The translations under genes and the position numbers were made by a program. This document shows, one piece after another, positions 1-64,000 of a stretch of DNA of 64,000 nucleotides (its first letter is position 1; each line of letters starts with the position of its first letter). The stretch is from Pyrinomonadaceae bacterium (lineage in GTDB: Bacteria > Acidobacteriota > Blastocatellia > Pyrinomonadales > Pyrinomonadaceae): contig JACMJZ010000021.1 in assembly GCA_014380365.1 (NCBI GenBank), positions 1 through 64,000 on the forward strand, given 5' to 3'. The notes under the pieces were generated by a model. That model had not been told where the DNA came from, made no database searches, and was given only the letters and a program-made list of their open reading frames with translations.

Positions 1-1862
<1,862 letters not shown>

Positions 1863-1866
<4 letters not shown>

Positions 1867-2639
1867 CGTTTCTCCTCTAGAGGTTTTTCCCCCAGCAATG
1901 TCTGCATAATCCTGATCTCGGCGCGTTGGCCACTGTCGACATCGGTCGCGAAATTGAACAGTTCAGCGTCCTGCCCCGCGCCCGCAGTGTCGAACAAGTC
2001 CTTCACCATAATTAACGCGCCGTTATGATGCTGAATCATCCCAGTCAAAAATAGACGGTCGAAGTCCTCGCCCTTCGCTTTTTTGAGCGCTTCCATCTGC
2101 TTTTGCGTAAGCATCCCCGGCATAAGCATCGAATGCATGGAATGGCTAGCATGGCTCGACATATCCATCCCCGCCATTTCCGGCATCGTCGGCGAAATCG
2201 GTTCTCCCGTCTCTCCCCTCGCCTCCAGCCACCGTTTCATAAACTTTATTTCGTCTGACTGCGAATGGCTGATTCGCGCCGCTAGCGATCGAATATCCTT
2301 CGTCGTCGTATGCGATTCGATGAGCGCGGTCATCTCAACCGCTTGCGCATGATGCATGATCATGCCTTGCATGAACCGCACATCTGCCGGTGAACGTGGC
2401 GGCAGTGTGGCCCTCGTCGAAGGTGGCAGCGTCCGGGTTGGCTGGCCCGGCGCACCAGGCTGCACCACGACTGGCGTTGCAGGGTCAGGCTGCTGTGCGC
2501 AGACCGGCAGCGCGCACAATACTGCGAGAGTACTGGCAGCAATCAGCCCGCTTCGCCACGCTGAAACTTTCCTTACTAACCGAAGCTTACGCTCACTCTT
2601 AGCATGAAAAGTTTTGATCGACGTTGAATGGTCAAGCAT
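1863..2639 (-). CDS. DUF305 family exported protein
   Basis: A 258-residue protein with a long basic N-region, a hydrophobic stretch around residues 30-48 ending in CAQ, a Pro-rich linker, then two copies of the DUF305 (ferritin-like four-helix) pattern. Visible motifs are MQGMIMHHAQAVEM in the first half and GMIQHHNGALIM in the second, with Met/His-rich text between them (MAGMDMSSHASHSMHSM), consistent with metal, perhaps copper, binding in the periplasm. No alternative ATG occurs before the DUF305 core, so the start at 2639 is kept although it gives a long signal region. The stop overlaps the ATG of the LVIVD gene. Function is unproven; DUF305 proteins are often found beside copper-handling genes, but none is present here. 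Confidence 0.9.
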
Positions 2640-2843
2640 TGAGGTGGGTCACTTTATCACAAAGCGGCAACAGGATCATTGGATACGATTGGTGTCCTCG
2701 GGCCGTGTGGAAGCGGCGGCTAAGCACATCTGTACAATGCGTGATTTTACTTGCCGCGTAACGCTCGAAAGGTGTATACGACCACCGTGATTCTATAGGT
2801 TGGTAAGGATAGCCAGCTAACGCTAATAAGGTTGGAGCATACA

Positions 2844-5039
2844 ATGAAAAGAAAAATCGCCCAGTCGCTATTTACGCTCGTCCTCTTGGTCGGTGCATTT
2901 CTATCTACTCAAAGCGCGTCTTCGAGTTCAACTAATCCCGGGGCTTTCAACCTAACTCCGGCGTTAGCAACAACGCTCACGGTCGATCGGACGGACGATA
3001 CGGCCGCCGCCACGGCCTGTACCGCCGCCGCCAATGATTGCAGTTTGCGCGGCGCAATCATCAAGTCAAACGCGACGCTAACCGCGGATCCGGTGATCAT
3101 CAACCTGCAACCGGCGACCACCTACGGCCTTACCCTCACCAATGCCACGCAAGAGAACGCCGCGGCAACGGGTGACCTGGACATAACGACGAGCAAGCAT
3201 TCGGTGACCATCACGGGTGGTGGTTCGTCAGGGCCTAACGCGACAACTATCACTGCCGCCATGCTGAATACGGCCACCAGGCGCGACCGCGTATTTCATA
3301 TCACCGCGTCCAATGTCACAGTTACCTTCCGGGGCGTGATCATTCGAAGTGGCCAGGCTGCCGACGACGGTACCAGCGGCGCGAGTACTAACCCGACGTC
3401 GCAAAACGCCAACCGCGCCGGCGGCGGCATCCTCAACAACGGCGGCCGCGTCACGCTTGATAACGTAATCGTCCAGTCGTGTAAGGCAGTGGGCAAGGGC
3501 GACAGCTTGGTAAACGAGCACACCACACTCGATGCTTTTGGCGGCGGCCTAGCCAGTCTCGCAGCGACTGGAAACGTGATCATTACTGATAGCACCTTGA
3601 CTGGGAACACCGCCACCGGCGGAAACGGCGGCAACTTCAACAATGGCGCCGGCTCGAATGCCAAAGGCGGTTCGATCTATTTCGAAGGCGGCACGCTCAA
3701 CATCCGTGGCTCGCGAATTCTGTCTAGTGGCGCTAACGGCGGGATGGGTGGCAACGGCCCCGGCAACCAGCAAAACGGAGGCATGGGCGGAACCGCCCAT
3801 GGTGGCGGGGCCTATATAGGCGGCGGCTCCGTTAACATCGATAACTCTACTTTCGAGAGTTGTGCGGCGGTCGGCGGCAATTCAGGCACCGGGCAGAACG
3901 GCACCAACGCAGGCGCCGATAGCGGTGGCGGCGGTCTCTTCAGTCTCGGTAACCTGACTGTGACCAACTCAACGCTTGATCTGAATAGCGCCAAGGGCGG
4001 CAATGCCGGTGACTCCTTTGGCCCAGACTGCTTTGGCGCTCATCAGTCCGGTGACGGCGGAGCCGCCCGAGGAGGTGCTATCCTGGCCGATGGCGGAAGC
4101 CTAATCATCCACACGGCAACATTTGCCAGCAATTCGGCCAAGGGCGGCCACGGCGGCGACGGCGGAAAGACTAACGGCGGGGGGCCCTGCGCTCAGACCA
4201 CGCACGGCGCCGGCGGCCTCGCACATGGAGGCGCGATCACTAACACCAATGCGGCCACGCTCAATATCAAGCACGCTACGATCAGTCTTAACACTGCTCA
4301 GGCTGGCAACACCGGTGTCAACCAGGGCGGAGCTAACCTCCCGCCGCGCCTCGTGGCTGAAGGCACTGGCGGTGGAATCCGCGTCGGCCCCGCTGCGGTG
4401 ACTTTGCAAAACACGATCATTGCCGGCAACACCGCGGCCAACGGTCTCGGTGACATCAACGGCGCCCCAACTCCGGGCCCGAACGTTGATGGCAGCGTCA
4501 CCAGCGGCGGTCACAACCTCCTCGGTGTTGCCACTGACGCCGGCGGCTTCGTTGGCACTGGCGACAAGATTGGAGCCAACGCGATGCTGGCGGCCCTCGC
4601 AAATAATGGTGGCCCAACTCAAACGATGGCGTTGCTGGCGGGCAGTGCCGCGATCGACGCAGGCGTGGCGGCGGGCGCGCCATTTGATCAGCGCGGTCTG
4701 CCGCGTACCTTCAACGACCCCGGCGTCGCCAATGCTCCTACCAGCGACGGCACTGACATCGGCGCCTTTGAACGTCAGTCTCTTTGCACCCTCTGCTGTC
4801 CAAACAACATTAGCGTGCCGAGTGACCCTGGTCAGAAGGGCGCGGTCGTCAGTTACACGAATCCTTCGGGAACTGGCTGCGGCAGAATCAAGTGTGACCG
4901 TCCTTCAGGATCTCTCTTCCCAGTCGGAGAGACGATAGTCACCTGCACCAGCTCGGCTGGTCCTGCTTGCAGCTTTAAAGTCACAGTCGAACGCACGCCG
5001 GCGCCTAAGATTACGCCCAGGGGTCGTCGTCGAATTTGA
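2844..5039 (+). CDS. Secreted right-handed beta-helix protein with choice-of-anchor Q region and HYR-like C-terminus
   Basis: A 731-residue exported protein. The ATG at 2844 is preferred over an upstream in-frame TTG at 2832 because a GGAG Shine-Dalgarno sits six bases before the ATG. A signal peptide occupies about residues 1-28. The sequence then shows the CSLRGAI phrase typical of bacterial right-handed beta-helix proteins, a long Gly/Asn-rich parallel helix with repeated GGG..I..GG units (about residues 110-560), and the QTMALLAGSAAIDAG and TDIGAFE phrases of the choice-of-anchor Q domain. It ends with a Cys-rich HYR-like module containing FPVGETIVTCT and a basic Arg tail. Likely a surface or secreted adhesin-like protein; no carbohydrate-active residues can be assigned. 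It diverges from the DUF305 operon. Confidence 0.88.
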   Translation: MKRKIAQSLFTLVLLVGAFLSTQSASSSSTNPGAFNLTPALATTLTVDRTDDTAAATACTAAANDCSLRGAIIKSNATLTADPVIINLQPATTYGLTLTNATQENAAATGDLDITTSKHSVTITGGGSSGPNATTITAAMLNTATRRDRVFHITASNVTVTFRGVIIRSGQAADDGTSGASTNPTSQNANRAGGGILNNGGRVTLDNVIVQSCKAVGKGDSLVNEHTTLDAFGGGLASLAATGNVIITDSTLTGNTATGGNGGNFNNGAGSNAKGGSIYFEGGTLNIRGSRILSSGANGGMGGNGPGNQQNGGMGGTAHGGGAYIGGGSVNIDNSTFESCAAVGGNSGTGQNGTNAGADSGGGGLFSLGNLTVTNSTLDLNSAKGGNAGDSFGPDCFGAHQSGDGGAARGGAILADGGSLIIHTATFASNSAKGGHGGDGGKTNGGGPCAQTTHGAGGLAHGGAITNTNAATLNIKHATISLNTAQAGNTGVNQGGANLPPRLVAEGTGGGIRVGPAAVTLQNTIIAGNTAANGLGDINGAPTPGPNVDGSVTSGGHNLLGVATDAGGFVGTGDKIGANAMLAALANNGGPTQTMALLAGSAAIDAGVAAGAPFDQRGLPRTFNDPGVANAPTSDGTDIGAFERQSLCTLCCPNNISVPSDPGQKGAVVSYTNPSGTGCGRIKCDRPSGSLFPVGETIVTCTSSAGPACSFKVTVERTPAPKITPRGRRRI

Positions 5040-5060
5040 GCTTCGATCTTGAGAGCCAAA

Positions 5061-5163
5061 GTCCGCAGATTGCGCAGATTTCACAGATTCAAACGCATAG
5101 TAGGCTGAAAAAAGCGCAGTGTTTTGCCTTCGCTGTATTTTTGTATCTGTGTAATCTGCGCAT
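5061..5163. repeat. Family A palindromic repeat (GCAGATT words), complete
   Basis: Left arm near 5061-5092 carries CCGCAGATT followed by variants of CACAGATT; right arm near 5144-5163 carries the inverted words ending in GTAATCTGCG. It lies between two convergent genes, about 8 bases from the ettA stop, and could fold as an imperfect hairpin in either transcript. Confidence 0.8.
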
Positions 5164-5169
5164 AGGACT

Positions 5170-6852
5170 TCACCCTCTTGTTAACTGGCGGTACTTAATG
5201 CGGTGTGGTTGATCGGCAGCGGAGCCGAGGCGTTCTTTCCGGTCGACTTCATAATCCGAATAGTTTCCCTCAAACCACATGACCTTGCTGTCGCCCTCGA
5301 AGGCGAGCATGTGCGTTGCTATGCGATCGAGAAACCAACGGTCGTGGGAGATAACAACTGCGCAGCCGGCAAAGTTTTCCAGCGCTTCTTCGAGCGCGCG
5401 CAGGGTGTTGACGTCCAGATCGTTTGTCGGTTCGTCCAGCAGCAGAACATTCGCGCCTTCCTTCAACATCTTCGCCAGATGTACTCGGTTGCGCTCGCCG
5501 CCCGAAAGCATGCTGACCTTCTTCTGCTGATCCGAACCGGAGAAATTAAAACGCGCAACATAGGCGCGGGAGTTGACCTCGCGCGTGCCGAGCTTTAGCA
5601 AGTCTGTTCCACCGGTGATTTCTTCCCAGATCGACTTTTCCGGATCGAGCGTCCGGCTTTGGTCAACGTAGGCGAGGGCAACTGTTTCGCCAATGCGAAT
5701 CGTGCCGCTGTCAGGCTTCTCCTGGCCGGTGATCATGCGAAACAGCGTAGTCTTGCCGGCACCGTTTGGCCCAATCACGCCGACGATGCCCCCAGGCGGC
5801 AGTGCAAACGTCATATCCTCAACCAGCAGGTTATCGCCGTATGCCTTGTTCACTCCCGCCGCTTCAATTACGACATTGCCAAGACGTGGGCCGGCGGGTA
5901 TGTGAATCTCCAGATCCTCGCGGCGTTTATCCGACTGCTGTTCAAGCAATTGTTCGTAGGCGTTGATCCTTGCTTTGCCCTTGGCGTGACGCGCCTTCGG
6001 CGACATGCGAATCCATTCGAGCTCGCGTTGCAGGGTTTTCTGTCGTTCGCTTTCCGATTTCTCCTGCTTGCGGAGCCGCTCCTGTTTTTGTTCCAACCAC
6101 GAGGTGTAGTTTCCCTTGAAGGGCAGGCCCTCGCCACGATCGAGTTCGAGAATCCATCCGGCGACGTTATCGAGAAAATATCGATCGTGAGTCACCGCGA
6201 TGATCGTTCCGGGATAGCTTTGGAGATGATGCTCAAGCCAGGCAACCGACTCCGCATCGAGATGGTTGGTGGGTTCGTCGAGCAGCAGGATGTCCGGCTT
6301 TTGCAGGAGTAGGCGGCACAAGGCGACGCGGCGACGTTCGCCGCCGGATAGAATCTTGACGGGCGTCTCCGGTGGCGGACAGCGTAACGCGTCCATGGCC
6401 ATCTCCAGACGCGAATCGAGATCCCAGGCGTCCGCATGATCCAGTTTCTCCTGCACCTCGCCCTGGCGCGCCAGGAGTTTGTCCATCTCTTCGTCGGACA
6501 TCTCCTCGCCAAACTTCGCGTTAATCTCGTCGAACTCTTTTAGCAAGCTGACAGTTTCCTTGACAGCTTCTTCAACGACTTCGCGCACGGTGCGGGCATC
6601 GTCGATCAGAGGTTCCTGTTCGAGAAACCCGACGGTGTGGCCCGGCGAGATAACCGTCTCGCCATTGAAGTCTTTGTCCAAGCCGGCGAGTATGCGCAGC
6701 AGCGACGACTTGCCCGATCCGTTAAGGCCGATCACGCCAATCTTCGCGCCGTAGAAATAGGAAAGGTAAATGTTTTTGAGGACCGGCTTCTTGTCGTAAA
6801 ACTTGCTGACGCCGACCATGGAGTAGATAACTTTGTTTGGTTCAGTGCTCAT
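5170..6852 (-). CDS. ettA: Energy-dependent translational throttle protein EttA (ABC-F ATPase)
   Basis: A 560-residue soluble ABC-F protein with two ATPase domains and no membrane segment. The first Walker A is GLNGSGKSS (about residues 42-50), with signature [11 protein letters not shown] and Walker [13 protein letters not shown]. The second domain has [21 protein letters not shown] and [12 protein letters not shown]. Both catalytic Glu residues are present. Between the domains is the charged P-site tRNA-interaction linker ([15 protein letters not shown] and following). The N-terminal [14 protein letters not shown] pattern and the length match EttA rather than resistance-type ABC-F proteins. 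Family members bind the ribosomal E site and gate entry into elongation according to the ATP/ADP ratio. It stands alone between two repeat-filled spacers. Confidence 0.95.
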
Positions 6853-6887
6853 AAAATTAATTGCTTACCTTGTCGTTCCGAAGAGTC

Positions 6888-7022
6888 TATCCACAGATTA
6901 CACAGATTACGCCGATTTCAAAACGAGCGAGCCAGTCACGAGGAACCAGCGACCCACACCCTTCGACTTACGCGGCTCTCTTCCTGAGTTTGTTTCAGCG
7001 GAATCTGCGTAATCTGCGGATA
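6888..7022. repeat. Family A palindromic repeat, complete
   Basis: Left arm at 6888-6920 (TATCCACAGATTACACAGAT and following) and right arm at 7000-7022 ending in GTAATCTGCGGATA are inverted versions of the same words, separated by about 80 unrelated bases. It fills the spacer upstream of ettA and downstream of the DUF2277 gene. Confidence 0.8.
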
Positions 7023-7043
7023 ACAATCGATTGGAGCCTTTGC

Positions 7044-7346
7044 TTACGCGCGGGCTTCTGATTGGGTTGACGCTTCGGGTGAACCAAAGCGTTCCGCCGT
7101 TCGGGCCTTCGCTTTGGCAGCTTCAACTTCGCGATCGCGCGGAGGCGCATTGGTGACGAGAGACGCGAGGAGTTCGTGGGCGGCTTGCGCCACTTGTTCC
7201 ACGGCGCGATTGAACGCGGCCTCGTTGGTCTTGGAAGGCTTGTTGAAGCCGCTGAGTTTGCGAACGAACTGCAACGACGATGCGCGAATCTCTTCGTCGG
7301 TCGCCGGTGGTTTGAAGTTGTGCAGGGTTTTAATATTTCGACACAT
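7044..7346 (-). CDS. DUF2277 family protein
   Basis: A 100-residue soluble protein beginning MCRNIKTLHNFKPPATDEEI, with LQFVRKLSGFNKPSKTNEAAFNRAVEQVA in the core. This is the full signature of the DUF2277 family, found mainly in Actinobacteria and Acidobacteria. It has no known function. The C-terminal 25 residues are charged, Ala-rich and probably disordered. No convincing Shine-Dalgarno is visible. It lies downstream of the SDR gene, separated by a strong palindrome, so co-transcription is uncertain. Confidence 0.85.
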   Translation of the reverse strand: MCRNIKTLHNFKPPATDEEIRASSLQFVRKLSGFNKPSKTNEAAFNRAVEQVAQAAHELLASLVTNAPPRDREVEAAKAKARTAERFGSPEASTQSEARA

Positions 7347-7440
7347 GGTATTTACTCTTAATCAAATGATCAGGGTTGACTGGCGCGCTGCCTTAACAGG
7401 ATATATCCAGATTGGTAACTTGAGAAATGGTGCGCGCTGA

Positions 7441-7533
7441 AGTCAGAACCGCCTGCGGTAGCGGGCGGGTCGGTCGCCGGCATTTTGATGGCTGAAACCA
7501 CGGGCCCGCCCGCTACCGCAGGCGGTTCTGACT
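7441..7533. repeat. Family B palindrome with 29-bp perfect stem
   Basis: Bases 7441-7469 are the exact reverse complement of 7505-7533, with a 35-base spacer. The arm reads AGTCAGAACCGCCTGCGGTA and continues GCGGGCGGG. It begins immediately after the stop codon of the SDR gene and would form a very stable hairpin in that transcript. There is no T-run, so intrinsic termination is not shown. Confidence 0.9.
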
Positions 7534-8409
7534 TCATTTATCGATGGAGTCTTCTGCTTCGGGGTTGTTAGTTGCATCAGCAACCGCTCTACGCGTACGC
7601 AAGTCGACGAGGGGTCCAATGATCCGCCAGTAGTGCTCCGGGAACAGGCGTTGGAACAGATTAATTTGCGCAGCATCGCGCCCGATCAAAATGCGAGTCT
7701 CGCCCTGCAGCATGCCGCTCACGATGCGATCGGCCGCGCGCTCAGGCGTCGTGCGAGCGAGGAACTCAAACTTGGCCGCGAACTCTTCGCGTTTTCCCGG
7801 TTTGGTGCTGGCGCCGACACGGCTGGTCTTCGCAATGCCGGTGCGAATCCCGCCCGGGTGGACGCTGGATACCTGCACACTCGTACCCGCGAGCTCATGC
7901 CGCAGCGCTTCGGTGAAACCACGTACGGCAAACTTGCTGGCTGAATAAGTCGCCTGCCCCGGCGGAGCGATCATGCCGAACACGCTCGACAGGTTCACGA
8001 TATAAGCTTTCTCTTGCTGTTTGAGTATCGGCAGAAAATACTTGACGCCATAGACCATACCCCAGAAGTTGATTCCCATCACCCATTCGATATCAGCGAG
8101 GGAGACCTCTTCAACATCACCGCACAGCGCGACCCCAGCGTTATTGAACAACAGGTCCACACGCCCATAATGCTCGACCGCATTACGCGACAAAGCTTCC
8201 ACCTGGCGGCGGTCGGCAACATCCACTGCGTGCGCTGCGACATCAGTGCCTTTCGCTCTCAGAGCATGGGCCACCACGTCCAGAGCGCCTTTGTTAATGT
8301 CAGCGAGGCACAGTCGTGCGCCTTCTTCAGCCAGGCGCGCGGCGAGGGCGCGACCAATTCCGGTAGCGGCGCCTGTGACTACTGCGACGTTCTGTTCGAG
8401 TTCACGCAT
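7534..8409 (-). CDS. Short-chain dehydrogenase/reductase
   Basis: A 291-residue classical SDR. The NAD(P)-binding motif TGAATGIG is at about residues 12-19, the NNAG motif follows near residue 89, and the catalytic triad is visible as S in VNLSSVFG and Y-x-x-x-K in TYSASK. The C-terminal extension after about residue 240 is longer than in minimal SDRs and resembles the acyl-processing or KduD-like groups, so the substrate is not assigned. It lies next to a flavin monooxygenase on the same strand, an arrangement often seen in ketone or lipid oxidation loci, but a 200-bp repeat-filled gap separates them. The 29-bp palindrome begins at its stop codon. Confidence 0.9.
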   Translation of the reverse strand: MRELEQNVAVVTGAATGIGRALAARLAEEGARLCLADINKGALDVVAHALRAKGTDVAAHAVDVADRRQVEALSRNAVEHYGRVDLLFNNAGVALCGDVEEVSLADIEWVMGINFWGMVYGVKYFLPILKQQEKAYIVNLSSVFGMIAPPGQATYSASKFAVRGFTEALRHELAGTSVQVSSVHPGGIRTGIAKTSRVGASTKPGKREEFAAKFEFLARTTPERAADRIVSGMLQGETRILIGRDAAQINLFQRLFPEHYWRIIGPLVDLRTRRAVADATNNPEAEDSIDK

Positions 8410-8452
8410 TGAGGTCAGTAAGCAACGGAGGAGTCCCCCGAGTGGGACGGTT

Positions 8453-8585
8453 AAATCAGAACCGGGAGCCGTAGCGACCGGGTGGATTCGTTTAGGTCAA
8501 GCAAGATGGTACGTGCCCGGGCGCTACCCGTCGAGTCGAGGTTCTGGCAAGCGTACCCGGTCGCTACGGCTCCCGGTTCTGATTT
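8453..8585. repeat. Family B palindrome with 31-bp perfect stem
   Basis: Bases 8453-8483 are the exact reverse complement of 8555-8585. The 71-base interior contains a third, diverged piece with the words GCGCTACCCG and GGTTCTGG. It fills the gap between the flavin monooxygenase and SDR genes. Two perfect long arms suggest recent insertion or gene conversion. Confidence 0.9.
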
Positions 8586-8612
8586 CTTGTTGTGTGCGCG
8601 TTCAGTTTGATA

Positions 8613-10079
8613 TTAAAAGATCTTCAACTCGTGACTCACACGCTGAAGGTCACCCGCCGTGTTGCCGGACATCTGCCTACTGCCGTCTGACTCCTGCCTA
8701 CTGGCGAGCCGTCGCCGCAGCTTTCGTTCCTTCCGCAGCAGAAGTGGCAACGTGTACTTGGCGTAACGCATTTGGCGCAGAGCTTTATGCGGGTCCACCA
8801 GGTGAGTCGTTGGTAGTTTCGCGCCAGACTCTTTTAGCACCAATCCAATGGGTAGTTCCATCTGGTCCTGCAAACTGATGAGACGGCAAAGCAGAGCTGC
8901 CGCCGGCGTTATCAAAGGGCCAAAGCCGTAACGCACTTGCGGCGTTCCGACAATGTAGAGGTTTTTATAGTCAGGCAAAGTGCATCCGGCGTAGAGCAGG
9001 GCATTCTTGCCTTCCACCGGCACCAGTCCATTCGGCAGGAAAGGGAAACTCAGATTGAAACCTGTCCCGCATACGACCATGTCAAATTCATCTGAGCTAC
9101 CGTCCTTGAACACCACGCGCCGGCCCTCAAACTTTGCGACGTCTGGGCGCGGGCGAATGCGGCCATGCTTGACGTAGTGGAGGATCTCGCTGTTGAGCGT
9201 CGGATGCGCTTCAAAGATGCGGTGGGTCGGCTTGGGCAGTCCGTAGTCTTCATACTTTCCAACGGCAATCCTCAATGCGAGCTTCAGAAAAACCCTCTGG
9301 ACCCAGACCGGCACCCAACTCGGAACCAGTTCCGGAATCGGCACGCCGAAGAGGACCTTGGGAAGAAACCAGTAGCCGCGCCGCAAGCTCAGGTCTGAAC
9401 TGCGCCCGACGCGCGCCGCTTCCGACGCGACGTCACAAGCTGAGTTTCCACCGCCGATGACGAGCACGCGTTTGCCTATGAGCTGCTGCGGATTCTTGTA
9501 GTCTTTGGAGTGGATATAGTCGCCCGTGAACTCCCCTGGATAGGTGGGAAATCGCTTGTCCCAGTGGTGACCGCTGCAAACGATGACACCTTTGTAAATT
9601 CGTTTCTCACCATCCGCCAGTTCGACTTCCCAACGCCGCTGCGAGTCCAAAGTCCAACGTCCAACGTCCAACGTCTTGTCAGAACCCCAACTCGACGGCG
9701 AAGCGGGCTGGCCATTCTCCCGCGCGTCGAGCGGTGCCCCCATCTGGCGGGAGGGAAGGCACATCACAACCTTGGTCTTAAACTGAATGTGCTCTCGAAG
9801 TCTAAAAGTCTCAGCGTAGGAGTTCAGATACTCAAGCATCTGCTGCGCACTGGGGAAGTCAGGAAAATCGGCGGGCATCGGAAAGTCGGCATACTCCGTG
9901 GTCTTGCGCGAGGAGATGATGTGCGCCGTCTCATAAACGCCGTGATACCAGTTCCCGCCGAGATCGTCGTCGCCTTCGAGTTGCTCATATGGAATCCCGT
10001 TCTCAAGCAGTGCCTTGGCCACTGCCAAGCCGACAGGCCCGGCACCGATCACTGCCATGTGCGCGGAACGATCAATCAT
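8613..10079 (-). CDS. Flavin-containing monooxygenase (FMO-like), with repeat-encoded insert
   Basis: A 488-residue FAD/NADPH oxidoreductase. The FAD motif GAGPVG is at about residues 12-17. The FMO fingerprint F-x-G-x-x-x-H-S-x-x-Y is present as FTGDYIHSKDYK, and the NADPH-binding GGGNSACD follows. These enzymes oxygenate N, S or carbonyl groups, or act as Baeyer-Villiger monooxygenases; the substrate cannot be told. Between KTKVVMCLPS and RRWEVEL, where relatives go almost straight from one to the other, there are about 45 extra residues. They are encoded by the interspersed repeats at 9644-9713 and flanking sequence. The insert is in frame and has no stop, so the enzyme may still fold with a surface loop. 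The start could also be Met8. Confidence 0.87.
   Translation of the reverse strand: MIDRSAHMAVIGAGPVGLAVAKALLENGIPYEQLEGDDDLGGNWYHGVYETAHIISSRKTTEYADFPMPADFPDFPSAQQMLEYLNSYAETFRLREHIQFKTKVVMCLPSRQMGAPLDARENGQPASPSSWGSDKTLDVGRWTLDSQRRWEVELADGEKRIYKGVIVCSGHHWDKRFPTYPGEFTGDYIHSKDYKNPQQLIGKRVLVIGGGNSACDVASEAARVGRSSDLSLRRGYWFLPKVLFGVPIPELVPSWVPVWVQRVFLKLALRIAVGKYEDYGLPKPTHRIFEAHPTLNSEILHYVKHGRIRPRPDVAKFEGRRVVFKDGSSDEFDMVVCGTGFNLSFPFLPNGLVPVEGKNALLYAGCTLPDYKNLYIVGTPQVRYGFGPLITPAAALLCRLISLQDQMELPIGLVLKESGAKLPTTHLVDPHKALRQMRYAKYTLPLLLRKERKLRRRLASRQESDGSRQMSGNTAGDLQRVSHELKIF
9644..9713. repeat. Family C and family B repeats inside the FMO coding region
   Basis: Bases 9644-9675 are the tandem words AGTCCAA and CCAACGT, as in the intergenic copy at 43272-43372. 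Bases 9678-9713 begin GTCAGAACC and match the family B unit at 13895-13931. Both are read in frame by the monooxygenase gene. Confidence 0.8.
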
Positions 10080-10243
10080 GCGTGTCTAGTTTACTCGTAG
10101 AAGTTACGCGTACCCAAGCAGATACATATTAAAAGCCGAGACACCTTACATTTTCTTCAACAACGCAGGCATGACACAGGACTCGCCTCACGCTTCCGGG
10201 CAATTATGGGCGAGCCCTAACCCTGATTGCTGACCGCTGCTTC

Positions 10244-10591
10244 CTAGTTTTCAAACTCTAGTCCGGCAGCGCTGCCGAAGTGCGTTTCCAGCTTTTTCAT
10301 CAGCTTGTCGAGTCGTTCATTAGTCTCGTGATAGTTGACGTTGGCTTCTGATAATGCCGGCACCAGCGCGGCCAGCCCATCCTGAATCGTCTTGAGGAAG
10401 TCGAGCCGGGCGTCGTACGACTTTAGGTGTAGCGTCAGATGGTCCTCGAACATTCTGATTCGTTCGATTGTGCCTTTCATCATGTCTGTGTGGCCTATGA
10501 CCACCTCGGCAAATTTATCGCGGCTCTCAGCCATCCTGTCGTAACTCTCCGACATTAGCCTGGCGGCGTTTGCCAACTCTTCTTCTGTCAT
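10244..10591 (-). CDS. Hypothetical coiled-coil protein
   Basis: A 115-residue acidic soluble protein, not recognised as a named family. It is almost entirely predicted alpha helix, with heptad-like spacing (for example RLDKLMKKLETHF near the end) and no signal peptide or membrane segment. The start is firm: a perfect AGGAGG lies a few bases upstream of the ATG. It is followed downstream by the flavin monooxygenase after a 160-bp gap in which nothing else was seen. The zinc-ribbon membrane protein gene lies just upstream on the same strand, so the two may be co-expressed. Confidence 0.7.
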   Translation of the reverse strand: MTEEELANAARLMSESYDRMAESRDKFAEVVIGHTDMMKGTIERIRMFEDHLTLHLKSYDARLDFLKTIQDGLAALVPALSEANVNYHETNERLDKLMKKLETHFGSAAGLEFEN

Positions 10592-10656
10592 GGTTCTTTC
10601 CTCCTGTGTAGGTGTGTGAAGTCGCTCAGGTGGCTGAGCGCCGATTACTCATTTGA

Positions 10657-11778
10657 TTAACCTTCCATCAAACTAAACACGAGCGCGACGATTAGCAGGA
10701 TGAACAAAATCGCCGTTACGAAGAGCGCGATCTTCCAAGCGCTATAAGGCCGATCTCCCTGTATCTCACCGGTGCGGCCGTTGACAACGATTTGATAGAC
10801 CTTGTTGTTGAAGCGATACGCGCCAGCATACACCGGCAGCAACAGATGCTTGAAGGTAACACCGGAATAGTGTGTTGAGACGTTGTGAATCCTTTGTTCA
10901 TCCCCACCGATATCCGAGCGCACGTCGCTTTGAATCACACTCGCGGTTACCAGTTTCACTCGTTCGAAACCCTGCGCAAGGTCAACCTGATAACGCTGCG
11001 CCTTGAACCCCGAGAGGAAAGCCGGATCGTAAGGCTTTAACTCTGCGAGGTCCCAGGGGTCTAACGCCTCCAGGCGATTCAGCGCCAGTGACGTGGTAGC
11101 GGGAACAAGAATATCGTCAAACCAACGCGTGACCATTCCGGAAGCGGCGTACCAACGCGTGTGGCGCACCTGTCTTGTGCGCGTGACCTGTTTACCCTGC
11201 GAGTCGGTGTCGGAATAAGTTTGGGTGACGTAGTAGTGTTCGCCGCGCTCGCCAGTGTAATAACTCGTGGTGTTTGTATCGTAGGTCCAGAACGGAAGAT
11301 AGACGCCGTGTATTGCGTCAGGCCGGGCAAAGTGTTTTAGCGCATTCGGCGCAAACCATCTTGAGTGGAGCCATGCGCGCAGCCCCGCGCTCGCCTGGGG
11401 CTGCGTGATGCGAAAAGGCAGCACGCCTTCCGGCGCAAGCATCGGGTCGGCAGATTTCGCCTGGGCCACGATCTGTACTCCGCAGAAGTCGCATTGCCGC
11501 GCAACTTCCGGCGGCGTAAACGTGACCGTCGCGCCGCAGCTCTGACACTGCACGTCGAGCGCGTTCTCAGCTAACGGTGCCAGTTGCTCCGGACGGATGT
11601 GCAGATACTTTTCGAATGACCGCTCCTCAATCTGCTCCGCACTCGTCGGGATCGCCTCCTTGTAACCGCAATGAGCACAAGACAAAACCCCGTCTTTCGG
11701 CTCGTACACAAGGTCGGCGCCACACGTCGTGCACGGGTAGCGATGAATCTTTTCCGGCGGCTGGGGTGTTGTTTGCAT
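10657..11778 (-). CDS. Double zinc-ribbon, C-terminally membrane-anchored protein
   Basis: A 373-residue protein with two four-cysteine zinc ribbons near the N-terminus: CTTCGADL...CAHCGY (about residues 16-38) and CQSCGATV...CDFCG (about residues 77-100). A conserved middle region rich in Trp and Tyr follows (LPFWTYDTNTTSYYTGERG and TRTRQVRHTRWYAASG), then one hydrophobic helix close to the C-terminus (about residues 345-368). The architecture is shared by widespread bacterial proteins often labelled zinc finger or primosomal-like by weak similarity; no helicase motif is present. It is probably a tail-anchored cytoplasmic-facing membrane protein of unknown role. The start has no strong Shine-Dalgarno. 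Confidence 0.75.
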   Translation of the reverse strand: MQTTPQPPEKIHRYPCTTCGADLVYEPKDGVLSCAHCGYKEAIPTSAEQIEERSFEKYLHIRPEQLAPLAENALDVQCQSCGATVTFTPPEVARQCDFCGVQIVAQAKSADPMLAPEGVLPFRITQPQASAGLRAWLHSRWFAPNALKHFARPDAIHGVYLPFWTYDTNTTSYYTGERGEHYYVTQTYSDTDSQGKQVTRTRQVRHTRWYAASGMVTRWFDDILVPATTSLALNRLEALDPWDLAELKPYDPAFLSGFKAQRYQVDLAQGFERVKLVTASVIQSDVRSDIGGDEQRIHNVSTHYSGVTFKHLLLPVYAGAYRFNNKVYQIVVNGRTGEIQGDRPYSAWKIALFVTAILFILLIVALVFSLMEG

Positions 11779-11863
11779 AAGGAAGGTATCGGTTGAGAAT
11801 GTCGACGAAGAAAATAACTATTTACTTTGGATCTCTACGCGGAGGCTCGCTGCACATTCAAAG

Positions 11864-12214
11864 CTACTTCGAGTACTTGGGTTGGTACAACTGAACCTTG
11901 AAGTCGCCTGGACATCTAAAGTGGGTGACGAAGCCGTAGCCGTGATCCTCGACTTCCTGCGTGAACTCGACTCCTCGACCGCGCAGTTCAGCGACTGTCT
12001 GGTTGATATCGTCGCAGTAAAAAGAGATATCGGCTGTACCTGAACTGACACCCTCCCCGTCGGTGGGATGGACACCAAGATCTGCTTCGGGCGCGTTAAA
12101 GATCAACCAGCCGCCGCCGACATCGGTACCACTCAAGCCGAGTTTCTCGCTGAGGAAGGCGCGGAGCGCTTCGGGCTCCGACGAGTAGAACATAGCGTGT
12201 AGACCTCGAATCAT
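11864..12214 (-). CDS. VOC (glyoxalase/bleomycin-resistance fold) family protein
   Basis: A 116-residue single VOC module. Visible features are LHAMFYSSEPEALRAFLSEKLGL at the first beta-alpha unit, the mid-sequence ADISFYCDDINQTVAELRGRGVEF, and the terminal phrase HFRCPGDFKVQLYQPKY. Such proteins bind a metal or a small molecule across a paired betaalphabetabetabeta fold and are typically dimers. A specific substrate cannot be assigned. The start has AAGGAG seven bases upstream. It lies downstream of the MATE gene on the same strand, behind a family A repeat. Confidence 0.85.
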   Translation of the reverse strand: MIRGLHAMFYSSEPEALRAFLSEKLGLSGTDVGGGWLIFNAPEADLGVHPTDGEGVSSGTADISFYCDDINQTVAELRGRGVEFTQEVEDHGYGFVTHFRCPGDFKVQLYQPKYSK

Positions 12215-12256
12215 GGAAGGCTCCTTTTCGCGATAAGAGTTAACCGTCTGGGATGC

Positions 12257-12385
12257 ATCCGCAGATTACACAGATTTCACAGATTCAGCCAGATCACAAA
12301 GTTCCCAGGCCAGGATATCGAGATAGTCAACCAATCCAATTCGTGATTTCTTCCTAATCTGTGTAATCTGCGCAATCTGCGGATA
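12257..12385. repeat. Family A palindromic repeat, complete
   Basis: Left arm 12257-12287 (ATCCGCAGATTACACAGATT and following) and right arm 12355-12385 are inverted copies of the same words. It sits in the spacer between the MATE and VOC genes and abuts a family B half-copy at 12389. Confidence 0.8.
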
Positions 12386-12388
12386 GCC

Positions 12389-12419
12389 GGCCCGGTAGCT
12401 ATCCCTTCCGGTTCTGACT
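12389..12419. repeat. Family B half-copy overlapping the 3' end of the MATE gene
   Basis: The unit reads GGCCCGGTAGCTATCCCTTC and ends CGGTTCTGACT. On the minus strand it encodes the last residues SQNRKG of the MATE transporter and its TAG stop. Confidence 0.75.
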
Positions 12420-13859
12420 TGCCTCGATGTCCACCGCGATGCTGCGCCACTTTCCCTGACTAAATCTGATTACACTTAGCGCGCAACGGGTGGCGTGGCC
12501 GACAAGGATTGCGATCCAGATGTCGAGCGGGTCCAGCTTGCTTATCTGTTGAATCACGAAGCAGATGCTCAGAGGAACGATGATCTGGGAAACGATCGAG
12601 ATGTAAAGAGGACTCTTGGTGTCTCCCGTACCCTGAAGTCCGCCGGTGTAGGTGAGCGCGACGGCGATGAAAAGCCCTGACACGCTCAGCACGCGCAGTA
12701 GTTGCACACCGATCTCCACTACCGCCGGATCGTTCATGCCAAAGATGGCGAGCAGTTGTCGAGGGAAGAATAGGAAGAAGATTCCGATGAACGCAGCGCC
12801 GATGAACCCGAAGCGCGCCGCCACGTGCACCGCAGCATCGGCCCGATCGGGATGGCCCGCGCCGAGGTTCTGCCCGGCGACAGCCGCCGCGGCGCCCATC
12901 AGGCCGATCGCAGTCCACGTGATGAGCGAGAAGAGTTGCGAATAAGAAACGGCAAATGCCGCCTGGGCCGCCGCGCTTTGGGCCAGCGAGCCAATGAAGG
13001 CGAGCATGAACACGCCGCCGACGTTCATCGCAATTCCCTGAATTCCTGTAGGTAGACCGAATTTGAAAAGCGATCTGATGATCGTCCAGTCCGGACCCCA
13101 ACCCTGACCGCGCGGAAACGAGACGACCCAGCCGCCGCGCCAGAGTTTCCAAAGTGAGTAACCCGCCACCAGCCCGGAGGCGAGCACGGTTCCCATCGCC
13201 GAGCCGGCGGTGCCAAACGCTGGGATTGGACCAAGACCACGAATAAGGACCACATTAAGGACAAGATTCAACACCGTCATCGCCACGCCCAGAATCATTG
13301 GCGTGCGTGCGTCGCCCGCCGAACGCAATGCGCCGCTCAGCATAAAGAAGATGAGCATGCCAATGCTGAAAACGAACATGATGCGCAGGAAGGGCAGGGC
13401 TTCAGCTTTCACTTCAGGCGCGGCGTTTACCAGGTCGAGTAGCTGCGGCGACGCGAAGTAGCCGAGCGGCGCCATGATGCCAAGCGAGATGAAGATGGCG
13501 GTAAGGAACGCCTGGTAGACAGTGCGGTTAACCTTTTCCTCGTCGTTGGCGCCGGCGAATCGGGACACAAGCACGCTCATGCCGGTGAACAGCGATGTGA
13601 TGAAGACGATGACAATAATGAAAATCTGCCACGCTACCCCGATGGCGGCGTTTGCCTTGAAGCCGACTAGATTACCAACAAGCGCGTGGTCAATGATGCC
13701 CTGCAAGCCCCCGATTATGTTCGTGAGCATCGTGGGCCAGGCGAGCTTCCAGACTGCGGGCCGCAACGGTCCCTCCACGATGGATCGGTCGTAGCGCGGC
13801 TTGCCGGTGGGCGCTAATGGGTCAAGGGGTGGCGCAGGGGTTTGTGGGATGTCGCTCAT
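12399..13859 (-). CDS. MATE family multidrug/sodium-coupled exporter
   Basis: A 486-residue integral membrane protein with about 12 hydrophobic segments arranged as two pseudo-repeats, beginning VWKLAWPTMLTNIIGGLQGIIDHALVGNL, the classical first MATE helix. The second half starts near FGLPTGIQGIAMNVGGVFML. Conserved phrases such as SRFAGANDEEKVNRTV and GQNLGAGHPDRAD support the family. It would export cationic compounds in exchange for Na+ or H+. A weak AGGT lies before the ATG. The final SQNRKG and the stop codon are provided by an interspersed repeat, so the native C-terminus has probably been replaced or trimmed; MATE C-termini are variable and this should be tolerated. Confidence 0.93.
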   Translation of the reverse strand: MSDIPQTPAPPLDPLAPTGKPRYDRSIVEGPLRPAVWKLAWPTMLTNIIGGLQGIIDHALVGNLVGFKANAAIGVAWQIFIIVIVFITSLFTGMSVLVSRFAGANDEEKVNRTVYQAFLTAIFISLGIMAPLGYFASPQLLDLVNAAPEVKAEALPFLRIMFVFSIGMLIFFMLSGALRSAGDARTPMILGVAMTVLNLVLNVVLIRGLGPIPAFGTAGSAMGTVLASGLVAGYSLWKLWRGGWVVSFPRGQGWGPDWTIIRSLFKFGLPTGIQGIAMNVGGVFMLAFIGSLAQSAAAQAAFAVSYSQLFSLITWTAIGLMGAAAAVAGQNLGAGHPDRADAAVHVAARFGFIGAAFIGIFFLFFPRQLLAIFGMNDPAVVEIGVQLLRVLSVSGLFIAVALTYTGGLQGTGDTKSPLYISIVSQIIVPLSICFVIQQISKLDPLDIWIAILVGHATRCALSVIRFSQGKWRSIAVDIEASQNRKG

Positions 13860-13894
13860 ACCTGATCAAACGGGGCGGAAAACTTTGGCGCTAC

Positions 13895-13963
13895 GGGCCC
13901 GCCCGCTACCCCGGCGCGTCGGGGTTCTGACAAGAGTCTCGGTCGCTACTGTTGGCGGTTCTG
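13895..13963. repeat. Family B repeat, two diverged units, overlapping the 3' end of the exonuclease gene
   Basis: One unit (13895-13931) runs from GGGCCCGCCCGCTACC to GGGGTTCTGAC. A second (13941-13963) has GGTCGCTACTGTTGGCGGTT then CTG. On the minus strand the second unit encodes QNRQQ and the TAG stop of the 5'-3' exonuclease. Confidence 0.75.
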
Positions 13964-14776
13964 TAGGACCTGAACGCGCTTCAGGAGAGTAGCATCACCG
14001 ATCTTTTCCGCCATTGATACAAAGGCAGGCGTGGCTCCGGTCCAGCGAAGTTCTTCGACATCGTCGAATAGCGGTGCGTCGGTTCGCAGTGTAGCCAGGT
14101 CCTTGAAGAGCAACGCGTGCTGGGTGTGATGAGCATTCAGAGTGCCTGGAGGGAAATCTTCGATGTGGCCGTGCCGGTTTATGAGTGTCGCAGCGGTCTT
14201 TGGCCCCAGGCCCGGAATGCCAGGATACCCGTCAGCGGCATCGCCCACGAGGGCGAGGTAATCCGGAATGTGCGCTGGCGAAACGCCAAACTTAGCGCGC
14301 ACACCGTCTGCGTCGCGAATTACACCGCTGCGCCGGTCGATCTGGACTACGCGTTCGGCAACGACGCATTGCGAGAGGTCCTTGTCCGGTGTCCAGATGC
14401 AAACTTTCTCGACGCGCTCATCCTGCGCCGCGAGATGCGCGGCGGAAGCGAGGGCGTCGTCGGCTTCGTAATCGATCATCGGCCAGACGGCCACGCCCAT
14501 TGCAAGCAGCGCCTCCTCGAGCGGATGAAACTGCGCGAGCAGGGCCGGCTCGATGCCCGCACCGGTCTTGTATTCCGGCCACAGGTCATTGCGAAATGAT
14601 TCGATGACATGATCAGTTGCGACTCCGATGTGCGTCGCATCGTCCTCAATCATCTTCGCAACCATGCGCAGCAACCCCGTCACCGCGCCATAGGGAGGGT
14701 CGGTCTTCTTGAAACGACGGATACCGTAGAAGTGACGAAAGAGTTCGTAGGTGCCGTCGATTAGGTGAACGATCAT
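13946..14776 (-). CDS. Stand-alone 5'-3' exonuclease (Pol I N-terminal / FEN-like)
   Basis: A 276-residue protein equivalent to the 5' nuclease domain of DNA polymerase I, without polymerase. Metal-binding carboxylates are visible in HLIDGTYELFRHF (residues 4-16), DYEADDALAS and TPDKDLSQ. The helix-hairpin-helix DNA-binding segment is GDAADGYPGIPGLGPKTAATL. The family removes RNA primers and 5' flaps. A free-standing copy separate from PolA may act in primer removal or repair. Compared with PolA, the arch region is short. The last five residues, QNRQQ, come from an interspersed repeat that also supplies the stop. Confidence 0.9.
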   Translation of the reverse strand: MIVHLIDGTYELFRHFYGIRRFKKTDPPYGAVTGLLRMVAKMIEDDATHIGVATDHVIESFRNDLWPEYKTGAGIEPALLAQFHPLEEALLAMGVAVWPMIDYEADDALASAAHLAAQDERVEKVCIWTPDKDLSQCVVAERVVQIDRRSGVIRDADGVRAKFGVSPAHIPDYLALVGDAADGYPGIPGLGPKTAATLINRHGHIEDFPPGTLNAHHTQHALLFKDLATLRTDAPLFDDVEELRWTGATPAFVSMAEKIGDATLLKRVQVLQNRQQ

Positions 14777-14782
14777 AGAGAC

Positions 14783-14880
14783 CAGAAGTTCAGAAGTCAG
14801 AAGTCAGAAGTCAGAAGATAGAGCCAAGTTAGCACTCATGACTCAGTACTGAGCACTCATGACTCAGTACTCATGACTCA
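14783..14880. repeat. Short tandem repeats (CAGAAGT and ACTCATGACTCAGT words)
   Basis: Bases 14783-14817 are four near-perfect tandem copies of a 7-8 base word TCAGAAG. Bases 14832-14880 contain a second tandem word built on CACTCATGACTCAGTACTGA. The second array overlaps the 3' end of the VOC gene and supplies its stop codon. Confidence 0.85.
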
Positions 14881-15260
14881 GTCTCGAGCACGGACAGGAT
14901 GTTGCCCGCAGGATCTTTGAACCATGCGATGTTTGGGCCTTCGCCGCGGGCGGCGCCGCGAAAGATCCCTTTTTCGTCCGTCTTCAGCTCGCCTTCGTAA
15001 GATTCGAACTGGACGCCGAGAGCGGTAAGGTCATCCACCGCCTTTTCGATGTCGTCCACGGGAAAATTCAGAACTGTGAAGCTTGCGGGAGTGTGATTAG
15101 GCTTGGGATAAAGAAACACCGGGCCCCCGCCGGCAATCTGCAGCCCCAAACCTTCCTTCGTTTCGGAAACTTCCAAACCTAGCGTTTGGCCGTAGAATTC
15201 TTTGGCTCTGTTCAGATCGTCTACTGAAAAACTGCTGAATGCTTTCGTGTCTTTGAACAT
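14871..15260 (-). CDS. VOC family protein
   Basis: A 129-residue VOC module, [24 protein letters not shown] at the start and [20 protein letters not shown] at the end, the usual first and last strands of the fold. The start at 15260 is chosen because AGGAG lies just before it and the family core begins there; the open frame continues upstream but that part is not VOC-like. The C-terminal TES and the TGA stop are read from the tandem-repeat array 14832-14880. Substrate unknown. Confidence 0.87.
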
Positions 15261-15342
15261 CTGTACTCCTCTTTCCGGTTTAAGAGACGGCTCAGCCGTT
15301 TGACGTGCGGTGGCACCCAGCCCGCCGCCAAGGTCTTCAACA

Positions 15343-15714
15343 TCACGCGTCGACGATGACCTTGAAACCACCATACGCCATGCGTGTGTGGTCGAAGGGC
15401 TGCGCCTTCTTGTCCTTCATCAGTTCCATCATCTTCGCAAGGCGCGGGTCTTTCATCACCTTGGCGTTAACAGCGTCGCGATGCGCGCGCGACTTGTAGA
15501 CAATCCACGCGAAAACCACGGTCTCGCCACGCTTGAGCTTAACTGTGTCCGCGAAGGGCAACCCCATCTTCACGTTCAGATCGTCGCCGACGCATTCCCG
15601 GTATTCGAGAGCGCCGTGTTCCTTCCAGACCTTGCTGGCCTGCTGCGCCATACGGCGGTAGGCATCTACGTTTTTCACGGGTACGGGCAATACAAATCCA
15701 TCAACGTATTTCAT
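15343..15714 (-). CDS. DUF1428 (YbaA-like) family protein
   Basis: A 123-residue soluble protein. [20 protein letters not shown], the central [11 protein letters not shown] and the terminal [13 protein letters not shown] are diagnostic of DUF1428, a dimeric ferredoxin-like alpha/beta-barrel family. The function is unknown. A clear AAGGAG precedes the ATG. It sits in a run of small same-strand genes (VOC, DoxX, DGPF/YCII), a combination common in soil bacteria and often next to ECF sigma genes. Confidence 0.92.
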
Positions 15715-15771
15715 TTCACTCTCCTTCTGTTCCGATGTGAATAATTAAATTAAGTGGACAGCGAACGGCAC

Positions 15772-16158
15772 TCAGCGTGGTTGAATCGGCGCGAGCCGCC
15801 AGCGTCCGTAAAGGACAAATAACAGGAGAAGGCAAACTATCAACGGGAACAGCGCCGGCGCGATCGGTCCGCTCGACAGCGTGATCACCGTTGCGCCGAT
15901 CATGATTATCAACAGTCCGGCGGCAGCGAGCGGTGTCAGTCCCGGTCGAATGCGCAATAGCCCGGGCAGAATCAACCCCAGCCCGCCGAGCAACTCAGCC
16001 ACGCCGATCAAGCGCAGCAGCATGGCCGGCAGCGGGGTCTGCCCGGACTGGCGGGCCAATTCCTGCATCATCACAATCGACATCACCAGCTTCGATCCGC
16101 CGGCGAATAGAAAGAGCAGCCCCAACAGGATCTGAATGATCCAGAGTGCATAAGTCAT
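15772..16158 (-). CDS. DoxX family membrane protein
   Basis: A 128-residue protein with four hydrophobic helices: about residues 3-22, 45-68, 72-92 and 97-117. The phrases LLFLFAGGSKL, RLIGVAELLGGLGLILPGLLRI and LTPLAAAGLLIIMIGA match the DoxX/DoxX-like family. Members are associated with quinone or thiosulfate oxidation in archaea, but in bacteria the role is mostly unknown. AGGAGG lies just before the start. It is 45 bp from the neighbouring YCII gene and probably co-transcribed. Confidence 0.9.
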   Translation of the reverse strand: MTYALWIIQILLGLLFLFAGGSKLVMSIVMMQELARQSGQTPLPAMLLRLIGVAELLGGLGLILPGLLRIRPGLTPLAAAGLLIIMIGATVITLSSGPIAPALFPLIVCLLLLFVLYGRWRLAPIQPR

Positions 16159-16203
16159 GATTAGTTTCCTCCTCGGCCATCCGTCGCAGTTTCGTGCGGG
16201 CCC

Positions 16204-16641
16204 TTACGACTTACTTTCGTTGTCGGCCATCTGCGCTCGCAGCCGATCTTCCTGCTCCCTGAGTTCGGGAGTGAACTCCGCTCCGAAATCCGCCGCCTCG
16301 AAAACCTGACGAATCTCGACCTCCGACTCCGCATCCGGAAATGGATTGGGACACCGCTTCAGCCAGTCAATCGCGTCGTCCATCGACTTCACTTGCCAAA
16401 GCCAGTAACCGGCGATGAGTTCCTTCGTTTCGGCAAACGGGCCATCGATTACTGTCCGTTTGTCGCCGGAGAACCTTACGCGCGCGCCTTTCGAACTGGG
16501 GTGGAGCCCCTCACCCGCAACCATGACGCCGGCCTTCACCAGCTCTTCGTTGTAATTTCCCATGTCAGCAAGCAGCTTTTCGTCGGGCATCATGCCCGCC
16601 TCTGAATCCTTGTTCGCTTTGATTAGCACCATAACTCGCAT
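16204..16641 (-). CDS. DGPF/YCII-domain protein
   Basis: A 145-residue YCII-related protein with the hallmark VIDGPFAETKE motif (about residues 64-74) and the beta-strand phrases MRVMVLIKA and GYWLWQVKSMDDAIDWLKRCP. DGPF proteins are small dimeric alpha/beta-barrel proteins strongly linked in genomes to ECF42 sigma factors. Two shorter paralogues lie at 26795-27545, near an ECF42-type sigma gene at 28780. The charged C-terminal 25 residues are an extension relative to those paralogues. A GGAG precedes the start. Biochemical role unknown. Confidence 0.92.
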   Translation of the reverse strand: MRVMVLIKANKDSEAGMMPDEKLLADMGNYNEELVKAGVMVAGEGLHPSSKGARVRFSGDKRTVIDGPFAETKELIAGYWLWQVKSMDDAIDWLKRCPNPFPDAESEVEIRQVFEAADFGAEFTPELREQEDRLRAQMADNESKS

Positions 16642-17067
16642 AAAAAATGTCTCCTCGATTATTTGGGTTCAGAACTAGTTTCATGGGGTTTCGACCGAAT
16701 TAACTAGCTCTCTACTTATAAGTCGAACAAGCACCGCCGGAATCGACAGTTTTATTTTTTTGAAAGTATATCTTGGGTGTCGACAACTCCATATCCGCCA
16801 GGCCTCGGCTTTACCTTCGTTGCAGAGAGCACTTCCTGACAGTCGGGCTCCTGACTGGAACAAGAGAGCCCTCCCTTAAGGCCGGGCTTCTTTGACTGTA
16901 CTCAAACACGGGAAAATTGATGTTACGGGGGCTCATTTGCGCTATTGTTAGTTCACTTTATCTCCCTACTTGGCCGGTTAACCGTTTGATTGGACGATCT
17001 CACCATTGATGTTAATGGTCTGCTTGTAACTTTGACCCGCGGCGGCCGCATCACCAGGAGGACGAAA
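16642..17067. other. Intergenic spacer between divergent genes
   Basis: No convincing gene. It must hold the promoters of the YCII gene (leftward) and the PQQ propeller gene (rightward), but no unambiguous -35/-10 pair was identified. A weak hairpin (AGCCC with GGGCT) lies near 16867-16888. An AGGAGG at 17056-17061 is the ribosome binding site of the gene to the right. Confidence 0.5.
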
Positions 17068-18342
17068 TTGGACAGTTTGAAAAGCATCAGGCCTTCAGCT
17101 TCATTTATTACCACAACATTCTTAGCGGCTTGTCTTTTGCCTGGACTAGCACAGGTCGGAATCGCCCAGGAGTGGAATCAATGGCGCGGACCTGCGCGCG
17201 ACGGTTTGGTTCCGGCGTCGATGGCGCCGAAGTCGTGGCCAGGGTCATTTAAGCGCGTGTGGCGGATTGATATGGGTGAAGGCTATTCGTCGCCCGTGGT
17301 ATCCAGCGGTCGCGTGTTTGTGCATTCGCGGCAAGACCCCGAAGAGATTGTTACGGCCATCAGCTACGCCAAAGGGGAAACGCTTTGGCAACAGAAGTAT
17401 CCGGCGCCGTTTCAAAAGAACCAGTACGCCGTGAAGATGGCGAAAGGGCCAAACGCGACTCCTCTCGTCGCCGGCAATCGCCTGTTTACTATCGGTGTCA
17501 CCGGCGTCGTTACGGCGTGGGACGCTGCGACTGGCCGCCAGCTTTGGACGAGAGACTTTTCGAAGACTGTGGACACTTCAAAAATGTTCTGCGGCACCGC
17601 AGCATCGCCGTTACTGCTCGGCGGGTTGGTGGTGATTCAAGTTGGGAGCGACGTACATGGCGGGCAGATTCTGGCTCTGGAGCCGGAAACCGGCGCAACC
17701 AAATGGGAATGGCGCGGCGCCGGACCCGGCTATGCGTCGCCGGTGGTAATCGACGCAGCGGGCACGCGGCAAATAGTCACGATGACAAACAGCTCCATTG
17801 TTGGAATCAACACGAAAGATGGCGCCGAGCTTTGGTCGCTGCCGTTCCCGGATGAGTGGCACGAAAACATCGTGACGCCCGTTTGGACCGGAACTGATCT
17901 TATCGTTTCAGGTCCGCGACAGGGAACCCACGCGTTTTCACTGCAGCAGTCTGGCGGGAAGTGGCAAGCCACTGAAGCCTGGAAGAATACTGAAGTCGCG
18001 ATGTATATGAGTTCGCCGGTTTATGGCGACGGTTTGCTCTACGGACTCTCCGAGAAGCGTAAAGGTCAGTTTGTGGCGCTCGACGCTAAGACGGGGGCGG
18101 TACGCTGGATTACTGAAGGCCGGGAAGGGGAGCACGCGTCTGTGTTACTGATGCCGGCGCATGTCGTGTACCTGACGAACAACGCAGACATGATTGTCAT
18201 TCGGCGGGCGACAGCAAAGTTCGAAGTCGAGCGACGTTATGATGTCGCCGATGGCACAGCCTGGGCGGTGCCTATATTTATGGGCACAGACCTTCTCGTG
18301 CGCGACGCGTCGAGCTTGGTCCGGCTGACACCCGGAAAATGA
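17068..18342 (+). CDS. Exported PQQ-binding-like beta-propeller protein
   Basis: A 424-residue protein. The TTG at 17068 is chosen over the longer open frame from 16990 because a perfect AGGAGG lies six bases before it and a signal peptide follows directly (hydrophobic about residues 10-30, ending VGIAQ). The mature part opens with EWNQWRGPARDG, typical of planctomycete and acidobacterial PQQ-like propellers, and carries repeated blades with GxxxxW or GAxxW phrases (GATKWEWRGAGPGYASPVV, GAELWSLPFP, GAVRWITEG). No dehydrogenase catalytic residues are evident, so it is more likely a scaffold or BamB-like protein than a quinoprotein enzyme. It stands alone. Confidence 0.88.
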   Translation: MDSLKSIRPSASFITTTFLAACLLPGLAQVGIAQEWNQWRGPARDGLVPASMAPKSWPGSFKRVWRIDMGEGYSSPVVSSGRVFVHSRQDPEEIVTAISYAKGETLWQQKYPAPFQKNQYAVKMAKGPNATPLVAGNRLFTIGVTGVVTAWDAATGRQLWTRDFSKTVDTSKMFCGTAASPLLLGGLVVIQVGSDVHGGQILALEPETGATKWEWRGAGPGYASPVVIDAAGTRQIVTMTNSSIVGINTKDGAELWSLPFPDEWHENIVTPVWTGTDLIVSGPRQGTHAFSLQQSGGKWQATEAWKNTEVAMYMSSPVYGDGLLYGLSEKRKGQFVALDAKTGAVRWITEGREGEHASVLLMPAHVVYLTNNADMIVIRRATAKFEVERRYDVADGTAWAVPIFMGTDLLVRDASSLVRLTPGK

Positions 18343-18495
18343 TCACTGATGAGCTGAAAGCCCTGGACATTTTCGCGCACGACAAAGGCATGAGGCGTTG
18401 CTTCACCTGCGCGTAACTGAATACCAATTTAGCCGCGCGCAAACCAAACATAAAAGAATGATGTTTTGTAGCTTCGTAGTTCCCGGGAGCTTGCC

Positions 18496-21378
18496 ATGAA
18501 GGTTTTCCTTTCCTCTACCGCACTTGACCTGGTTACCCATCGTAAGCTGGCCGACGACACGATTCTGCGGCTCTCGCAAGAAGCCGTGGTAATGGAGCGG
18601 TTTGGCCCGCTACCTGGCGAGCCTGTGGCCGAATGCGAACGCAAGGCCCGCGAGAGCGACGTGGTGGTGTGCATTGTGGCACACCGGTACGGGTTCGTGC
18701 CCGAGAAGGGTAAGGGCAGCATCACGCAACGCGAAGTGGAGGCGGCGAAAAGGGCTGGGAAGGACGTGCTTGTGTGGATCGTCGCGGACGACTACCCATG
18801 GACTGAAAAGAAGGAGCAGGACCTTCTCGCCGACCCGACCGTTATGGCTGACCAGGCACGCGTGGCGGAAGTCCTGGAGGGACTAGCTGCACTCGGTGCC
18901 TTCAAAACGTCGTTGCGCAAGAATTTCACCTGCGAGACATTCACGACGCCAGACGACCTCGGCCGGAAGATCGCGATAGCGCTGCGAACTCAGTCTTCCA
19001 AGCAAACACCGCACGCAGCGGCGTCAGTACCCAAACAAGGCGAGGTCCGCGTCGTTCATGCACTCCAGCCCGCGCCTCACTTCCATGGACGCGACGCGCT
19101 GGTGACGGAGTTGACAACCTGGGTCGCGGACCTGGCATCGCCGGACCGAGTGTGGTCGTTGGTGGCAGCGGGCGGCACGGGAAAGACAGCGGTCGTGGAA
19201 CGCGTGGTTCGAGACATGAAGCCCGGCGAGGCGAACGTGCTCGTCTGGTCGTTCTACGAAAAACCCGACGCCGATGCCTTTCTGCGTGAATGCAACCAGC
19301 TCTTCCTGGGCGAGGACGAAGGGCCGGCAGGCGGACGTCTGGAGCGCCTCGAGCGTGGTCTGCGCGACGGCCGTCCTCACCTCGTCGTGCTCGACGGGAT
19401 GGAGCGAGTTCAGGAAGATGCCGGCGCCGGGCGCGTGCGCGGCGAGCTTTCCGACCAAACGCTCAAGCTGCTCCTCCGCGCGCTCGCCGCTGGTCTCGGT
19501 CGCGCCCGCGCGCTCGTAACGTCTCGCTTTCCGCTCGTCGATCTCCAGGACTGGACCCGCAACGGCTACAGGGAAACACGCCTTGACGATCTCACCCCGG
19601 AAGCAGCGGTGGCCGTGCTGCGCGGGTGGGACGTTGTCGGTGTCGAGGCGGCGCTCCGCGCGGCGGCGGAGCAAGTCGGGCACCATGCGCTCTCGGTGGC
19701 CGTGATCGGTTCCTACCTCCGCTCGTTCGCAAACGGGCGCATTGAAGAAGTTGCAAACTTTGACCTCGACGCGGTGACCGGCGACGACCCGAAGGCGGCA
19801 AAGCTCGCGCGCGTGCTCGCGTCATATGCTGAACGATTACCGCAGGAGGAACGCGAGTTGCTCGCGCGCCTGTCGGTGTTTCCGCGCGGCGTAACGCTGG
19901 AACTGCTGGGTACTCTAATCGACGCAGGAGGTGATGTGGCCGGCCTGCTCGTGAAGGCAAAGCCGCGCCTCGTGAAGCTGCTGGTTAGCCTGAAGTCGCG
20001 CGGGTTAGTGTTCGAGTACCGCAGCGACGCGAGCGTGACCTGGACAGCGCACCCATTCCTGCGTGAGAGGTTTCGCGATCTGCTCGGCATCCCGGCTGAG
20101 CAAGTATTCGACGTCGTGGCTCAGTCGCTGGGGTCTGGTCTGGAGGCGCGGCCAGAGACGAAGCCGAGCGACCCGAGCGTGCTTGACCGCTACGAGCGTC
20201 TGATCGAAGCAACGCGGCTCGCAGGCCGAGAGCAGGAGGCGTTCGACCTGTATTGGTTTGGAATGGGGGAGTACAAAAACCTCGGGTGGGTGCTTGGGGA
20301 GTACCAGCGAGGCTATCGGATTTTGGCGGCGTTCAGCGCAACGGGAAAGCCGGAGGATTTCGGGCCGACGATAGTTCCGCGACTGCGATCGATTCTCGCG
20401 AACGACCTCAGTCTCTTCGCACACCGGCTTGGACGCTTGGGGGAGGCGTGGGCGATCTGTCAGGTGGCGGCCGGATGGAGTAAGACGCTCGGCGAACCCT
20501 CCGAGATGGTGCTAGGGCTCCAAAACTTGAGCGCGATGGCGCTTGCAAGAGGCCATCTTACCGAGTCGCACAAACTGGCTGATGCGTCGATCACCGAAGC
20601 AGAGGAGGCGCTCGATACGCTGGAACCATGGCAGCGCGCGGAGACTTTAGGGCTGCGCGGGTTTTCTCTCCATGCGCTTGGCGATATCCCTGCCGCGCGA
20701 GCAGACTTTGACTCCGCAACGGAACTCGAAGGCGCTCCCCTCATGTCGTTCCGAGGTTCTCACCACGCGCGCCACCTCGTAGACCTTGGCGAGTTGGCCG
20801 CCGCCCGCGTCATCTGCGATCACGGTTTGAAAATCGCGCGCGAAAAAAACTGGAACCAGGATCTACCCCGCTTCCAAGCTCTCCTAGCCCGGATCGACCT
20901 TGCTGAGGGCAACGACCCCACCTCCCACATCGACGATATCCGCAGCTGGACTTCGCATACGGGTGAGATGCAGTACATCATCGAAGCCCATCTGCTTACG
21001 GCGCGTCATCTCCTCGCCTCAGGCGATCCGCAGGCGGCACTCGGAGAGGCAGAGGCCGGTCTGCTGCACGCGGTCTCGTGCGGGGACGCGCTGTTGCGCA
21101 TCGAGCTGCTGGTTGCGATGGCGCGAATCCGGCTGGCCTGGCCGGATCCACCAAAAGCAATTCAGGCGGCGCGCGAGGCGCTCGATCTCGCTTCGCATCC
21201 AGACTGTCGGTACGCGTGGGGCGAGGCGGACGCCGCGCAGGTGTGGGGCGAGGCCTACTTCGCCAACCACGAACCTACGCTTGCGAAGCGCGCCTTCACC
21301 CGCGCACTCGAAGTGCGTAAGCGCATCGAACATCCCGGCATTGCGGAAACACAAAAGTGGCTCGACCGCGCCGGCTGA
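18496..21378 (+). CDS. DUF4062-STAND NTPase-TPR protein (NLR-like, possible immune sensor)
   Basis: A 960-residue cytosolic protein in three parts. Residues 1-85 are a DUF4062 domain (MKVFLSSTALDL, VVVCIVAHRYGF, SITQREVEAAKRAGK). Residues 200-560 are a STAND-type NTPase with Walker A GGTGKT (about 226-231), Walker B HLVVLDGMERV (about 294-304) and a TSRFP sensor, followed by winged-helix-like text (ELLARLSVFPRGVTLELL). Residues 580-960 are helical TPR-like repeats (AWAICQVAAGWSKTLGE, RAETLGLRGFSLHALGD, KRAFTRALEVRKRIEHPG). The layout, effector or adaptor domain plus NTPase plus repeat sensor, is that of bacterial NLR-like antiphage proteins, but no phage test exists for this one. By eye it is richer in GC than its neighbours, suggesting acquisition. 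GGGAG precedes the ATG. It is single, with no obvious partner gene. Confidence 0.85.
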   Translation: MKVFLSSTALDLVTHRKLADDTILRLSQEAVVMERFGPLPGEPVAECERKARESDVVVCIVAHRYGFVPEKGKGSITQREVEAAKRAGKDVLVWIVADDYPWTEKKEQDLLADPTVMADQARVAEVLEGLAALGAFKTSLRKNFTCETFTTPDDLGRKIAIALRTQSSKQTPHAAASVPKQGEVRVVHALQPAPHFHGRDALVTELTTWVADLASPDRVWSLVAAGGTGKTAVVERVVRDMKPGEANVLVWSFYEKPDADAFLRECNQLFLGEDEGPAGGRLERLERGLRDGRPHLVVLDGMERVQEDAGAGRVRGELSDQTLKLLLRALAAGLGRARALVTSRFPLVDLQDWTRNGYRETRLDDLTPEAAVAVLRGWDVVGVEAALRAAAEQVGHHALSVAVIGSYLRSFANGRIEEVANFDLDAVTGDDPKAAKLARVLASYAERLPQEERELLARLSVFPRGVTLELLGTLIDAGGDVAGLLVKAKPRLVKLLVSLKSRGLVFEYRSDASVTWTAHPFLRERFRDLLGIPAEQVFDVVAQSLGSGLEARPETKPSDPSVLDRYERLIEATRLAGREQEAFDLYWFGMGEYKNLGWVLGEYQRGYRILAAFSATGKPEDFGPTIVPRLRSILANDLSLFAHRLGRLGEAWAICQVAAGWSKTLGEPSEMVLGLQNLSAMALARGHLTESHKLADASITEAEEALDTLEPWQRAETLGLRGFSLHALGDIPAARADFDSATELEGAPLMSFRGSHHARHLVDLGELAAARVICDHGLKIAREKNWNQDLPRFQALLARIDLAEGNDPTSHIDDIRSWTSHTGEMQYIIEAHLLTARHLLASGDPQAALGEAEAGLLHAVSCGDALLRIELLVAMARIRLAWPDPPKAIQAAREALDLASHPDCRYAWGEADAAQVWGEAYFANHEPTLAKRAFTRALEVRKRIEHPGIAETQKWLDRAG

Positions 21379-21522
21379 ATGTGGTTCCTATCAGTCTGCT
21401 ACCATAAATTGAAAAGTAGTATCACGTGTTATTGCCGTCCTTCGCTTCGATGCGACGAAGCCAAGGAATCAGATGGTTGAGTGGTGTCGGAATAAGTTCG
21501 AAATGAGCAGGGTAAGAATTGA

Positions 21523-22899
21523 ATGATCATCCAGCAGAACATCGCCCAATCCTTTCAATCGCCGGTCGTGCGCGTGTTGCTCGGCGTGATCGCGATTGGG
21601 TTGCTCTATGTCCTGTGGAGGGAAGTTCGGAAGATACCCGCCAAGCTGTTCACGCTGATGGCTACGGCCTTCGTGGACATGCTTGGGCTGCTGATGATCA
21701 TTCCGCTCCTGCCGTTTTATGTGAAGTCGCTCGGCGCGGATGGCGTCGATATATTGGGATTGCACCTGGGTATCGGAACCATCATGGGCTTCATCGTCGC
21801 CTCCTTCACTGTGGCGCAACTGATAAGCGCGCCCATGTGGGGCCGGTTTTCTGATCGAGTGGGACGCCGACCCACTCTCCTCATTGCTTTAGGCGCATCA
21901 GCAATTGCGTATCTCATTTTCGGCTTCGCCCACTCGCTTCTGGTTCTGTTCCTGTCGCGCCTGGTGCAGGGCGCAGGCGGCGGCACGGTCGGTGTGATTC
22001 AGGCTTACGTGGCAGACTCAACCGATCCGAAGGATCGCGCACGCGCGCTGGGTTGGCTCTCGGCGACGACCAACCTGGGCGTCGCGTTGGGACCGGTGCT
22101 CGGTTCCTTCGCTATCACGTTGGGAAGCCGCGACCTCATGCCGGGCGCGGCGACGCTGCAGATGGGTCGCGCTGCTCCGGGAATAATCGCGGCGGGATTA
22201 TGTCTGCTGAATATGGTTTTCGTCGCGCGCTATCTCAAGGAGTCGCGCGACTTCACTGAAGAGCCGCATACAGACGAAAAGCGTCAGACTTCTCGACAGG
22301 CCATCTGGCGTGTCATCTCGCATTCCAGTGAGCCGTCGTCGCGTCTCATCTGGATTTACGCGATCGCCATCGGCGCCTTTCAGGGAAGTTTTTCGGTGCT
22401 CGCACTCTTCCTGAACGTGCGCTTTCAGGTTACCGAACTGACGATTGGCTATTTCTTCATGTACGTCGGCGCCATCTCCGTGTTTACCCGCGTGCTCCTT
22501 CTCGGACGAATGGTCGATTGGCTGGGCGAGGCAAACCTCTCGCGTTTGGGCATCGTGCTGCTGGCTGCCGGCGTTGTCGGGATGCCCCTGTCGCAGAACC
22601 TGTGGATGCTGGCAATCGCCGCGGGGCTGATCCCTTTAGGAACCGCCTTCACATTTCCTTGCGTGACTGCACTTCTCTCACGCGTTACGGCGACCAGAGA
22701 ACGCGGCCTTTATATGGGAATGCAACAGACGTATGGCGGCGTTGCTCGAATCATTGCGCCGCTGTTTTTTGGTTGGGCGTTTGATTCGATCGGCGTAGCG
22801 TCGCCCTACTTCTTCTCGTCGGCTTTTATCCTGGGCACGCTCTTTCTAGGATTCGGGCTGGATCAGTATGCGAGGCCGGAGCGCAGGCATGGGACGTAG
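21523..22899 (+). CDS. MFS transporter (drug:H+ antiporter type)
   Basis: A 458-residue membrane protein with about 12 helices plus one extra N-terminal helix (about residues 16-32) before the usual first MFS segment. MFS motif A is visible between helices 2 and 3 as GRFSDRVGRRP, and the antiporter motif C as GVALGPVLGSF. An RLVQGAGGGTVGVIQAYVAD segment in helix 4 matches TetA/Bmr-type exporters. The extra N-terminal helix is unusual and might alter topology. Substrate unknown. A 140-bp spacer separates it from the STAND gene. Confidence 0.9.
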   Translation: MIIQQNIAQSFQSPVVRVLLGVIAIGLLYVLWREVRKIPAKLFTLMATAFVDMLGLLMIIPLLPFYVKSLGADGVDILGLHLGIGTIMGFIVASFTVAQLISAPMWGRFSDRVGRRPTLLIALGASAIAYLIFGFAHSLLVLFLSRLVQGAGGGTVGVIQAYVADSTDPKDRARALGWLSATTNLGVALGPVLGSFAITLGSRDLMPGAATLQMGRAAPGIIAAGLCLLNMVFVARYLKESRDFTEEPHTDEKRQTSRQAIWRVISHSSEPSSRLIWIYAIAIGAFQGSFSVLALFLNVRFQVTELTIGYFFMYVGAISVFTRVLLLGRMVDWLGEANLSRLGIVLLAAGVVGMPLSQNLWMLAIAAGLIPLGTAFTFPCVTALLSRVTATRERGLYMGMQQTYGGVARIIAPLFFGWAFDSIGVASPYFFSSAFILGTLFLGFGLDQYARPERRHGT

Positions 22900-22916
22900 C
22901 CCACCTCGTCAAGAAG

Positions 22917-22949
22917 TATCCACAGATTTCGCGGATTACGCAGATTCAG
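22917..22949. repeat. Family A repeat, single arm
   Basis: Only the left arm is seen (TATCCACAGATTTCGCGGAT then TACGCAGATT); no inverted partner lies nearby. It is just downstream of the MFS gene. Confidence 0.7.
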
Positions 22950-23131
22950 AGCAACGATCTTGCTGGCTACTCAGGCAGCGCTGAAAACAAACCGGACGTC
23001 GCGATTTTAGCTGGTGCCACCATCACGTTGCGCTTTAGGGTTTTTGGAACATTTGTGATACAAGTTAGCCGCCCCGAAACGCTGCCAGCGCAGAACTGAA
23101 TTATCCAACATTATTAAGTTAAGGACACCAA

Positions 23132-23578
23132 ATGAATAAAGCGTTGATTTGCGGTTTGACCGCAGCTTTACTCGTCACTGGCGCGTGCTCATCCGCGAGC
23201 ACACCGCCTGCGGCGAAAACCACGGCTACACCACCTCCAGCAACCGCGGCCGCGACACAGCCCACTGCGCCTGCCGCCGATACTGCGGGAGCTCAGGACT
23301 TCACTCTCGTTAACGCCACCGGAGTAGAGATCGACAAGGTCTACATCGCCCCGCATAGCTCCGACGACTGGGAAGAAGACATTCTGGGACAAGACACCCT
23401 GCCCGATGGCCAGAAAGTTGACATCAAGTTCAACCGCGCCGAGAAAGCAGCATTGTGGGATTTGAGGGTTGAGGACAGCAAAGAAAACAGTATCGAATGG
23501 GAAAATCTTAACCTGCTCGAGATTTCCAAGCTGACTCTCCATTACAAAGACGGCAAAGCAACAGCCGTCGCTGAATAG
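23132..23578 (+). CDS. Exported lipoprotein, WEEDILGxDTL family (paralogue 1)
   Basis: A 148-residue protein with a lipoprotein signal peptide (cleavage before Cys19 in LVTGAC), then a 35-residue Ala/Thr/Pro linker and a compact beta-rich domain of about 95 residues. That domain has the motif FTLVNATGVEIDKVYIAP then WEEDILGQDTLPDG. The next gene encodes a clear paralogue without the lipobox. The domain is not recognised as a characterised family; similar small domains occur in many Acidobacteria and Proteobacteria as hypothetical proteins. AAGGA precedes the start. Probably anchored in the periplasmic face of a membrane. Confidence 0.85.
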   Translation: MNKALICGLTAALLVTGACSSASTPPAAKTTATPPPATAAATQPTAPAADTAGAQDFTLVNATGVEIDKVYIAPHSSDDWEEDILGQDTLPDGQKVDIKFNRAEKAALWDLRVEDSKENSIEWENLNLLEISKLTLHYKDGKATAVAE

Positions 23579-23710
23579 ATTGAGACTCCAAGTCTAATCG
23601 ATAAATTCCCGCAGAACTCCAGCCAAACTCCTCCTCAGGAAGCAGGGCTGAGCCTGCGGGAATTTAATCCGAAACACCAAACTTCATCAAGTAAAGGATT
23701 TTTGAGGAAT

Positions 23711-24139
23711 ATGAACACTCTACCATCGAACACGAATCGAAAGTTGAAAGCGCTGGTTGCAATCTTTGTGCTCTCAGTGATGCTTGTTCCCGCTGCGCTC
23801 GCGCAAGGGACGCAAAATTTTGTTTCGGCCGCAAGCCAGAACAAGCAGGACTTCGAACTGCATAATGAAACGGGCCAGGAAATTAAGGAAGTCTACGTCT
23901 CTCCGACGGGCGTCGATGAGTGGGAAGAAGACATTCTTGGCACAGACACACTGGCGGCGGGGGACAGTGTTAACATCTCGTTCACCAGACGGCAGGAAGA
24001 CATGTGGGACATAAAAGTAGTTTTCAGAAGCGGCAAGAGCAGCGTCTGGACGAAGCTGAATCTCTCACAGATCACTGACGTCACCATCTCCTTCAAAAAC
24101 GGCAAGCCCTGGGCAACCTGGAAAAACGGCGACGAGTAA
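23711..24139 (+). CDS. Exported protein, WEEDILGxDTL family (paralogue 2)
   Basis: A 142-residue protein with an ordinary signal peptide ending near ALAQG, followed by the same domain as its upstream neighbour (FELHNETGQEIKEVYVSP, then WEEDILGTDTLAAG and SFKNGKPWATW). The two were made by tandem duplication, one retained as a lipoprotein and one secreted or periplasmic. The start is uncertain: ATG 23711 has GAGGA very close, while an in-frame TTG at 23702 lies directly behind AAAGGA. Role unknown. Confidence 0.82.
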   Translation: MNTLPSNTNRKLKALVAIFVLSVMLVPAALAQGTQNFVSAASQNKQDFELHNETGQEIKEVYVSPTGVDEWEEDILGTDTLAAGDSVNISFTRRQEDMWDIKVVFRSGKSSVWTKLNLSQITDVTISFKNGKPWATWKNGDE

Positions 24140-24145
24140 AACAGC

Positions 24146-24275
24146 TATCCGCAGATTGCACAGATTACGCAGATTCAAAGCGGAGCAACCGGCAGTAGGC
24201 GGGAGCAGTAGGCAGACATGCCTCATGCTCCTGCCTTTTGCGTTTTAATCAGTGGAATCTGCGTAATCTGCGGAT
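24146..24275. repeat. Family A palindromic repeat, complete
   Basis: Left arm 24146-24178 and right arm 24254-24275 are inverted copies of the GCAGATT/ACAGATT words. The interior contains a second small palindrome around GCAGTAGGC...GCTCCTGCC. It lies between two convergent genes. Confidence 0.8.
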
Positions 24276-24303
24276 TCAAACCGCCTGGCCAAGAGTGGAA
24301 ACC

Positions 24304-24813
24304 TTACCGAAACTCACTATCATCTGCTGATGGTCCGTAAATGGCTGGAACTTTCGCACCCATCAAACGCAGATAGACGGTCATCTGGCCGCGGTGGTGC
24401 GCCCAATGATTAATCGTGTCCTGAATGAACTCGTAGCGCGGCGCCTCCATTACCACCTGGCCGCGGGCCAATAATTTCCATGGCGTTAACAAATGTTCGT
24501 CGGTGGTCTTCTCAAGCGCGGACCGCGCGCCAGCCGCAGACTTATCAAGCGCCTCAATCAGCGCTGCGCTGGTGTCCAGACTTTTCTGTTCCATGTTTGA
24601 ACCTTCCGCCGGCGCCACATCGAGTTCCCCCTGAGTGACCTGCATCGCTAGCCACGAGGGAATGGTGGCTACCATGTTCGCCAGGTAGCCGAAGATCATC
24701 GACTTCTCGTGCGGCTTCCAGTCGTACCTGCCTTCGGGCACCTCCGCCAAAGCACGGCGCGAACGCTCCACCTCGCGGTCTAACTCTGCCAGTAGGAACT
24801 CCGTCAGTTTCAT
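24304..24813 (-). CDS. DinB family (DUF664-type) putative metal-dependent enzyme
   Basis: A 169-residue four-helix DinB-like protein. The C-terminal metal-binding HHRGQ motif is present (NHWAHHRGQMTVYLRLMG, about residues 134-151) and the N-terminal segment DREVERSRRALAEVPEGRYDWKPHEKSM matches the family. The first-helix His that usually completes the metal triad, expected in the segment after KSMIFGYL, appears to be replaced (ANMVATIPSW). Many DinB proteins are thiol S-transferases using bacillithiol or similar; others have no known activity. AAGGAG precedes the start. Confidence 0.88.
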   Translation of the reverse strand: MKLTEFLLAELDREVERSRRALAEVPEGRYDWKPHEKSMIFGYLANMVATIPSWLAMQVTQGELDVAPAEGSNMEQKSLDTSAALIEALDKSAAGARSALEKTTDEHLLTPWKLLARGQVVMEAPRYEFIQDTINHWAHHRGQMTVYLRLMGAKVPAIYGPSADDSEFR

Positions 24814-24834
24814 GTTTCGATGCTCCTTAGTTTC

Positions 24835-24866
24835 CGAATCTGTGAAATCTGCGTAATCTGCGGATC
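24835..24866. repeat. Family A repeat, single arm
   Basis: Only the right arm is seen (TGTGAAATCTGCGTAATCTG then CGGAT), lying between the DinB start and the redoxin stop. It ends two bases before the redoxin stop codon. Confidence 0.7.
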
Positions 24867-24867
24867 T

Positions 24868-25674
24868 TCAGGGCAGCGTCCTCGCCACTTCAAGAACCTG
24901 TTCCGGCCGTGCGCGCACCCAATAGTTTTCCGTCAGGTTTACCCAACGCACGACACCGGACGAATCGACCAAAAACTCCGCCGGCCTGGCCACGTCCTGT
25001 CCCTCGATTCCCGCGCCTGCGTGCAACAGGTCGTAGCGGCGAATCGCGTCGGCTTTCGGATCGGAAAGAATCGGAAATGTGTAACCGGCTTTCTGAGCAA
25101 GATCGCGCGATTCCTCCGGACTGTCTACACTGATCGCAATCGGACGAATCCCCACCTCTTCGAGTTTGGCCAAACTAGTTTGTATGCTCCGCAACTCGGA
25201 GTTGCAGGATGGTCACCAGTAACCTCTGTAGAAAATCAGCAACACACCCTTTGGAGTCCGCGCTTTCTCGTCGCGCGAGGCGAGTAGTCCGGCGAGTGAG
25301 ACGGGTTTGCCATTCGTGTCGGCGAGAGTGAAGTCAGGCGCCTTCTGGCCCACCTGTGGGTGCCCCGCAGAGGCGGGCAATTGCCTCGCCATTATGAAAA
25401 CGACGAAGACAAAGGATCCGAAAATCGCGACGCTGAGTGTGGTCAGCACCGCGCCGGCGATCTTCGATCGCATCGGCTTGGGCCGATCCGGCCGGAAGGC
25501 GCGCCGAAGTCCAAACAGCAGGAGCGGCGCAGCTCCGGCGAATAGCAGAAGGTTGGCCCAGGGGAAGTCGCGCGTGACGGGGAACCAGACAAACACAAAG
25601 AAGTAGCTGAGAAACGCTATCAAGCTAAGTAGAAAACCTGCCCACAGCGGCCAGTTGAGTTTTGGGATCTTCAT
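24868..25674 (-). CDS. Membrane-anchored redoxin (AhpC/TSA-like), probable selenoprotein with UxxC motif
   Basis: Read through one in-frame TGA (25213-25215), this is a 268-residue protein. Three hydrophobic helices (about residues 8-31, 37-57 and 72-97) anchor a redoxin domain that starts VGQKAPDFTLADTNGKPVSL. The active-site segment reads LIFYRGYW, TGA, PSCNSELRSIQ; relatives have FYRGxWCPxC here, so the TGA takes the place of the redox-active Cys (position 154) while Cys157 is kept. Homology continues in frame: ISVDSPEESRDLA, FPILSDPKADAIRRY, RPAEFLVDSSGVVRW. A small hairpin follows the TGA (25187-25201). AGGAGG precedes the ATG. I infer selenocysteine insertion. The alternative is a nonsense mutation, less likely because the stop falls on the one catalytic codon and both halves are intact. 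Expected role: peroxide or thiol reduction at the membrane. Confidence 0.85.
25187..25201 (-). promoter_or_regulatory. Candidate bacterial SECIS hairpin
   Basis: Directly downstream of the in-frame TGA the minus-strand mRNA can form CTCCG-AGTTG-CGGAG, a 5-bp perfect stem with a 5-base loop. The loop begins 16 bases after the TGA and has G at its second position; both fit the published general bSECIS pattern. An overlapping alternative stem, GCAAC with GTTGC, uses the same region. The lower stem is weak, so this is a candidate only. Confidence 0.5.
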
Positions 25675-25737
25675 TGAAACTCCTCCTCGACAATTCTACT
25701 AACACTCGTCGGCTTCTTCCTGGGATAGAGTCAAGAA

Positions 25738-25821
25738 GTTCAGAGTACAACCTTCAGGTTGCGGGTTTCGCTTTCAGGTTGCTGGTTTAGCAGAAGACAA
25801 GCTAAAGCTTGGACTCTGAAC
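25738..25821. repeat. Family D palindromic repeat (GTTCAGAGT...ACTCTGAAC)
   Basis: Outer arms GTTCAGAGTACAA and TTGGACTCTGAAC are inverted copies, and the interior carries CAGGTTGC words and CAAGCTAAAGCTTGG. Other copies are at 33393-33453 and 54064-54127. It fills the spacer upstream of the redoxin gene. Confidence 0.8.
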
Positions 25822-25844
25822 CACAGGCCTCCTGTCCGAGTCGG

Positions 25845-26249
25845 TTAACTCCGAAGCGGAATGAGTGTGCGCAGCCGCTCAATGCGCAGGTAAAGTCCAA
25901 GCCAGAGCAAGGCCCCGAAAAAAGCAGGGAAGAGAACTGGAAAAGCGCCTTCGCCCATGCGCACATGAGTGGCCACTGCGCCGCCCAGATAGCCTGTTAA
26001 CAGAATCGCGCCAAGGACGGCGGTGCGCGGGATCATGTAGAGGATAGTGCTGACCAGCAAGACGATCCCCATGCCAATGATAGTGCTTTCAGGATATCCA
26101 AGCTTGACGGTTCCTTCCACGACCACTGCGGGCTTGAAGAATTTCATTACCGCGTCCATTAGGAGAAATAGCGCTGGTAGAGCGCTGATGATGCGTCCGG
26201 CCCAAATCATCTTTTTTGAAACGGGCGCAGATTGACTATCCGTCGTCAT
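25845..26249 (-). CDS. DoxX-like membrane protein
   Basis: A 134-residue protein with four hydrophobic helices beginning KKMIWAGRIISALPALFLLMDAVMKFF, the typical DoxX-like opening, followed by GYPESTIIGMGIVLLVSTILYMIPRTAVLGAILLTGYLGGAVATHVR, here given in short form as the family's conserved centre. The start at 26249 is chosen because GGAGGA lies seven bases upstream; five codons further upstream is another ATG inside that Shine-Dalgarno region. These proteins often accompany DGPF/YCII and ECF sigma genes, as here. Function unknown. Confidence 0.88.
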   Translation of the reverse strand: MTTDSQSAPVSKKMIWAGRIISALPALFLLMDAVMKFFKPAVVVEGTVKLGYPESTIIGMGIVLLVSTILYMIPRTAVLGAILLTGYLGGAVATHVRMGEGAFPVLFPAFFGALLWLGLYLRIERLRTLIPLRS

Positions 26250-26333
26250 GAGTGGTTCCTCCATTTGGGCGATTGGCGCTTACTGTATTCGAGTTGCCCC
26301 TTTCCAATACACGGCGGAAGGTCTTTCGTCAAA

Positions 26334-26732
26334 CTATTTCTTCTCCTTCTTCTTCAGTTTCGCTTCGTTTTCAGCAACGCGCTCCTTTACGAGTTTCTTC
26401 ACGAGCGCGGCTGGAAGTGGTTTGCCGATCGGGAAGCGAATTGTTCCCTTGGATGTTCCGTAGGCCTTCAGCTCATCCCTGTGCCTCTCGATCGCTCCAG
26501 TGCCGGGGAAGATGCTGCAATGGTTCTTGAACGCGGCGAACCCAATCAGCATTCCGTGGTGCTTGTACATTGGCATCTGGTAGCTGATCACTTCATTGGC
26601 TTTGGGAGCGGCAGCTTTGATCGCTTTTCGAATCTTCTCAAGGGTGACCCGCGCATGCTCGGGGAGCGCAGCCATATAATCGTCGACCGTTGCGGGACCG
26701 CCTTCCTTCGCGCCTGGTTCTCGTTTTTTCAT
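26334..26732 (-). CDS. DUF1801 (YdhG/frataxin-like fold) family protein
   Basis: A 132-residue basic protein. The core TVDDYMAALPEHARVTLEKIR, then ISYQMPMYKHHGMLIGFAAFKNH and IRFPIGKPLPAALVKKLVKER are diagnostic of DUF1801, a fold related to YdhG iron chaperones. The C-terminus is a Lys-rich tail. AAAGGA precedes the ATG. It lies in a run of same-strand small genes near the ECF42 sigma gene. Function unknown. Confidence 0.92.
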   Translation of the reverse strand: MKKREPGAKEGGPATVDDYMAALPEHARVTLEKIRKAIKAAAPKANEVISYQMPMYKHHGMLIGFAAFKNHCSIFPGTGAIERHRDELKAYGTSKGTIRFPIGKPLPAALVKKLVKERVAENEAKLKKKEKK

Positions 26733-26794
26733 GAGGAATCCTTTCGGTCCTGACTTGGCGGTTGAACCATCGAATGCTCTCCCGCGCTTTGAAA

Positions 26795-27148
26795 CTAAAG
26801 CTCCGGTAGGCCGTCAACCTCCCGTACTGGCCGGACTTCAACTGTCCCGATCCGTGCACCGGGAATCCTGCCGGCGATGTCGACCGCCTCTTCGAGATCC
26901 TTCGCGTCGATCAGGAAATAGCCGCCAATCTGCTCGCGTGTCTCCGCGAATGGGCCATCGGTTACGAGCCGTTTCCCGTCGCGGACCTTCACGCTGACAG
27001 TTGCCGATGTTGGTTGCAGCGGCGCGGCGTCAAAATACTGTTGCTTCTCGTGAAGGCTATTTGCGAGCTGCACAGACTCCTTTAACAATTGCTGTCGCTC
27101 GTTCTCGTCTAAAACCTCTTCGTGATGAATCAGCAGGATGTATTTCAT
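26795..27148 (-). CDS. DGPF/YCII-domain protein
   Basis: A 117-residue YCII-related protein with MKYILLIHHEE, the motif VTDGPFAETREQIGGYFLIDA and the terminal GTVEVRPVREV. It is a close paralogue of the next gene upstream (27189-27545), from which it is separated by 40 bp, so the pair arose by tandem duplication and is probably co-transcribed. DGPF proteins are the usual genomic neighbours of ECF42 sigma factors such as the one at 28780. Confidence 0.93.
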   Translation of the reverse strand: MKYILLIHHEEVLDENERQQLLKESVQLANSLHEKQQYFDAAPLQPTSATVSVKVRDGKRLVTDGPFAETREQIGGYFLIDAKDLEEAVDIAGRIPGARIGTVEVRPVREVDGLPEL

Positions 27149-27188
27149 AGCGTTGCCTGTTTTCCATGACTCCAGAGCCTCTGTAAGT

Positions 27189-27545
27189 TTAATCTGCCGG
27201 CAAGCCCGCGATTTCCATTACGGGCCTGATCTCGACGGTGCCAAACTTTGCTGGCGGGACCTTCTCGGCGATTCGGATCGCATCGTCAAGATCCCTGGCG
27301 TCGATCAGGTAGTAACCACCGAGCTGTTCGCGCGTTTCCGCAAATGGACCGTCAGTCACGAGTCGTTTGCCATCGCGTACCCGAACACTGGTTGCGGTCG
27401 AGATAGGGTGCAGCGGGCTGGCGTCTAAGTATTGCCCAGTCGAATTAAGATCCTGCGTGAGCTGCGCCGACTCCATGTAGCAATGCTCCCGCTCTTCATC
27501 GGTCATGGCCTGTTCATCGAGGTAAACGAGCAACATGTATTTCAT
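27189..27545 (-). CDS. DGPF/YCII-domain protein
   Basis: A 118-residue paralogue of the gene just downstream: MKYMLLVYLDEQAMTDEER, VTDGPFAETREQLGGYYLIDA and GTVEIRPVMEI. GGAG lies a few bases before the ATG. With its paralogue it forms the likely target or partner set of the neighbouring ECF42-type sigma factor. The biochemical role of these small barrel proteins is not known. Confidence 0.93.
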   Translation of the reverse strand: MKYMLLVYLDEQAMTDEEREHCYMESAQLTQDLNSTGQYLDASPLHPISTATSVRVRDGKRLVTDGPFAETREQLGGYYLIDARDLDDAIRIAEKVPPAKFGTVEIRPVMEIAGLPAD

Positions 27546-27623
27546 AGGTGTGACTCCATCGGCTAACCAAATCTTTGTGCACTCAACGCGCGGATATCTA
27601 AGTAGTCTCCTGATTTCGGTTTC

Positions 27624-27699
27624 CTCTGTGCGTCTGTGTCTCTGTGGTGAGCAATCGCAAGTAAAGATTCACCACAGAGACGCAGAGAACGCACAGAGA
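27624..27699. repeat. Family F palindromic repeat (CACAGAGACGCAGAG words)
   Basis: Left arm 27624-27651 (CTCTGTGCGTCTGTGTCTCT and on) and right arm 27669-27699 (TTCACCACAGAGACGCAGAG and on) are inverted, separated by 17 bases. Located between the VOC and YCII genes. Confidence 0.85.
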
Positions 27700-27726
27700 T
27701 TAATTCAAACCAGGACCCTACCGTTA

Positions 27727-28209
27727 TTAAGCCTCATACGCCTGCTTCAACGTCGCGATGTCGAGCTTCTTCATTTGCAACATTGCCTTCATGACGCGGT
27801 TCGCCTTTTCAGCATCTTTATCCTGCATCATCTCGCCCAAGACAGTGGGAACGACCTGCCATGACAGACCATACTTGTCTTTGAGCCACCCGCACTGAAC
27901 TTCCTGGCCACCCGCGGAGAGTTTCTCCCAGAAGTGGTCTACCTCTTCCTGCGTTTCGCAGTTCACTACCAGAGATATAGCTTCCGTGAATTTGAAGTGC
28001 GGGCCGCCGTTTAATGCCACGAAGTCTTGTCCGTCGAGCTGAAACTCCACGGTCATTACGGTTCCCGCCGGCTTCCCGGCGGCTTGTTCACCGGCGTCGC
28101 CGTACCGTGAAACTCCGCCAATTTTAGAGTTCTTGAAAACCGAAACATAAAAGTTTGCCGCCTCTTCGGCTTTGTCGTCGAACCATAAAAACGGTGTAAT
28201 CTTCTGCAT
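27727..28209 (-). CDS. PhnB-like VOC family protein
   Basis: A 160-residue protein of the PhnB/3-demethylubiquinone-methyltransferase-like VOC group. It opens [30 protein letters not shown] and has [19 protein letters not shown] in the middle, then [16 protein letters not shown], all conserved family phrases. The start at 28209 is preferred because GAGAGGAGA lies immediately upstream; five codons further out is another possible start. Despite the family name, no methyltransferase activity is implied. Often found near ECF sigma and DGPF genes, as here. Confidence 0.92.
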
Positions 28210-28260
28210 AATGTCTCCTCTCAAGTTTTCCGCGCCGCGATCAAAGATACGAGACGGCTG

Positions 28261-28641
28261 TTACTTCGTTCTTAACTTTCCGCCAATCCACACAGCAGGG
28301 AAAGCGAGTACCGCCAGCGCGATCGGATACCAGGCGGGTCCTAATCGCATCGGTATGGTTACTATTGCGGCCAGAGTGCTGGTCACGAGTCCAAAGATGC
28401 CGAGAATTATTACATATCGCATTTTCGGATTTGGGGCCAAGGCCGCAGTGACGTAGCCGCCAGCTGCAGTATAAATAGTGCGATAAATGGTTGCGGTCAT
28501 GACCATCCACTTGGTGTGAAATCCCTGGTCTGGTGCCGTGAAAATGCCGAGCTTCTCCAGCACCAGGTCCGTGACGGTGTGTGTGACGACAATAAAGACT
28601 ATTCCCGCCAGAACGGCCCCGATGCCTTTCAAAGTGTTCAT
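28261..28641 (-). CDS. Small four-helix membrane protein, unknown
   Basis: A 126-residue hydrophobic protein with about four membrane segments (about residues 5-25, 45-68, 73-95 and 100-120). I do not recognise a named family; the phrases IYRTIYTAAGGYVTAALAP and MRLGPAWYPIALAVLAFPAVW suggest a small conserved integral protein that recurs in Acidobacteria and Bacteroidetes. GAGG precedes the ATG. It lies back to back with the ECF42-type sigma gene, with 138 bp between, so the two share a promoter region. Confidence 0.72.
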   Translation of the reverse strand: MNTLKGIGAVLAGIVFIVVTHTVTDLVLEKLGIFTAPDQGFHTKWMVMTATIYRTIYTAAGGYVTAALAPNPKMRYVIILGIFGLVTSTLAAIVTIPMRLGPAWYPIALAVLAFPAVWIGGKLRTK

Positions 28642-28779
28642 AGTCGGACCTCGTTAGTTTTTATTGTCCACGTCATTAAGGCATGTGCCGCGGTGATATT
28701 CCATTTGTGTGCCTTCACCAATGAGTCGAACGGCGTGCGCTTGGATCGACACCCCACCGGATAATATTTAACATGAGGC

Positions 28780-30033
28780 ATGCTCCCAGACGCTAACGTG
28801 GCTGTCCAGTCGGTCTACGCTTCTGATTGGGGCCGGATCGTGGCCACGCTCATCCGGTCATTCGGCGACTTCGACGTGGCCGAAGAGGCGGCGCAGGAAG
28901 CCTTTGCAGCCGCTGTGGATCAGTGGCGCGACTCCGGCGTCCCCGATTCGCCGCCCGCATGGATCATTCAAACAGCACGGCACAAAGCAATAGACCGACT
29001 CCGGCGGCAGACGCGCTTCAAGGAGAAGGTTGAATCATATGCTGCTTCGGGCTTGATCCAGACAGTTCATGAGCCAAATTACGATACGAACGAAATTCCG
29101 GATGATCGTCTGCGGCTGATCTTCACCTGCTGCCATCCCGCGCTCGCACCCGAGTCTCAAGTCGCTTTAACTCTGCGGACTCTCGGCGGCCTCGCCACGG
29201 AGGAGATCGCGCGCGCGTTTCTGGTCCCGTCGCCGACGATGGCGCAGCGGCTCGTTCGCGCCAAGCGCAAGATTCGCGACGCCGGCATTCCTTACTCAGT
29301 CCCTGAAACAAACGAAATGCCTGCGCGGCTCGATGCTGTTTTGACTGTGATCTATCTCATCTTTAACGAGGGTTACGCGGCGACGCAAGGTGACGCGCTG
29401 GTAAGGACCGACCTCTGCTCAGAGTCCATCCGACTCGCCCGCCTCGTGAGGATGTTAATGTCGCCGCCTCCGCCCGAAGCGACTGCGCTACTGGCCCTCA
29501 TGCTGCTTCATGACTCACGGCGCGATGCTCGTCTCGATCCTGCGGGTGACATCGTCGTTCTGGAGGAACAGGACCGGACCCGCTGGAACAAGCAGCAAAT
29601 AGCCGAGGCGTTGCCGCTCGTGGACGAAGCGTTTCGCGGAGAACCTGGCCCGTTCGCGTTGCAGGCCGCGATTGCGGCCCAACATTGCCAGGTGGCGCGG
29701 GCCGAAGACACGGACTGGCCAGAGATCGTCCAGCTTTACACCCTACTCGAGCGCCTGCAGCCCTCGCCGATCGTTTCACTTAACCGCGCTGTTGCGGTCG
29801 CTATGGCTGACGGCCCTCAGTCTGGACTGACCCTGATCGATGCGCTCGACGCCGCGGGCAATCTCGACGACTACCATCTACTACATGCCGCGCGAGCCGA
29901 CTTGCTGCGTCGCATCGGATCCTTAGAGCAGGCGGCGGGGAGTTATCGCCGAGCGTTGTCGCTGGTAACTAATGAAAGCGAGCGGCGCTATCTCGAGCGA
30001 CGGTTGGACGAAGTTCATCCACCGATAGTCTGA
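28780..30033 (+). CDS. ECF42-type RNA polymerase sigma factor with C-terminal TPR-like extension
   Basis: A 417-residue ECF sigma factor. Sigma region 2 is visible in the first 90 residues ([30 protein letters not shown], ending in the IDRLRRQ phrase) and region 4 near residues 125-165 ([34 protein letters not shown]). It is followed by a 230-residue helical extension with DUF6596 and TPR-like text ([56 protein letters not shown]). This extension replaces an anti-sigma factor in the ECF42 group and is needed for activity in studied members. Group members are coupled to DGPF/YCII genes, three of which lie nearby. A GATAAT sequence 15 bases before the ATG could be its -10, implying a very short leader. 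Confidence 0.93.
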
Positions 30034-30301
30034 CCTGTCTCACTCACCTCTTTCCTAACCAGCGGGATCAGAAATTCCGGGGCAGGCTCATACCAACGTC
30101 CGGCGAGTTTGCTGCCAATTTTGTTAAGCATGGAAAAGATTATTATTGCTTTTAGCCCAGCCAGATGTTAATTGTTTCGAGGCATTATCAGGACCTGACT
30201 CTCGAGTAAGAATGCCGATCTCGCGAAGCTCACAGATTCAACAGCCCTAAAAACTGTCGTTCGACTAGATTTAGTAAACCTAACTTCCACTGGGTGAAAA
30301 T

Positions 30302-33300
30302 ATGAAAAAACTTACGGTGTCCCTCCTCGCCTTGATCACAATTCTGCTTTCAACCCCTGCGCAAGCTCAAATTAACGACGACCAGGCGCGCAATTACCAG
30401 ATAAACGCATCACATAACGGCTCCGTCTATACGTGGGGCTTGGTACCGCCTCTCAAACCAATGTGGACCGTCAATTTCGGGCAGCCTATTTCTTACCCGC
30501 TTATTGCCAACGGCAAAGTGTTCGTCACTGTGCGCCTGAATGGAACTGTCGGGACCAAACTTTATGCGCTTGATGGCGCGACGGGCGCAACGGTCTGGGG
30601 CCCGATAGCCATATCGGGAGGAAGCTCTTGGTCTGCTCTCTGTTACGAGAACGGACGCGTCTTCACCATTGGCGGTGACGGCGCTCTGCGTGCCTTTGAT
30701 GCTGCAAATGGAAACGCCATTTGGGTCCGGCAGCTTCCAGGGCAGTATTCTTTCACGTCCGCGCCGACGGCTTTTCAGGGCGTGATTTACACCGGCGGCT
30801 CTGGCTCCGGCGGAACTGTCTACGCAGTGAGCGCCGCGACTGGCGACGTGCTTTGGACGGCCTCAGTTACCAATGGCGATCAGAGTTCTCCTGCTGTGAC
30901 GAGCGACAGCTTTTTTGTCTCGTACTCCTGCCCCGTTGTGTACAGACTCAATCCGGCGAACGGCGCTCTCATCTGGCGATACTATCCGGGTTGTTCGGGT
31001 GGTGGCGGCAAGACTCCGGCGTTGTACAACGGTCGACTCTATGTTCGCGACTCTTCAGGGGATAAAATCTTCGACAGCCAGACGGGAACCATCACCGGTA
31101 CTTTTGTGGCCAAGAACATTCCGGCGTTCGCGGGCAATATGGGTTTCTTCCTCAATGGCCCCAAATACTTTGGCTCCTTTGGAACCCTGGAAGGCAGAGA
31201 TCTAACCAACAACAACTCTGTCGTCTGGAGCTTTGCCGGCGATGGTTTCCTGCAGTCTTCGCTGCTCGTTGTTAATGATTATGTTTATGTCGGATCAGAC
31301 AAAGGTAAGTTGTACGCCGTAGATGCGGCGACTGGACAGCAGGTCTGGACTGCGAACGTCGGCGTAGGGATCCCTTACGTTGACGAGCATAATAGCTCCC
31401 AGCCACTGACGGGCTTCGCCGCCGGTGAAGGAATACTGGTTGTTCCGACAAAGACCACCCTCGTCGCCTATGGGGGAGATTCTGCGCCCACCTTAAGCTG
31501 GGGCAGCCAAACACCTGCCGCCAACGCTTACGGGTGGAATAACACTGCAGTTGATGTTTCCTTCACGACGTCGGATGACCTTCCAGGCGTCGTGTCAACA
31601 CCGGAGAGTCCGCTTCACTTCACTTCGGAAGGCGCTAATCAAACTCAGCAAGTGACGGTAACGGACACGGCAGGTCAAAGCGAAACTTTCACCTCGCCAC
31701 CTGTGAACATCGACCTGAGTTCTCCGGTCACAGCCTTGGCACCTTCGGGGACAATGGGCAATGGTGAGTGGTACGCGGGCACAGTTCAGATATCTCTAAC
31801 AGCATCCGACTCAGTCTCCAGCATCGCAAACACCTTTTACAAGATAGACAGCGGCGCAACTGAAACCTACTTGGCGCCATTCACGATTTCAACCGATGGA
31901 AGTCACAGCATTGAGTACTGGAGTGTCGACGCGGCGGGCAACACCGAAGCACAGCAGTCCGCTGTCGTGAAAGTGGACGCGAGTGCCCCCACCTCCGAGG
32001 CTTCCGTTTCCGGCACTCCGAGCGACAACGGCTGGTATCAGAATCCGACGCAGGTAGCCTTGACAGCTTCTGACGGCGCTTCCGGCGTCGCCAACAGTTA
32101 TTACACTGTCGACGGCGGGACAACTCAAACCTACGCGGGGCCATTCAGCGTTGCCGGCGATGGCAGCCATGTCATTAACTACTGGAGCGTGGATGCAGCC
32201 GGCAATGCTGAGTCCCAGCTCTCGTTGACGGTCAAGGTCGACGGCAGTGCTCCAAATACACAATCCTCCGTCAGTGGTCTGCCAGGGAATAACGGCTGGT
32301 ATATCAGTCCGACTGTGCAGGTCTCATTAACGGGGTCGGACAGCCATTCCGGAATTGCGACGTCGTTCTACAGCATAGATGGAGGTGCGGCGCAAACTTA
32401 TGCAGGCTCCTTCACAGTCTCCGGCAATGCCGAGCACCAGGTCAGCTTCTGGAGCGTCGATAGAGTCAGCAACATCGAAGCCCAACAGTCTTTCGTGGTC
32501 AAAATCGATAACGCCGGGCCTACTACTTCGAACACGGTAACCGGCCCTGTCGGCAACGGTGTTTATTTCAAGGGTGCGGTACAGTTCTCTCTGACCGCTG
32601 CGGATAACTTGTCCGGTGTGGCAAACACCTACTACCGCATAGATAACGGGCCAACCCAGACCTACACGGCTCCCTTTACCGTTTCAGGTGACGGCACACA
32701 CCCGGTTGATTATTGGAGTGTGGACGTGGCGGGCAACAACACCAACTCCTACACGGTCAATATCAACATCGACACCACCGCTCCCTTGACGGTAGCCACT
32801 CCTTCCGGAACCACGGGAACGAACGGCTGGTATCGCGGCCCGGTGCAGGTGTCGCTCAGCGCATCCGACAGTCTGTCGGGCGTAGCAAACCGCTACTACA
32901 GTGTTAACGGCGGAGCGACGCAGACTTACTCGACCGCGTTTACCGTTTCAGCAGTTGGAACTCATACGATTAACTTCTGGAGCACGGACCAGGCTACTAA
33001 CACCGAGGCGATTCGTTCGCTCGTCGTCAAAATCGACGCCAGTGGACCCGTCATCACGGCAGCCGCGAATCCGTCGAGCGCGACAAAGAGTAACAAGTTA
33101 CTCAGCGTCGTTGTCTCCGGCCGAGTCACGGATACGCCCAGCGGCGTCACACCCAACAGCACGACTTACAGCGTAGTTGATGAGTATGGAGTGACTCAGC
33201 CGAGTGGCTTCATGACCTTGCAGGCTAACGGGAATTATTCCTTCAATCTGAGTCTGCCAAGGACGCGAAATGGCGGTGATAGCAATGGCCACTTGTACAC

Positions 33301-33370
33301 CATTACCGTCCGGTCAAACGATCAAGCGGGCAACGCGGACGCAGCTTCAACCACGGTGAAAATACTCTAA
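30302..33370 (+). CDS. Secreted PQQ-like propeller with tandem OmpL47-type Ig-like repeats
   Basis: A 1022-residue protein with a signal peptide (cleaved after about residue 22, AQA). Residues 30-390 form a PQQ-like beta-propeller with blades such as GKVFVTVRLNGTVGTKLYALD and GKLYAVDAATGQQVWTANVG. From about residue 470 to 915 come five to six tandem repeats of about 83 residues, each with the pattern NGWYxxPVQVSLTASDxxSGVAN, YYxxDGG, TQTYAGPFTVSGDGSH and YWSVDxAGN. These are OmpL47-type Ig-like domains found on cell-surface proteins. The end is a separate Ig-like module. Likely displayed on or released from the cell surface. It stands alone. Confidence 0.9.
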   Translation: MKKLTVSLLALITILLSTPAQAQINDDQARNYQINASHNGSVYTWGLVPPLKPMWTVNFGQPISYPLIANGKVFVTVRLNGTVGTKLYALDGATGATVWGPIAISGGSSWSALCYENGRVFTIGGDGALRAFDAANGNAIWVRQLPGQYSFTSAPTAFQGVIYTGGSGSGGTVYAVSAATGDVLWTASVTNGDQSSPAVTSDSFFVSYSCPVVYRLNPANGALIWRYYPGCSGGGGKTPALYNGRLYVRDSSGDKIFDSQTGTITGTFVAKNIPAFAGNMGFFLNGPKYFGSFGTLEGRDLTNNNSVVWSFAGDGFLQSSLLVVNDYVYVGSDKGKLYAVDAATGQQVWTANVGVGIPYVDEHNSSQPLTGFAAGEGILVVPTKTTLVAYGGDSAPTLSWGSQTPAANAYGWNNTAVDVSFTTSDDLPGVVSTPESPLHFTSEGANQTQQVTVTDTAGQSETFTSPPVNIDLSSPVTALAPSGTMGNGEWYAGTVQISLTASDSVSSIANTFYKIDSGATETYLAPFTISTDGSHSIEYWSVDAAGNTEAQQSAVVKVDASAPTSEASVSGTPSDNGWYQNPTQVALTASDGASGVANSYYTVDGGTTQTYAGPFSVAGDGSHVINYWSVDAAGNAESQLSLTVKVDGSAPNTQSSVSGLPGNNGWYISPTVQVSLTGSDSHSGIATSFYSIDGGAAQTYAGSFTVSGNAEHQVSFWSVDRVSNIEAQQSFVVKIDNAGPTTSNTVTGPVGNGVYFKGAVQFSLTAADNLSGVANTYYRIDNGPTQTYTAPFTVSGDGTHPVDYWSVDVAGNNTNSYTVNINIDTTAPLTVATPSGTTGTNGWYRGPVQVSLSASDSLSGVANRYYSVNGGATQTYSTAFTVSAVGTHTINFWSTDQATNTEAIRSLVVKIDASGPVITAAANPSSATKSNKLLSVVVSGRVTDTPSGVTPNSTTYSVVDEYGVTQPSGFMTLQANGNYSFNLSLPRTRNGGDSNGHLYTITVRSNDQAGNADAASTTVKIL

Positions 33371-33392
33371 GCCGCCGCGCCGCACCCAAGTA

Positions 33393-33453
33393 GTTCCGAG
33401 TCCAAACTTTAGTTTGTCTTTGGAAGGAGCAAGCTAGAGATTGGACTCTGAAC
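33393..33453. repeat. Family D palindromic repeat
   Basis: Outer arms GTTCCGAGTCCAA and TTGGACTCTGAAC are inverted with one mismatch; the interior has AACTTTAGTTTG and CAAGCTAGAG. Lies between the propeller gene and the convergent DUF952 gene. Confidence 0.8.
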
Positions 33454-33492
33454 TGCGGGCCTCGTCTCCTGCTTGGACTCCGGCGCGCGTTG

Positions 33493-33846
33493 CTAGTAGC
33501 GAATGCGTTCGCCGTTGGGGAGGGTGAAATACCCGTCTCGTCCCGGCTCGAACTCAGCAACGTGAACAACGGCGTCGGTGTTTAGTTCGCCGTAGATGTG
33601 CGGGAACAATTGCTGCCCGCCCTCCAGGTTTTCGTAAATGATTTCCGCGGCGACTTTCTCTGTTTCAATCGAGAGCAACACCAGCCCTGACTGTCCGCGA
33701 AAACGAGCATTCGCGACTTGAATCACCTGATCGCTGGTCGAGCAGTGAATGAAACCCTCGGCTGAGAATGTATCTGTCTGATAGGTTCCTTCGGCCACCG
33801 CTTTATTCCATGCATTGCCGGTTGTAATGTGGAAAATCATTGTCAT
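33493..33846 (-). CDS. DUF952 family protein
   Basis: A 117-residue soluble protein. MIFHITTGNAWNKAVAEGTY, the conserved EGFIHCSTSDQV and the terminal FPHIYGELN...V are diagnostic of DUF952, related in fold to ADP-ribosyl-processing proteins; function unproven. The start at 33846 is chosen because GGAG lies six bases before it; an in-frame TTG four codons upstream overlaps that site. It is 19 bp downstream of the MutS-like gene and probably in the same transcript. Confidence 0.93.
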   Translation of the reverse strand: MTMIFHITTGNAWNKAVAEGTYQTDTFSAEGFIHCSTSDQVIQVANARFRGQSGLVLLSIETEKVAAEIIYENLEGGQQLFPHIYGELNTDAVVHVAEFEPGRDGYFTLPNGERIRY

Positions 33847-33865
33847 AGCGCACTCCAATCAGGGC

Positions 33866-35767
33866 CTAGTCGACCGGCAGCCCTTCCAGTCGCATGATGT
33901 GCAGCGCATTCGTAGTTGGGCAGGGCCCGGGCCGTAATTGGTAGTCGAAAACCATTTTTCCATCGCGCACTTCTTCGCGGAAGTGAAAGTTTGTGGCTCC
34001 GGCAATTTCATCGGCAAGTTTCACGAGTTCAAGATCGTGCGTTGCAATGAGCCCGACGGTCGGGAGCTGCGAGAGTGCCCGGATGAATGCACGAGCGCCG
34101 ATGAGACGCTCGCGACTATTGGTCCCGCGGAAGATCTCGTCGATCAAGAACATCAGCGGTGAATCATCCTGCCGCTCAGCGGCCGAGAGTAAAGCCTTTA
34201 ATCTCTTCACCTCCGCGTAGAAATAGGAGAGCCCGTCCTGCACGGAATCGCTAACCTTGACGCAGGTGAACACGCGAAACAGCGAAACCTGCAAGTGCTC
34301 AGCGTTGACAGGAGCTCCCGCGTAAGCCAGACAGAGATTTACACCTACAGTTCTGAGGAAGGTGCTCTTTCCAGCCATATTCGATCCGGTAAGAATCGCA
34401 ATCTCCGTGTGCTCGTCCAGTCCAAAGTCGTTGCAAACTTTTGATTCTGGTTTGAGGAGTGGATGTCCCAGTGCGCGCGCGTCAAAAAGAGCGGACCCGC
34501 CACTGACCTTGGGAAAGACATAACTCGGATTCAAATAAGCAAAGTTAGCGAGAGAGTTGAGAGCTTCAAGCTCGTACCAGGCGTCGAGCCAATGAGGTAA
34601 TAGCTCTGCGAGTTCCGCCTTTAGCAGATTCATGCGATGCGTAAAAAAGAAGTCCCACGGAACGATCGCATGGACGAGAGTCCAGAGAAATGCATTGGTG
34701 CGCAAACCGAGCGCCGCCGCCAGTCTCTCGAGCCGTTTCAATTCGGCGGAAGGACAGTTCGTGGCATTCAGAAAGGGCGCACAAATCTCAGCGAGCCCGG
34801 TACTGTTCCTATATCGACGCGATTCCAAATACTTAAACACGGCTCGGAACCTGCGCAGAGTCTTTTCCAGCTCCTGTAACTCTTCCCAGGCAGTCGCTAT
34901 TCGAGATTGTTTGGCGTTCATCGTCGCGAGGTAGATGATAAACACCACGAGCCAGACATGTGGCAGGACGTTAAGAACGGCTAGAGTGATCAGGGTAAGG
35001 TTCAAGCCAGCGAGGATACCGAGCAGCGTTAGGGTTGGCGCCAGCGAGTCCTTGTGTGCTTGTAGCTTGATCCAGTCGACCAGTTTGTCGGAGTCCCATT
35101 GTTCCGAAGTTACTTGTCCCCGTCCTTTGCCTTGGCGCGGCTTGGTATTCTTCGACCACGCTTCCTGGCTGGCTACCGCCGAGACGAGCTGAAGCTTGTC
35201 ACGGAAAAGAGAATGACCCGCAAGTTCCTGGACCAGTGATTGTCGCTTCTCGATGGTGCGCAGCTGCGGGCCTGGGTTTAGCAGCCAGGTCCTGAGGCGA
35301 TCGCTGCCTCCTCGGGTGATAGCGCAGTCGAGCAGCTGGTGCAACGACCGCGCCCCGGTGATATCCAGATCCGTTTCAAAAGGGTGAGGAGTATCCACGG
35401 GCGGCGACTCTTGTGGCTGAAGAGGACTTGAAAACTCGTCCCAATCCAGATGCATTCTGGCCACCTGAATCTGCTTGATGTTGAGCATCAGGGAATTTGT
35501 GCTGATGCTGTCGCGAACTCTTTTGTGAAAGGCAGCGACGATGCCGAAGACTATCAGAAGAGAAACCGCGAGGAGCCATCCGGCAGTTACGCCGGAGTAT
35601 CTGCAGGAGAGCAGGCTGAGCACGGCTCCGCAAAGAAAGATAATTCTCCTGGCGATCCAATACTTATTGCTGATCGCCTCGAGTTGTTCCCCGCGTCGCG
35701 TGAGCCTCGCGATCATACTTCCGAGGGCCTCTAAAGGTTGAGGACTATCCCACATTTGAGTTTGCAT
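33866..35767 (-). CDS. Membrane-anchored MutS-family ATPase
   Basis: A 633-residue protein whose C-terminal third is a MutS domain V ATPase: Walker A LTGSNMAGKSTFLRTVG (about residues 457-473), Walker B PLMFLIDEIFRG, signature TNSRERLIGARA and the Walker-B His-loop GLIATHDLELVKLAD. Before it is a MutS core-like helical region (GARSLHQLLDCAITRGGSDRL). Unlike MutS there is no mismatch-recognition domain I; instead there are two hydrophobic helices near residues 43-80 and two near residues 240-285. This is a distinct family found in Bacteroidetes, Acidobacteria and others, function unknown. AGGAG precedes the ATG. DUF952 follows closely. Confidence 0.9.
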   Translation of the reverse strand: MQTQMWDSPQPLEALGSMIARLTRRGEQLEAISNKYWIARRIIFLCGAVLSLLSCRYSGVTAGWLLAVSLLIVFGIVAAFHKRVRDSISTNSLMLNIKQIQVARMHLDWDEFSSPLQPQESPPVDTPHPFETDLDITGARSLHQLLDCAITRGGSDRLRTWLLNPGPQLRTIEKRQSLVQELAGHSLFRDKLQLVSAVASQEAWSKNTKPRQGKGRGQVTSEQWDSDKLVDWIKLQAHKDSLAPTLTLLGILAGLNLTLITLAVLNVLPHVWLVVFIIYLATMNAKQSRIATAWEELQELEKTLRRFRAVFKYLESRRYRNSTGLAEICAPFLNATNCPSAELKRLERLAAALGLRTNAFLWTLVHAIVPWDFFFTHRMNLLKAELAELLPHWLDAWYELEALNSLANFAYLNPSYVFPKVSGGSALFDARALGHPLLKPESKVCNDFGLDEHTEIAILTGSNMAGKSTFLRTVGVNLCLAYAGAPVNAEHLQVSLFRVFTCVKVSDSVQDGLSYFYAEVKRLKALLSAAERQDDSPLMFLIDEIFRGTNSRERLIGARAFIRALSQLPTVGLIATHDLELVKLADEIAGATNFHFREEVRDGKMVFDYQLRPGPCPTTNALHIMRLEGLPVD

Positions 35768-36022
35768 TAACTCCTGTTCACCATCAAAAAACTCATACGA
35801 TCCGCGAAATCACACGAAGCAAAAACCTAAAGGACCTTCGAGTTAGAGTTATTCGTGTTCGTTCTTGGATCGCTCTAACGCAGCCTCGCGACCAGATTCG
35901 TATTAGACCACACTGCGTATTTCGGTCAATTAGAGCGTGAGAGAAGGAAAAGATCTGAAGAGTGGCCAACGGTTGTTCCGTTCATGAATCGCGCCAGATG
36001 CGCGTGTCACTTTCTTCTGCTG

Positions 36023-36028
36023 TATAAT
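36023..36028 (+). promoter_or_regulatory. Candidate -10 box (TATAAT) for a leaderless small gene
   Basis: A perfect TATAAT preceded by TG lies eight bases before the ATG at 36036, so transcription would begin at or within a base of that start codon. No clear -35 was seen. Confidence 0.45.
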
Positions 36029-36035
36029 CCCGGAC

Positions 36036-36197
36036 ATGAACAAGATGAATAAGCGCGCGAAGAAGCGACTCAAAGAATCCATCGAAAAGGATAGGCAAGA
36101 GCGAGTGAAGCCAACCCAGGACCAGAATCTTTCAACGTCCAAGGATCCGTTAAAGCTCAGGGGATTTCTGCCGAAGCCAGCCAAGAAACGTGGTTAG
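36036..36197 (+). CDS. Very small basic protein, unknown
   Basis: A 53-residue open frame, MNKMNKRAKKRLKESIEK at the start and LRGFLPKPAKKRG at the end. It is rich in Lys and Arg and polar, with no membrane segment. There is no Shine-Dalgarno; a perfect TATAAT eight bases upstream suggests a leaderless mRNA. The composition suggests nucleic-acid or ribosome contact, but this is only inference. It is followed 48 bases later by another small gene. Moderate confidence that it is coding. Confidence 0.5.
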   Translation: MNKMNKRAKKRLKESIEKDRQERVKPTQDQNLSTSKDPLKLRGFLPKPAKKRG

Positions 36198-36244
36198 GCC
36201 GTTAGAAGTGGTTAGAACCATCCAGGCAAAGGACGGTCTTCTTC

Positions 36245-36460
36245 ATGAGTGCTCCGATCAACATGCACGCGGCCAGGTCAGCCCTAAACAACGACTCGAA
36301 CCTGCGAAAGTGGGCTGAGCAATGGTTGAAGACTAACGAGCGCGCTGTCCAGGAAAGTCTGACGGACGAAGAGTTTGAAAAGCACTGGCTTTACGTTCGT
36401 CCCGAGCGGATGCACGATGGCGCCATAGAAGCAGTCACCGCTTACCAGCAGCGCGCCTAG
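36245..36460 (+). CDS. Small hypothetical protein
   Basis: A 71-residue soluble, mostly helical protein (SNLRKWAEQWLKTNERAVQ, SLTDEEFEKHWLYVRPERM). Not recognised as a named family. AAAGGA lies eleven bases before the ATG, a rather long spacing. The amphipathic helical pattern and the clean start and stop favour a real gene. It faces the dodecin gene tail to tail. Confidence 0.6.
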   Translation: MSAPINMHAARSALNNDSNLRKWAEQWLKTNERAVQESLTDEEFEKHWLYVRPERMHDGAIEAVTAYQQRA

Positions 36461-36508
36461 CCTCCCACAATCCTGCCGGGCCCCTCCCTTATCGAAGGCT
36501 ACCAATCG

Positions 36509-36733
36509 CTACGCGACTTCTTTTTGGTTACTCTCGTCAAGGACGAAAGTGATCATCAGGTTCACCTGATACTCTACGATACTTCCGTTATCGATCTTTA
36601 TCTGCTGTTCCTTGACCCAGGCGCTGCGGACGTTGCGTAGGGTTTCAGTGGCGCGGCGTACCGCGTTTTGAATTGCGTCCTCAAAACTCTTTGTAGACGT
36701 AGAACTGATCTCAGTAACGCGTGCGATTGACAT
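36509..36733 (-). CDS. Dodecin (flavin-storage/buffering protein)
   Basis: A 74-residue protein matching dodecins over its whole length: ARVTEISSTSTKSFEDAIQNAVRRA, TLRNVRSAWVKEQ with the flavin-stacking Trp at about residue 39, and the terminal YQVNLMITFVLD. Dodecins assemble as hollow dodecamers that bind FMN, riboflavin or related flavins pairwise and are thought to buffer them. GGGAGGA lies just upstream of the ATG. A perfect 14-base palindrome (36788-36801) lies 55 bases before the start. Confidence 0.95.
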   Translation of the reverse strand: MSIARVTEISSTSTKSFEDAIQNAVRRATETLRNVRSAWVKEQQIKIDNGSIVEYQVNLMITFVLDESNQKEVA

Positions 36734-36787
36734 ACTGCGTCCTCCCGAATGTTCGAGCTGCCGCTTAAAAAGTTTTGGGGGTTGCGC

Positions 36788-36801
36788 TTAGGTTAACCTA
36801 A
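36788..36801. promoter_or_regulatory. Perfect 14-base palindrome, possible operator
   Basis: TTAGGTTAACCTAA is a complete palindrome in the spacer between the divergent dodecin and glycine-zipper genes. A related GGTTAA word recurs at about 36831. The position suits a dimeric repressor or activator site for either gene; no regulator can be named. Confidence 0.45.
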
Positions 36802-36980
36802 ATCTTGCATAACCCAAAAGGTAAGTCACCTGGTTAACTGCATACCGTATCGTACGCGACTACAATCCGACCACACGTGCGAAGCATAGGGGAAAGCGAA
36901 AACTCTGGTGAATTACGACGCTTTATTATTAGCGGTCAGTCGTGGCATACCCGTTGCCAAAAGGGCGACGGAGGGTAGCA

Positions 36981-37358
36981 ATGAAGAAACTAATCGCCAC
37001 TGTCATTTGTCTCACGATTTTGGTAATGACGGCTCTGCCCGCGGCGGCGCAGACACGCAGTCGAAGCCGCTACGATGGCCGGTATGATCGGCGCAGTGAG
37101 CGGCGCGCTGAACGCGTCTACCGCAATAATACATCTCAAAACTACGACTACCAGACCGATGATTACCAGTATGGCCGCGAACGTACTGTCTGGGAGAAGC
37201 ACCGGGACAAGATCACCACTGCGGGGGGCGCAGCTGGTGGCGCAATTCTCGGCGGCCTGATTGGCGGAAAGAAGGGTGCGATTATCGGCGCAATCACAGG
37301 TGGAGCTGGCGCGGCTGTCTACACTTACAAGATTCGCGATAAGAATCGCCGCTACTAA
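36981..37358 (+). CDS. Exported glycine-zipper protein
   Basis: A 125-residue protein. The start at 36981 follows a GGAGGG site; the open frame upstream of it is not signal-peptide-like. A signal peptide ends near PAAAQT. The mature N-half is Arg/Tyr/Asp-rich and probably disordered (RSRYDGRYDRRSERRAER). The C-half is a glycine zipper: GGAAGGAILGGLIGGKKGA then IIGAITGGAGAAVYTYK. Such proteins insert in or line the outer membrane. A terminator hairpin follows 50 bases after the stop. Confidence 0.85.
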   Translation: MKKLIATVICLTILVMTALPAAAQTRSRSRYDGRYDRRSERRAERVYRNNTSQNYDYQTDDYQYGRERTVWEKHRDKITTAGGAAGGAILGGLIGGKKGAIIGAITGGAGAAVYTYKIRDKNRRY

Positions 37359-37409
37359 ATACGTTTGAATTGAGCTTGGTGGCCGTTTTACCACGGCGAC
37401 CTTGATTGG

Positions 37410-37443
37410 GGCCCGGATGTGAAGGGGAGAGCACATCCGGGCC
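37410..37443. terminator. Strong hairpin, probable terminator
   Basis: GGCCCGGATGTG at 37410-37421 pairs perfectly with CACATCCGGGCC at 37432-37443 around a 10-base loop. It lies 50 bases downstream of the glycine-zipper gene. No long T-run follows, so it may act as an mRNA 3' stabiliser or a T-poor terminator. Confidence 0.65.
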
Positions 37444-37610
37444 TCAGCATTTCTGATTACCGCACCTCACTCGGCACCCACCTGGAGCTTTGGACAAAAT
37501 CAGACTCGTTCGCATAAGGTATTTGTTTTTCAGTTTAGACAATGGTCGAGCGAAGGATTGCTTTAGGAGTCTTGACCCTTTCGAACCAGTCCTTTTTTGA
37601 ACGAACCCCG

Positions 37611-38873
37611 ATGATTCAACCACCACGCCGATCGCGGCGCATTCTTGGGAAGCTCCTCCTGGTGCTGATTGGCTTTTTCTTTGGAGGAGTTGTTGCCGAG
37701 ATCGCGCTACGGCTGGTGGGATATTCGTATCCGGAGTTCTACACGGTGGATCAGCTGCGGGGCTACGCGCTTCGTCCTGGAGCTGAAGGCTGGTATCGGA
37801 AAGAGGGCGAGGCATACATCCGCATTAACAGCGATGGCCTCCGCGATCGAGAACACTCGACCACAAAACCTCCCAATACGATTCGGATTGCCGTGCTCGG
37901 TGACTCTTACCCCGAAGCGTTGAGTGTTTCGCAGGAGGAGGCATTTTGGTCAGTGATGGAAGGAAGGCTGCAGGAGTGTGGCGCCTTTGCGGGCAAGCGA
38001 GTTGAGGTCCTCAATTTTGGCGTCTCCGGCTATGGGACCGCGCAGGAATTGCTGACGCTCCGCGATGATGTTTGGAAATACTCGCCGGATGTCGTGATGC
38101 TGGCCATGACGACGAACAATGACATTGCAGATAATTCTCGCGCTCTAAAGAAGACTGACGAGATTCCTTACTTCGTTTACCGGGACAACCAGCTAACGCT
38201 GGACGACTCGTTCAAAACCTCGCGGTCATTTGTCTGGCGGCAGTCAGCCATTAGCGGCGCTGGCCGTTGGCTACGCGATCATTCCCGGTTCGTGCAAGCA
38301 ATAATCCAGGGACATCACGCGCTCAAGATTCGTCTAGCCTCATGGCGAGCAGTCGAATCGCCGAACGCGAAGCCCGAACCTTCCCCACCAGTTGCACAAG
38401 AGCAGGCGACGCAGAGACAGGATCAACTTTCGAGTTCAGACGAACTAGGCATCGATAATCTGATTTACCTTGAACCAGGTAATGCGGAGTGGAATAACGC
38501 ATGGCGCGTTACGGAGGGATTGATTACCTTGATGCACGATGAGGTGAAGACGCGAGGCGCGCAATTCGTGGTAGTGACGCTCAGCAACGGGATCCAGGTA
38601 GTTCCGAATCCTCACGTTCGTGAAGCCTTTGAGAAGCGACTCGGCATCACCGATATTTTTTCCCCAGACAACCGGATCAAGTCGGCTTGCACTCGTGAAG
38701 GAATTCCAGTGATTACACTGGCTCCCGAGCTGCAAAAGTCTGCCGTCAGCAGCAATACCTTTCTGCATGGATTCGGCGAGAACATCGGCAATGGCCACTG
38801 GAACCCGGCGGGTCACCGCAAGGCAGGTGAATTAATTGCGAAGAAACTTTGCGAAGACGTGCTTTCCAAATAG
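37611..38873 (+). CDS. SGNH/GDSL-type hydrolase, membrane-anchored
   Basis: A 420-residue protein with one N-terminal hydrophobic helix (about residues 12-32) and a large extracytoplasmic SGNH domain. The nucleophile block is AVLGDSYPEAL (about residues 93-103), the glycine block NFGVSGYGTAQE, the asparagine block AMTTNNDI, and the late His block GHWNPAGHRKAGELIA. It resembles the acyl- or acetyl-esterase-like proteins that modify exported polysaccharides. An alternative start at 37542 would add 23 residues; neither has a good Shine-Dalgarno, and 37611 begins at the conserved basic-hydrophobic N-terminus. Confidence 0.85.
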   Translation: MIQPPRRSRRILGKLLLVLIGFFFGGVVAEIALRLVGYSYPEFYTVDQLRGYALRPGAEGWYRKEGEAYIRINSDGLRDREHSTTKPPNTIRIAVLGDSYPEALSVSQEEAFWSVMEGRLQECGAFAGKRVEVLNFGVSGYGTAQELLTLRDDVWKYSPDVVMLAMTTNNDIADNSRALKKTDEIPYFVYRDNQLTLDDSFKTSRSFVWRQSAISGAGRWLRDHSRFVQAIIQGHHALKIRLASWRAVESPNAKPEPSPPVAQEQATQRQDQLSSSDELGIDNLIYLEPGNAEWNNAWRVTEGLITLMHDEVKTRGAQFVVVTLSNGIQVVPNPHVREAFEKRLGITDIFSPDNRIKSACTREGIPVITLAPELQKSAVSSNTFLHGFGENIGNGHWNPAGHRKAGELIAKKLCEDVLSK

Positions 38874-38945
38874 CGCGGGAAGTTAAGTTCTGTTAAAAAT
38901 AGACCAATCAATTCTATATAAGCGAGCACAGTTTCGGAGACCGGA

Positions 38946-40328
38946 ATGCACTATTACGAGAACGTACTTGGATTAATCGGGCGCACACCCCTGGTGAAAC
39001 TCAACCGAATGAACCGTGGGCTCAAGGCTACGGTGCTGGCGAAAATGGAAAATCTGAATCCCGGGTATTCGGTGAAAGACCGCATCGGCGTCTCGATGAT
39101 CGAAGCAGCGGAGCGGGAAGGGAAGCTGAAACCAGGCGGGACGATTGTCGAGGCTACTTCGGGCAACACTGGAATCGGGCTTGCCCTGGCCGCGGCGGTC
39201 AAGGGTTACAAATGCATTTTTGTGATGACCGACAAAGCATCGGTGGAGAAATCACGCTATCTGAAAGCATTAGGTGCGGATGTGGTGATTACTCCCGTAT
39301 CTGCCAAACCCGGCACGCCCGATCATTACGTATCGACTGCGCAACGGATCGCCAACGAGACTCCAAATTCTTTCTATCCCGATCAGTATTCACATCCGGC
39401 AAATCCGGAAGCTCACTACCGCACGACAGGACCTGAAATCTGGGAGCAGACAGAAGGGAAAATCACTCATTTCGTGGCGGGAATCGGAACTGGCGGCACC
39501 ATCTCAGGCACCGGGCGCTTTTTGAAAGAGAAGAATCCAAAGATCAGGGTAGTTGGGGCCGACCCGTATGGTTCGATTTTCAAGACGTTCAAAGAGACGG
39601 GCAAACTGGTCGAGACGACACCTTATCTTGTAGAAGGAATTGGTCAGGAAGTTGTACCGCCAAACGTGCACATTAAATATGTTGACGAAGTAATCAACGT
39701 AACGGACGGCGAGTCGTTTGAAATGTCGCGGCAGCTTGGCCGCACGGAAGGAATTTTTTGCGGCGGCTCCAGCGGGACCAACCTGGCCGCGGCGCTGCGC
39801 GTGGCAAAAGATTTGGATGAAGACGCGGTAGTGGTTTTCATCATCTGCGATACGGGTGAGCACTATCTGACGAAGCACCATTCCGACGAATGGTTAAAAG
39901 AGAAGCGTTTACTCGAACCGCAGAAGATGACGGCCGGCTTGATAAGCGACACTAAGGGAGTTAACGCACCCGATTCGCTGGTTTCGGTTGCGCCCGGGGA
40001 CAAGGTTAGCGCGGCGTTAGCTAAAATGAACGACCTCGGCCTGACGCAGATTCCGGTGCTCGAAGAAGGACGGCCGGTCGGCTCGCTTAGTGAAAACCGA
40101 GTACTGGCCAAGGTAGTGCGGGATCGGCATCTGCTGGATGCGGCGGTGAATGAAGTGATGGAAGCGAGCTTCCCGACGGTGGACGTCGACGCCAGTGCGC
40201 AAGCGGTGACGAAACGTTTGCAATCCAGCCCTGCGGTTTTGGTCGAGGAGTACGGACGCATCGTCGGGATTATCACGCGCCACGACGTTCTCGATTTAAA
40301 GTTGAGTGGGACGGGTCCGTTGAATTAA
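38946..40328 (+). CDS. cbs: Cystathionine beta-synthase (PLP enzyme with CBS pair)
   Basis: A 460-residue enzyme. The catalytic part is a fold-II PLP synthase: [11 protein letters not shown] carries the PLP lysine (about residue 44), SGNTGIGLA and [14 protein letters not shown] bind the cofactor phosphate, and [12 protein letters not shown] closes the domain. It is followed by a Bateman-type pair of CBS motifs (about residues 335-455, [31 protein letters not shown] and ITRHDVLDL). This order, synthase plus C-terminal CBS pair, is that of cystathionine beta-synthase rather than CysK. It condenses serine (or O-acetylserine) with homocysteine. GGAGA precedes the ATG. Confidence 0.9.
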
Positions 40329-40372
40329 GAACCTTTTGGCTTTCGATTAGGCACGAAGTACGAGTAGCTCAT

Positions 40373-40579
40373 ATGCAATACGCGATGATTGTCGAAAGAG
40401 GTGAAAGAAATTTCTCGGCCTACTTGCCAGATCTTCCGGGCTGCATCGCGACGGGCAAGACACTTGAAGAAGTAAAGCAACGGATGAGTGAGGCTGTCGA
40501 ACTGCATCTGCGGGGTATGCGCGAAGACGGATTGCCAATTCCCGAGCCAAGTCTGGTTGACTACGTTGAGGCTGCTTAG
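40373..40579 (+). CDS. HicB-like antitoxin/partial RNase H-fold protein, orphan
   Basis: A 68-residue HicB-type protein: YAMIVERGERNFSAYLPDLPGCIATG, then TLEEVKQRMSEAVELHLRGMREDGLPIPEP, the full HicB core. It lacks the C-terminal DNA-binding helix of longer antitoxins. No HicA toxin gene is present in the 44 bases before it or in the 20 bases after it, so it is an orphan, as is common for this subgroup. No Shine-Dalgarno is visible. It converges with folA. Confidence 0.88.
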   Translation: MQYAMIVERGERNFSAYLPDLPGCIATGKTLEEVKQRMSEAVELHLRGMREDGLPIPEPSLVDYVEAA

Positions 40580-40598
40580 CCTGACTCGCGAAAAAACC

Positions 40599-41180
<582 letters not shown>

Positions 41181-41181
<1 letters not shown>

Positions 41182-42029
41182 TACACCGCGACGGACGCTG
41201 CGATCTTTCCATGGGATTGATAACCCACCAGCTTCAGATTCTCATAACCCATGCCCAGCAAGGCTGGGAGTCCGCGAAGCGGTTTACCGTCGTCCACGAT
41301 TTCGAGGCGCGGTAAAGGATAAGGCTCGCGCGCGAGGAGTTCTTCGACTTGAGCAAGGTGGTTTTGATAAATGTGATAGTCGCCGAGCGTGTAGACAAAA
41401 TCTCCAACTTCGAGCCCGCAGACATGAGCCACCAGGTGCATCAGCAGAGCGTAGGAACTGATGTTGAAAGGCACGCCCAGAAACGCGTCGGCGGATCGTT
41501 GATACAGTTGACAGTGCAGAACGCTTCCGTTTTCCACCTTAAACTGAAACAACGTGTGGCATGGAGGCAGGTCAACGTTATCGGCCACACGCGGGTCCCA
41601 ACCAGTTACGATTAACCTTCTCGAGTTTGGATTTCGCTGAATCTCGTCGATGAGATTCGCGATCTGATCTACACCATTGCGCCGGGGATAATCACCCCCA
41701 AAGGAGCGCCATAGATAACCATAGACCGGCCCGAGGTCGCCTGCCTCCCTCTCGAAGCGGCGAGTGTGCTCCTCGTCGGCCCACTCAGCCCAAATATCAA
41801 CGCCGCGCGAGCGCAAGTTTGCCTCATTCGTATCGCCGGAAAGGAACCAAAACAATTCCTCGGCAATCCAACGAAACGGGATCTTCTTGGTAGTTACAAT
41901 CGGAAAGCCCTGGCGCAAGTCAAATCGCGTTTGATAGCCGAAGTGGGAAATGGTTCCCACTCCCGTGCGGTCCTGATGTTCATGGCCATTTGCGAGAATT
42001 GATCGCAGCAGATCGTGATATTGTTTCAT
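41181..42029 (-). CDS. thyA: Thymidylate synthase
   Basis: A 282-residue ThyA. The dUMP-binding Arg region is QDRTGVGTISHFGYQTRFDL, the nucleophilic Cys is in DLPPCHTLFQF, then RSADAFLGVPFNI and the His/Tyr motif YTLGDYHIYQNH. Length matches the family. It converts dUMP to dTMP with methylene-tetrahydrofolate, and the linked folA regenerates tetrahydrofolate. The only separation from folA is a 97-base palindromic element, so the pair is likely co-transcribed. Confidence 0.97.
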
Positions 42030-42040
42030 CGGATTTGTTT

Positions 42041-42198
42041 GGACAGGATTTACAGGATGAACAAGATTAGGAATGAACTGTAGCGATCTTTTGCGATGTC
42101 CCCGAGCTGGAGCTAGGACGACCCGCTGTCGTCGTCGTCGATTCGAAATCGGCTATTCTTCCTTGTCATCTTGTGAATCCTGTTAATCTTGTCTATGG
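42041..42198. repeat. Family E palindromic repeat (ACAGGAT / ATCCTGT words)
   Basis: Left arm 42041-42069 (GGACAGGATTTACAGGATGA and on) and right arm about 42167-42198 (CATCTTGTGAATCCTGTTAA and on) are inverted. It fills most of the divergent spacer between thyA and homoserine dehydrogenase. A second copy is at 62426-62532. Confidence 0.8.
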
Positions 42199-42245
42199 AC
42201 AGTATTGGTGTGCAGTATAACTTCGCCCGAGCGCATTAAGTAAAC

Positions 42246-43271
42246 ATGAAACAATACAACCTCGGTTTCCTAGGGTTCGGAAACGTCGGCCGCGCCCTGG
42301 CGCGACTCCTGCTTGCGAAATCGGGTGAACTGCGAGAGCAGTACGGAGTCGAATGGCGGGTAGCGGGAGTCGCCAGCCGGCGGCTAGGCTGGCTGACGAG
42401 TGCGGCCGAGGCGGCAGCGGGCTTTGATGCCTCGGCGCTGCTTTCAGATCAGTTCTTCAAAGACACCTATTCACCGTCAAACAGCATCGGAGCCTGGCTT
42501 CAAGACGCGCGGCCGGACGTCGTCTTTGAGACAACCTCGCTCAATCCCGAAACGGGCCAACCGGCAATCGACTATCTGAGCGCGGTGCTCGAATCCGGCG
42601 CTCATGCGATTACCGCGAACAAAGGCGTGATCGTCCACGGGTTTCGTGAGCTGGACGCACTAGCCCGGTCGACGGGAAAGCGTTTGCTGTTTGAATCCAC
42701 GGTGCTTGATAGCGCACCGGTGTTTTCGCTTTTCCGCGAGACGTTGCCCGCGGCAAAGCTACGAGGCTTCAGCGGAGTTTTCAGTTCAACTACAAATGTG
42801 ATAATCGAAACGATGGAGGCTGGCCGGTCGTTTGAGGAAGGACTGAAAACCGCGCAAGACCTTGGCGTCGCCGAGACCGATCCGAGTCACGATGTTGATG
42901 GTTGGGATGCTACCGTCAAAGTGTGCGCTCTCGCGAGCGTGCTAATGAACATTCCGCTCAAACCGAATGAAGTAGTCCGGCAAGGAATTCGAGAACTAAG
43001 CCCGAAGAAACTGCAGGCGGCCCGGACCGCAGGCGCGCCGTTTAAGCTGATGGCGAGGGCGAGACTAGGGAGCGACGGGAAACTCGTGGCCACGGTCAGG
43101 CCTGAGCAGGTGCCAGCGAGCGATCCGCTTGGGAATGTCAGGGGCACGTCCCTGGCGGTTCACTTCGAACTGGATATGATGCCAGGGCTGACCATCACTT
43201 CACATCGTCCGAACTTGCAGAGTACGGCGTATGGGATGCTGGCTGATTTCATCAATGCGGTTCGAGAATAA
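42246..43271 (+). CDS. hom: Homoserine dehydrogenase
   Basis: A 341-residue NAD(P)-dependent dehydrogenase. The Rossmann motif GFGNVGRALARLL is at the N-terminus, ITANKGVIVHGF carries the catalytic Lys region, and SSTTNVIIETMEAG then DPSHDVDGWDATVKVCAL is the homoserine-binding block. There is no C-terminal ACT domain, so this is the short, unregulated form. It makes homoserine for Thr and Met synthesis, matching the nearby cystathionine beta-synthase. No strong Shine-Dalgarno is visible. Its TAA stop overlaps the start of a repeat element. Confidence 0.93.
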   Translation: MKQYNLGFLGFGNVGRALARLLLAKSGELREQYGVEWRVAGVASRRLGWLTSAAEAAAGFDASALLSDQFFKDTYSPSNSIGAWLQDARPDVVFETTSLNPETGQPAIDYLSAVLESGAHAITANKGVIVHGFRELDALARSTGKRLLFESTVLDSAPVFSLFRETLPAAKLRGFSGVFSSTTNVIIETMEAGRSFEEGLKTAQDLGVAETDPSHDVDGWDATVKVCALASVLMNIPLKPNEVVRQGIRELSPKKLQAARTAGAPFKLMARARLGSDGKLVATVRPEQVPASDPLGNVRGTSLAVHFELDMMPGLTITSHRPNLQSTAYGMLADFINAVRE

Positions 43272-43372
43272 GTCCAAAAGTCTAAAGTCTAAAGTCCAAA
43301 GTCGAAAGTTCAATCCAGGTCCGAGTCTCAAGGCCAGGAGACGTTGGACATTGGACGTTGGAGATTGGACTA
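43272..43372. repeat. Family C palindromic repeat (AGTCCAAAGTC / GACGTTGGAC words)
   Basis: Left part 43272-43316 is a run of AGTCTAAAGTCCAAAGTC words; right part 43339-43372 (GACGTTGGACATTGGACGTT and on) is the inverse. It sits exactly between two convergent genes, touching both stop codons. Confidence 0.85.
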
Positions 43373-44626
43373 TGGCACAGCGATTTCCGTGACACCTTCG
43401 ATTAATCTGTCGATCTCCTCAGCAGTCGTGTAGCAGGCGCATCCTGCGCGGACTAAGCCTTCGTCACCAAGCCCAAGCCGTTCGGTGACAGTTGCAGCGT
43501 AAAAATCTCCGTGCGAAAGAAAGAGGCCGCGCGAGGCGAGTTGGCGTGCGACCTCCGTCGAAGCGACGTCGTCAACGGTAAAAGCTACGGTCGGCGTCCG
43601 GGGCTGCTCCGGCGATGGTCCGTACAGGCGAACGCCTTCGATAGTGCTTAGTCCCCCCCACAGCCTTCGCGTTAACGCTGAACTGCGCGCGTGTAGTTCG
43701 TCGTAAACTTCTGCCAGCCGTGATTGTCGAGAGCCCGATGATTCTCCGTTAACCAGCGAAGCGAGGAAGTCGACCGCCGCGCCGGCGCCAACCATGCCCT
43801 CATGATTTTGTGTGCCGGTTTCGACATTCTCCGGCGAATAGTCCGGCGCCGGTATCAATTTAGGAAAATCTATCGACTCCAGCAGTTCACCCTTTCCAAA
43901 GATCACGCCAATATGTGGGCCGTAAAACTTGTAGGCTGACATGCCGAGGAAGTCGCAGTCGAGAGCGCGCACGTCCACCAGGGCGTGAGCCACGTAATGC
44001 ACCGCATCAACGAAAGCCAGCGCGCCAACTGAATGCGCCATCTGCACTGCGCGACCCACGTCGTTGATGGTGCCGAGCGCATTCGAAGCGGCGCCGATTG
44101 CCACCAGACGGGTTTGCTTAGTTACTGCCTTCGCGAAGTCGTTCCAGTCGAACTGGCCGGTCGCCGGGTCCATCTTGACCGCCCTGACCCGAACGCGGCG
44201 CTCCACCTCGAGGCGGCGCCACGGCGCTACATTCGCATGATGATCCAGTTCCGTGACCACGATCTCATCGCCATCTCCGTACTTCGTGCCCAGAGCGCGG
44301 GCCAGATGAAACGTGAGCGTTGTCATGTTTGCGCCAAACGCGATTTCTTTAGCGGATGCGTTTATGAAGTCAGCGCAAGTCTGGCGGGCGTTTTCGATCG
44401 CGGCATCGGTCTCTTCACTGGTTGGGTAGGCCCAATGCGTGTTTGCGTTGTGGTGAAAAAGATAGTCAGACATCGCATCGACGACATTGCGCGGGACCTG
44501 CGTTCCGCCGGGGCCATCGAAGTATGCGACTGGGTGCCCGTTATGGATGCGATCGAGCGCCGGAAACAGAGCGCGGATCTGCGCGGTTGAAGCTACAGAA
44601 GTTGATAGTTGAGATGTCGCTGCCAT
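43370..44626 (-). CDS. Cysteine-desulfurase-like aminotransferase class V protein
   Basis: A 418-residue fold-I PLP enzyme. YFDGPGGTQVPRNVVDAM, TELDHHANVAPW and the PLP lysine in GMSAYKFYGPHIGV (about residue 230) place it in the class V family near SufS. The catalytic Cys of true desulfurases, expected in the R-x-G-x-H-C segment, is not there; the matching stretch reads SRGLFLSHGDFYA. It therefore belongs to the desulfurase-like group whose real substrate is unknown. The TAG stop overlaps the repeat at 43272-43372. Confidence 0.88.
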   Translation of the reverse strand: MAATSQLSTSVASTAQIRALFPALDRIHNGHPVAYFDGPGGTQVPRNVVDAMSDYLFHHNANTHWAYPTSEETDAAIENARQTCADFINASAKEIAFGANMTTLTFHLARALGTKYGDGDEIVVTELDHHANVAPWRRLEVERRVRVRAVKMDPATGQFDWNDFAKAVTKQTRLVAIGAASNALGTINDVGRAVQMAHSVGALAFVDAVHYVAHALVDVRALDCDFLGMSAYKFYGPHIGVIFGKGELLESIDFPKLIPAPDYSPENVETGTQNHEGMVGAGAAVDFLASLVNGESSGSRQSRLAEVYDELHARSSALTRRLWGGLSTIEGVRLYGPSPEQPRTPTVAFTVDDVASTEVARQLASRGLFLSHGDFYAATVTERLGLGDEGLVRAGCACYTTAEEIDRLIEGVTEIAVP

Positions 44627-44682
44627 TCGTTTTGATTGTAGCCGATGAAAGGCGTGAAGCAGGAATTGGCGGGTACAGTGTC

Positions 44683-44795
44683 CTTGCCTTTGCGGCCCTT
44701 TGCGTCGTCTTAGCGTCCTTTGCGTTAAGACAAATGCGTAACCGCAAAGAGCGCAAAGTTAGCGCAAAGGAACGCAAAGGAACGCAAGGAATGCA
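44683..44795. repeat. Family G palindromic repeat (CTTTGCG / CGCAAAG words)
   Basis: Left words CCTTTGCG, CTTTGCGTC and CTTAGCGTCC are answered by CGCAAAGAGCGCAAAG, AGCGCAAAGG and AACGCAAAGG on the right. It occupies the divergent spacer before the cellulase-family gene. Confidence 0.8.
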
Positions 44796-44878
44796 GGTTG
44801 TTCGCAGGTTGTTCAAGGAGAAGATCTCGCATTGACCGTATTCCTATTGAAAGTCTTTCGGATTCACGGACTGTCAGA

Positions 44879-46147
44879 ATGGCTCAATTATTAGCATCTC
44901 TCTGCGTTGGCGTCTTATTGTTCTCGAGCTGCGCGTCCAGCGCTTACACGCCGGGGGCCTGGCCGAGTGACACATCCGCGTCGGCCATCCCGGAAGCCGT
45001 GGGGGTGAACATTCACTTCACCAATCCCGATCCCGGCGAGGTGAAGATGCTGGCCGCCGCGGGCTTCCGTTGGGTGCGAATGGATTTTGTCTGGAAGCAG
45101 ACTGAAGTGGAACGGGGCAAATATGACTTCTCCACTTACGACCATCTTTTGAAGTCGCTCGATGAACACCACATTCGGCCGCTCTTCATTCTCGATTACT
45201 CAAACACTCTTTACGACAATGATCGTGCGCCCTACACCGCCGCGGGCCGGCGCGCTTTTGCAAACTGGGCCGCGGCGGCAGTGCAACGTTACCGCGGGCG
45301 TGGAATCTTGTGGGAGATCTACAACGAACCAAACACCGGCTTCTGGACTCCTCAACCCAAGGCTTCCGACTACATAAAGCTCGCGCTCGAAGCGAGCAAG
45401 GCAATTCACCAAGCGGCGCCGGGTGAGCAAATAATTGGACCTGCGCTCTGGGGCATGGACTTCGCTTTTCTGGAGGCCTGCCTTCAATCCGGCTTGCTCA
45501 ACTACTGGTCGGCCGTCTCTGTTCATCCGTATCGAAAGACGTATCCCGAAACTGTAGTTGCGGACTATGTGCGCGTGCGGGCGTTGATCGCGAAGTATGT
45601 GCCGGCGGGGAAGCGCGTGCCTATCATTTCGAGCGAGTGGGGCTATTCGTCGGCGTCGGTTAGCATCGGCGAGGGAACACAGGCGGCGCTTCTGGCTCGC
45701 CAACTCCTCATCAACCAATCGCAGGGCATCGCTCTTTCCATTTGGTACGACTGGCAGAACGACGGCGAGAACCCGCGCGAGATCGAGCACCACTTTGGCA
45801 CTGTTCGACCGAAGTATCATGCCGCGCGCGATCCGATCTACGACCCAAAACCTGCCTATCATGCGGTGCAAACTTTGACGAGGATGCTTCATGGCTACAA
45901 GTTTGGCGAACGCGTTCCGGCCGGACTGGATGACTATCTGCTGAAGTTTCACAGCAATGGCGACGTTCGCTATGCCGTCTGGACAGTCTCAAGCGGGGTT
46001 CGCAGCGCCACCATCCCCCTGGGACCCGGTATTTACCGCATCGTTAGCCACACTGGCGAAGTGGCGGTTCTGAAGACCGTCAACGACTCTGGCCTGCTGC
46101 TGAATCTCACCAACGCTCCCCAGTACATCGCCCTCGAAAAGCGCTAA
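44879..46147 (+). CDS. Cellulase-family glycoside hydrolase, probable lipoprotein
   Basis: A 422-residue protein. The ATG at 44879 is chosen because a lipoprotein-type signal follows at once (hydrophobic residues 3-16, then SSC); upstream in-frame text is not signal-like. The catalytic (beta/alpha)8 barrel of the GH-A clan is recognised by FRWVRMDFVWKQTE, the acid/base Glu in WEIYNEPNTGFW (about residue 143) and the nucleophile Glu in VPIISSEWGYSS (about residue 250). It ends in a small beta domain. It lies just upstream of the polysaccharide cluster and may trim or recycle the polymer, but this is inference. Confidence 0.87.
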   Translation: MAQLLASLCVGVLLFSSCASSAYTPGAWPSDTSASAIPEAVGVNIHFTNPDPGEVKMLAAAGFRWVRMDFVWKQTEVERGKYDFSTYDHLLKSLDEHHIRPLFILDYSNTLYDNDRAPYTAAGRRAFANWAAAAVQRYRGRGILWEIYNEPNTGFWTPQPKASDYIKLALEASKAIHQAAPGEQIIGPALWGMDFAFLEACLQSGLLNYWSAVSVHPYRKTYPETVVADYVRVRALIAKYVPAGKRVPIISSEWGYSSASVSIGEGTQAALLARQLLINQSQGIALSIWYDWQNDGENPREIEHHFGTVRPKYHAARDPIYDPKPAYHAVQTLTRMLHGYKFGERVPAGLDDYLLKFHSNGDVRYAVWTVSSGVRSATIPLGPGIYRIVSHTGEVAVLKTVNDSGLLLNLTNAPQYIALEKR

Positions 46148-46290
46148 CCCTGCGCGTACACGCGCTGAAAACCAGCGGACATTCGCTGTTTCCCATAAAA
46201 ACTGAACCTGGCATGAACGAGACGCGACGCTTCCAGAAAAGCGGAATAGACCTGCGATTACCCATTTAAGTCATTTGCAGACGGAAGTTT

Positions 46291-48015
46291 ATGAAAACCC
46301 AAAAACCAGACAACTCCGAGACGACCCAGATCTCTATCCGCGACCTCGTAGGCATCTTGTTTCGTCACAAGTTGCTCATCGTTATCACGTTTCTAACGGT
46401 CGCGATTGGTACCGCAGTCCTGACGTTTCTCATGCCAAACGAATACGAGTCGCGCATGAAGATTCTCGTTAAGAACACGCGGACTGACGTACCAATCACG
46501 CCTGGCGCTACGGCGGGAGCTGTCGGCGCTTACCTCGACAACGAAGTCTCTGAGAACCAGATCAATTCGGAAGTTGCTCTGCTTACCAGCGGCGACTTGC
46601 TGAATCAAGTGGTGACTGAAGCCGGCTTGTATCGGCGCACTCCGGGTCTCACAGCGAGGCTGGGACTCAAGGCAGCGCCAAATACCCAAGCGGCACAGGT
46701 AGAAGAGGCAAGCGCGCAACTCGCCAAAGACCTGGTTATTAACCCGGTCAAGAAGGCAAACATTATTGAGGTGAAGTACACCTCCGGCTCTCCCGAGACG
46801 GCCGTGGCCGTGCTGCGAAAGGTGCAGGACCTCTATCTGGAAAAGCATCTGACATTGCATAGACCTCCGGGCACCTACGAATTCTTCAAGAAACAGGCAG
46901 ACGACAATGAGGCGCAACTGCGTGAAGGTGAGCGGCAGCTTTCGAGTTTCCAGCAATCAATGAACGTCGTTTCGCTCACTCAGCAAAAAGAGCAGACCGT
47001 ACAGAAACTGACTGAAGCGAAGTCGAAGCTGTTGGAGACGAACGCATTCGTGCGAGAAGTCAATGAGCGACTCGGCAAGGTGCAGCAGCAACTGGAGACC
47101 ATCCAGCCTCGGATTGTGACTCAGCGGCGCGCGATGCCAAATCAATATTCGGCGGAACGGCTGAATACGATGATTGTGGAGTTACAGAATCGTCGGACGC
47201 AGCTCTTGACGAAGTTTCGTCCGGAAGATCGACTCGTCAGGGAAGTGGATCAGCAAATCAAGACGACTCGCGCGGCCATGGACAAAGCCTCGTCGGAAAC
47301 GATCACAGAACAGTCAACCGACTTGAATCCCCTGCGCCAAACTCTGGAAACCGAGCGGTCCCGCGCGCAAGTGGATCAAGCCGGCGCACAGGGCCGTCAG
47401 GAAATGCTGGCGGGACAAGTGGCGCAATATGAAAGTCAACTTTCGCGCCTGGAGGGAATCACCGCGGAGTATGAAGACCTCAACCGCAAGGTGAAACAGA
47501 GCGCTAACAATTTCCAACTCTACAAGCAGAAAGAGGAAGAGGCCCGCATTACCGACGAGCTGGACCAGAACAAGATTACCAACGTTTCCATCGCCGAGGC
47601 TCCAGTTCAGTCGCAGCTTCCCGTCAGACCAAACAGGCCGATGACTCTGCTGTTGGGCCTGTTCCTGGGTGGCCTGCTGGCGCTGGGTAGCGTACTCGTC
47701 GCCGAGTTTATGCGTGACACGGTGTTGACGCCTCGTGAGCTTGAAGCTTTTAGCGGGGCAAAAGTGCTGGCGTCCTTGCCGGACGGCGGCCGCACCGTTG
47801 CGCTAACGGAGGTACCTGTCCGCAACGCAGAGCTGAGTCCAGCCGCTGAGCTGAGTCCAGCAAAGACTCGCGTCAATCGTCCGTCCAAGATCCGAGAGCC
47901 CCGCACGGTGTTAGTCGAAGCGCGTGAGCTTTCTCAACCAAAGATGGCTGAACCGAGACTTTCGCCACCCAAGATTGTTCATGAACCGCAGTTCGATTGG
48001 GCGTCTGGAGAATAG
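46291..48015 (+). CDS. Polysaccharide co-polymerase / chain-length determinant (GumC/Wzz type)
   Basis: A 574-residue inner-membrane protein with helices at about residues 27-48 and 450-472 flanking a long periplasmic coiled coil (LREGERQLSSFQQSMNV, LTEAKSKLLETNAFV). The proline-rich segment before the second helix (SQLPVRPNRPMTLLLGLFLG) is the Wzz/GumC hallmark. A 100-residue cytoplasmic tail follows, with the directly repeated AELSPA. It should pair with the next gene's ATPase to control chain length and export. GGAAG precedes the ATG. First gene of the exopolysaccharide operon. Confidence 0.93.
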   Translation: MKTQKPDNSETTQISIRDLVGILFRHKLLIVITFLTVAIGTAVLTFLMPNEYESRMKILVKNTRTDVPITPGATAGAVGAYLDNEVSENQINSEVALLTSGDLLNQVVTEAGLYRRTPGLTARLGLKAAPNTQAAQVEEASAQLAKDLVINPVKKANIIEVKYTSGSPETAVAVLRKVQDLYLEKHLTLHRPPGTYEFFKKQADDNEAQLREGERQLSSFQQSMNVVSLTQQKEQTVQKLTEAKSKLLETNAFVREVNERLGKVQQQLETIQPRIVTQRRAMPNQYSAERLNTMIVELQNRRTQLLTKFRPEDRLVREVDQQIKTTRAAMDKASSETITEQSTDLNPLRQTLETERSRAQVDQAGAQGRQEMLAGQVAQYESQLSRLEGITAEYEDLNRKVKQSANNFQLYKQKEEEARITDELDQNKITNVSIAEAPVQSQLPVRPNRPMTLLLGLFLGGLLALGSVLVAEFMRDTVLTPRELEAFSGAKVLASLPDGGRTVALTEVPVRNAELSPAAELSPAKTRVNRPSKIREPRTVLVEARELSQPKMAEPRLSPPKIVHEPQFDWASGE

Positions 48016-48102
48016 ACGCTTGGAGCGTTCGCCTTTAGGCGGGCCTTACCCGACAAGGTCCGGCTAAAGGCGGTACGACACAGCTTGAAGGTACGCAAAA
48101 CA

Positions 48103-48729
48103 ATGAAACCTGGATTCTATCTTGAACTGATTCGAACAGTTTTCCTGGCTGCGGACTCCGAAGGGAAGCTGAAGAACCGAGTCGTGCTCTTTACTTCAAC
48201 CACGCCGGGCGAGGGTGTTAGCTACGTGGTCGATCTGGTAGCCAAAGAGTTGGCCGCGCAAACACAGAAGCGCGTGCTACGCGTAGACGCCGGCGTTTTC
48301 CAAACGCCTGATTTGCCAGATCCAAAGCTGATGGCGAGGCTCTGTGAAGAAACGGATATCGAGAACTTACTGACGTTGACTGTAGCGCAGCTCTCCGCGG
48401 GAATGCCTGCGGTAGCGGCCGTCGGCGCCGGAAACGCAGCCGGGGACTGGGATTCGCTTCCTGAGTATCGCGCTGAGTCCCTGAAGGCGTTGCGCTGGAA
48501 TTTCGACTACATCCTGATCGATTGTCCGTCTCCTGCAGTTGCTTCCGACGCGACCACACTCGCTCCGCTGGTTGATGGAGTTTCCATTGTGGTGAAAGCC
48601 GGGCAGACGCGACGCGGCCAAATTCAACGCGTGCAGAAGATGATCGAAGCCGCTGGTGGCGAGTTTCTGGGATTCGTCCTCAACCAACGACGCTATCCCA
48701 TGCCTGGCTGGTTATACCGCAGGCTGTAA
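48103..48729 (+). CDS. BY-kinase/CpsD-like ATPase with degenerate Walker A
   Basis: A 208-residue protein of the CpsD/CapB (ParA-MinD) fold. The region where BY-kinases have GEGKST reads TSTTPGEGVSYVVDL, so the invariant P-loop Lys is replaced by Val. The Walker A' block LRVDAG and Walker B YILIDCPS are kept. There is no Tyr-rich C-terminal cluster. It is probably a pseudokinase partner of the upstream co-polymerase rather than an active tyrosine kinase. ATG 48103 follows AAGG; an in-frame TTG upstream is less likely. Confidence 0.85.
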   Translation: MKPGFYLELIRTVFLAADSEGKLKNRVVLFTSTTPGEGVSYVVDLVAKELAAQTQKRVLRVDAGVFQTPDLPDPKLMARLCEETDIENLLTLTVAQLSAGMPAVAAVGAGNAAGDWDSLPEYRAESLKALRWNFDYILIDCPSPAVASDATTLAPLVDGVSIVVKAGQTRRGQIQRVQKMIEAAGGEFLGFVLNQRRYPMPGWLYRRL

Positions 48730-48807
48730 TCAGAAGCCCGCGCGTCAGCAAGGGGCGTAGGAACACTACTTAGTAATACCCGCAGCTGTAGTCGAGAGGT
48801 GGAAACG

Positions 48808-49533
48808 GTGCTGATCAAAAAATTCCTGATAGTCGCATTAGTGGTAACCGCCAGTAATCTCGCCTTGAGCACCGGAACGTCCAGCCGGACATATGGCCAG
48901 GACCGAGCCCACGCCCGGGCACAGGATCGCACGCCCGCCGGGCCTCCTCGGCTCCGCACCTTTGACAGCGAGACCCGCTACGTGCTCGTACCGGGCGACG
49001 TGTTCGAAATCCAGTATCGCTATACGCCGGAGTTTAACCAGACAGTGACGGTGCAGCCGGACGGCTATGTCTCCCTCGAAATTGGCGGCGACGTGAAGGT
49101 GGCGGGTCGCAACCTCGATCAGGTTCGCAAAATTATCCTCAGCTTCGCCGCTAAGCGCCTGGCGTCGCCCGAGGTCATCGTAGTTTTGAAAGAATTTCAG
49201 AAGCCCTACGTCGTCGTTGCCGGCGAGGTGGTCGCTCCGGGCAAGTTTGAGCTGCGGGAGAAGGTCACCGCGGTTCAGGCAGTGTTGCTGGCCGGTGGGT
49301 TCAAGGACAGCGCAAAGTCGTCTCAGATTCTGGTGTTCAGAAAACTCAACGGCGAAACTGCCGAAGTGAAGGTCTTAAACTTTAAGACACTCAATCGCAC
49401 CAGCGACCTGGAGAATGATCTCACGTTGCAGCCGGGAGACATGATCCTCGTCCCACGAAATCGACTCAGCAAGATTGAACGCTACGTCAGGCTCGCCAGC
49501 ATGGCGACATTTTTGTACCCGCTAATGCGTTAG
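48808..49533 (+). CDS. Polysaccharide export protein (Wza/OPX type, SLBB)
   Basis: A 241-residue exported protein. The GTG at 48808 is preferred because GAGAGG lies about eight bases upstream; an earlier GTG at 48799 falls within that site. A signal peptide (about residues 1-28) is followed by the poly_export domain (YVLVPGDVFEIQYRYTPEFNQTVTV, then PDGYVSLEIGGDVKVAG) and an SLBB domain (VVVAGEVVAPGKFELREKVT, ...LAGGF). It is the outer-membrane or periplasmic exit component of Wzy-type polymers. No lipobox Cys is seen. Confidence 0.93.
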   Translation: MLIKKFLIVALVVTASNLALSTGTSSRTYGQDRAHARAQDRTPAGPPRLRTFDSETRYVLVPGDVFEIQYRYTPEFNQTVTVQPDGYVSLEIGGDVKVAGRNLDQVRKIILSFAAKRLASPEVIVVLKEFQKPYVVVAGEVVAPGKFELREKVTAVQAVLLAGGFKDSAKSSQILVFRKLNGETAEVKVLNFKTLNRTSDLENDLTLQPGDMILVPRNRLSKIERYVRLASMATFLYPLMR

Positions 49534-49571
49534 TAGTTAACACTCCAAACGCGTTATTCGCTCAAAGGATT

Positions 49572-51020
49572 ATGACATCTCGCTACGGACAACTCGCAAA
49601 CTTCAGCCTGAAGATCACCGATCTCGGGCTGATGCTGCTGGCCCTGGCGATGGCAATTGTCGTCAACTATGCGCCGTCGGATAAGCCCGGCGTCCCGGCC
49701 TATGCGCTGGATTTTCTATCGACCAGAGTCAAGGTCGGCAATGCCTTGCTCTGCGGACTCCTGCTTATCATCTGGTACATCGCGTTTGAGCTTCAAGGCC
49801 TTTACAGGTCACACCGCCTGGCCACGTTTGGTGACGAATTCAAAGAGATCGCACGCGCAATCCTGATAGCTTCGGTGTCATTGTTCATGGTCGCGGAGGT
49901 GGGCGGCTGGAACACCATCACGCTCTCAACCACCGGCGTCGTTGCTGGAATCGCGATCGTCCTGATTGGCGGCACGCGTCTGTTGGTGCGACTGAACCTG
50001 CGCCGTCTGCGCCTCGGCGGACATAACATCAAGAAGTTGCTGCTGGTCGGAAACGGGCCGCGCGCCGAATGGCTGGCCACTCAGGTAGCGGAACGAAGTG
50101 ACCTCGGATATCGACTCGTGGGATACGTCGATGAAGAACGTCGATTCAAGAACCGCGCGCTCACGAGCGTCCCATGGCTCGGGCACTTCGAGGATCTTCG
50201 TCGTGTTATTGCCGAGGAAGTAGTCGACGAAGTCTTCATTACGCTGCCCATCAAGTCGCAGTATTCGCGCATCGAAGAGGCGATTACGATTCTGGAAGAG
50301 CAGGGAATCATGGTTCATCTGTTCTCCGATGTCTTCCCACACCGGCTGGCCCGCTCACGCGCCTGGGAATTCGAAGGCGCGCCCTTGGTTTCACTGCAGA
50401 GCGCTCCTTCATTAAGTTGGCGCACCGAAGCCAAACGAGTAATCGACTTCGTTGGGTCGCTCCTGCTGCTCATGCTCTGTCTGCCGCTCTTTCTTCTGGT
50501 TGCCATCGGGATCAAGTTTGACTCCGCCGGGCCGATCCTCTTCGTGCAGGAACGGATGGGCTACAACAAGCGACGCTTTCGGATGATCAAATTCAGGACG
50601 ATGACGGTGGATGCGGAAGCGCGAATGGAGGAACTCGAGCACCTCAACGAAAAGGACGGTCCGGTATTTAAGATTAGCGCGGATCCACGAATGACTCGCG
50701 TGGGTCGCATCTTGCGAAAGCTCAGCATCGACGAGTTGCCACAGCTGGTCAACGTCCTCCTTGGCGATATGAGCCTGGTTGGGCCGCGCCCGCTGCCGAT
50801 GCGTGACGTTCTGGGTCTCAACGTGGCGTGGCAGAAGCGCAGATTTAGTGTCAAACCCGGACTCACGTGTCTGTGGCAGGTATCGGGGCGTAGCAATCTT
50901 TCGTTTGAAGAGTGGATGCAGCTCGACCTTGAATACATCGATCGCTGGTCGTTGACACTTGATTGCAAAATTCTGTTGCGGACGATTCCCGCGATCCTGA
51001 CGGCCGAGGGTGCAACCTAG
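49572..51020 (+). CDS. Exopolysaccharide priming sugar-1-phosphate transferase (WcaJ/WbaP type)
   Basis: A 482-residue membrane enzyme. Four to five N-terminal helices (about residues 12-140) and a CoA-binding-like cytoplasmic domain (KLLLVGNGPRAEWLA) lead to the C-terminal bacterial sugar transferase domain. That domain begins AKRVIDFVGSLLLLMLCLPLFL and holds the conserved FVQERMGYNKRRFRMIKFRTM, the catalytic Asp-Glu pair in LSIDELPQLVNVLLGDMSLVGPRP, and KPGLTCLWQVSGR. It adds the first sugar to undecaprenyl phosphate. AAAGGA precedes the ATG. Confidence 0.95.
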   Translation: MTSRYGQLANFSLKITDLGLMLLALAMAIVVNYAPSDKPGVPAYALDFLSTRVKVGNALLCGLLLIIWYIAFELQGLYRSHRLATFGDEFKEIARAILIASVSLFMVAEVGGWNTITLSTTGVVAGIAIVLIGGTRLLVRLNLRRLRLGGHNIKKLLLVGNGPRAEWLATQVAERSDLGYRLVGYVDEERRFKNRALTSVPWLGHFEDLRRVIAEEVVDEVFITLPIKSQYSRIEEAITILEEQGIMVHLFSDVFPHRLARSRAWEFEGAPLVSLQSAPSLSWRTEAKRVIDFVGSLLLLMLCLPLFLLVAIGIKFDSAGPILFVQERMGYNKRRFRMIKFRTMTVDAEARMEELEHLNEKDGPVFKISADPRMTRVGRILRKLSIDELPQLVNVLLGDMSLVGPRPLPMRDVLGLNVAWQKRRFSVKPGLTCLWQVSGRSNLSFEEWMQLDLEYIDRWSLTLDCKILLRTIPAILTAEGAT

Positions 51021-51140
51021 GCACCTCTGTCGCCCGTTCCACGGGCTCTGGAACAATTTCTATACGAATACCCAGGGTTCCGCTTTGCTTCACCCTGGGC
51101 TTTATGCTTTCGCCCGCTAGCGCGGGATGGTTTGTTAAAG

Positions 51141-52472
51141 ATGATCGCGCGCAACATAAAACTCGTCTTCAGCGCCAACGCGCTGATTCTGCTTTGCGGC
51201 GTGATCACCAGCCTACTCAGCGCCTGGGCGCTGGGGCCCGCGGGGCGCGGCGATCTGCTAGTGGTAATGTTGTGGCCGCCGGTGTGCGCGCTGCTGGTGA
51301 CTTTCGGGCTTACTCAGGCCCACAGGTATTGGGTTGCTAAAGATCCAACGTCAGTATCGCTGCTTTTCTCAAACTCAATCTTGTTCACAGTGATTGTTGG
51401 CTTCAGTACTTTAGCGGTCGCGGAATTGGTCATTCCGCATCTCGTGGGAAACCGCAGCCCCGAGACAATGCGACTCGTTCGTCTCTACCTCTTAAACATT
51501 CCCGCCGCCCTGCTCCAATTTCTGATGATTGGGTTGCTCGAAGGCGCGCGGCGTTTTGGTTGGGCGGGCGCGTCCCGGCTGGTTACCTTCGTGGTCCAGG
51601 CAGTCGCGTACCTGGTGCTTTGGTTGTTTGGCCATCTGACCGTTGAAACAGCGGCTTTCTCGGCGATGGCCGGACAGTTTTCCGCCATGCTGCTCTCCGT
51701 TTATGCGGTTTGTCGCGAATTGAAGCCGCGCTGGAAACCCGGCTGGACGCAGTGGCGGAATGCGCTCAGTTACGGAATGCGGGGTTACCCCGGCACGGTC
51801 GCCGACTTTGCAACGTTGCGGATGGATCAATTGCTGCTCGGAGGGCTGGCGTCGAGCACCGCCATCGGACTCTACTTCGTTGCCGTTCGTCTTTCCGAAA
51901 TCACCGCCGTGCTTGCCGGTTCAGTTTCCGAGGCACTGATGCCTGAAGTGGCCGCAACCAAGAACCATACGCGCGCGGACGACCTCCTGGCTCGCAGCCT
52001 GCGACTTACGGTTTACACCCATCTGATCGTTTTGCTTCCGCTTTGGCTCGCTGCGCCACACATTCTGCGATTCGTCTACGGCGAAAGCTTTCTGGCTGCA
52101 GGGGGAACGCTGCGCATTCTGTTGGTTGCGTCGGTGGTCCTAACCGCCGGAGGAATTGCAATCAGTGGGCTCAACGGCTTTGGACACCCGGGACTGTCAA
52201 CGATTGCCCGCGTATCGTCCGCCGTAGTTACCGTTATCGCTCTGCTCACGTTGTTGCCAAGGTACGGAATTGCAGGCGCGGCGATGGCGTCGCTCTTGGG
52301 TTACAGCGTGATGATGATCGTGGCGTTTTTCTGGCTGGTGCGCAAACGGGACCGGAGCTGTTGGAGTTATCTGCGGCCACGGGTGAGCGACCTTCCGATC
52401 AACCAATTGAGATCCTTGATGCGGTTGCCGGTTCCGGCAACGCCCTTGATGCCTGAGTCTTTTGAGAGATGA
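51141..52472 (+). CDS. Oligosaccharide flippase (Wzx-like)
   Basis: A 443-residue protein with 12-14 hydrophobic helices of the polysaccharide transporter/MOP type, beginning ARNIKLVFSANALILLCGVITSLLSAWALGPAGRG. It would flip the undecaprenyl-linked repeat unit to the periplasm. Its stop overlaps the next gene's ATG as ATGA, showing translational coupling with the polymerase. The ATG at 51141 is used; an in-frame TTG three codons earlier is possible. Confidence 0.9.
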   Translation: MIARNIKLVFSANALILLCGVITSLLSAWALGPAGRGDLLVVMLWPPVCALLVTFGLTQAHRYWVAKDPTSVSLLFSNSILFTVIVGFSTLAVAELVIPHLVGNRSPETMRLVRLYLLNIPAALLQFLMIGLLEGARRFGWAGASRLVTFVVQAVAYLVLWLFGHLTVETAAFSAMAGQFSAMLLSVYAVCRELKPRWKPGWTQWRNALSYGMRGYPGTVADFATLRMDQLLLGGLASSTAIGLYFVAVRLSEITAVLAGSVSEALMPEVAATKNHTRADDLLARSLRLTVYTHLIVLLPLWLAAPHILRFVYGESFLAAGGTLRILLVASVVLTAGGIAISGLNGFGHPGLSTIARVSSAVVTVIALLTLLPRYGIAGAAMASLLGYSVMMIVAFFWLVRKRDRSCWSYLRPRVSDLPINQLRSLMRLPVPATPLMPESFER

Positions 52473-54004
52473 GCGCTAACGTCTATCCGGAAATAACAGT
52501 CTCGCGACGCTCGCCGATTATTTGGCTGGCGCCTATTCAGGCGGCCGCCGCTTTCACGGTGCTCGCCGTGATCGCGGGAGGCCAGATGCTGCGTAGCTGG
52601 ATCCTCGCAGCGCTCTTCTTCCTGATGGCGTTTCCGTTGATGGTCAGTCTCGAGGCGGGCCTGGTGGCGATGATCATGTTTGAGCCGTTTCGGGGACTGA
52701 CCAGACGATTGCAGTATTTGATAGTCGACTATTCTCAGTTCGATCCCATCCACGTGCTGACTCCGCTGGTAGCGCTGATGGCCCTCGCCAGGCTCCTGCA
52801 GCGTCATCGCTTTCACATAATCAACGCCACACCTTTGGCAGGCGCCGTCACAATCCTGGCGGGAATTTTCTTCGTCCAAATTTTTAATCCGTTACAGGGT
52901 GGGATGATGATCGGTCTTTCAGGCGCCATGTTGATGCTGGTGCCTGTTAGCTGGTTCTACTTTGGACAGGTAGTCAACTTGCGGCTGATCCAGATCGTCC
53001 TGCGACTAATCGTCGGCATCGGAATAGTTACTTCGCTCTATGGCGTTTATCAGTTGATCTATGGCTACCCGGATTTTGAGCGTTACTGGCTCGAGCATCT
53101 TGAGTTTTACGTCTCGATCGGCGTGGGACATGTGAAGCGGCCGGTGGCGACGTTTTCTAACGCGGAAGAGTGGGGGCGTTACATCGGGATGGGTGCGCTG
53201 ATCGCCTTTGGTTTCGGGGTCGGCGCAAAACAGTGGCTGAGTCGCGCCGGCTGGTTGCTCTGCACGGCGGGCCTCTCCTCAGTTCTCCTTTTTACGGGTC
53301 AGCGCACGGCCATTTTCGGTCTGCTCCTGGGTTTTGCAACACTTATTGTTCTCGGGGCGAAAAATCTTCGCGGCGCCGCGGTGCGCGTGGCTTTACTACT
53401 GGTGCCGGTGTTGCTCATAACGGTCCTGGCCAAGCCGCCGTCTGAAGACGAGATGTGGAGTAAGGAAGACACAGAGACTGTGGGAACTCTGCTGTCGCAC
53501 ACACAGCGAGGAACTTTGCAGCCCACTGGCGAAGATAGTCTGTATGTGCGTTTTGAAATCTGGCAGGAACTGGTTACCACCGTTATTCCTTACCGTCCAC
53601 TGGGCTCAGGATTGGGCGCCGGCTCGCTCAGCGCGTTGAAATTTTCCAGCGGTGCGGAAGAAACCGCAATCGACAATTTCATATTGGTGCTGGCGGTTGC
53701 TTGCGGTATCCCGGGCGCTCTGCTGTTTGTCTGGATACTTGGGCGGGCGACTCTTTTTGCGTTTCGACAAACCAGGCGGGCCATGCAATCGACGTCAGCT
53801 ATGCCTGCATCGGCTGAAGCTACTACGGCTCGAATCATCGCGGCGTTAATGCCGATCTTCATTCTCAATAACATTTTTGGATTAACGTTTTCTCTTTACG
53901 CCGTCGCGCCGATCGGCTGGCTGCTTATCGGTTGGGTCAGCGCGCAGGAAGGACGAAATCAGGAGCAGGAGCAGACGGCAGACGCAGGAGTGACGGGGCA
54001 GTAG
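52469..54004 (+). CDS. O-antigen ligase/Wzy-like polysaccharide polymerase
   Basis: A 511-residue membrane protein with about 10-12 helices and a large loop (about residues 325-375) before the last membrane group. The loop region with TGQRTAIFGLLLGFATL upstream and the LGSGLGAGSLSALKFSSG phrase is typical of the O-antigen ligase/Wzy superfamily. It starts inside the stop of the flippase gene (ATGA overlap). In this gene order it most likely polymerises the repeat unit. Confidence 0.87.
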   Translation: MSANVYPEITVSRRSPIIWLAPIQAAAAFTVLAVIAGGQMLRSWILAALFFLMAFPLMVSLEAGLVAMIMFEPFRGLTRRLQYLIVDYSQFDPIHVLTPLVALMALARLLQRHRFHIINATPLAGAVTILAGIFFVQIFNPLQGGMMIGLSGAMLMLVPVSWFYFGQVVNLRLIQIVLRLIVGIGIVTSLYGVYQLIYGYPDFERYWLEHLEFYVSIGVGHVKRPVATFSNAEEWGRYIGMGALIAFGFGVGAKQWLSRAGWLLCTAGLSSVLLFTGQRTAIFGLLLGFATLIVLGAKNLRGAAVRVALLLVPVLLITVLAKPPSEDEMWSKEDTETVGTLLSHTQRGTLQPTGEDSLYVRFEIWQELVTTVIPYRPLGSGLGAGSLSALKFSSGAEETAIDNFILVLAVACGIPGALLFVWILGRATLFAFRQTRRAMQSTSAMPASAEATTARIIAALMPIFILNNIFGLTFSLYAVAPIGWLLIGWVSAQEGRNQEQEQTADAGVTGQ

Positions 54005-54063
54005 CCCGACCGTAAGGGAGGGCGCTGGAACAGAAGTAGTAGGCAGTACGGAAGAAGACGGGA

Positions 54064-54127
54064 GTTCAGAGTACAAGCTTTAGCTTGCCGCTTCGTAAAC
54101 ACACAACCTAAAGGTTGGACTCTGAAC
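54064..54127. repeat. Family D palindromic repeat
   Basis: Outer arms GTTCAGAGTACAAGCTTTAG and CTAAAGGTTGGACTCTGAAC are inverted with few differences. It ends 18 bases before the ATG of the glycosyltransferase gene and contains an upstream in-frame TTG. Confidence 0.85.
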
Positions 54128-54144
54128 TGCTTGAGCGAAAGCAA

Positions 54145-56604
54145 ATGAGAATTCTTTTCTACAATCATACGAACCAAGTCAGCGGCGCTGAACAGGTTTT
54201 GCTGTTGCTGCTCGCTCGGCTTAGTCGCGATCGTTTTGAGACTGTCTTGCTTAGCCCCTGCGAAGGCAAACTCCAGAGCCATGCCCGCGCAGTTGGTGTG
54301 CGCTGTGAAAGCGTTGACTCACTACAAGCCCGATTTACATGGAACCCAAGACACTTGCTTCGTTACCTGGCATCTTTCCTTTCAGTTGTCCGTCAGGTGC
54401 GCGCGGGCGTGAAGAGAGCCAGGCCAGAGCTTATCCACGCCAATAGCATTCGCGCGGGATTGGTTATTTCGACAGCGACGATTGGACTAGGCATTCCGAT
54501 CGTCTGGCATATTCATGATCTCTTACCTAAACATCCGCTCAGCACGTTCATACGGTTCTTTGTTCTTCTTCGGCCTCCGGTTCGAGTTGTGGCGGTATCG
54601 TATGCGTCCGCCAATAGCCTTTGCGGCAACCTGCTGCGCCGGTTTCCGGCCCGCGTAGTCGTAAACGTCATTCATAACGCGGTTGGTGGCACGGGCGTGC
54701 CGCCCGTGAAGCACGCGCAAGATGCGCGAGCCACACCGCATTTGCTTCGCAAGGAGTTGCGAGTCAGGATCGCGGATCCTTTAGTCGGAATCGTCGGCAA
54801 CCTGACGCCGGGTAAAGGCCAACTCGAACTAATCAACGCTTTCCACGCGGTATTGCAACGGATTCCAAACGCCGCCTTACTGATTATCGGCTCCGATATG
54901 TTCAACCGGGCGGATGGCTATCGCGAACGTCTGCTGGCCGAGGCAAGGTCGCTGGGAATTGTGGACCGGGTAAAGTTTCTGGGCCAGCGAGACGACGTTC
55001 CAGCGCTCATGCGTTCGCTCGATCTCCTCGTGCTCAACTCGAAATCCGAAGCGTGTCCGCTGGTAGTCCTCGAAGGACTGGCCGCGGGAGTCCCCTTGCT
55101 GGCAACGGCTGTGGGAGGTGTGCCCGAACTCATCACGCACGGTGAAAACGGATGGTTAACTCCGGCGGGCGACAAGCGAAAGCTGGCAGACGCGATCGTG
55201 TCGCTGATCCAAGATCCGCAGTTGCGCGCAACTCTTGCGGAAAACGGAAGGCGCCACGTCGAAACAAACTTTACGGTGGATAAATTCTTAGCGCAGTGGG
55301 AAGCGCTCTACTCACAACCACGCTCGCCTGTAACGCAAACTGTTAGTTTGCGACCGTTGGCACTCCAGGATCGTCTGCAAGCTAACAGTTTGCGTTACGG
55401 CGACAGCTCGTCCGCACCCTGGTCCCGCACGGCTGTGTTTCACGACAACTTCGCCCAGATGGGCGGCGCGGAAAAAGTAGCCGAGGAAATTTACGGGTTG
55501 CTGCCCGGCGCCACCCTTCATAGCACTGTCGCGGTGCCGGAAATACTTTCCGACGGGTTACGTCAGGCGCGCATAAGAACATCGTGGATGCAACGCCTCC
55601 CGGGTCTCAGGCGTCACTTCCGTCACTACTTTCTCTTCTACCCTTTCGCAGTCGAATCAGTTGACTTGTCGAAGTATGATCTGATTGTCAGCAGTTGTTT
55701 TGGTTACGCGAAGGGAATCCGTAAGCGTCGAGGTGCGGTCCATGTCTGTTACTGCCACACGCCGATGCGTTGGGTTTGGCGCTACCAGGACTACAGCGAG
55801 CGCGCCGGCTTTGGTGGGCTGACGCGCCGGGTTCTGCCGCTGGTACTATCGATCTTGAAGCGCTGGGATTTGCGAGCATCACGCCAGCCAGACTATTTCA
55901 TCGCCAACTCCAATGTCGTCGCCGAACGCATCAAGAAGTTTTACGGACGCGACTCTGTCGTGATACCGCCTCCAATCGACGTCAAGCGTTTCACCCCTGC
56001 CTTGCCGGAGCCGGCTGAGGACTTCTATCTCGTTCTGTCACGTCTGGTTCCTTATAAGCGGATAGATTTGGCAGTCGAGGCGTGTACCCGCCTCAACCGC
56101 AAGCTGGTGGTAATTGGAGATGGCCCTGATCGCGCGAGGCTTGAGAAGCTCGCCGGGCCAACCGTATGCTTCCTGGGACGCCAGCCGGATGATGCGGTAG
56201 TGAGCTACGCAGCGCGCTGTCGTGCCCTGCTGTTTCCCGGCGAAGAAGACTTTGGCATGACGCCGCTGGAGGTTAACGCAGCCGGCCGCCCTGTGATTGC
56301 TTTTCGCGCGGGCGGTGCGCTCGAAACAGTGGTCGAAGGCGTCACCGGACTCTTTTTTGACGCGCCCGACGCTGATACGCTCGCCAAAACGATAGACCTT
56401 TTCGAGCGTCGCTCGTGGAGTTCTTCTGCGTTGCAGGCCCATGCCGAAAAATTTGACCGAGCGGTCTTCGCCGATCGACTTCTTAGTTTTCTCCGCCAGG
56501 TCGCGCCTGCGGCTGAGCCTGCGGAACAAACGGTCTGGGAGGCCTTCGCTCCACTTGATGGGAGCGCGGCTGCTTTTCCGGGGCTTCGAGCGGCAGGGAA
56601 CTAA
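54145..56604 (+). CDS. Two-domain GT4-family glycosyltransferase fusion
   Basis: An 819-residue protein with two complete GT-B transferases. Unit 1 (about residues 1-390) starts MRILFYNHTNQVSGAEQVLLLLLARL and has GIVGNLTPGKGQLELI and the nucleotide-sugar motif SEACPLVVLEGLAAGVPLLATAVGGVPELI. Unit 2 (about 425-800) starts AVFHDNFAQMGGAEKVAEEI and has LSRLVPYKRIDLAVEA and the motif EEDFGMTPLEVNAAGRPVIAF. Each unit alone is the length of a single GT4 enzyme. The linker between them (about 390-425) is encoded by an interspersed palindrome (55330-55398), and unit 1 contains another repeat (54685-54738). The start at 54145 is used; the TTG at 54115 lies in a repeat. It should add two sugars to the lipid-linked unit. 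Confidence 0.9.
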   Translation: MRILFYNHTNQVSGAEQVLLLLLARLSRDRFETVLLSPCEGKLQSHARAVGVRCESVDSLQARFTWNPRHLLRYLASFLSVVRQVRAGVKRARPELIHANSIRAGLVISTATIGLGIPIVWHIHDLLPKHPLSTFIRFFVLLRPPVRVVAVSYASANSLCGNLLRRFPARVVVNVIHNAVGGTGVPPVKHAQDARATPHLLRKELRVRIADPLVGIVGNLTPGKGQLELINAFHAVLQRIPNAALLIIGSDMFNRADGYRERLLAEARSLGIVDRVKFLGQRDDVPALMRSLDLLVLNSKSEACPLVVLEGLAAGVPLLATAVGGVPELITHGENGWLTPAGDKRKLADAIVSLIQDPQLRATLAENGRRHVETNFTVDKFLAQWEALYSQPRSPVTQTVSLRPLALQDRLQANSLRYGDSSSAPWSRTAVFHDNFAQMGGAEKVAEEIYGLLPGATLHSTVAVPEILSDGLRQARIRTSWMQRLPGLRRHFRHYFLFYPFAVESVDLSKYDLIVSSCFGYAKGIRKRRGAVHVCYCHTPMRWVWRYQDYSERAGFGGLTRRVLPLVLSILKRWDLRASRQPDYFIANSNVVAERIKKFYGRDSVVIPPPIDVKRFTPALPEPAEDFYLVLSRLVPYKRIDLAVEACTRLNRKLVVIGDGPDRARLEKLAGPTVCFLGRQPDDAVVSYAARCRALLFPGEEDFGMTPLEVNAAGRPVIAFRAGGALETVVEGVTGLFFDAPDADTLAKTIDLFERRSWSSSALQAHAEKFDRAVFADRLLSFLRQVAPAAEPAEQTVWEAFAPLDGSAAAFPGLRAAGN
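54685..54738 (+). repeat. Family H repeat, in frame inside the glycosyltransferase gene
   Basis: The unit starts GGTGGCACGGGCGTGCCGCC and ends GATGCGCGAGCCACACC. It encodes the peptide VGGTGVPPVKHAQDARATP within the first transferase unit. An inverted copy lies at 56608-56659, just after the same gene. Confidence 0.85.
55330..55398. repeat. Family I palindrome, in frame at the glycosyltransferase fusion joint
   Basis: GTAACGCAAACTGTTAGTTTGC at 55330-55351 pairs with 55377-55398 (21 of 22 positions inverted). It encodes the linker peptide VTQTVSLRPLALQDRLQANS and following residues. Confidence 0.9.
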
Positions 56605-56607
56605 CTG

Positions 56608-56659
56608 CGGTGTGGCACAAGCATCTTGCGCGTGATTCACGGGCGGGACGTCCCTGCAC
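56608..56659 (-). repeat. Family H repeat, inverted copy downstream of the glycosyltransferase gene
   Basis: CGGTGTGGCACAAGCATCTT and following is the reverse complement, with few changes, of the element at 54685-54738. It begins three bases after the glycosyltransferase stop codon. Confidence 0.85.
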
Positions 56660-56870
56660 TTTCGCCCGAGCCACTTCACTTAAATCCCTTATTACCGCAA
56701 TTTAACTACCGATTTTCTGGCAACTGCCTCTCTTTAGGATTTTCTACCATATGTGGAATCCGTCCTGGACTCTAGAGCGCGTTCCAGAATTGTGCTTGGG
56801 TCGGCTCCGCGACGCGTTTCTGCGCAATCACAGTTTAGAAATGAAATAGCTCGCAACCGCACGGGAGGCG

Positions 56871-57725
56871 ATGGTTTTGATTGACGGTCTTGCAATGTCC
56901 GCTCTGTTCGCCGAGGTAGTCGGGCAACTTACAGCTCTGAACGATCAAATATTTTCGCACGTCAACGGCCTGGCGGGGCGTTCGTGGCTATTTGATAACC
57001 TCGTTGCCCTTTCGCAGGAGAACGACCTGATCAAGGCGGGAATCATTGGTTGCTGCTTTTTTGCTGCCTGGTTCAGCGGGAAGACTGCCGACGAAATACG
57101 AGCGCACCGGAAGACCTTAATGATTACGCTGGTTGCCGCGGTCTGCGTCCTGGCCGCTACCAAAGTCATCTCGCGCTCCGTTCCTCTACCCCGGCCCGTT
57201 ATCAAGTCGCAGAAGATCTATCACCTGACAGGTGACGACCTGGTAGAGATGAACCGGACCCACGTGCGCGTCCCACTTGACGAAACCAGCCAAAAAGAAC
57301 ATCGCGATCTGCTCAAGGGCGATGTCAATACAAACGATCTTAAATCGTTTCCCAGCGACCACGCCGGTTTCTTTTTGGCGATCTCGCTCGGGATTTTCTT
57401 TGCTTCCCGGCGAATCGGCGCGTTGGCCCTGGTATGGACTGTCCTTGTGATCCTCGGTGGAAAACTAATTACGGGAGCGCACACCCCACTCGATATTGGT
57501 GCCAGCGCTGCGATTGCAGTTTCGGTGCTGATGATTTTTCGTTTCGCGGCCAGGAGCCGGCTGGGCCATCTGCTCGACAAGGTTAGCTCCTTGACGCTCA
57601 GGCACAGTGCCTTATCAAGCGCGATCCTGTTTGCCGTCGTCTTTGAGATTGCAAGCACGCTCTTTCATGTTCGTCATTTTCTTGCGCTGCTTGTCGCCGC
57701 CAGACGCTACCTAATGTTCGGCTGA
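56871..57725 (+). CDS. PAP2-family phosphatase (undecaprenyl-PP phosphatase-like)
   Basis: A 284-residue membrane protein with about six helices. The three phosphatase motifs are visible: K-x6-RP as KVISRSVPLPRP (about residues 102-113), the PSGH-like FPSDHAGFF (about 159-167), and the H-x3-D motif in GAHTPLDIGASA (about 202-213). It dephosphorylates a lipid pyrophosphate; in this cluster undecaprenyl pyrophosphate recycling is the likely role. The start is uncertain: GGGAGG is only two bases before ATG 56871, and a TTG at 56877 has better spacing. Confidence 0.88.
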   Translation: MVLIDGLAMSALFAEVVGQLTALNDQIFSHVNGLAGRSWLFDNLVALSQENDLIKAGIIGCCFFAAWFSGKTADEIRAHRKTLMITLVAAVCVLAATKVISRSVPLPRPVIKSQKIYHLTGDDLVEMNRTHVRVPLDETSQKEHRDLLKGDVNTNDLKSFPSDHAGFFLAISLGIFFASRRIGALALVWTVLVILGGKLITGAHTPLDIGASAAIAVSVLMIFRFAARSRLGHLLDKVSSLTLRHSALSSAILFAVVFEIASTLFHVRHFLALLVAARRYLMFG

Positions 57726-57740
57726 GACTCGGGGATTGTT

Positions 57741-58673
57741 ATGAAGCAAAAATCGTCCGCCTTAACTCGTCTAACATGTCTGGTTGCTGCGCTGTGCGGC
57801 CTCTTCGCTGTGACCTCTTGCAAGAAGGCACCCGATGGCCTGGTGCTAATGACCGATCCTTCTTACACAGCTACCGTCTTCGCTTCCAACAAAATTGGCT
57901 TCGGTGCGCCCGACGGCATCCTTTGGAACCGCGGCAAGCTTTATCTGGCGGATGAAGGCAGGGGCGCGCTAGCGGTGTGGAGCACAAATGATGGAATGAG
58001 AGAACTGGTGGATGCGCAGTTCGGCATTGACACACCAGAGGACCTGGTAATTGATGCGGAAGGAAATATCTTTTTTAGTGACGATGCGGCTGGCGGCGTT
58101 TGGGAAGTTGACTCCGCAGGCAAGCAACATCTTCTGGCGGGTAAGGACAAGGGCCTGTACTCGACGGAAGGCATCGCGCTCGCTCCCGACGGTTCAATCC
58201 TGGTTGGCGACGCAGACCAGCATCAGATTTTCAGGGTAACGAAGGCGGGCGAGGTCTCAGTTTTTCTCGGCAGGGAGTTTGGCATTACCAAGCCGGAGAG
58301 TATGACTTTCGACGACAAAGGCAATCTTTATATTGCCGACAACGAAGATAACGTCCTCTATCTGCTCGACAAGAATCATCAGCTTCATCGCGTAGTCGAC
58401 CGTAGGGATTACTTTTCGCCGGAGACGATCTTCTTTGCAAACGGTTCGCTCTACATCACCGACAGCAATGCCGGCAAGCTCTACATTTACACGCCAAACG
58501 AAGAACTGAAGCCCATCGCGACGTTCAGTGGCCAGCTGGGAAATATTCAGGGCGTAACGGTGGACGAGCATGGTGAAATCTATGTCTCGGTGCAATCAGA
58601 CCTGAAGAAAAATATTGGATACATCATCAAGATTGGGAAAGAAGAACCGCTGCCCGTAGCCATACGCAATTAA
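57741..58673 (+). CDS. NHL/SMP-30-like beta-propeller lipoprotein
   Basis: A 310-residue protein with a lipoprotein signal (cleavage before Cys in AVTSC, about residue 27) and about six propeller blades such as GILWNRGKLYLADEGRGALAV, LVIDAEGNIFFSDDAAGGVWEV and MTFDDKGNLYIADNEDNVLYLL. It resembles SMP-30/NHL propellers, which may hydrolyse lactones or simply bind ligands; catalytic metal ligands are not clear. It lies 15 bp after the PAP2 gene and 12 bp before the NRPS gene, so the three are very likely one transcript. Confidence 0.87.
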   Translation: MKQKSSALTRLTCLVAALCGLFAVTSCKKAPDGLVLMTDPSYTATVFASNKIGFGAPDGILWNRGKLYLADEGRGALAVWSTNDGMRELVDAQFGIDTPEDLVIDAEGNIFFSDDAAGGVWEVDSAGKQHLLAGKDKGLYSTEGIALAPDGSILVGDADQHQIFRVTKAGEVSVFLGREFGITKPESMTFDDKGNLYIADNEDNVLYLLDKNHQLHRVVDRRDYFSPETIFFANGSLYITDSNAGKLYIYTPNEELKPIATFSGQLGNIQGVTVDEHGEIYVSVQSDLKKNIGYIIKIGKEEPLPVAIRN

Positions 58674-58685
58674 TTAGCAAAAAGC

Positions 58686-61600
58686 ATGTCAACAATTGTT
58701 GAGAGTCATAGCCTGGAAGTACCCAGTCTTTCCGCCAATGTGGGTGAACCGCTGTCGGAATGCTTTGGTTTGGAAATTGACCACTTTCCAACCAACACCT
58801 TTCCGCGTCTGTTTGAAGAGCAGGCCGCGCGTGGCCCGAAGCGGCCGGCTGTGGTCTGCGGCAACGACCGCCTCAGTTATGCCGAGCTTAATAGCCGGGC
58901 AAATCAGCTCGCTCGATATCTAGGAGCGCGCGGTGTCGGAGCTGAGACATTGGTCGGAATTTGCATTGAGCGTTCGCTGGATATGGCTGTCGGGATTCTG
59001 GGCATTCTAAAATCCGGCGCTGCTTACCTGCCTTTGGATCCCGACTATCCTGCGGAGCGGCTGACATGGATGGTCAGTGATTCAGCCGTCTCGTTGGTAG
59101 TAACCACTGCGAATCTTGCCGCCCAGTTGCCGGCGTCTTCTCAACTTGTCCTGCTTGATTCCGAACGAGCTCAGATTTCCGAAGAAGCTGAAACGAATCT
59201 CACGGATGGCCCAGAGCCGCTTGATCTCGCCTACGTGATTTACACGTCAGGTTCAACGGGCCAACCCAAGGGTGTGATGATCAATCATGGGAGCCTGGCA
59301 AACTACGTGCGCGCGCTCCAGCTTGAGTTGGGAATTAGCGAAAGCGATCGCTATTTACACACAGCCTCAATCGCGTTCTCTTCATCGCGACGGCAACTGC
59401 TGCTGCCACTTTCGCGGGGCGCCACAGTGGTTATTGCCAGCTCAGAACAAAGAAAAGATCCGTTGGCGCTGTTTGAGCTAATTAAGGAAGAGGGCATCAC
59501 CGTTATGGATGCCGTCCCATCGTTCTGGCGAACCTGTACTTCGGTACTGTCCTCTCTCGACGCAGAATCGCGCGCTCAGCTTCTCGACAATCGGCTGCGT
59601 CTGATGCTCTCAGCCAGCGAGCCATTGCGGTTCGACATTCACCATACCTGGACCCATGAGTTCGGACATCGAGCGCAACACGTGCACATGTTTGGCCAGA
59701 CAGAAACTGCCGGCATTGTTTGCGTCTACAAAATTCCGGCTATCTGCGAGGAGACGCCCCCTGGCCCACCCGCTACAGTAAGTGGTTCTGAAAAGAGCTA
59801 CTCGGCAGGGACGAGTGTTGTCCCCATCGGGCGACCCATCGCCAACACTGAGATCTACATTCTCGACGAAGAGCAACGATCGGTGCCCGTTGGAACGCCT
59901 GGTGAACTCTATATCGGCGGAGCTGGCGTCGGACGCGGTTATTTGAATCGGCCGGAGCTTACAGCGCAGAAGTTTCTGGGCCATCCGTTTAGCGACAATC
60001 CCGGCGCACGGTTGTATCGAACCGGGGATTGGGCACGCATGCGCCGTGACGGACAGATTGAGTTTGCCGGTCGTCAGGATAGCCAGGTGAAGGTGCGAGG
60101 CTTTCGCATTGAGCTGGGTGAGGTGGAAGCGACTCTGGCGCGCCATCCCGCGGTGAAAGAGAACGTAGTAGTGGCGCGAGAGGATGGCAGCGGAACGATG
60201 CGTCTGGTTGCGTATGTTGTGCCGCTAGAGGCCGCGCCGGGTCCGACAGCGCTGAGGACGTTCATGGCCGACCACTTGCCGGACTACATGGTGCCAGCAA
60301 CCTTTGTACAGTTGGCGGCGTTACCGCTGAATGCGAATGGCAAAGTTGACCGTCGCAGCTTGCCCGAACCCGAAGAGTCTCGCCCTGAACTTGCTACCCA
60401 CTATGCAGCCCCGCGAAATGCGCGCGAAGAATTGTTAGCAGGAATTTGCCGTGAGGTTCTCTGTCTCGAGCGAATCGGGATTAACGACAACTTCTTCGAG
60501 CTGGGCGGCCATTCGCTGCTGGCGATACAAGTCATCGCCAGGATCAATGAGCAGCTGAGAACCACGGTGCCACTGCGACTGTTGTTCGACGGGCCCACCA
60601 TCAGCGAGTTGGCAAATGCAATCGAACCCACAACTGCAGGCATCCCTGCACTACGGCAGGCGAAAATTGAACGCGCGAGGCGAGACCAGGAAATCCCACT
60701 TTCGTTTGCGCAGCAGCGTCTTTGGTTCATCGATCAACTTGAGCCTGGCAGTTCGCTTTACAACATCAACCGGGCTTTGCGTTTGCAGGGTGCGCTGGAC
60801 GTTACGAAGTTAGAACGAGCGATTCAATCGATTGCAAAGCGTCACGAAGTATTGCGCACGACCCTTGTTGCTCAGGATGGCCGGCCAGTACAGCAGATCG
60901 CGCCGTCTGTCACCTTGCCGTTTAACTTTCATGATTTGCAGTCCATGCCGGAGACCACCCGCGAACCAGAAGCACAACGGATCATAAACACAGAAAGCAA
61001 GATACCGTTTGACCTGGCTCGCGGCCCGCTCGCGCGGATTACGTTGGTGCGGATTGGTCCCGCAGACCACATACTCTTGCTCTCGATCCATCACATCATC
61101 GCCGACGCGTGGGCGCTTAAGATATTTTTCCAGGAGCTTGCCGCTTTTTATCACGAGGCTGCCTCCGAAGCATCGTTGCCCGAATTGCAATGCCATTATG
61201 CCGACTTTGCTAGCTGGCAGCGCCGGGAGCTATTCAGTGATGGCTTCGATCAGCAACTCGCATACTGGAAACGGCAGCTCGCCGGCGCGCCAATGACGAG
61301 GAATATCCCCAGTGACTATCCGCGACCCGCTGCCGGAAGCTCTCAAGGCGCGCAGCATTTCCTTTCGCTTTCCCCAGTACTCAGTCAATCGTTGCGAGAC
61401 ATGAGCCGGCAGGAAGGCGTCACTCTATTCATGACCCTGCTCGCCGCTTTCCAGATCTTGCTGGCTCAGTACAGCCGGGAGAATGACATTCTGGTTGCCG
61501 TCCCGGTCGCCGGACGCACGCTGGTTGAGACCGAGGCGCTGATCGGTTGTTTTGTTAACACCCTGATCCTGCGCGGAGACCTTTCAGGCAATCCCACGTT

Positions 61601-62405
61601 TAGGGAAGTAATCACACGCACCCGCGAACGCGCGCTGGGCGCCTACTCAAACCAGGAAGTTCCGTTTGAACGACTGGTCGAAGAACTGCAATCAGATCGG
61701 AACCTGAGCGGGAACCCGCTGGCTTCGGTGATGTTCGCGTTACAGGACGAGTCGCAGCCCGTGCTGAGTTTGCAGGGCATAAGCGTCAAAGCCATGCCCG
61801 TCGAGTTCACCAATACCAAGTTTGATCTATCACTTGACGTGGTTGAAAAAGCGGAAGGCCTTGACGTTTGGTTGTCTTATTCCACTGAGCTATTCGATCC
61901 CGCCAGCACCAACTCAATGCTGGAAGACTTCAAGCTCGTTCTTGAATGGATGGTAGCCAATCCATCGCGACTGGTCGCTGATTTACCGCCGCTTCGCTGG
62001 ACGGCTCGAGTGTGGCCGGCAGAAGAGCACGCCGAGGTTCTAATAAAAGCGGCTAGCGGCGCGGGGCCAGAGTTCCTCGCCCCGCGTACCCCGATTGAGG
62101 AACGGCTGGCGGGCATCTGGAGCGAGGTTTTAGGGGTTGAGCGCCTAAGCGTTCATGACAATTTCTTTGGGCTCGGCGGTCATTCGTTGCTTGCCGCCCA
62201 GGTCATTTCGCGCACGCGTAACCTTTTCTCCGTTGACCTGCCGCTGCGCCGCATCTTTGAGACGCCAACCGTGGCCGGCCTCGCAATTGCGATCTACGAA
62301 ATGCAAGCTGCGGACACTGAAGATGAAGAGCTGGCTGCAATGTTGGCCGAGCTCGGTCAACTTTCTGAAGAAGAAGCTCAACGCCAATTTGCTGAGGAGT
62401 TCTAG
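58686..62405 (+). CDS. Non-ribosomal peptide synthetase, A-T-C-T
   Basis: A 1239-residue NRPS. Adenylation domain about 30-560: A3 YTSGSTGQPKGV (about 187-198), A5 FGQTETAG, A8 RTGDWARMR, A10 NGKVDR. Carrier 1: ELGGHSLL (about 605-612). Condensation domain about 670-1105, with HHIIADAW (about 802-809; second His and Asp kept). Carrier 2: GLGGHSLL (about 1162-1169). There is no adenylation domain between the C domain and carrier 2. In the A4 region the usual FD is FSSSRRQ, so the Asp that binds the alpha-amino group is missing, pointing to a non-standard substrate. A family B repeat encodes part of the A domain (59763-59791). A Shine-Dalgarno is not obvious. Confidence 0.93.
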   Translation: MSTIVESHSLEVPSLSANVGEPLSECFGLEIDHFPTNTFPRLFEEQAARGPKRPAVVCGNDRLSYAELNSRANQLARYLGARGVGAETLVGICIERSLDMAVGILGILKSGAAYLPLDPDYPAERLTWMVSDSAVSLVVTTANLAAQLPASSQLVLLDSERAQISEEAETNLTDGPEPLDLAYVIYTSGSTGQPKGVMINHGSLANYVRALQLELGISESDRYLHTASIAFSSSRRQLLLPLSRGATVVIASSEQRKDPLALFELIKEEGITVMDAVPSFWRTCTSVLSSLDAESRAQLLDNRLRLMLSASEPLRFDIHHTWTHEFGHRAQHVHMFGQTETAGIVCVYKIPAICEETPPGPPATVSGSEKSYSAGTSVVPIGRPIANTEIYILDEEQRSVPVGTPGELYIGGAGVGRGYLNRPELTAQKFLGHPFSDNPGARLYRTGDWARMRRDGQIEFAGRQDSQVKVRGFRIELGEVEATLARHPAVKENVVVAREDGSGTMRLVAYVVPLEAAPGPTALRTFMADHLPDYMVPATFVQLAALPLNANGKVDRRSLPEPEESRPELATHYAAPRNAREELLAGICREVLCLERIGINDNFFELGGHSLLAIQVIARINEQLRTTVPLRLLFDGPTISELANAIEPTTAGIPALRQAKIERARRDQEIPLSFAQQRLWFIDQLEPGSSLYNINRALRLQGALDVTKLERAIQSIAKRHEVLRTTLVAQDGRPVQQIAPSVTLPFNFHDLQSMPETTREPEAQRIINTESKIPFDLARGPLARITLVRIGPADHILLLSIHHIIADAWALKIFFQELAAFYHEAASEASLPELQCHYADFASWQRRELFSDGFDQQLAYWKRQLAGAPMTRNIPSDYPRPAAGSSQGAQHFLSLSPVLSQSLRDMSRQEGVTLFMTLLAAFQILLAQYSRENDILVAVPVAGRTLVETEALIGCFVNTLILRGDLSGNPTFREVITRTRERALGAYSNQEVPFERLVEELQSDRNLSGNPLASVMFALQDESQPVLSLQGISVKAMPVEFTNTKFDLSLDVVEKAEGLDVWLSYSTELFDPASTNSMLEDFKLVLEWMVANPSRLVADLPPLRWTARVWPAEEHAEVLIKAASGAGPEFLAPRTPIEERLAGIWSEVLGVERLSVHDNFFGLGGHSLLAAQVISRTRNLFSVDLPLRRIFETPTVAGLAIAIYEMQAADTEDEELAAMLAELGQLSEEEAQRQFAEEF
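59763..59791 (+). repeat. Family B repeat, in frame inside the NRPS adenylation domain
   Basis: GGCCCACCCGCTACAGTAAG then TGGTTCTGA matches the right arm of the palindrome at 7505-7533 at most positions. It is read as part of a stretch with GPPATVSGSEK between FGQTETAG and the VPIGRPIANT motif, where adenylation domains vary in length. Confidence 0.7.
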
Positions 62406-62425
62406 TTCGTTTCATCAAGAGAGGG

Positions 62426-62532
62426 TTAGACAGGATTAACAGGATGAACAAGATGACGACCGCAGAGCCAAGAAGTCCGCGATTAATTGCGAATTAAGTT
62501 GTCATCGTGTCTATCGTGTCAATCCTGTCAAA
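62426..62532. repeat. Family E palindromic repeat
   Basis: Left arm 62426-62456 (TTAGACAGGATTAACAGGAT and on) and right arm about 62500-62532 (CATCGTGTCTATCGTGTCAA then TCCTGTC) are inverted. It lies between the two NRPS genes. Confidence 0.8.
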
Positions 62533-62555
62533 GTTCGTTGCTAGTCGATAAGAGA

Positions 62556-64000
62556 ATGATAGTCCAACCCCAAAGCGAAGTTTACGAATTGACGCCGACG
62601 CAGCAGGCGATGCTGATCTATTCGCTCTACGCGCCGCGATCAAAAGCGTATTTCGAGCAGGTTTGCTACGCCTACAAGGCGGCCCTTGATGTGCACGCTT
62701 TCGCTGAAGCCTGGCAGCAGGTCGTTAGTCGCCATGCAATTTTGCGAACCTCATTCTCCTGGAACGACTCCGAACACCTCGTGCAAATAGTCCATCCCGG
62801 CGTAGACCTTCCATTTGAAGAACAGGATTGGCGCGAGTTGTTCGGGTTGCAACAGGAGGAACGGCTTAAGGAATTTCTGAGGGACGACTCCGAGCGCGGC
62901 TTCGATTTAGCTTGCCCGTCACTGCTAAGGGTCGCAGTTCTCCAAACGCAAGATGACGCCTACTGGATCGTTGTCAGCAACCATCACATTGTTCTGGACG
63001 GATGGTCTATGTCCGTTGTGCGCAACGAGGTGTCGCAGATCTACCGGAAGCTGGCGCATGACGAACCGGTCGAGCTTGGGCCGGCGCGTCATTTTGGGGC
63101 GTACGTTGAATGGTTAGACCAGCAGCAGACTTCGACGGAAGCGGAGACGTTTTGGCGGCATGAGCTGGAAGGATTTTCGCTGCAGAACGATCTGCCGATC
63201 GATAAGAACGCGGGCAAACTTTCCAATCCCAATGAGACGTTTTCGGAAAAGCACGTATCGCTCTCGCCTTCGCTGACAGCTTCCATTCAATCCTGCGCCC
63301 GGCGGCACCACCTGACGATGAGCGCATTTGTTCAGGGCGCCTGGGCTGTGCTGCTCAGCAGGTATTGCGGCGTTGACGACGTCGTCTTTGGAATCACGGT
63401 TTCCGGGCGGCCTTACGAGATGCCGGGTATTGAGTCGATGGTTGGGTTGCTGATTAATACGCTGCCGGTTCGAGTCGAACTGGATCCGCAGGAATCGTGT
63501 CTCTCCTGCCTAAAGAAGGTGCAGGATCGAGGGGCGGGCTTGCTTGAGCATGAGCACAGCTCGCTTAAGCAGATTCAGCAATGGAGCGATGTCCCTCGCA
63601 ATTCGCCGCTGTTTGAAACCCTGCTGGTGTTTGAGAATTTTGCCGGAGCCGGATCGTCTTTCCGGCTGGACGGTCCGATAGAGGTCCTGGGCGCACATTT
63701 CGCAAGGACAAACTACCCGCTAACCCTCGTTGTCGATCCAGGCAATCATCTGCGTTTTCAATTGGTCTATCATCGCAGCCGTTTTGCTGAGGATGCGATT
63801 GAAAGAATGCTGGAACATCTCAGCACAATTCTTGAAGCGATGGCCGCTGACATGGAAAAACCGTTATCCAGTTTGCCGCTGCTCACGGAAGCCGCAACTC
63901 ACACGCTGCTTCACGAATGGAACGATAATAACCAGAAGGCCTTTACCGATGAACCAGTCACCAGCTTGTTTGAGCGGCAATGCAAGCTAACGCCAGAGGC
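62556..64000 (+). CDS. Non-ribosomal peptide synthetase, C-A... (partial, continues past window)
   Basis: The frame opens at ATG 62556 and runs to the window edge (481 codons). Residues 8-440 are a condensation domain: ELTPTQQAMLIYSLYAPRSK at the start and the catalytic HHIVLDGWS at about residues 144-152, with the full HHxxxDG. After about residue 455 the text TSLFERQCKLTPEA is the beginning of an adenylation domain. It should extend the peptide started by the upstream A-T-C-T protein. GATAAGAG precedes the ATG. A family E palindrome separates it from the upstream NRPS gene. Confidence 0.93.
   Translation, partial: MIVQPQSEVYELTPTQQAMLIYSLYAPRSKAYFEQVCYAYKAALDVHAFAEAWQQVVSRHAILRTSFSWNDSEHLVQIVHPGVDLPFEEQDWRELFGLQQEERLKEFLRDDSERGFDLACPSLLRVAVLQTQDDAYWIVVSNHHIVLDGWSMSVVRNEVSQIYRKLAHDEPVELGPARHFGAYVEWLDQQQTSTEAETFWRHELEGFSLQNDLPIDKNAGKLSNPNETFSEKHVSLSPSLTASIQSCARRHHLTMSAFVQGAWAVLLSRYCGVDDVVFGITVSGRPYEMPGIESMVGLLINTLPVRVELDPQESCLSCLKKVQDRGAGLLEHEHSSLKQIQQWSDVPRNSPLFETLLVFENFAGAGSSFRLDGPIEVLGAHFARTNYPLTLVVDPGNHLRFQLVYHRSRFAEDAIERMLEHLSTILEAMAADMEKPLSSLPLLTEAATHTLLHEWNDNNQKAFTDEPVTSLFERQCKLTPE

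Follow-up and report, generated by a model that had tools for sequence, protein, structure and literature searches.

A three-helix membrane redoxin from Pyrinomonadaceae predicted to be a UxxC selenoprotein

Is a TGA within the redox motif of a redoxin gene a lesion in that gene, or a codon for selenocysteine? The question is raised by one gene in a 64,000-nucleotide stretch of DNA from a Pyrinomonadaceae bacterium, here called the window. A first-pass annotation, made from the letters alone, had described one in-frame TGA separating a membrane anchor and the start of a redoxin domain from the rest of that domain, and had proposed a selenoprotein; its coordinates hold, and the strand, which it did not give, is the minus strand. 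Read from 25674 to 24868 with TGA as selenocysteine (U), the frame has 268 residues, the single internal TGA that had been described, and a terminal TGA stop, with U154 (codon 25215..25213) in the context FYRGYWUPSCNSELR (Table 1). We conclude that the internal UGA is almost certainly read as selenocysteine. The best overall explanation, which we regard as very probable, is that the gene encodes one full-length selenoprotein, a membrane-anchored redox protein of the cell envelope.

Table 1. Features of the selenoprotein locus and its immediate neighbors (positions in the window)
Feature	Coordinates	Strand	Basis or remark
Selenoprotein gene (almost certain), 268 aa; three-helix membrane anchor and peroxiredoxin-fold (AhpC/TSA) domain	24868..25674	-	stop TGA 24868-24870
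In-frame TGA, almost certainly selenocysteine 154, UPSC motif	25213..25215	-	TGA conserved in orthologues
SECIS-type hairpin CTCCG-AGTTG-CGGAG	25187..25201	-	pairing, double changes, constrained codons 158-162
N-terminal three-helix region, residues 1-99; conserved TRDFPWAN after first helix	25378..25674	-	
Redoxin domain, residues 105-268, peroxiredoxin fold; predicted periplasmic side	24871..25362	-	PF00578, fold matches, loop charges
Shine-Dalgarno AGGAGG, 7 nt upstream of ATG	25682..25687	-	read directly from sequence
DoxX_2-family protein	25845..26264	-	next gene upstream, same strand
DinB-family protein	24304..24813	-	next gene downstream, same strand

Conservation of the codon carries much of the argument. 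Across 119 genomes of the host's family, its own included, all 16 full-length orthologues (window included; 61-100% identity) have exactly one internal stop, a TGA, at the same codon; one further orthologue, that of G113, is divided by a contig end. Unrelated stops elsewhere in the genes of close relatives had been named beforehand as evidence against the selenoprotein reading; the 15 further full-length family orthologues, 61-78% identical to the window protein, all have TGA at this very position. A scan of GTDB species genomes used the patterns TRDFPW[AV]N and L[VI]FYRGYW, which stop short of the selenocysteine codon and so did not select for TGA; the best 80 of 286 relatives were kept, and TGA was found in 80/80 (L086 and L094 included). 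Most of these loci are from Acidobacteriota and 23 have Verrucomicrobiota-type titles; Deltaproteobacteria, Betaproteobacteria, and Binataceae each head one record, and some of these may be misbinned. Surveys of the class (162 genomes) and phylum (396 genomes) gave one TGA in 21/21 matches and in 25/25 matches at E<=1e-30, respectively, the latter scoring at most six candidates per genome, such that weak Cys relatives may be missed; 20 of the 25 phylum matches extend into the helix region. The family and scan sets overlap, as do those of the class and phylum. An automatic codon count, which includes loci lacking the helices as well as duplicates, returned TGA in 102/102 (79 of L055-L134 and 23 of L150-L174); of the three loci outside this count, L094 and L162 were read separately as TGA, and the L170 match has one TGA according to the phylum survey.

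The sequence following the TGA is constrained, and the pattern is that of a short hairpin whose first pair lies 11 nt, and whose loop lies 16 nt, from the UGA. The alignment comprised 82 gap-free rows (76 distinct) over 36 nt from the TGA; exclusions were made beforehand and covered 13 divergent loci (L151-L154, L165-L169, L171-L174), L094, L162, L170, and rows identical over 48 nt. Columns 15-19 pair with columns 25-29 (CTCCG AGTTR CGGAG) in 380/380 cells of the 76 distinct rows; slid versions of the hairpin are 27-70% paired. Double-change cells number 15 versus 3.9 in shuffles, and the covariation score is 0.207 versus 0.140, with 0/500 shuffles as high for either measure. Two pairs vary (UA/UG/CG and CG/UA/UG types) and the other three of the five are invariant, thus uninformative on covariation; by the counts of pairs changed on both sides and of further pair types, 280/500 shuffles equal the hairpin. 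Leu CTC replaces Ser TCC in eight rows, of which seven have CGA GG for CGG AG and one (L132) has CGG GG; the matching 3' changes indicate that pairing outlasts the change of amino acid. Codon choice is most strongly restricted here: codons 158-160 are Asn AAC (78/78), Ser TCC (76/76), and Glu GAG (84/84), and Arg is CGG in 92% under the hairpin. Divergence from background codon use averages 1.05 bits at seven sites within codons 155-164 versus 0.15 bits at 66 others, where serine codons 182 and 204, away from the hairpin, also depart (1.42 and 1.08 bits).

The published bacterial SECIS model allows a loop of 3-9 nt with a G in its first two positions, a stem of 4-16 bp, and a spacing of 16-37 nt, with a limiting energy of -7.5 kcal/mol or lower (as described in PMC13188914). 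The hairpin agrees in geometry (AGTTG loop of 5 nt beginning A-G-U, 5-bp stem, spacing of 16 nt), and folds that contain it have energies of -9.2 (L073), -9.6 (L119), and -6.7 kcal/mol (L124, the hairpin alone), the last falling short of the limiting energy. On these comparative grounds, the conserved hairpin is the predicted bacterial SECIS element of the gene. The Rfam family RF00031 (SECIS_1) had no match in the host genome nor in 14 control genomes and hence is uninformative either way. The lowest-energy 40-nt fold of the window (-9.8) is a different, palindromic hairpin; considered as a SECIS, it was rejected, with 89.0% pairing versus 89.3% in shuffles and no covariation. Inspection by eye finds the CTCCG/CGGAG hairpin in L151, left out of the alignment, and finds none in L152-L154 and L165-L169, a second clade in which the SECIS may have moved or been replaced. 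A separate observation by eye is an apparent other hairpin further downstream, CTGCAA-GGT-TTGCAG, in L152-L154 and L165-L168, slightly different in L169.

The host genome (4.98 Mb in 34 contigs; nearest named relatives, Pyrinomonadaceae MAGs) encodes the machinery for which a search had been proposed, with each component over its curated cut-off. A tRNA-Sec lies on contig C8 (69.7 bits; called SeC by ARAGORN) with SelB (330 bits) about 28 kb away; SelD (357 bits, also on C8) and SelA (534 bits, on contig C5) are not among the open reading frames of the tRNA-Sec/SelB region and are encoded elsewhere in the genome. Among the 14 control genomes, hits over cut-off were found for tRNA-Sec in five, SelB in two, SelA in one, and SelD in two. 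With tRNA-Sec, SelA, SelB, and SelD all encoded and a short conserved hairpin downstream of it, UGA-154 should be decodable by the ordinary bacterial selenocysteine route. The host SelD (L051, G000:C8:186468-187397) is itself a predicted selenoprotein, with an in-frame TGA in the motif CSGUAAK. Further carrier genomes from the scan have tRNA-Sec in 11 of 12 cases, the Binataceae record (G516) showing none at E<=1e-9. SelA exceeds its curated cut-off in 249/396 sampled genomes of the host's phylum, where selenocysteine use, judged from gene content, looks very common. It is found in 25/25 carriers from the phylum survey, compared with those 249/396, apparently from the same sample (hypergeometric P 5.7e-6, with relatedness ignored).

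Other readings of the TGA must be weighed against this record. A pseudogene, or a sequencing or assembly error, would make the TGA a chance nonsense change from TGC or TGT, and translation under table 11 does yield two broken open reading frames, as the first-pass annotation had expected of automatic annotation: 153 aa (25213-25674) and 108 aa starting at TTG (24868-25194). Such an accident is extremely improbable, given that one stop stands at one codon across many independent assemblies, in the 15 other family genomes and in every locus kept from the scan, that both halves (held from the start to be intact) are conserved in orthologues, and that a constrained hairpin follows the TGA. The same two open reading frames could instead be taken as separate proteins, a membrane piece and a redoxin piece, for which the in-frame TTG at 25194 offers a start. 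We give this almost no credence: the second piece would miss the first strands of the modeled fold; no Shine-Dalgarno or other ribosome site is visible before the TTG when the sequence is read by eye, in line with the original remark that the second half has none of its own; and the TTG sits inside the loop of the conserved hairpin and is replaced by TTA, TTT, or GTG in many relatives. A changed genetic code, in which TGA encodes some other amino acid, would likewise place a TGA in frame inside a conserved gene. The window gene and orthologues L022, L030, and L032 themselves end in TGA, however, while tRNA-Sec, SelA, and SelB are present and a SECIS-type hairpin follows the internal TGA, leaving reassignment a negligible chance. 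Selenocysteine thus remains the reading to which the evidence points, and the original proposal of a UxxC selenoprotein fused to three helices is borne out by the conserved TGA, the machinery, and the hairpin together.

Where cysteine replaces selenocysteine in this group of proteins is a question of its own. An alignment had been proposed to see whether the position is Cys in close relatives and TGA in others; TGA is kept in close relatives, and Cys was seen in more distant paralogues and in no three-helix homologue among the surveyed loci (best 80 of 286 in the scan). Family paralogues without the three helices (L036-L048) are 36-45% identical to the window protein, carry FYRGYWUPYC-type motifs, and by eye look secreted. 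Their codon at the selenocysteine position could be read at 11 of the 13 loci (L045 and L047 being outside the count) and is TGA in seven (L037, L039-L042, L044, L046) and TGC or TGT in four (L036, L038, L043, L048). L073 comes from a Udaeobacter genome (G509), in whose phylum 19/288 genomes match at E<=1e-25, with at most nine candidates scored per genome, so that weak Cys relatives may be overlooked; a single TGA is present in each of the three matches at 1e-115 or better, and the remaining matches listed, at 2e-37 or weaker, have no internal TGA. TGC was found in 5/5 read of L178-L184 (L178 and L179 outside the count).

A midpoint-rooted tree was built from 53 selected redoxin domains, among them 31 of the loci with helices and that of the window. 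It sets the five TGC matches of this phylum apart (98/97) and nests four Pyrinomonadaceae Cys rows within a soluble clade of mainly Sec members (92/95), a hint of Sec-to-Cys reversals inside that clade; three-helix rows need three changes on the tree, which is compatible with a single origin as well as with several. From the Cys codons of paralogues and distant matches, Cys/Sec exchange is evidently a property of the wider redoxin family. With TGA in 80/80 kept of 286, the three-helix family offers an uncluttered case for studying the need for selenium.

The architecture of the protein suggests where it may work. Model helices span residues 8-26, 39-59, and 67-97 (mean pLDDT 94.7), with 19-residue hydropathy peaks of 2.2, 1.6, and 2.5, and would hold the protein in the cytoplasmic membrane with its N-terminus inside and the redoxin domain outside. 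Loop charges (median net +2 for the N-terminus, +1 for the first loop, and +3 for the second) modestly favor this N-in topology and a periplasmic redoxin domain. Cysteines occur in the helix region in 18/52 rows, and anywhere besides positions 154 and 157 in 28/52. Because none of these extra cysteines is invariant, the helices probably serve for anchoring, or for docking by way of the conserved TRDFPW loop, rather than as a thiol relay.

The domain itself scores 100.1 bits with PF00578 (AhpC/TSA; cut-off 26) and 62.5 bits with PF08534. Superposition of the model finds Bcp4 (3hjp; Z 24.5, 156 residues, rmsd 1.8, 26% identity) and AhpE (4x0x; Z 24.0), and profile matches to PDB sequences are stronger for Bcp (3e-28) than for ResA/TlpA-type proteins (3e-18). 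Positions 154 and 157 of the UxxC motif, which stands where other members have TxxU or TxxC, are invariant in 52/52 rows. Aligned with 2cx3, neither the peroxiredoxin catalytic motif PxxxT/SxxC nor the active-site Arg is kept: R150 stands for P, U154 for T/S, C157 at the peroxidatic Cys, and Pro231 for Arg. The early comparison with redoxins was thus sound as to a UxxC redoxin, and its likening of the motif to that of thiol peroxidases was not, the motif being of the Prx-like UxxC type.

What chemistry might such a domain perform? A role as a periplasmic thiol or peroxide reductase is a reasonable, moderately favored prediction from motif and topology. The peroxiredoxin-fold domain would be a seleno-thiol reductase of the cell envelope: the Sec154 selenolate would attack an oxidized substrate (disulfide or hydroperoxide), Cys157 would resolve the adduct as a Se-S bond, and a thiol donor would reduce that bond again. 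Such a reductase appears likelier than a true peroxidase because UxxC is the thioredoxin-type motif and here replaces PxxxT/SxxC; whether the main substrate is a disulfide rather than a peroxide is close to an even call. A true peroxidase, protecting the envelope from peroxides, is a less probable yet serious alternative: the closest solved sequences and folds are the peroxiredoxins Bcp4, AhpE, and PrxQ, and C157 occupies the place of the peroxidatic Cys. Against it, the motif is RGxWUxxC, and Pro231 stands in 51/51 readable rows of 52 where the active-site Arg of peroxiredoxins would align.

Genes for DUF1801, YCII, and sigma-factor proteins lie near the window gene. A DoxX relative lies upstream on the same strand in 5/80 kept scan loci, three within 60 nt, and the DoxX surroundings of the window are not widely shared. 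An OPT transporter relative lies beside the selenoprotein gene at L073, L079, L088, and other loci. It is found upstream on the same strand at 15/23 Verrucomicrobiota-titled loci, at a distance of 45 nt or less in 14 and of 219 nt in L113; two more of the 23 and L104 (titled Deltaproteobacteria) have it upstream but on the opposite strand, and L088 (Acidobacteria) has an OPT gene downstream on the same strand, with Pfam checks of OPT identity made on L073 and L088. The occurrence of the same gene pair in three arrangements suggests a functional link between the transporter and the selenoprotein. A much broader picture can be drawn, which we consider speculative and rather unlikely as a whole: an envelope-facing, membrane-bound redoxin family with obligatory selenium, tolerating no Cys form, kept in several phyla and working with an OPT transporter in Verrucomicrobiota or with a DoxX-type membrane protein in some Pyrinomonadaceae. 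The pair would form a distinct envelope system, and its substrates at the membrane surface would be disulfides or peroxides carried by peptides or by glutathione-like thiols. Carriers of the three-helix selenoprotein are, we presume, largely soil bacteria.

Elsewhere in the window, the adjacent plus-strand open reading frames at 23132-23578 and 23702-24139 are similar in sequence (FTLVNATGVEIDKVYIAP and FELHNETGQEIKEVYVSP) and probably represent tandem paralogues. A 960-aa open reading frame (18496-21378, plus strand) has an N-terminus that we take to resemble DUF4062, with an NTPase and repeats after it, and is possibly a STAND-type protein.

In this phylum, many such genes are probably split by routine annotation, as the frequency of SelA in the sampled genomes would imply. 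Published notice of selenoproteins in the group is brief: one paper mentions in passing that some Acidobacteria have them (PMC1794560), and deep-Sep reported three known and no new selenoprotein genes for one Acidobacteriota genome (PMC12013277). Acidobacteria are not named in the portions covered of a 2026 review (PMC13188914) or a 2016 survey (PMC5029168), and neither "acidobacteri" nor "transmembrane" occurs in the searched text of the review. According to that review, aerobic bacteria rarely keep selenoproteins (PMC13188914); in the 2016 survey, both aerobes and anaerobes use selenocysteine (PMC5029168). Nearly all selenoproteins are described as having Cys counterparts (PMC12013277, PMC13188914), with GrdA among the few exceptions, and some families are named for which Cys homologues are scarce or absent (PMC1794560). 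A literature search covering titles, the beginnings of abstracts, and parts of texts found no description of a three-helix form without Cys versions; a term search of PMC5330540 likewise gave no match.

The window protein can be compared with several known systems. It shares the fold of the AhpE/Bcp/PrxQ peroxiredoxins, which have PxxxT/SxxC and Arg; the window protein keeps neither and has instead selenocysteine and a three-helix anchor. ResA and TlpA are likewise membrane-anchored extracytoplasmic redoxins, with a CxxC-type motif and, in ResA, one helix, whereas the window protein has three helices and selenocysteine and scores 48.8 bits with the ResA model (NF002854/PRK03147), below the cut-off of 170. 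The SelL-related redox proteins (NF040769), for which the motif is UxxU, are also distinct: the window protein lacks UxxU and reaches 42.5 bits against a cut-off of 120.

The nearest likeness is to the Prx-like selenoproteins, listed since 2005 (PMC1088965), in which a thioredoxin-like UxxC replaces TxxU in an AhpC/TSA domain (PMC1088965; PMC13188914 Table 1). Two UxxC entries of this kind appear among the 119 families and subfamilies inventoried in 2026, "Prx-like thiol:disulfide oxidoreductase" and "Redoxin family protein" (PMC13188914). The former (PF00578, UxxC/UxxU) has the AhpC/TSA domain and UxxC in common with the window protein; a membrane-helix fusion does not figure in the descriptions given in PMC1088965 and PMC13188914, whereas the window protein has three helices, and fusions of Prx-like proteins to unknown domains are listed in a supplement of PMC2398784. 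Prx-like 1 is credited with 2,740 Cys homologues versus 225 Sec sequences (PMC2398784), whereas no three-helix Cys member was seen among the loci surveyed here. The latter entry (PF08534, UxxC, HEU0032618.1; PMC13188914 Table 1) shares UxxC and a redoxin domain with the window protein. The named representatives, WP_010940744.1 and HEU0032618.1, were likened to the window protein by description rather than sequence, and HEU0032618.1, known here in that way, may belong to the three-helix family. The early claim of a new selenoprotein therefore stands in part: the Prx-like UxxC kind was already known, and what looks new, with HEU0032618.1 set apart by description only, is its fusion to three membrane helices together with the absence of a Cys form among the homologues seen.
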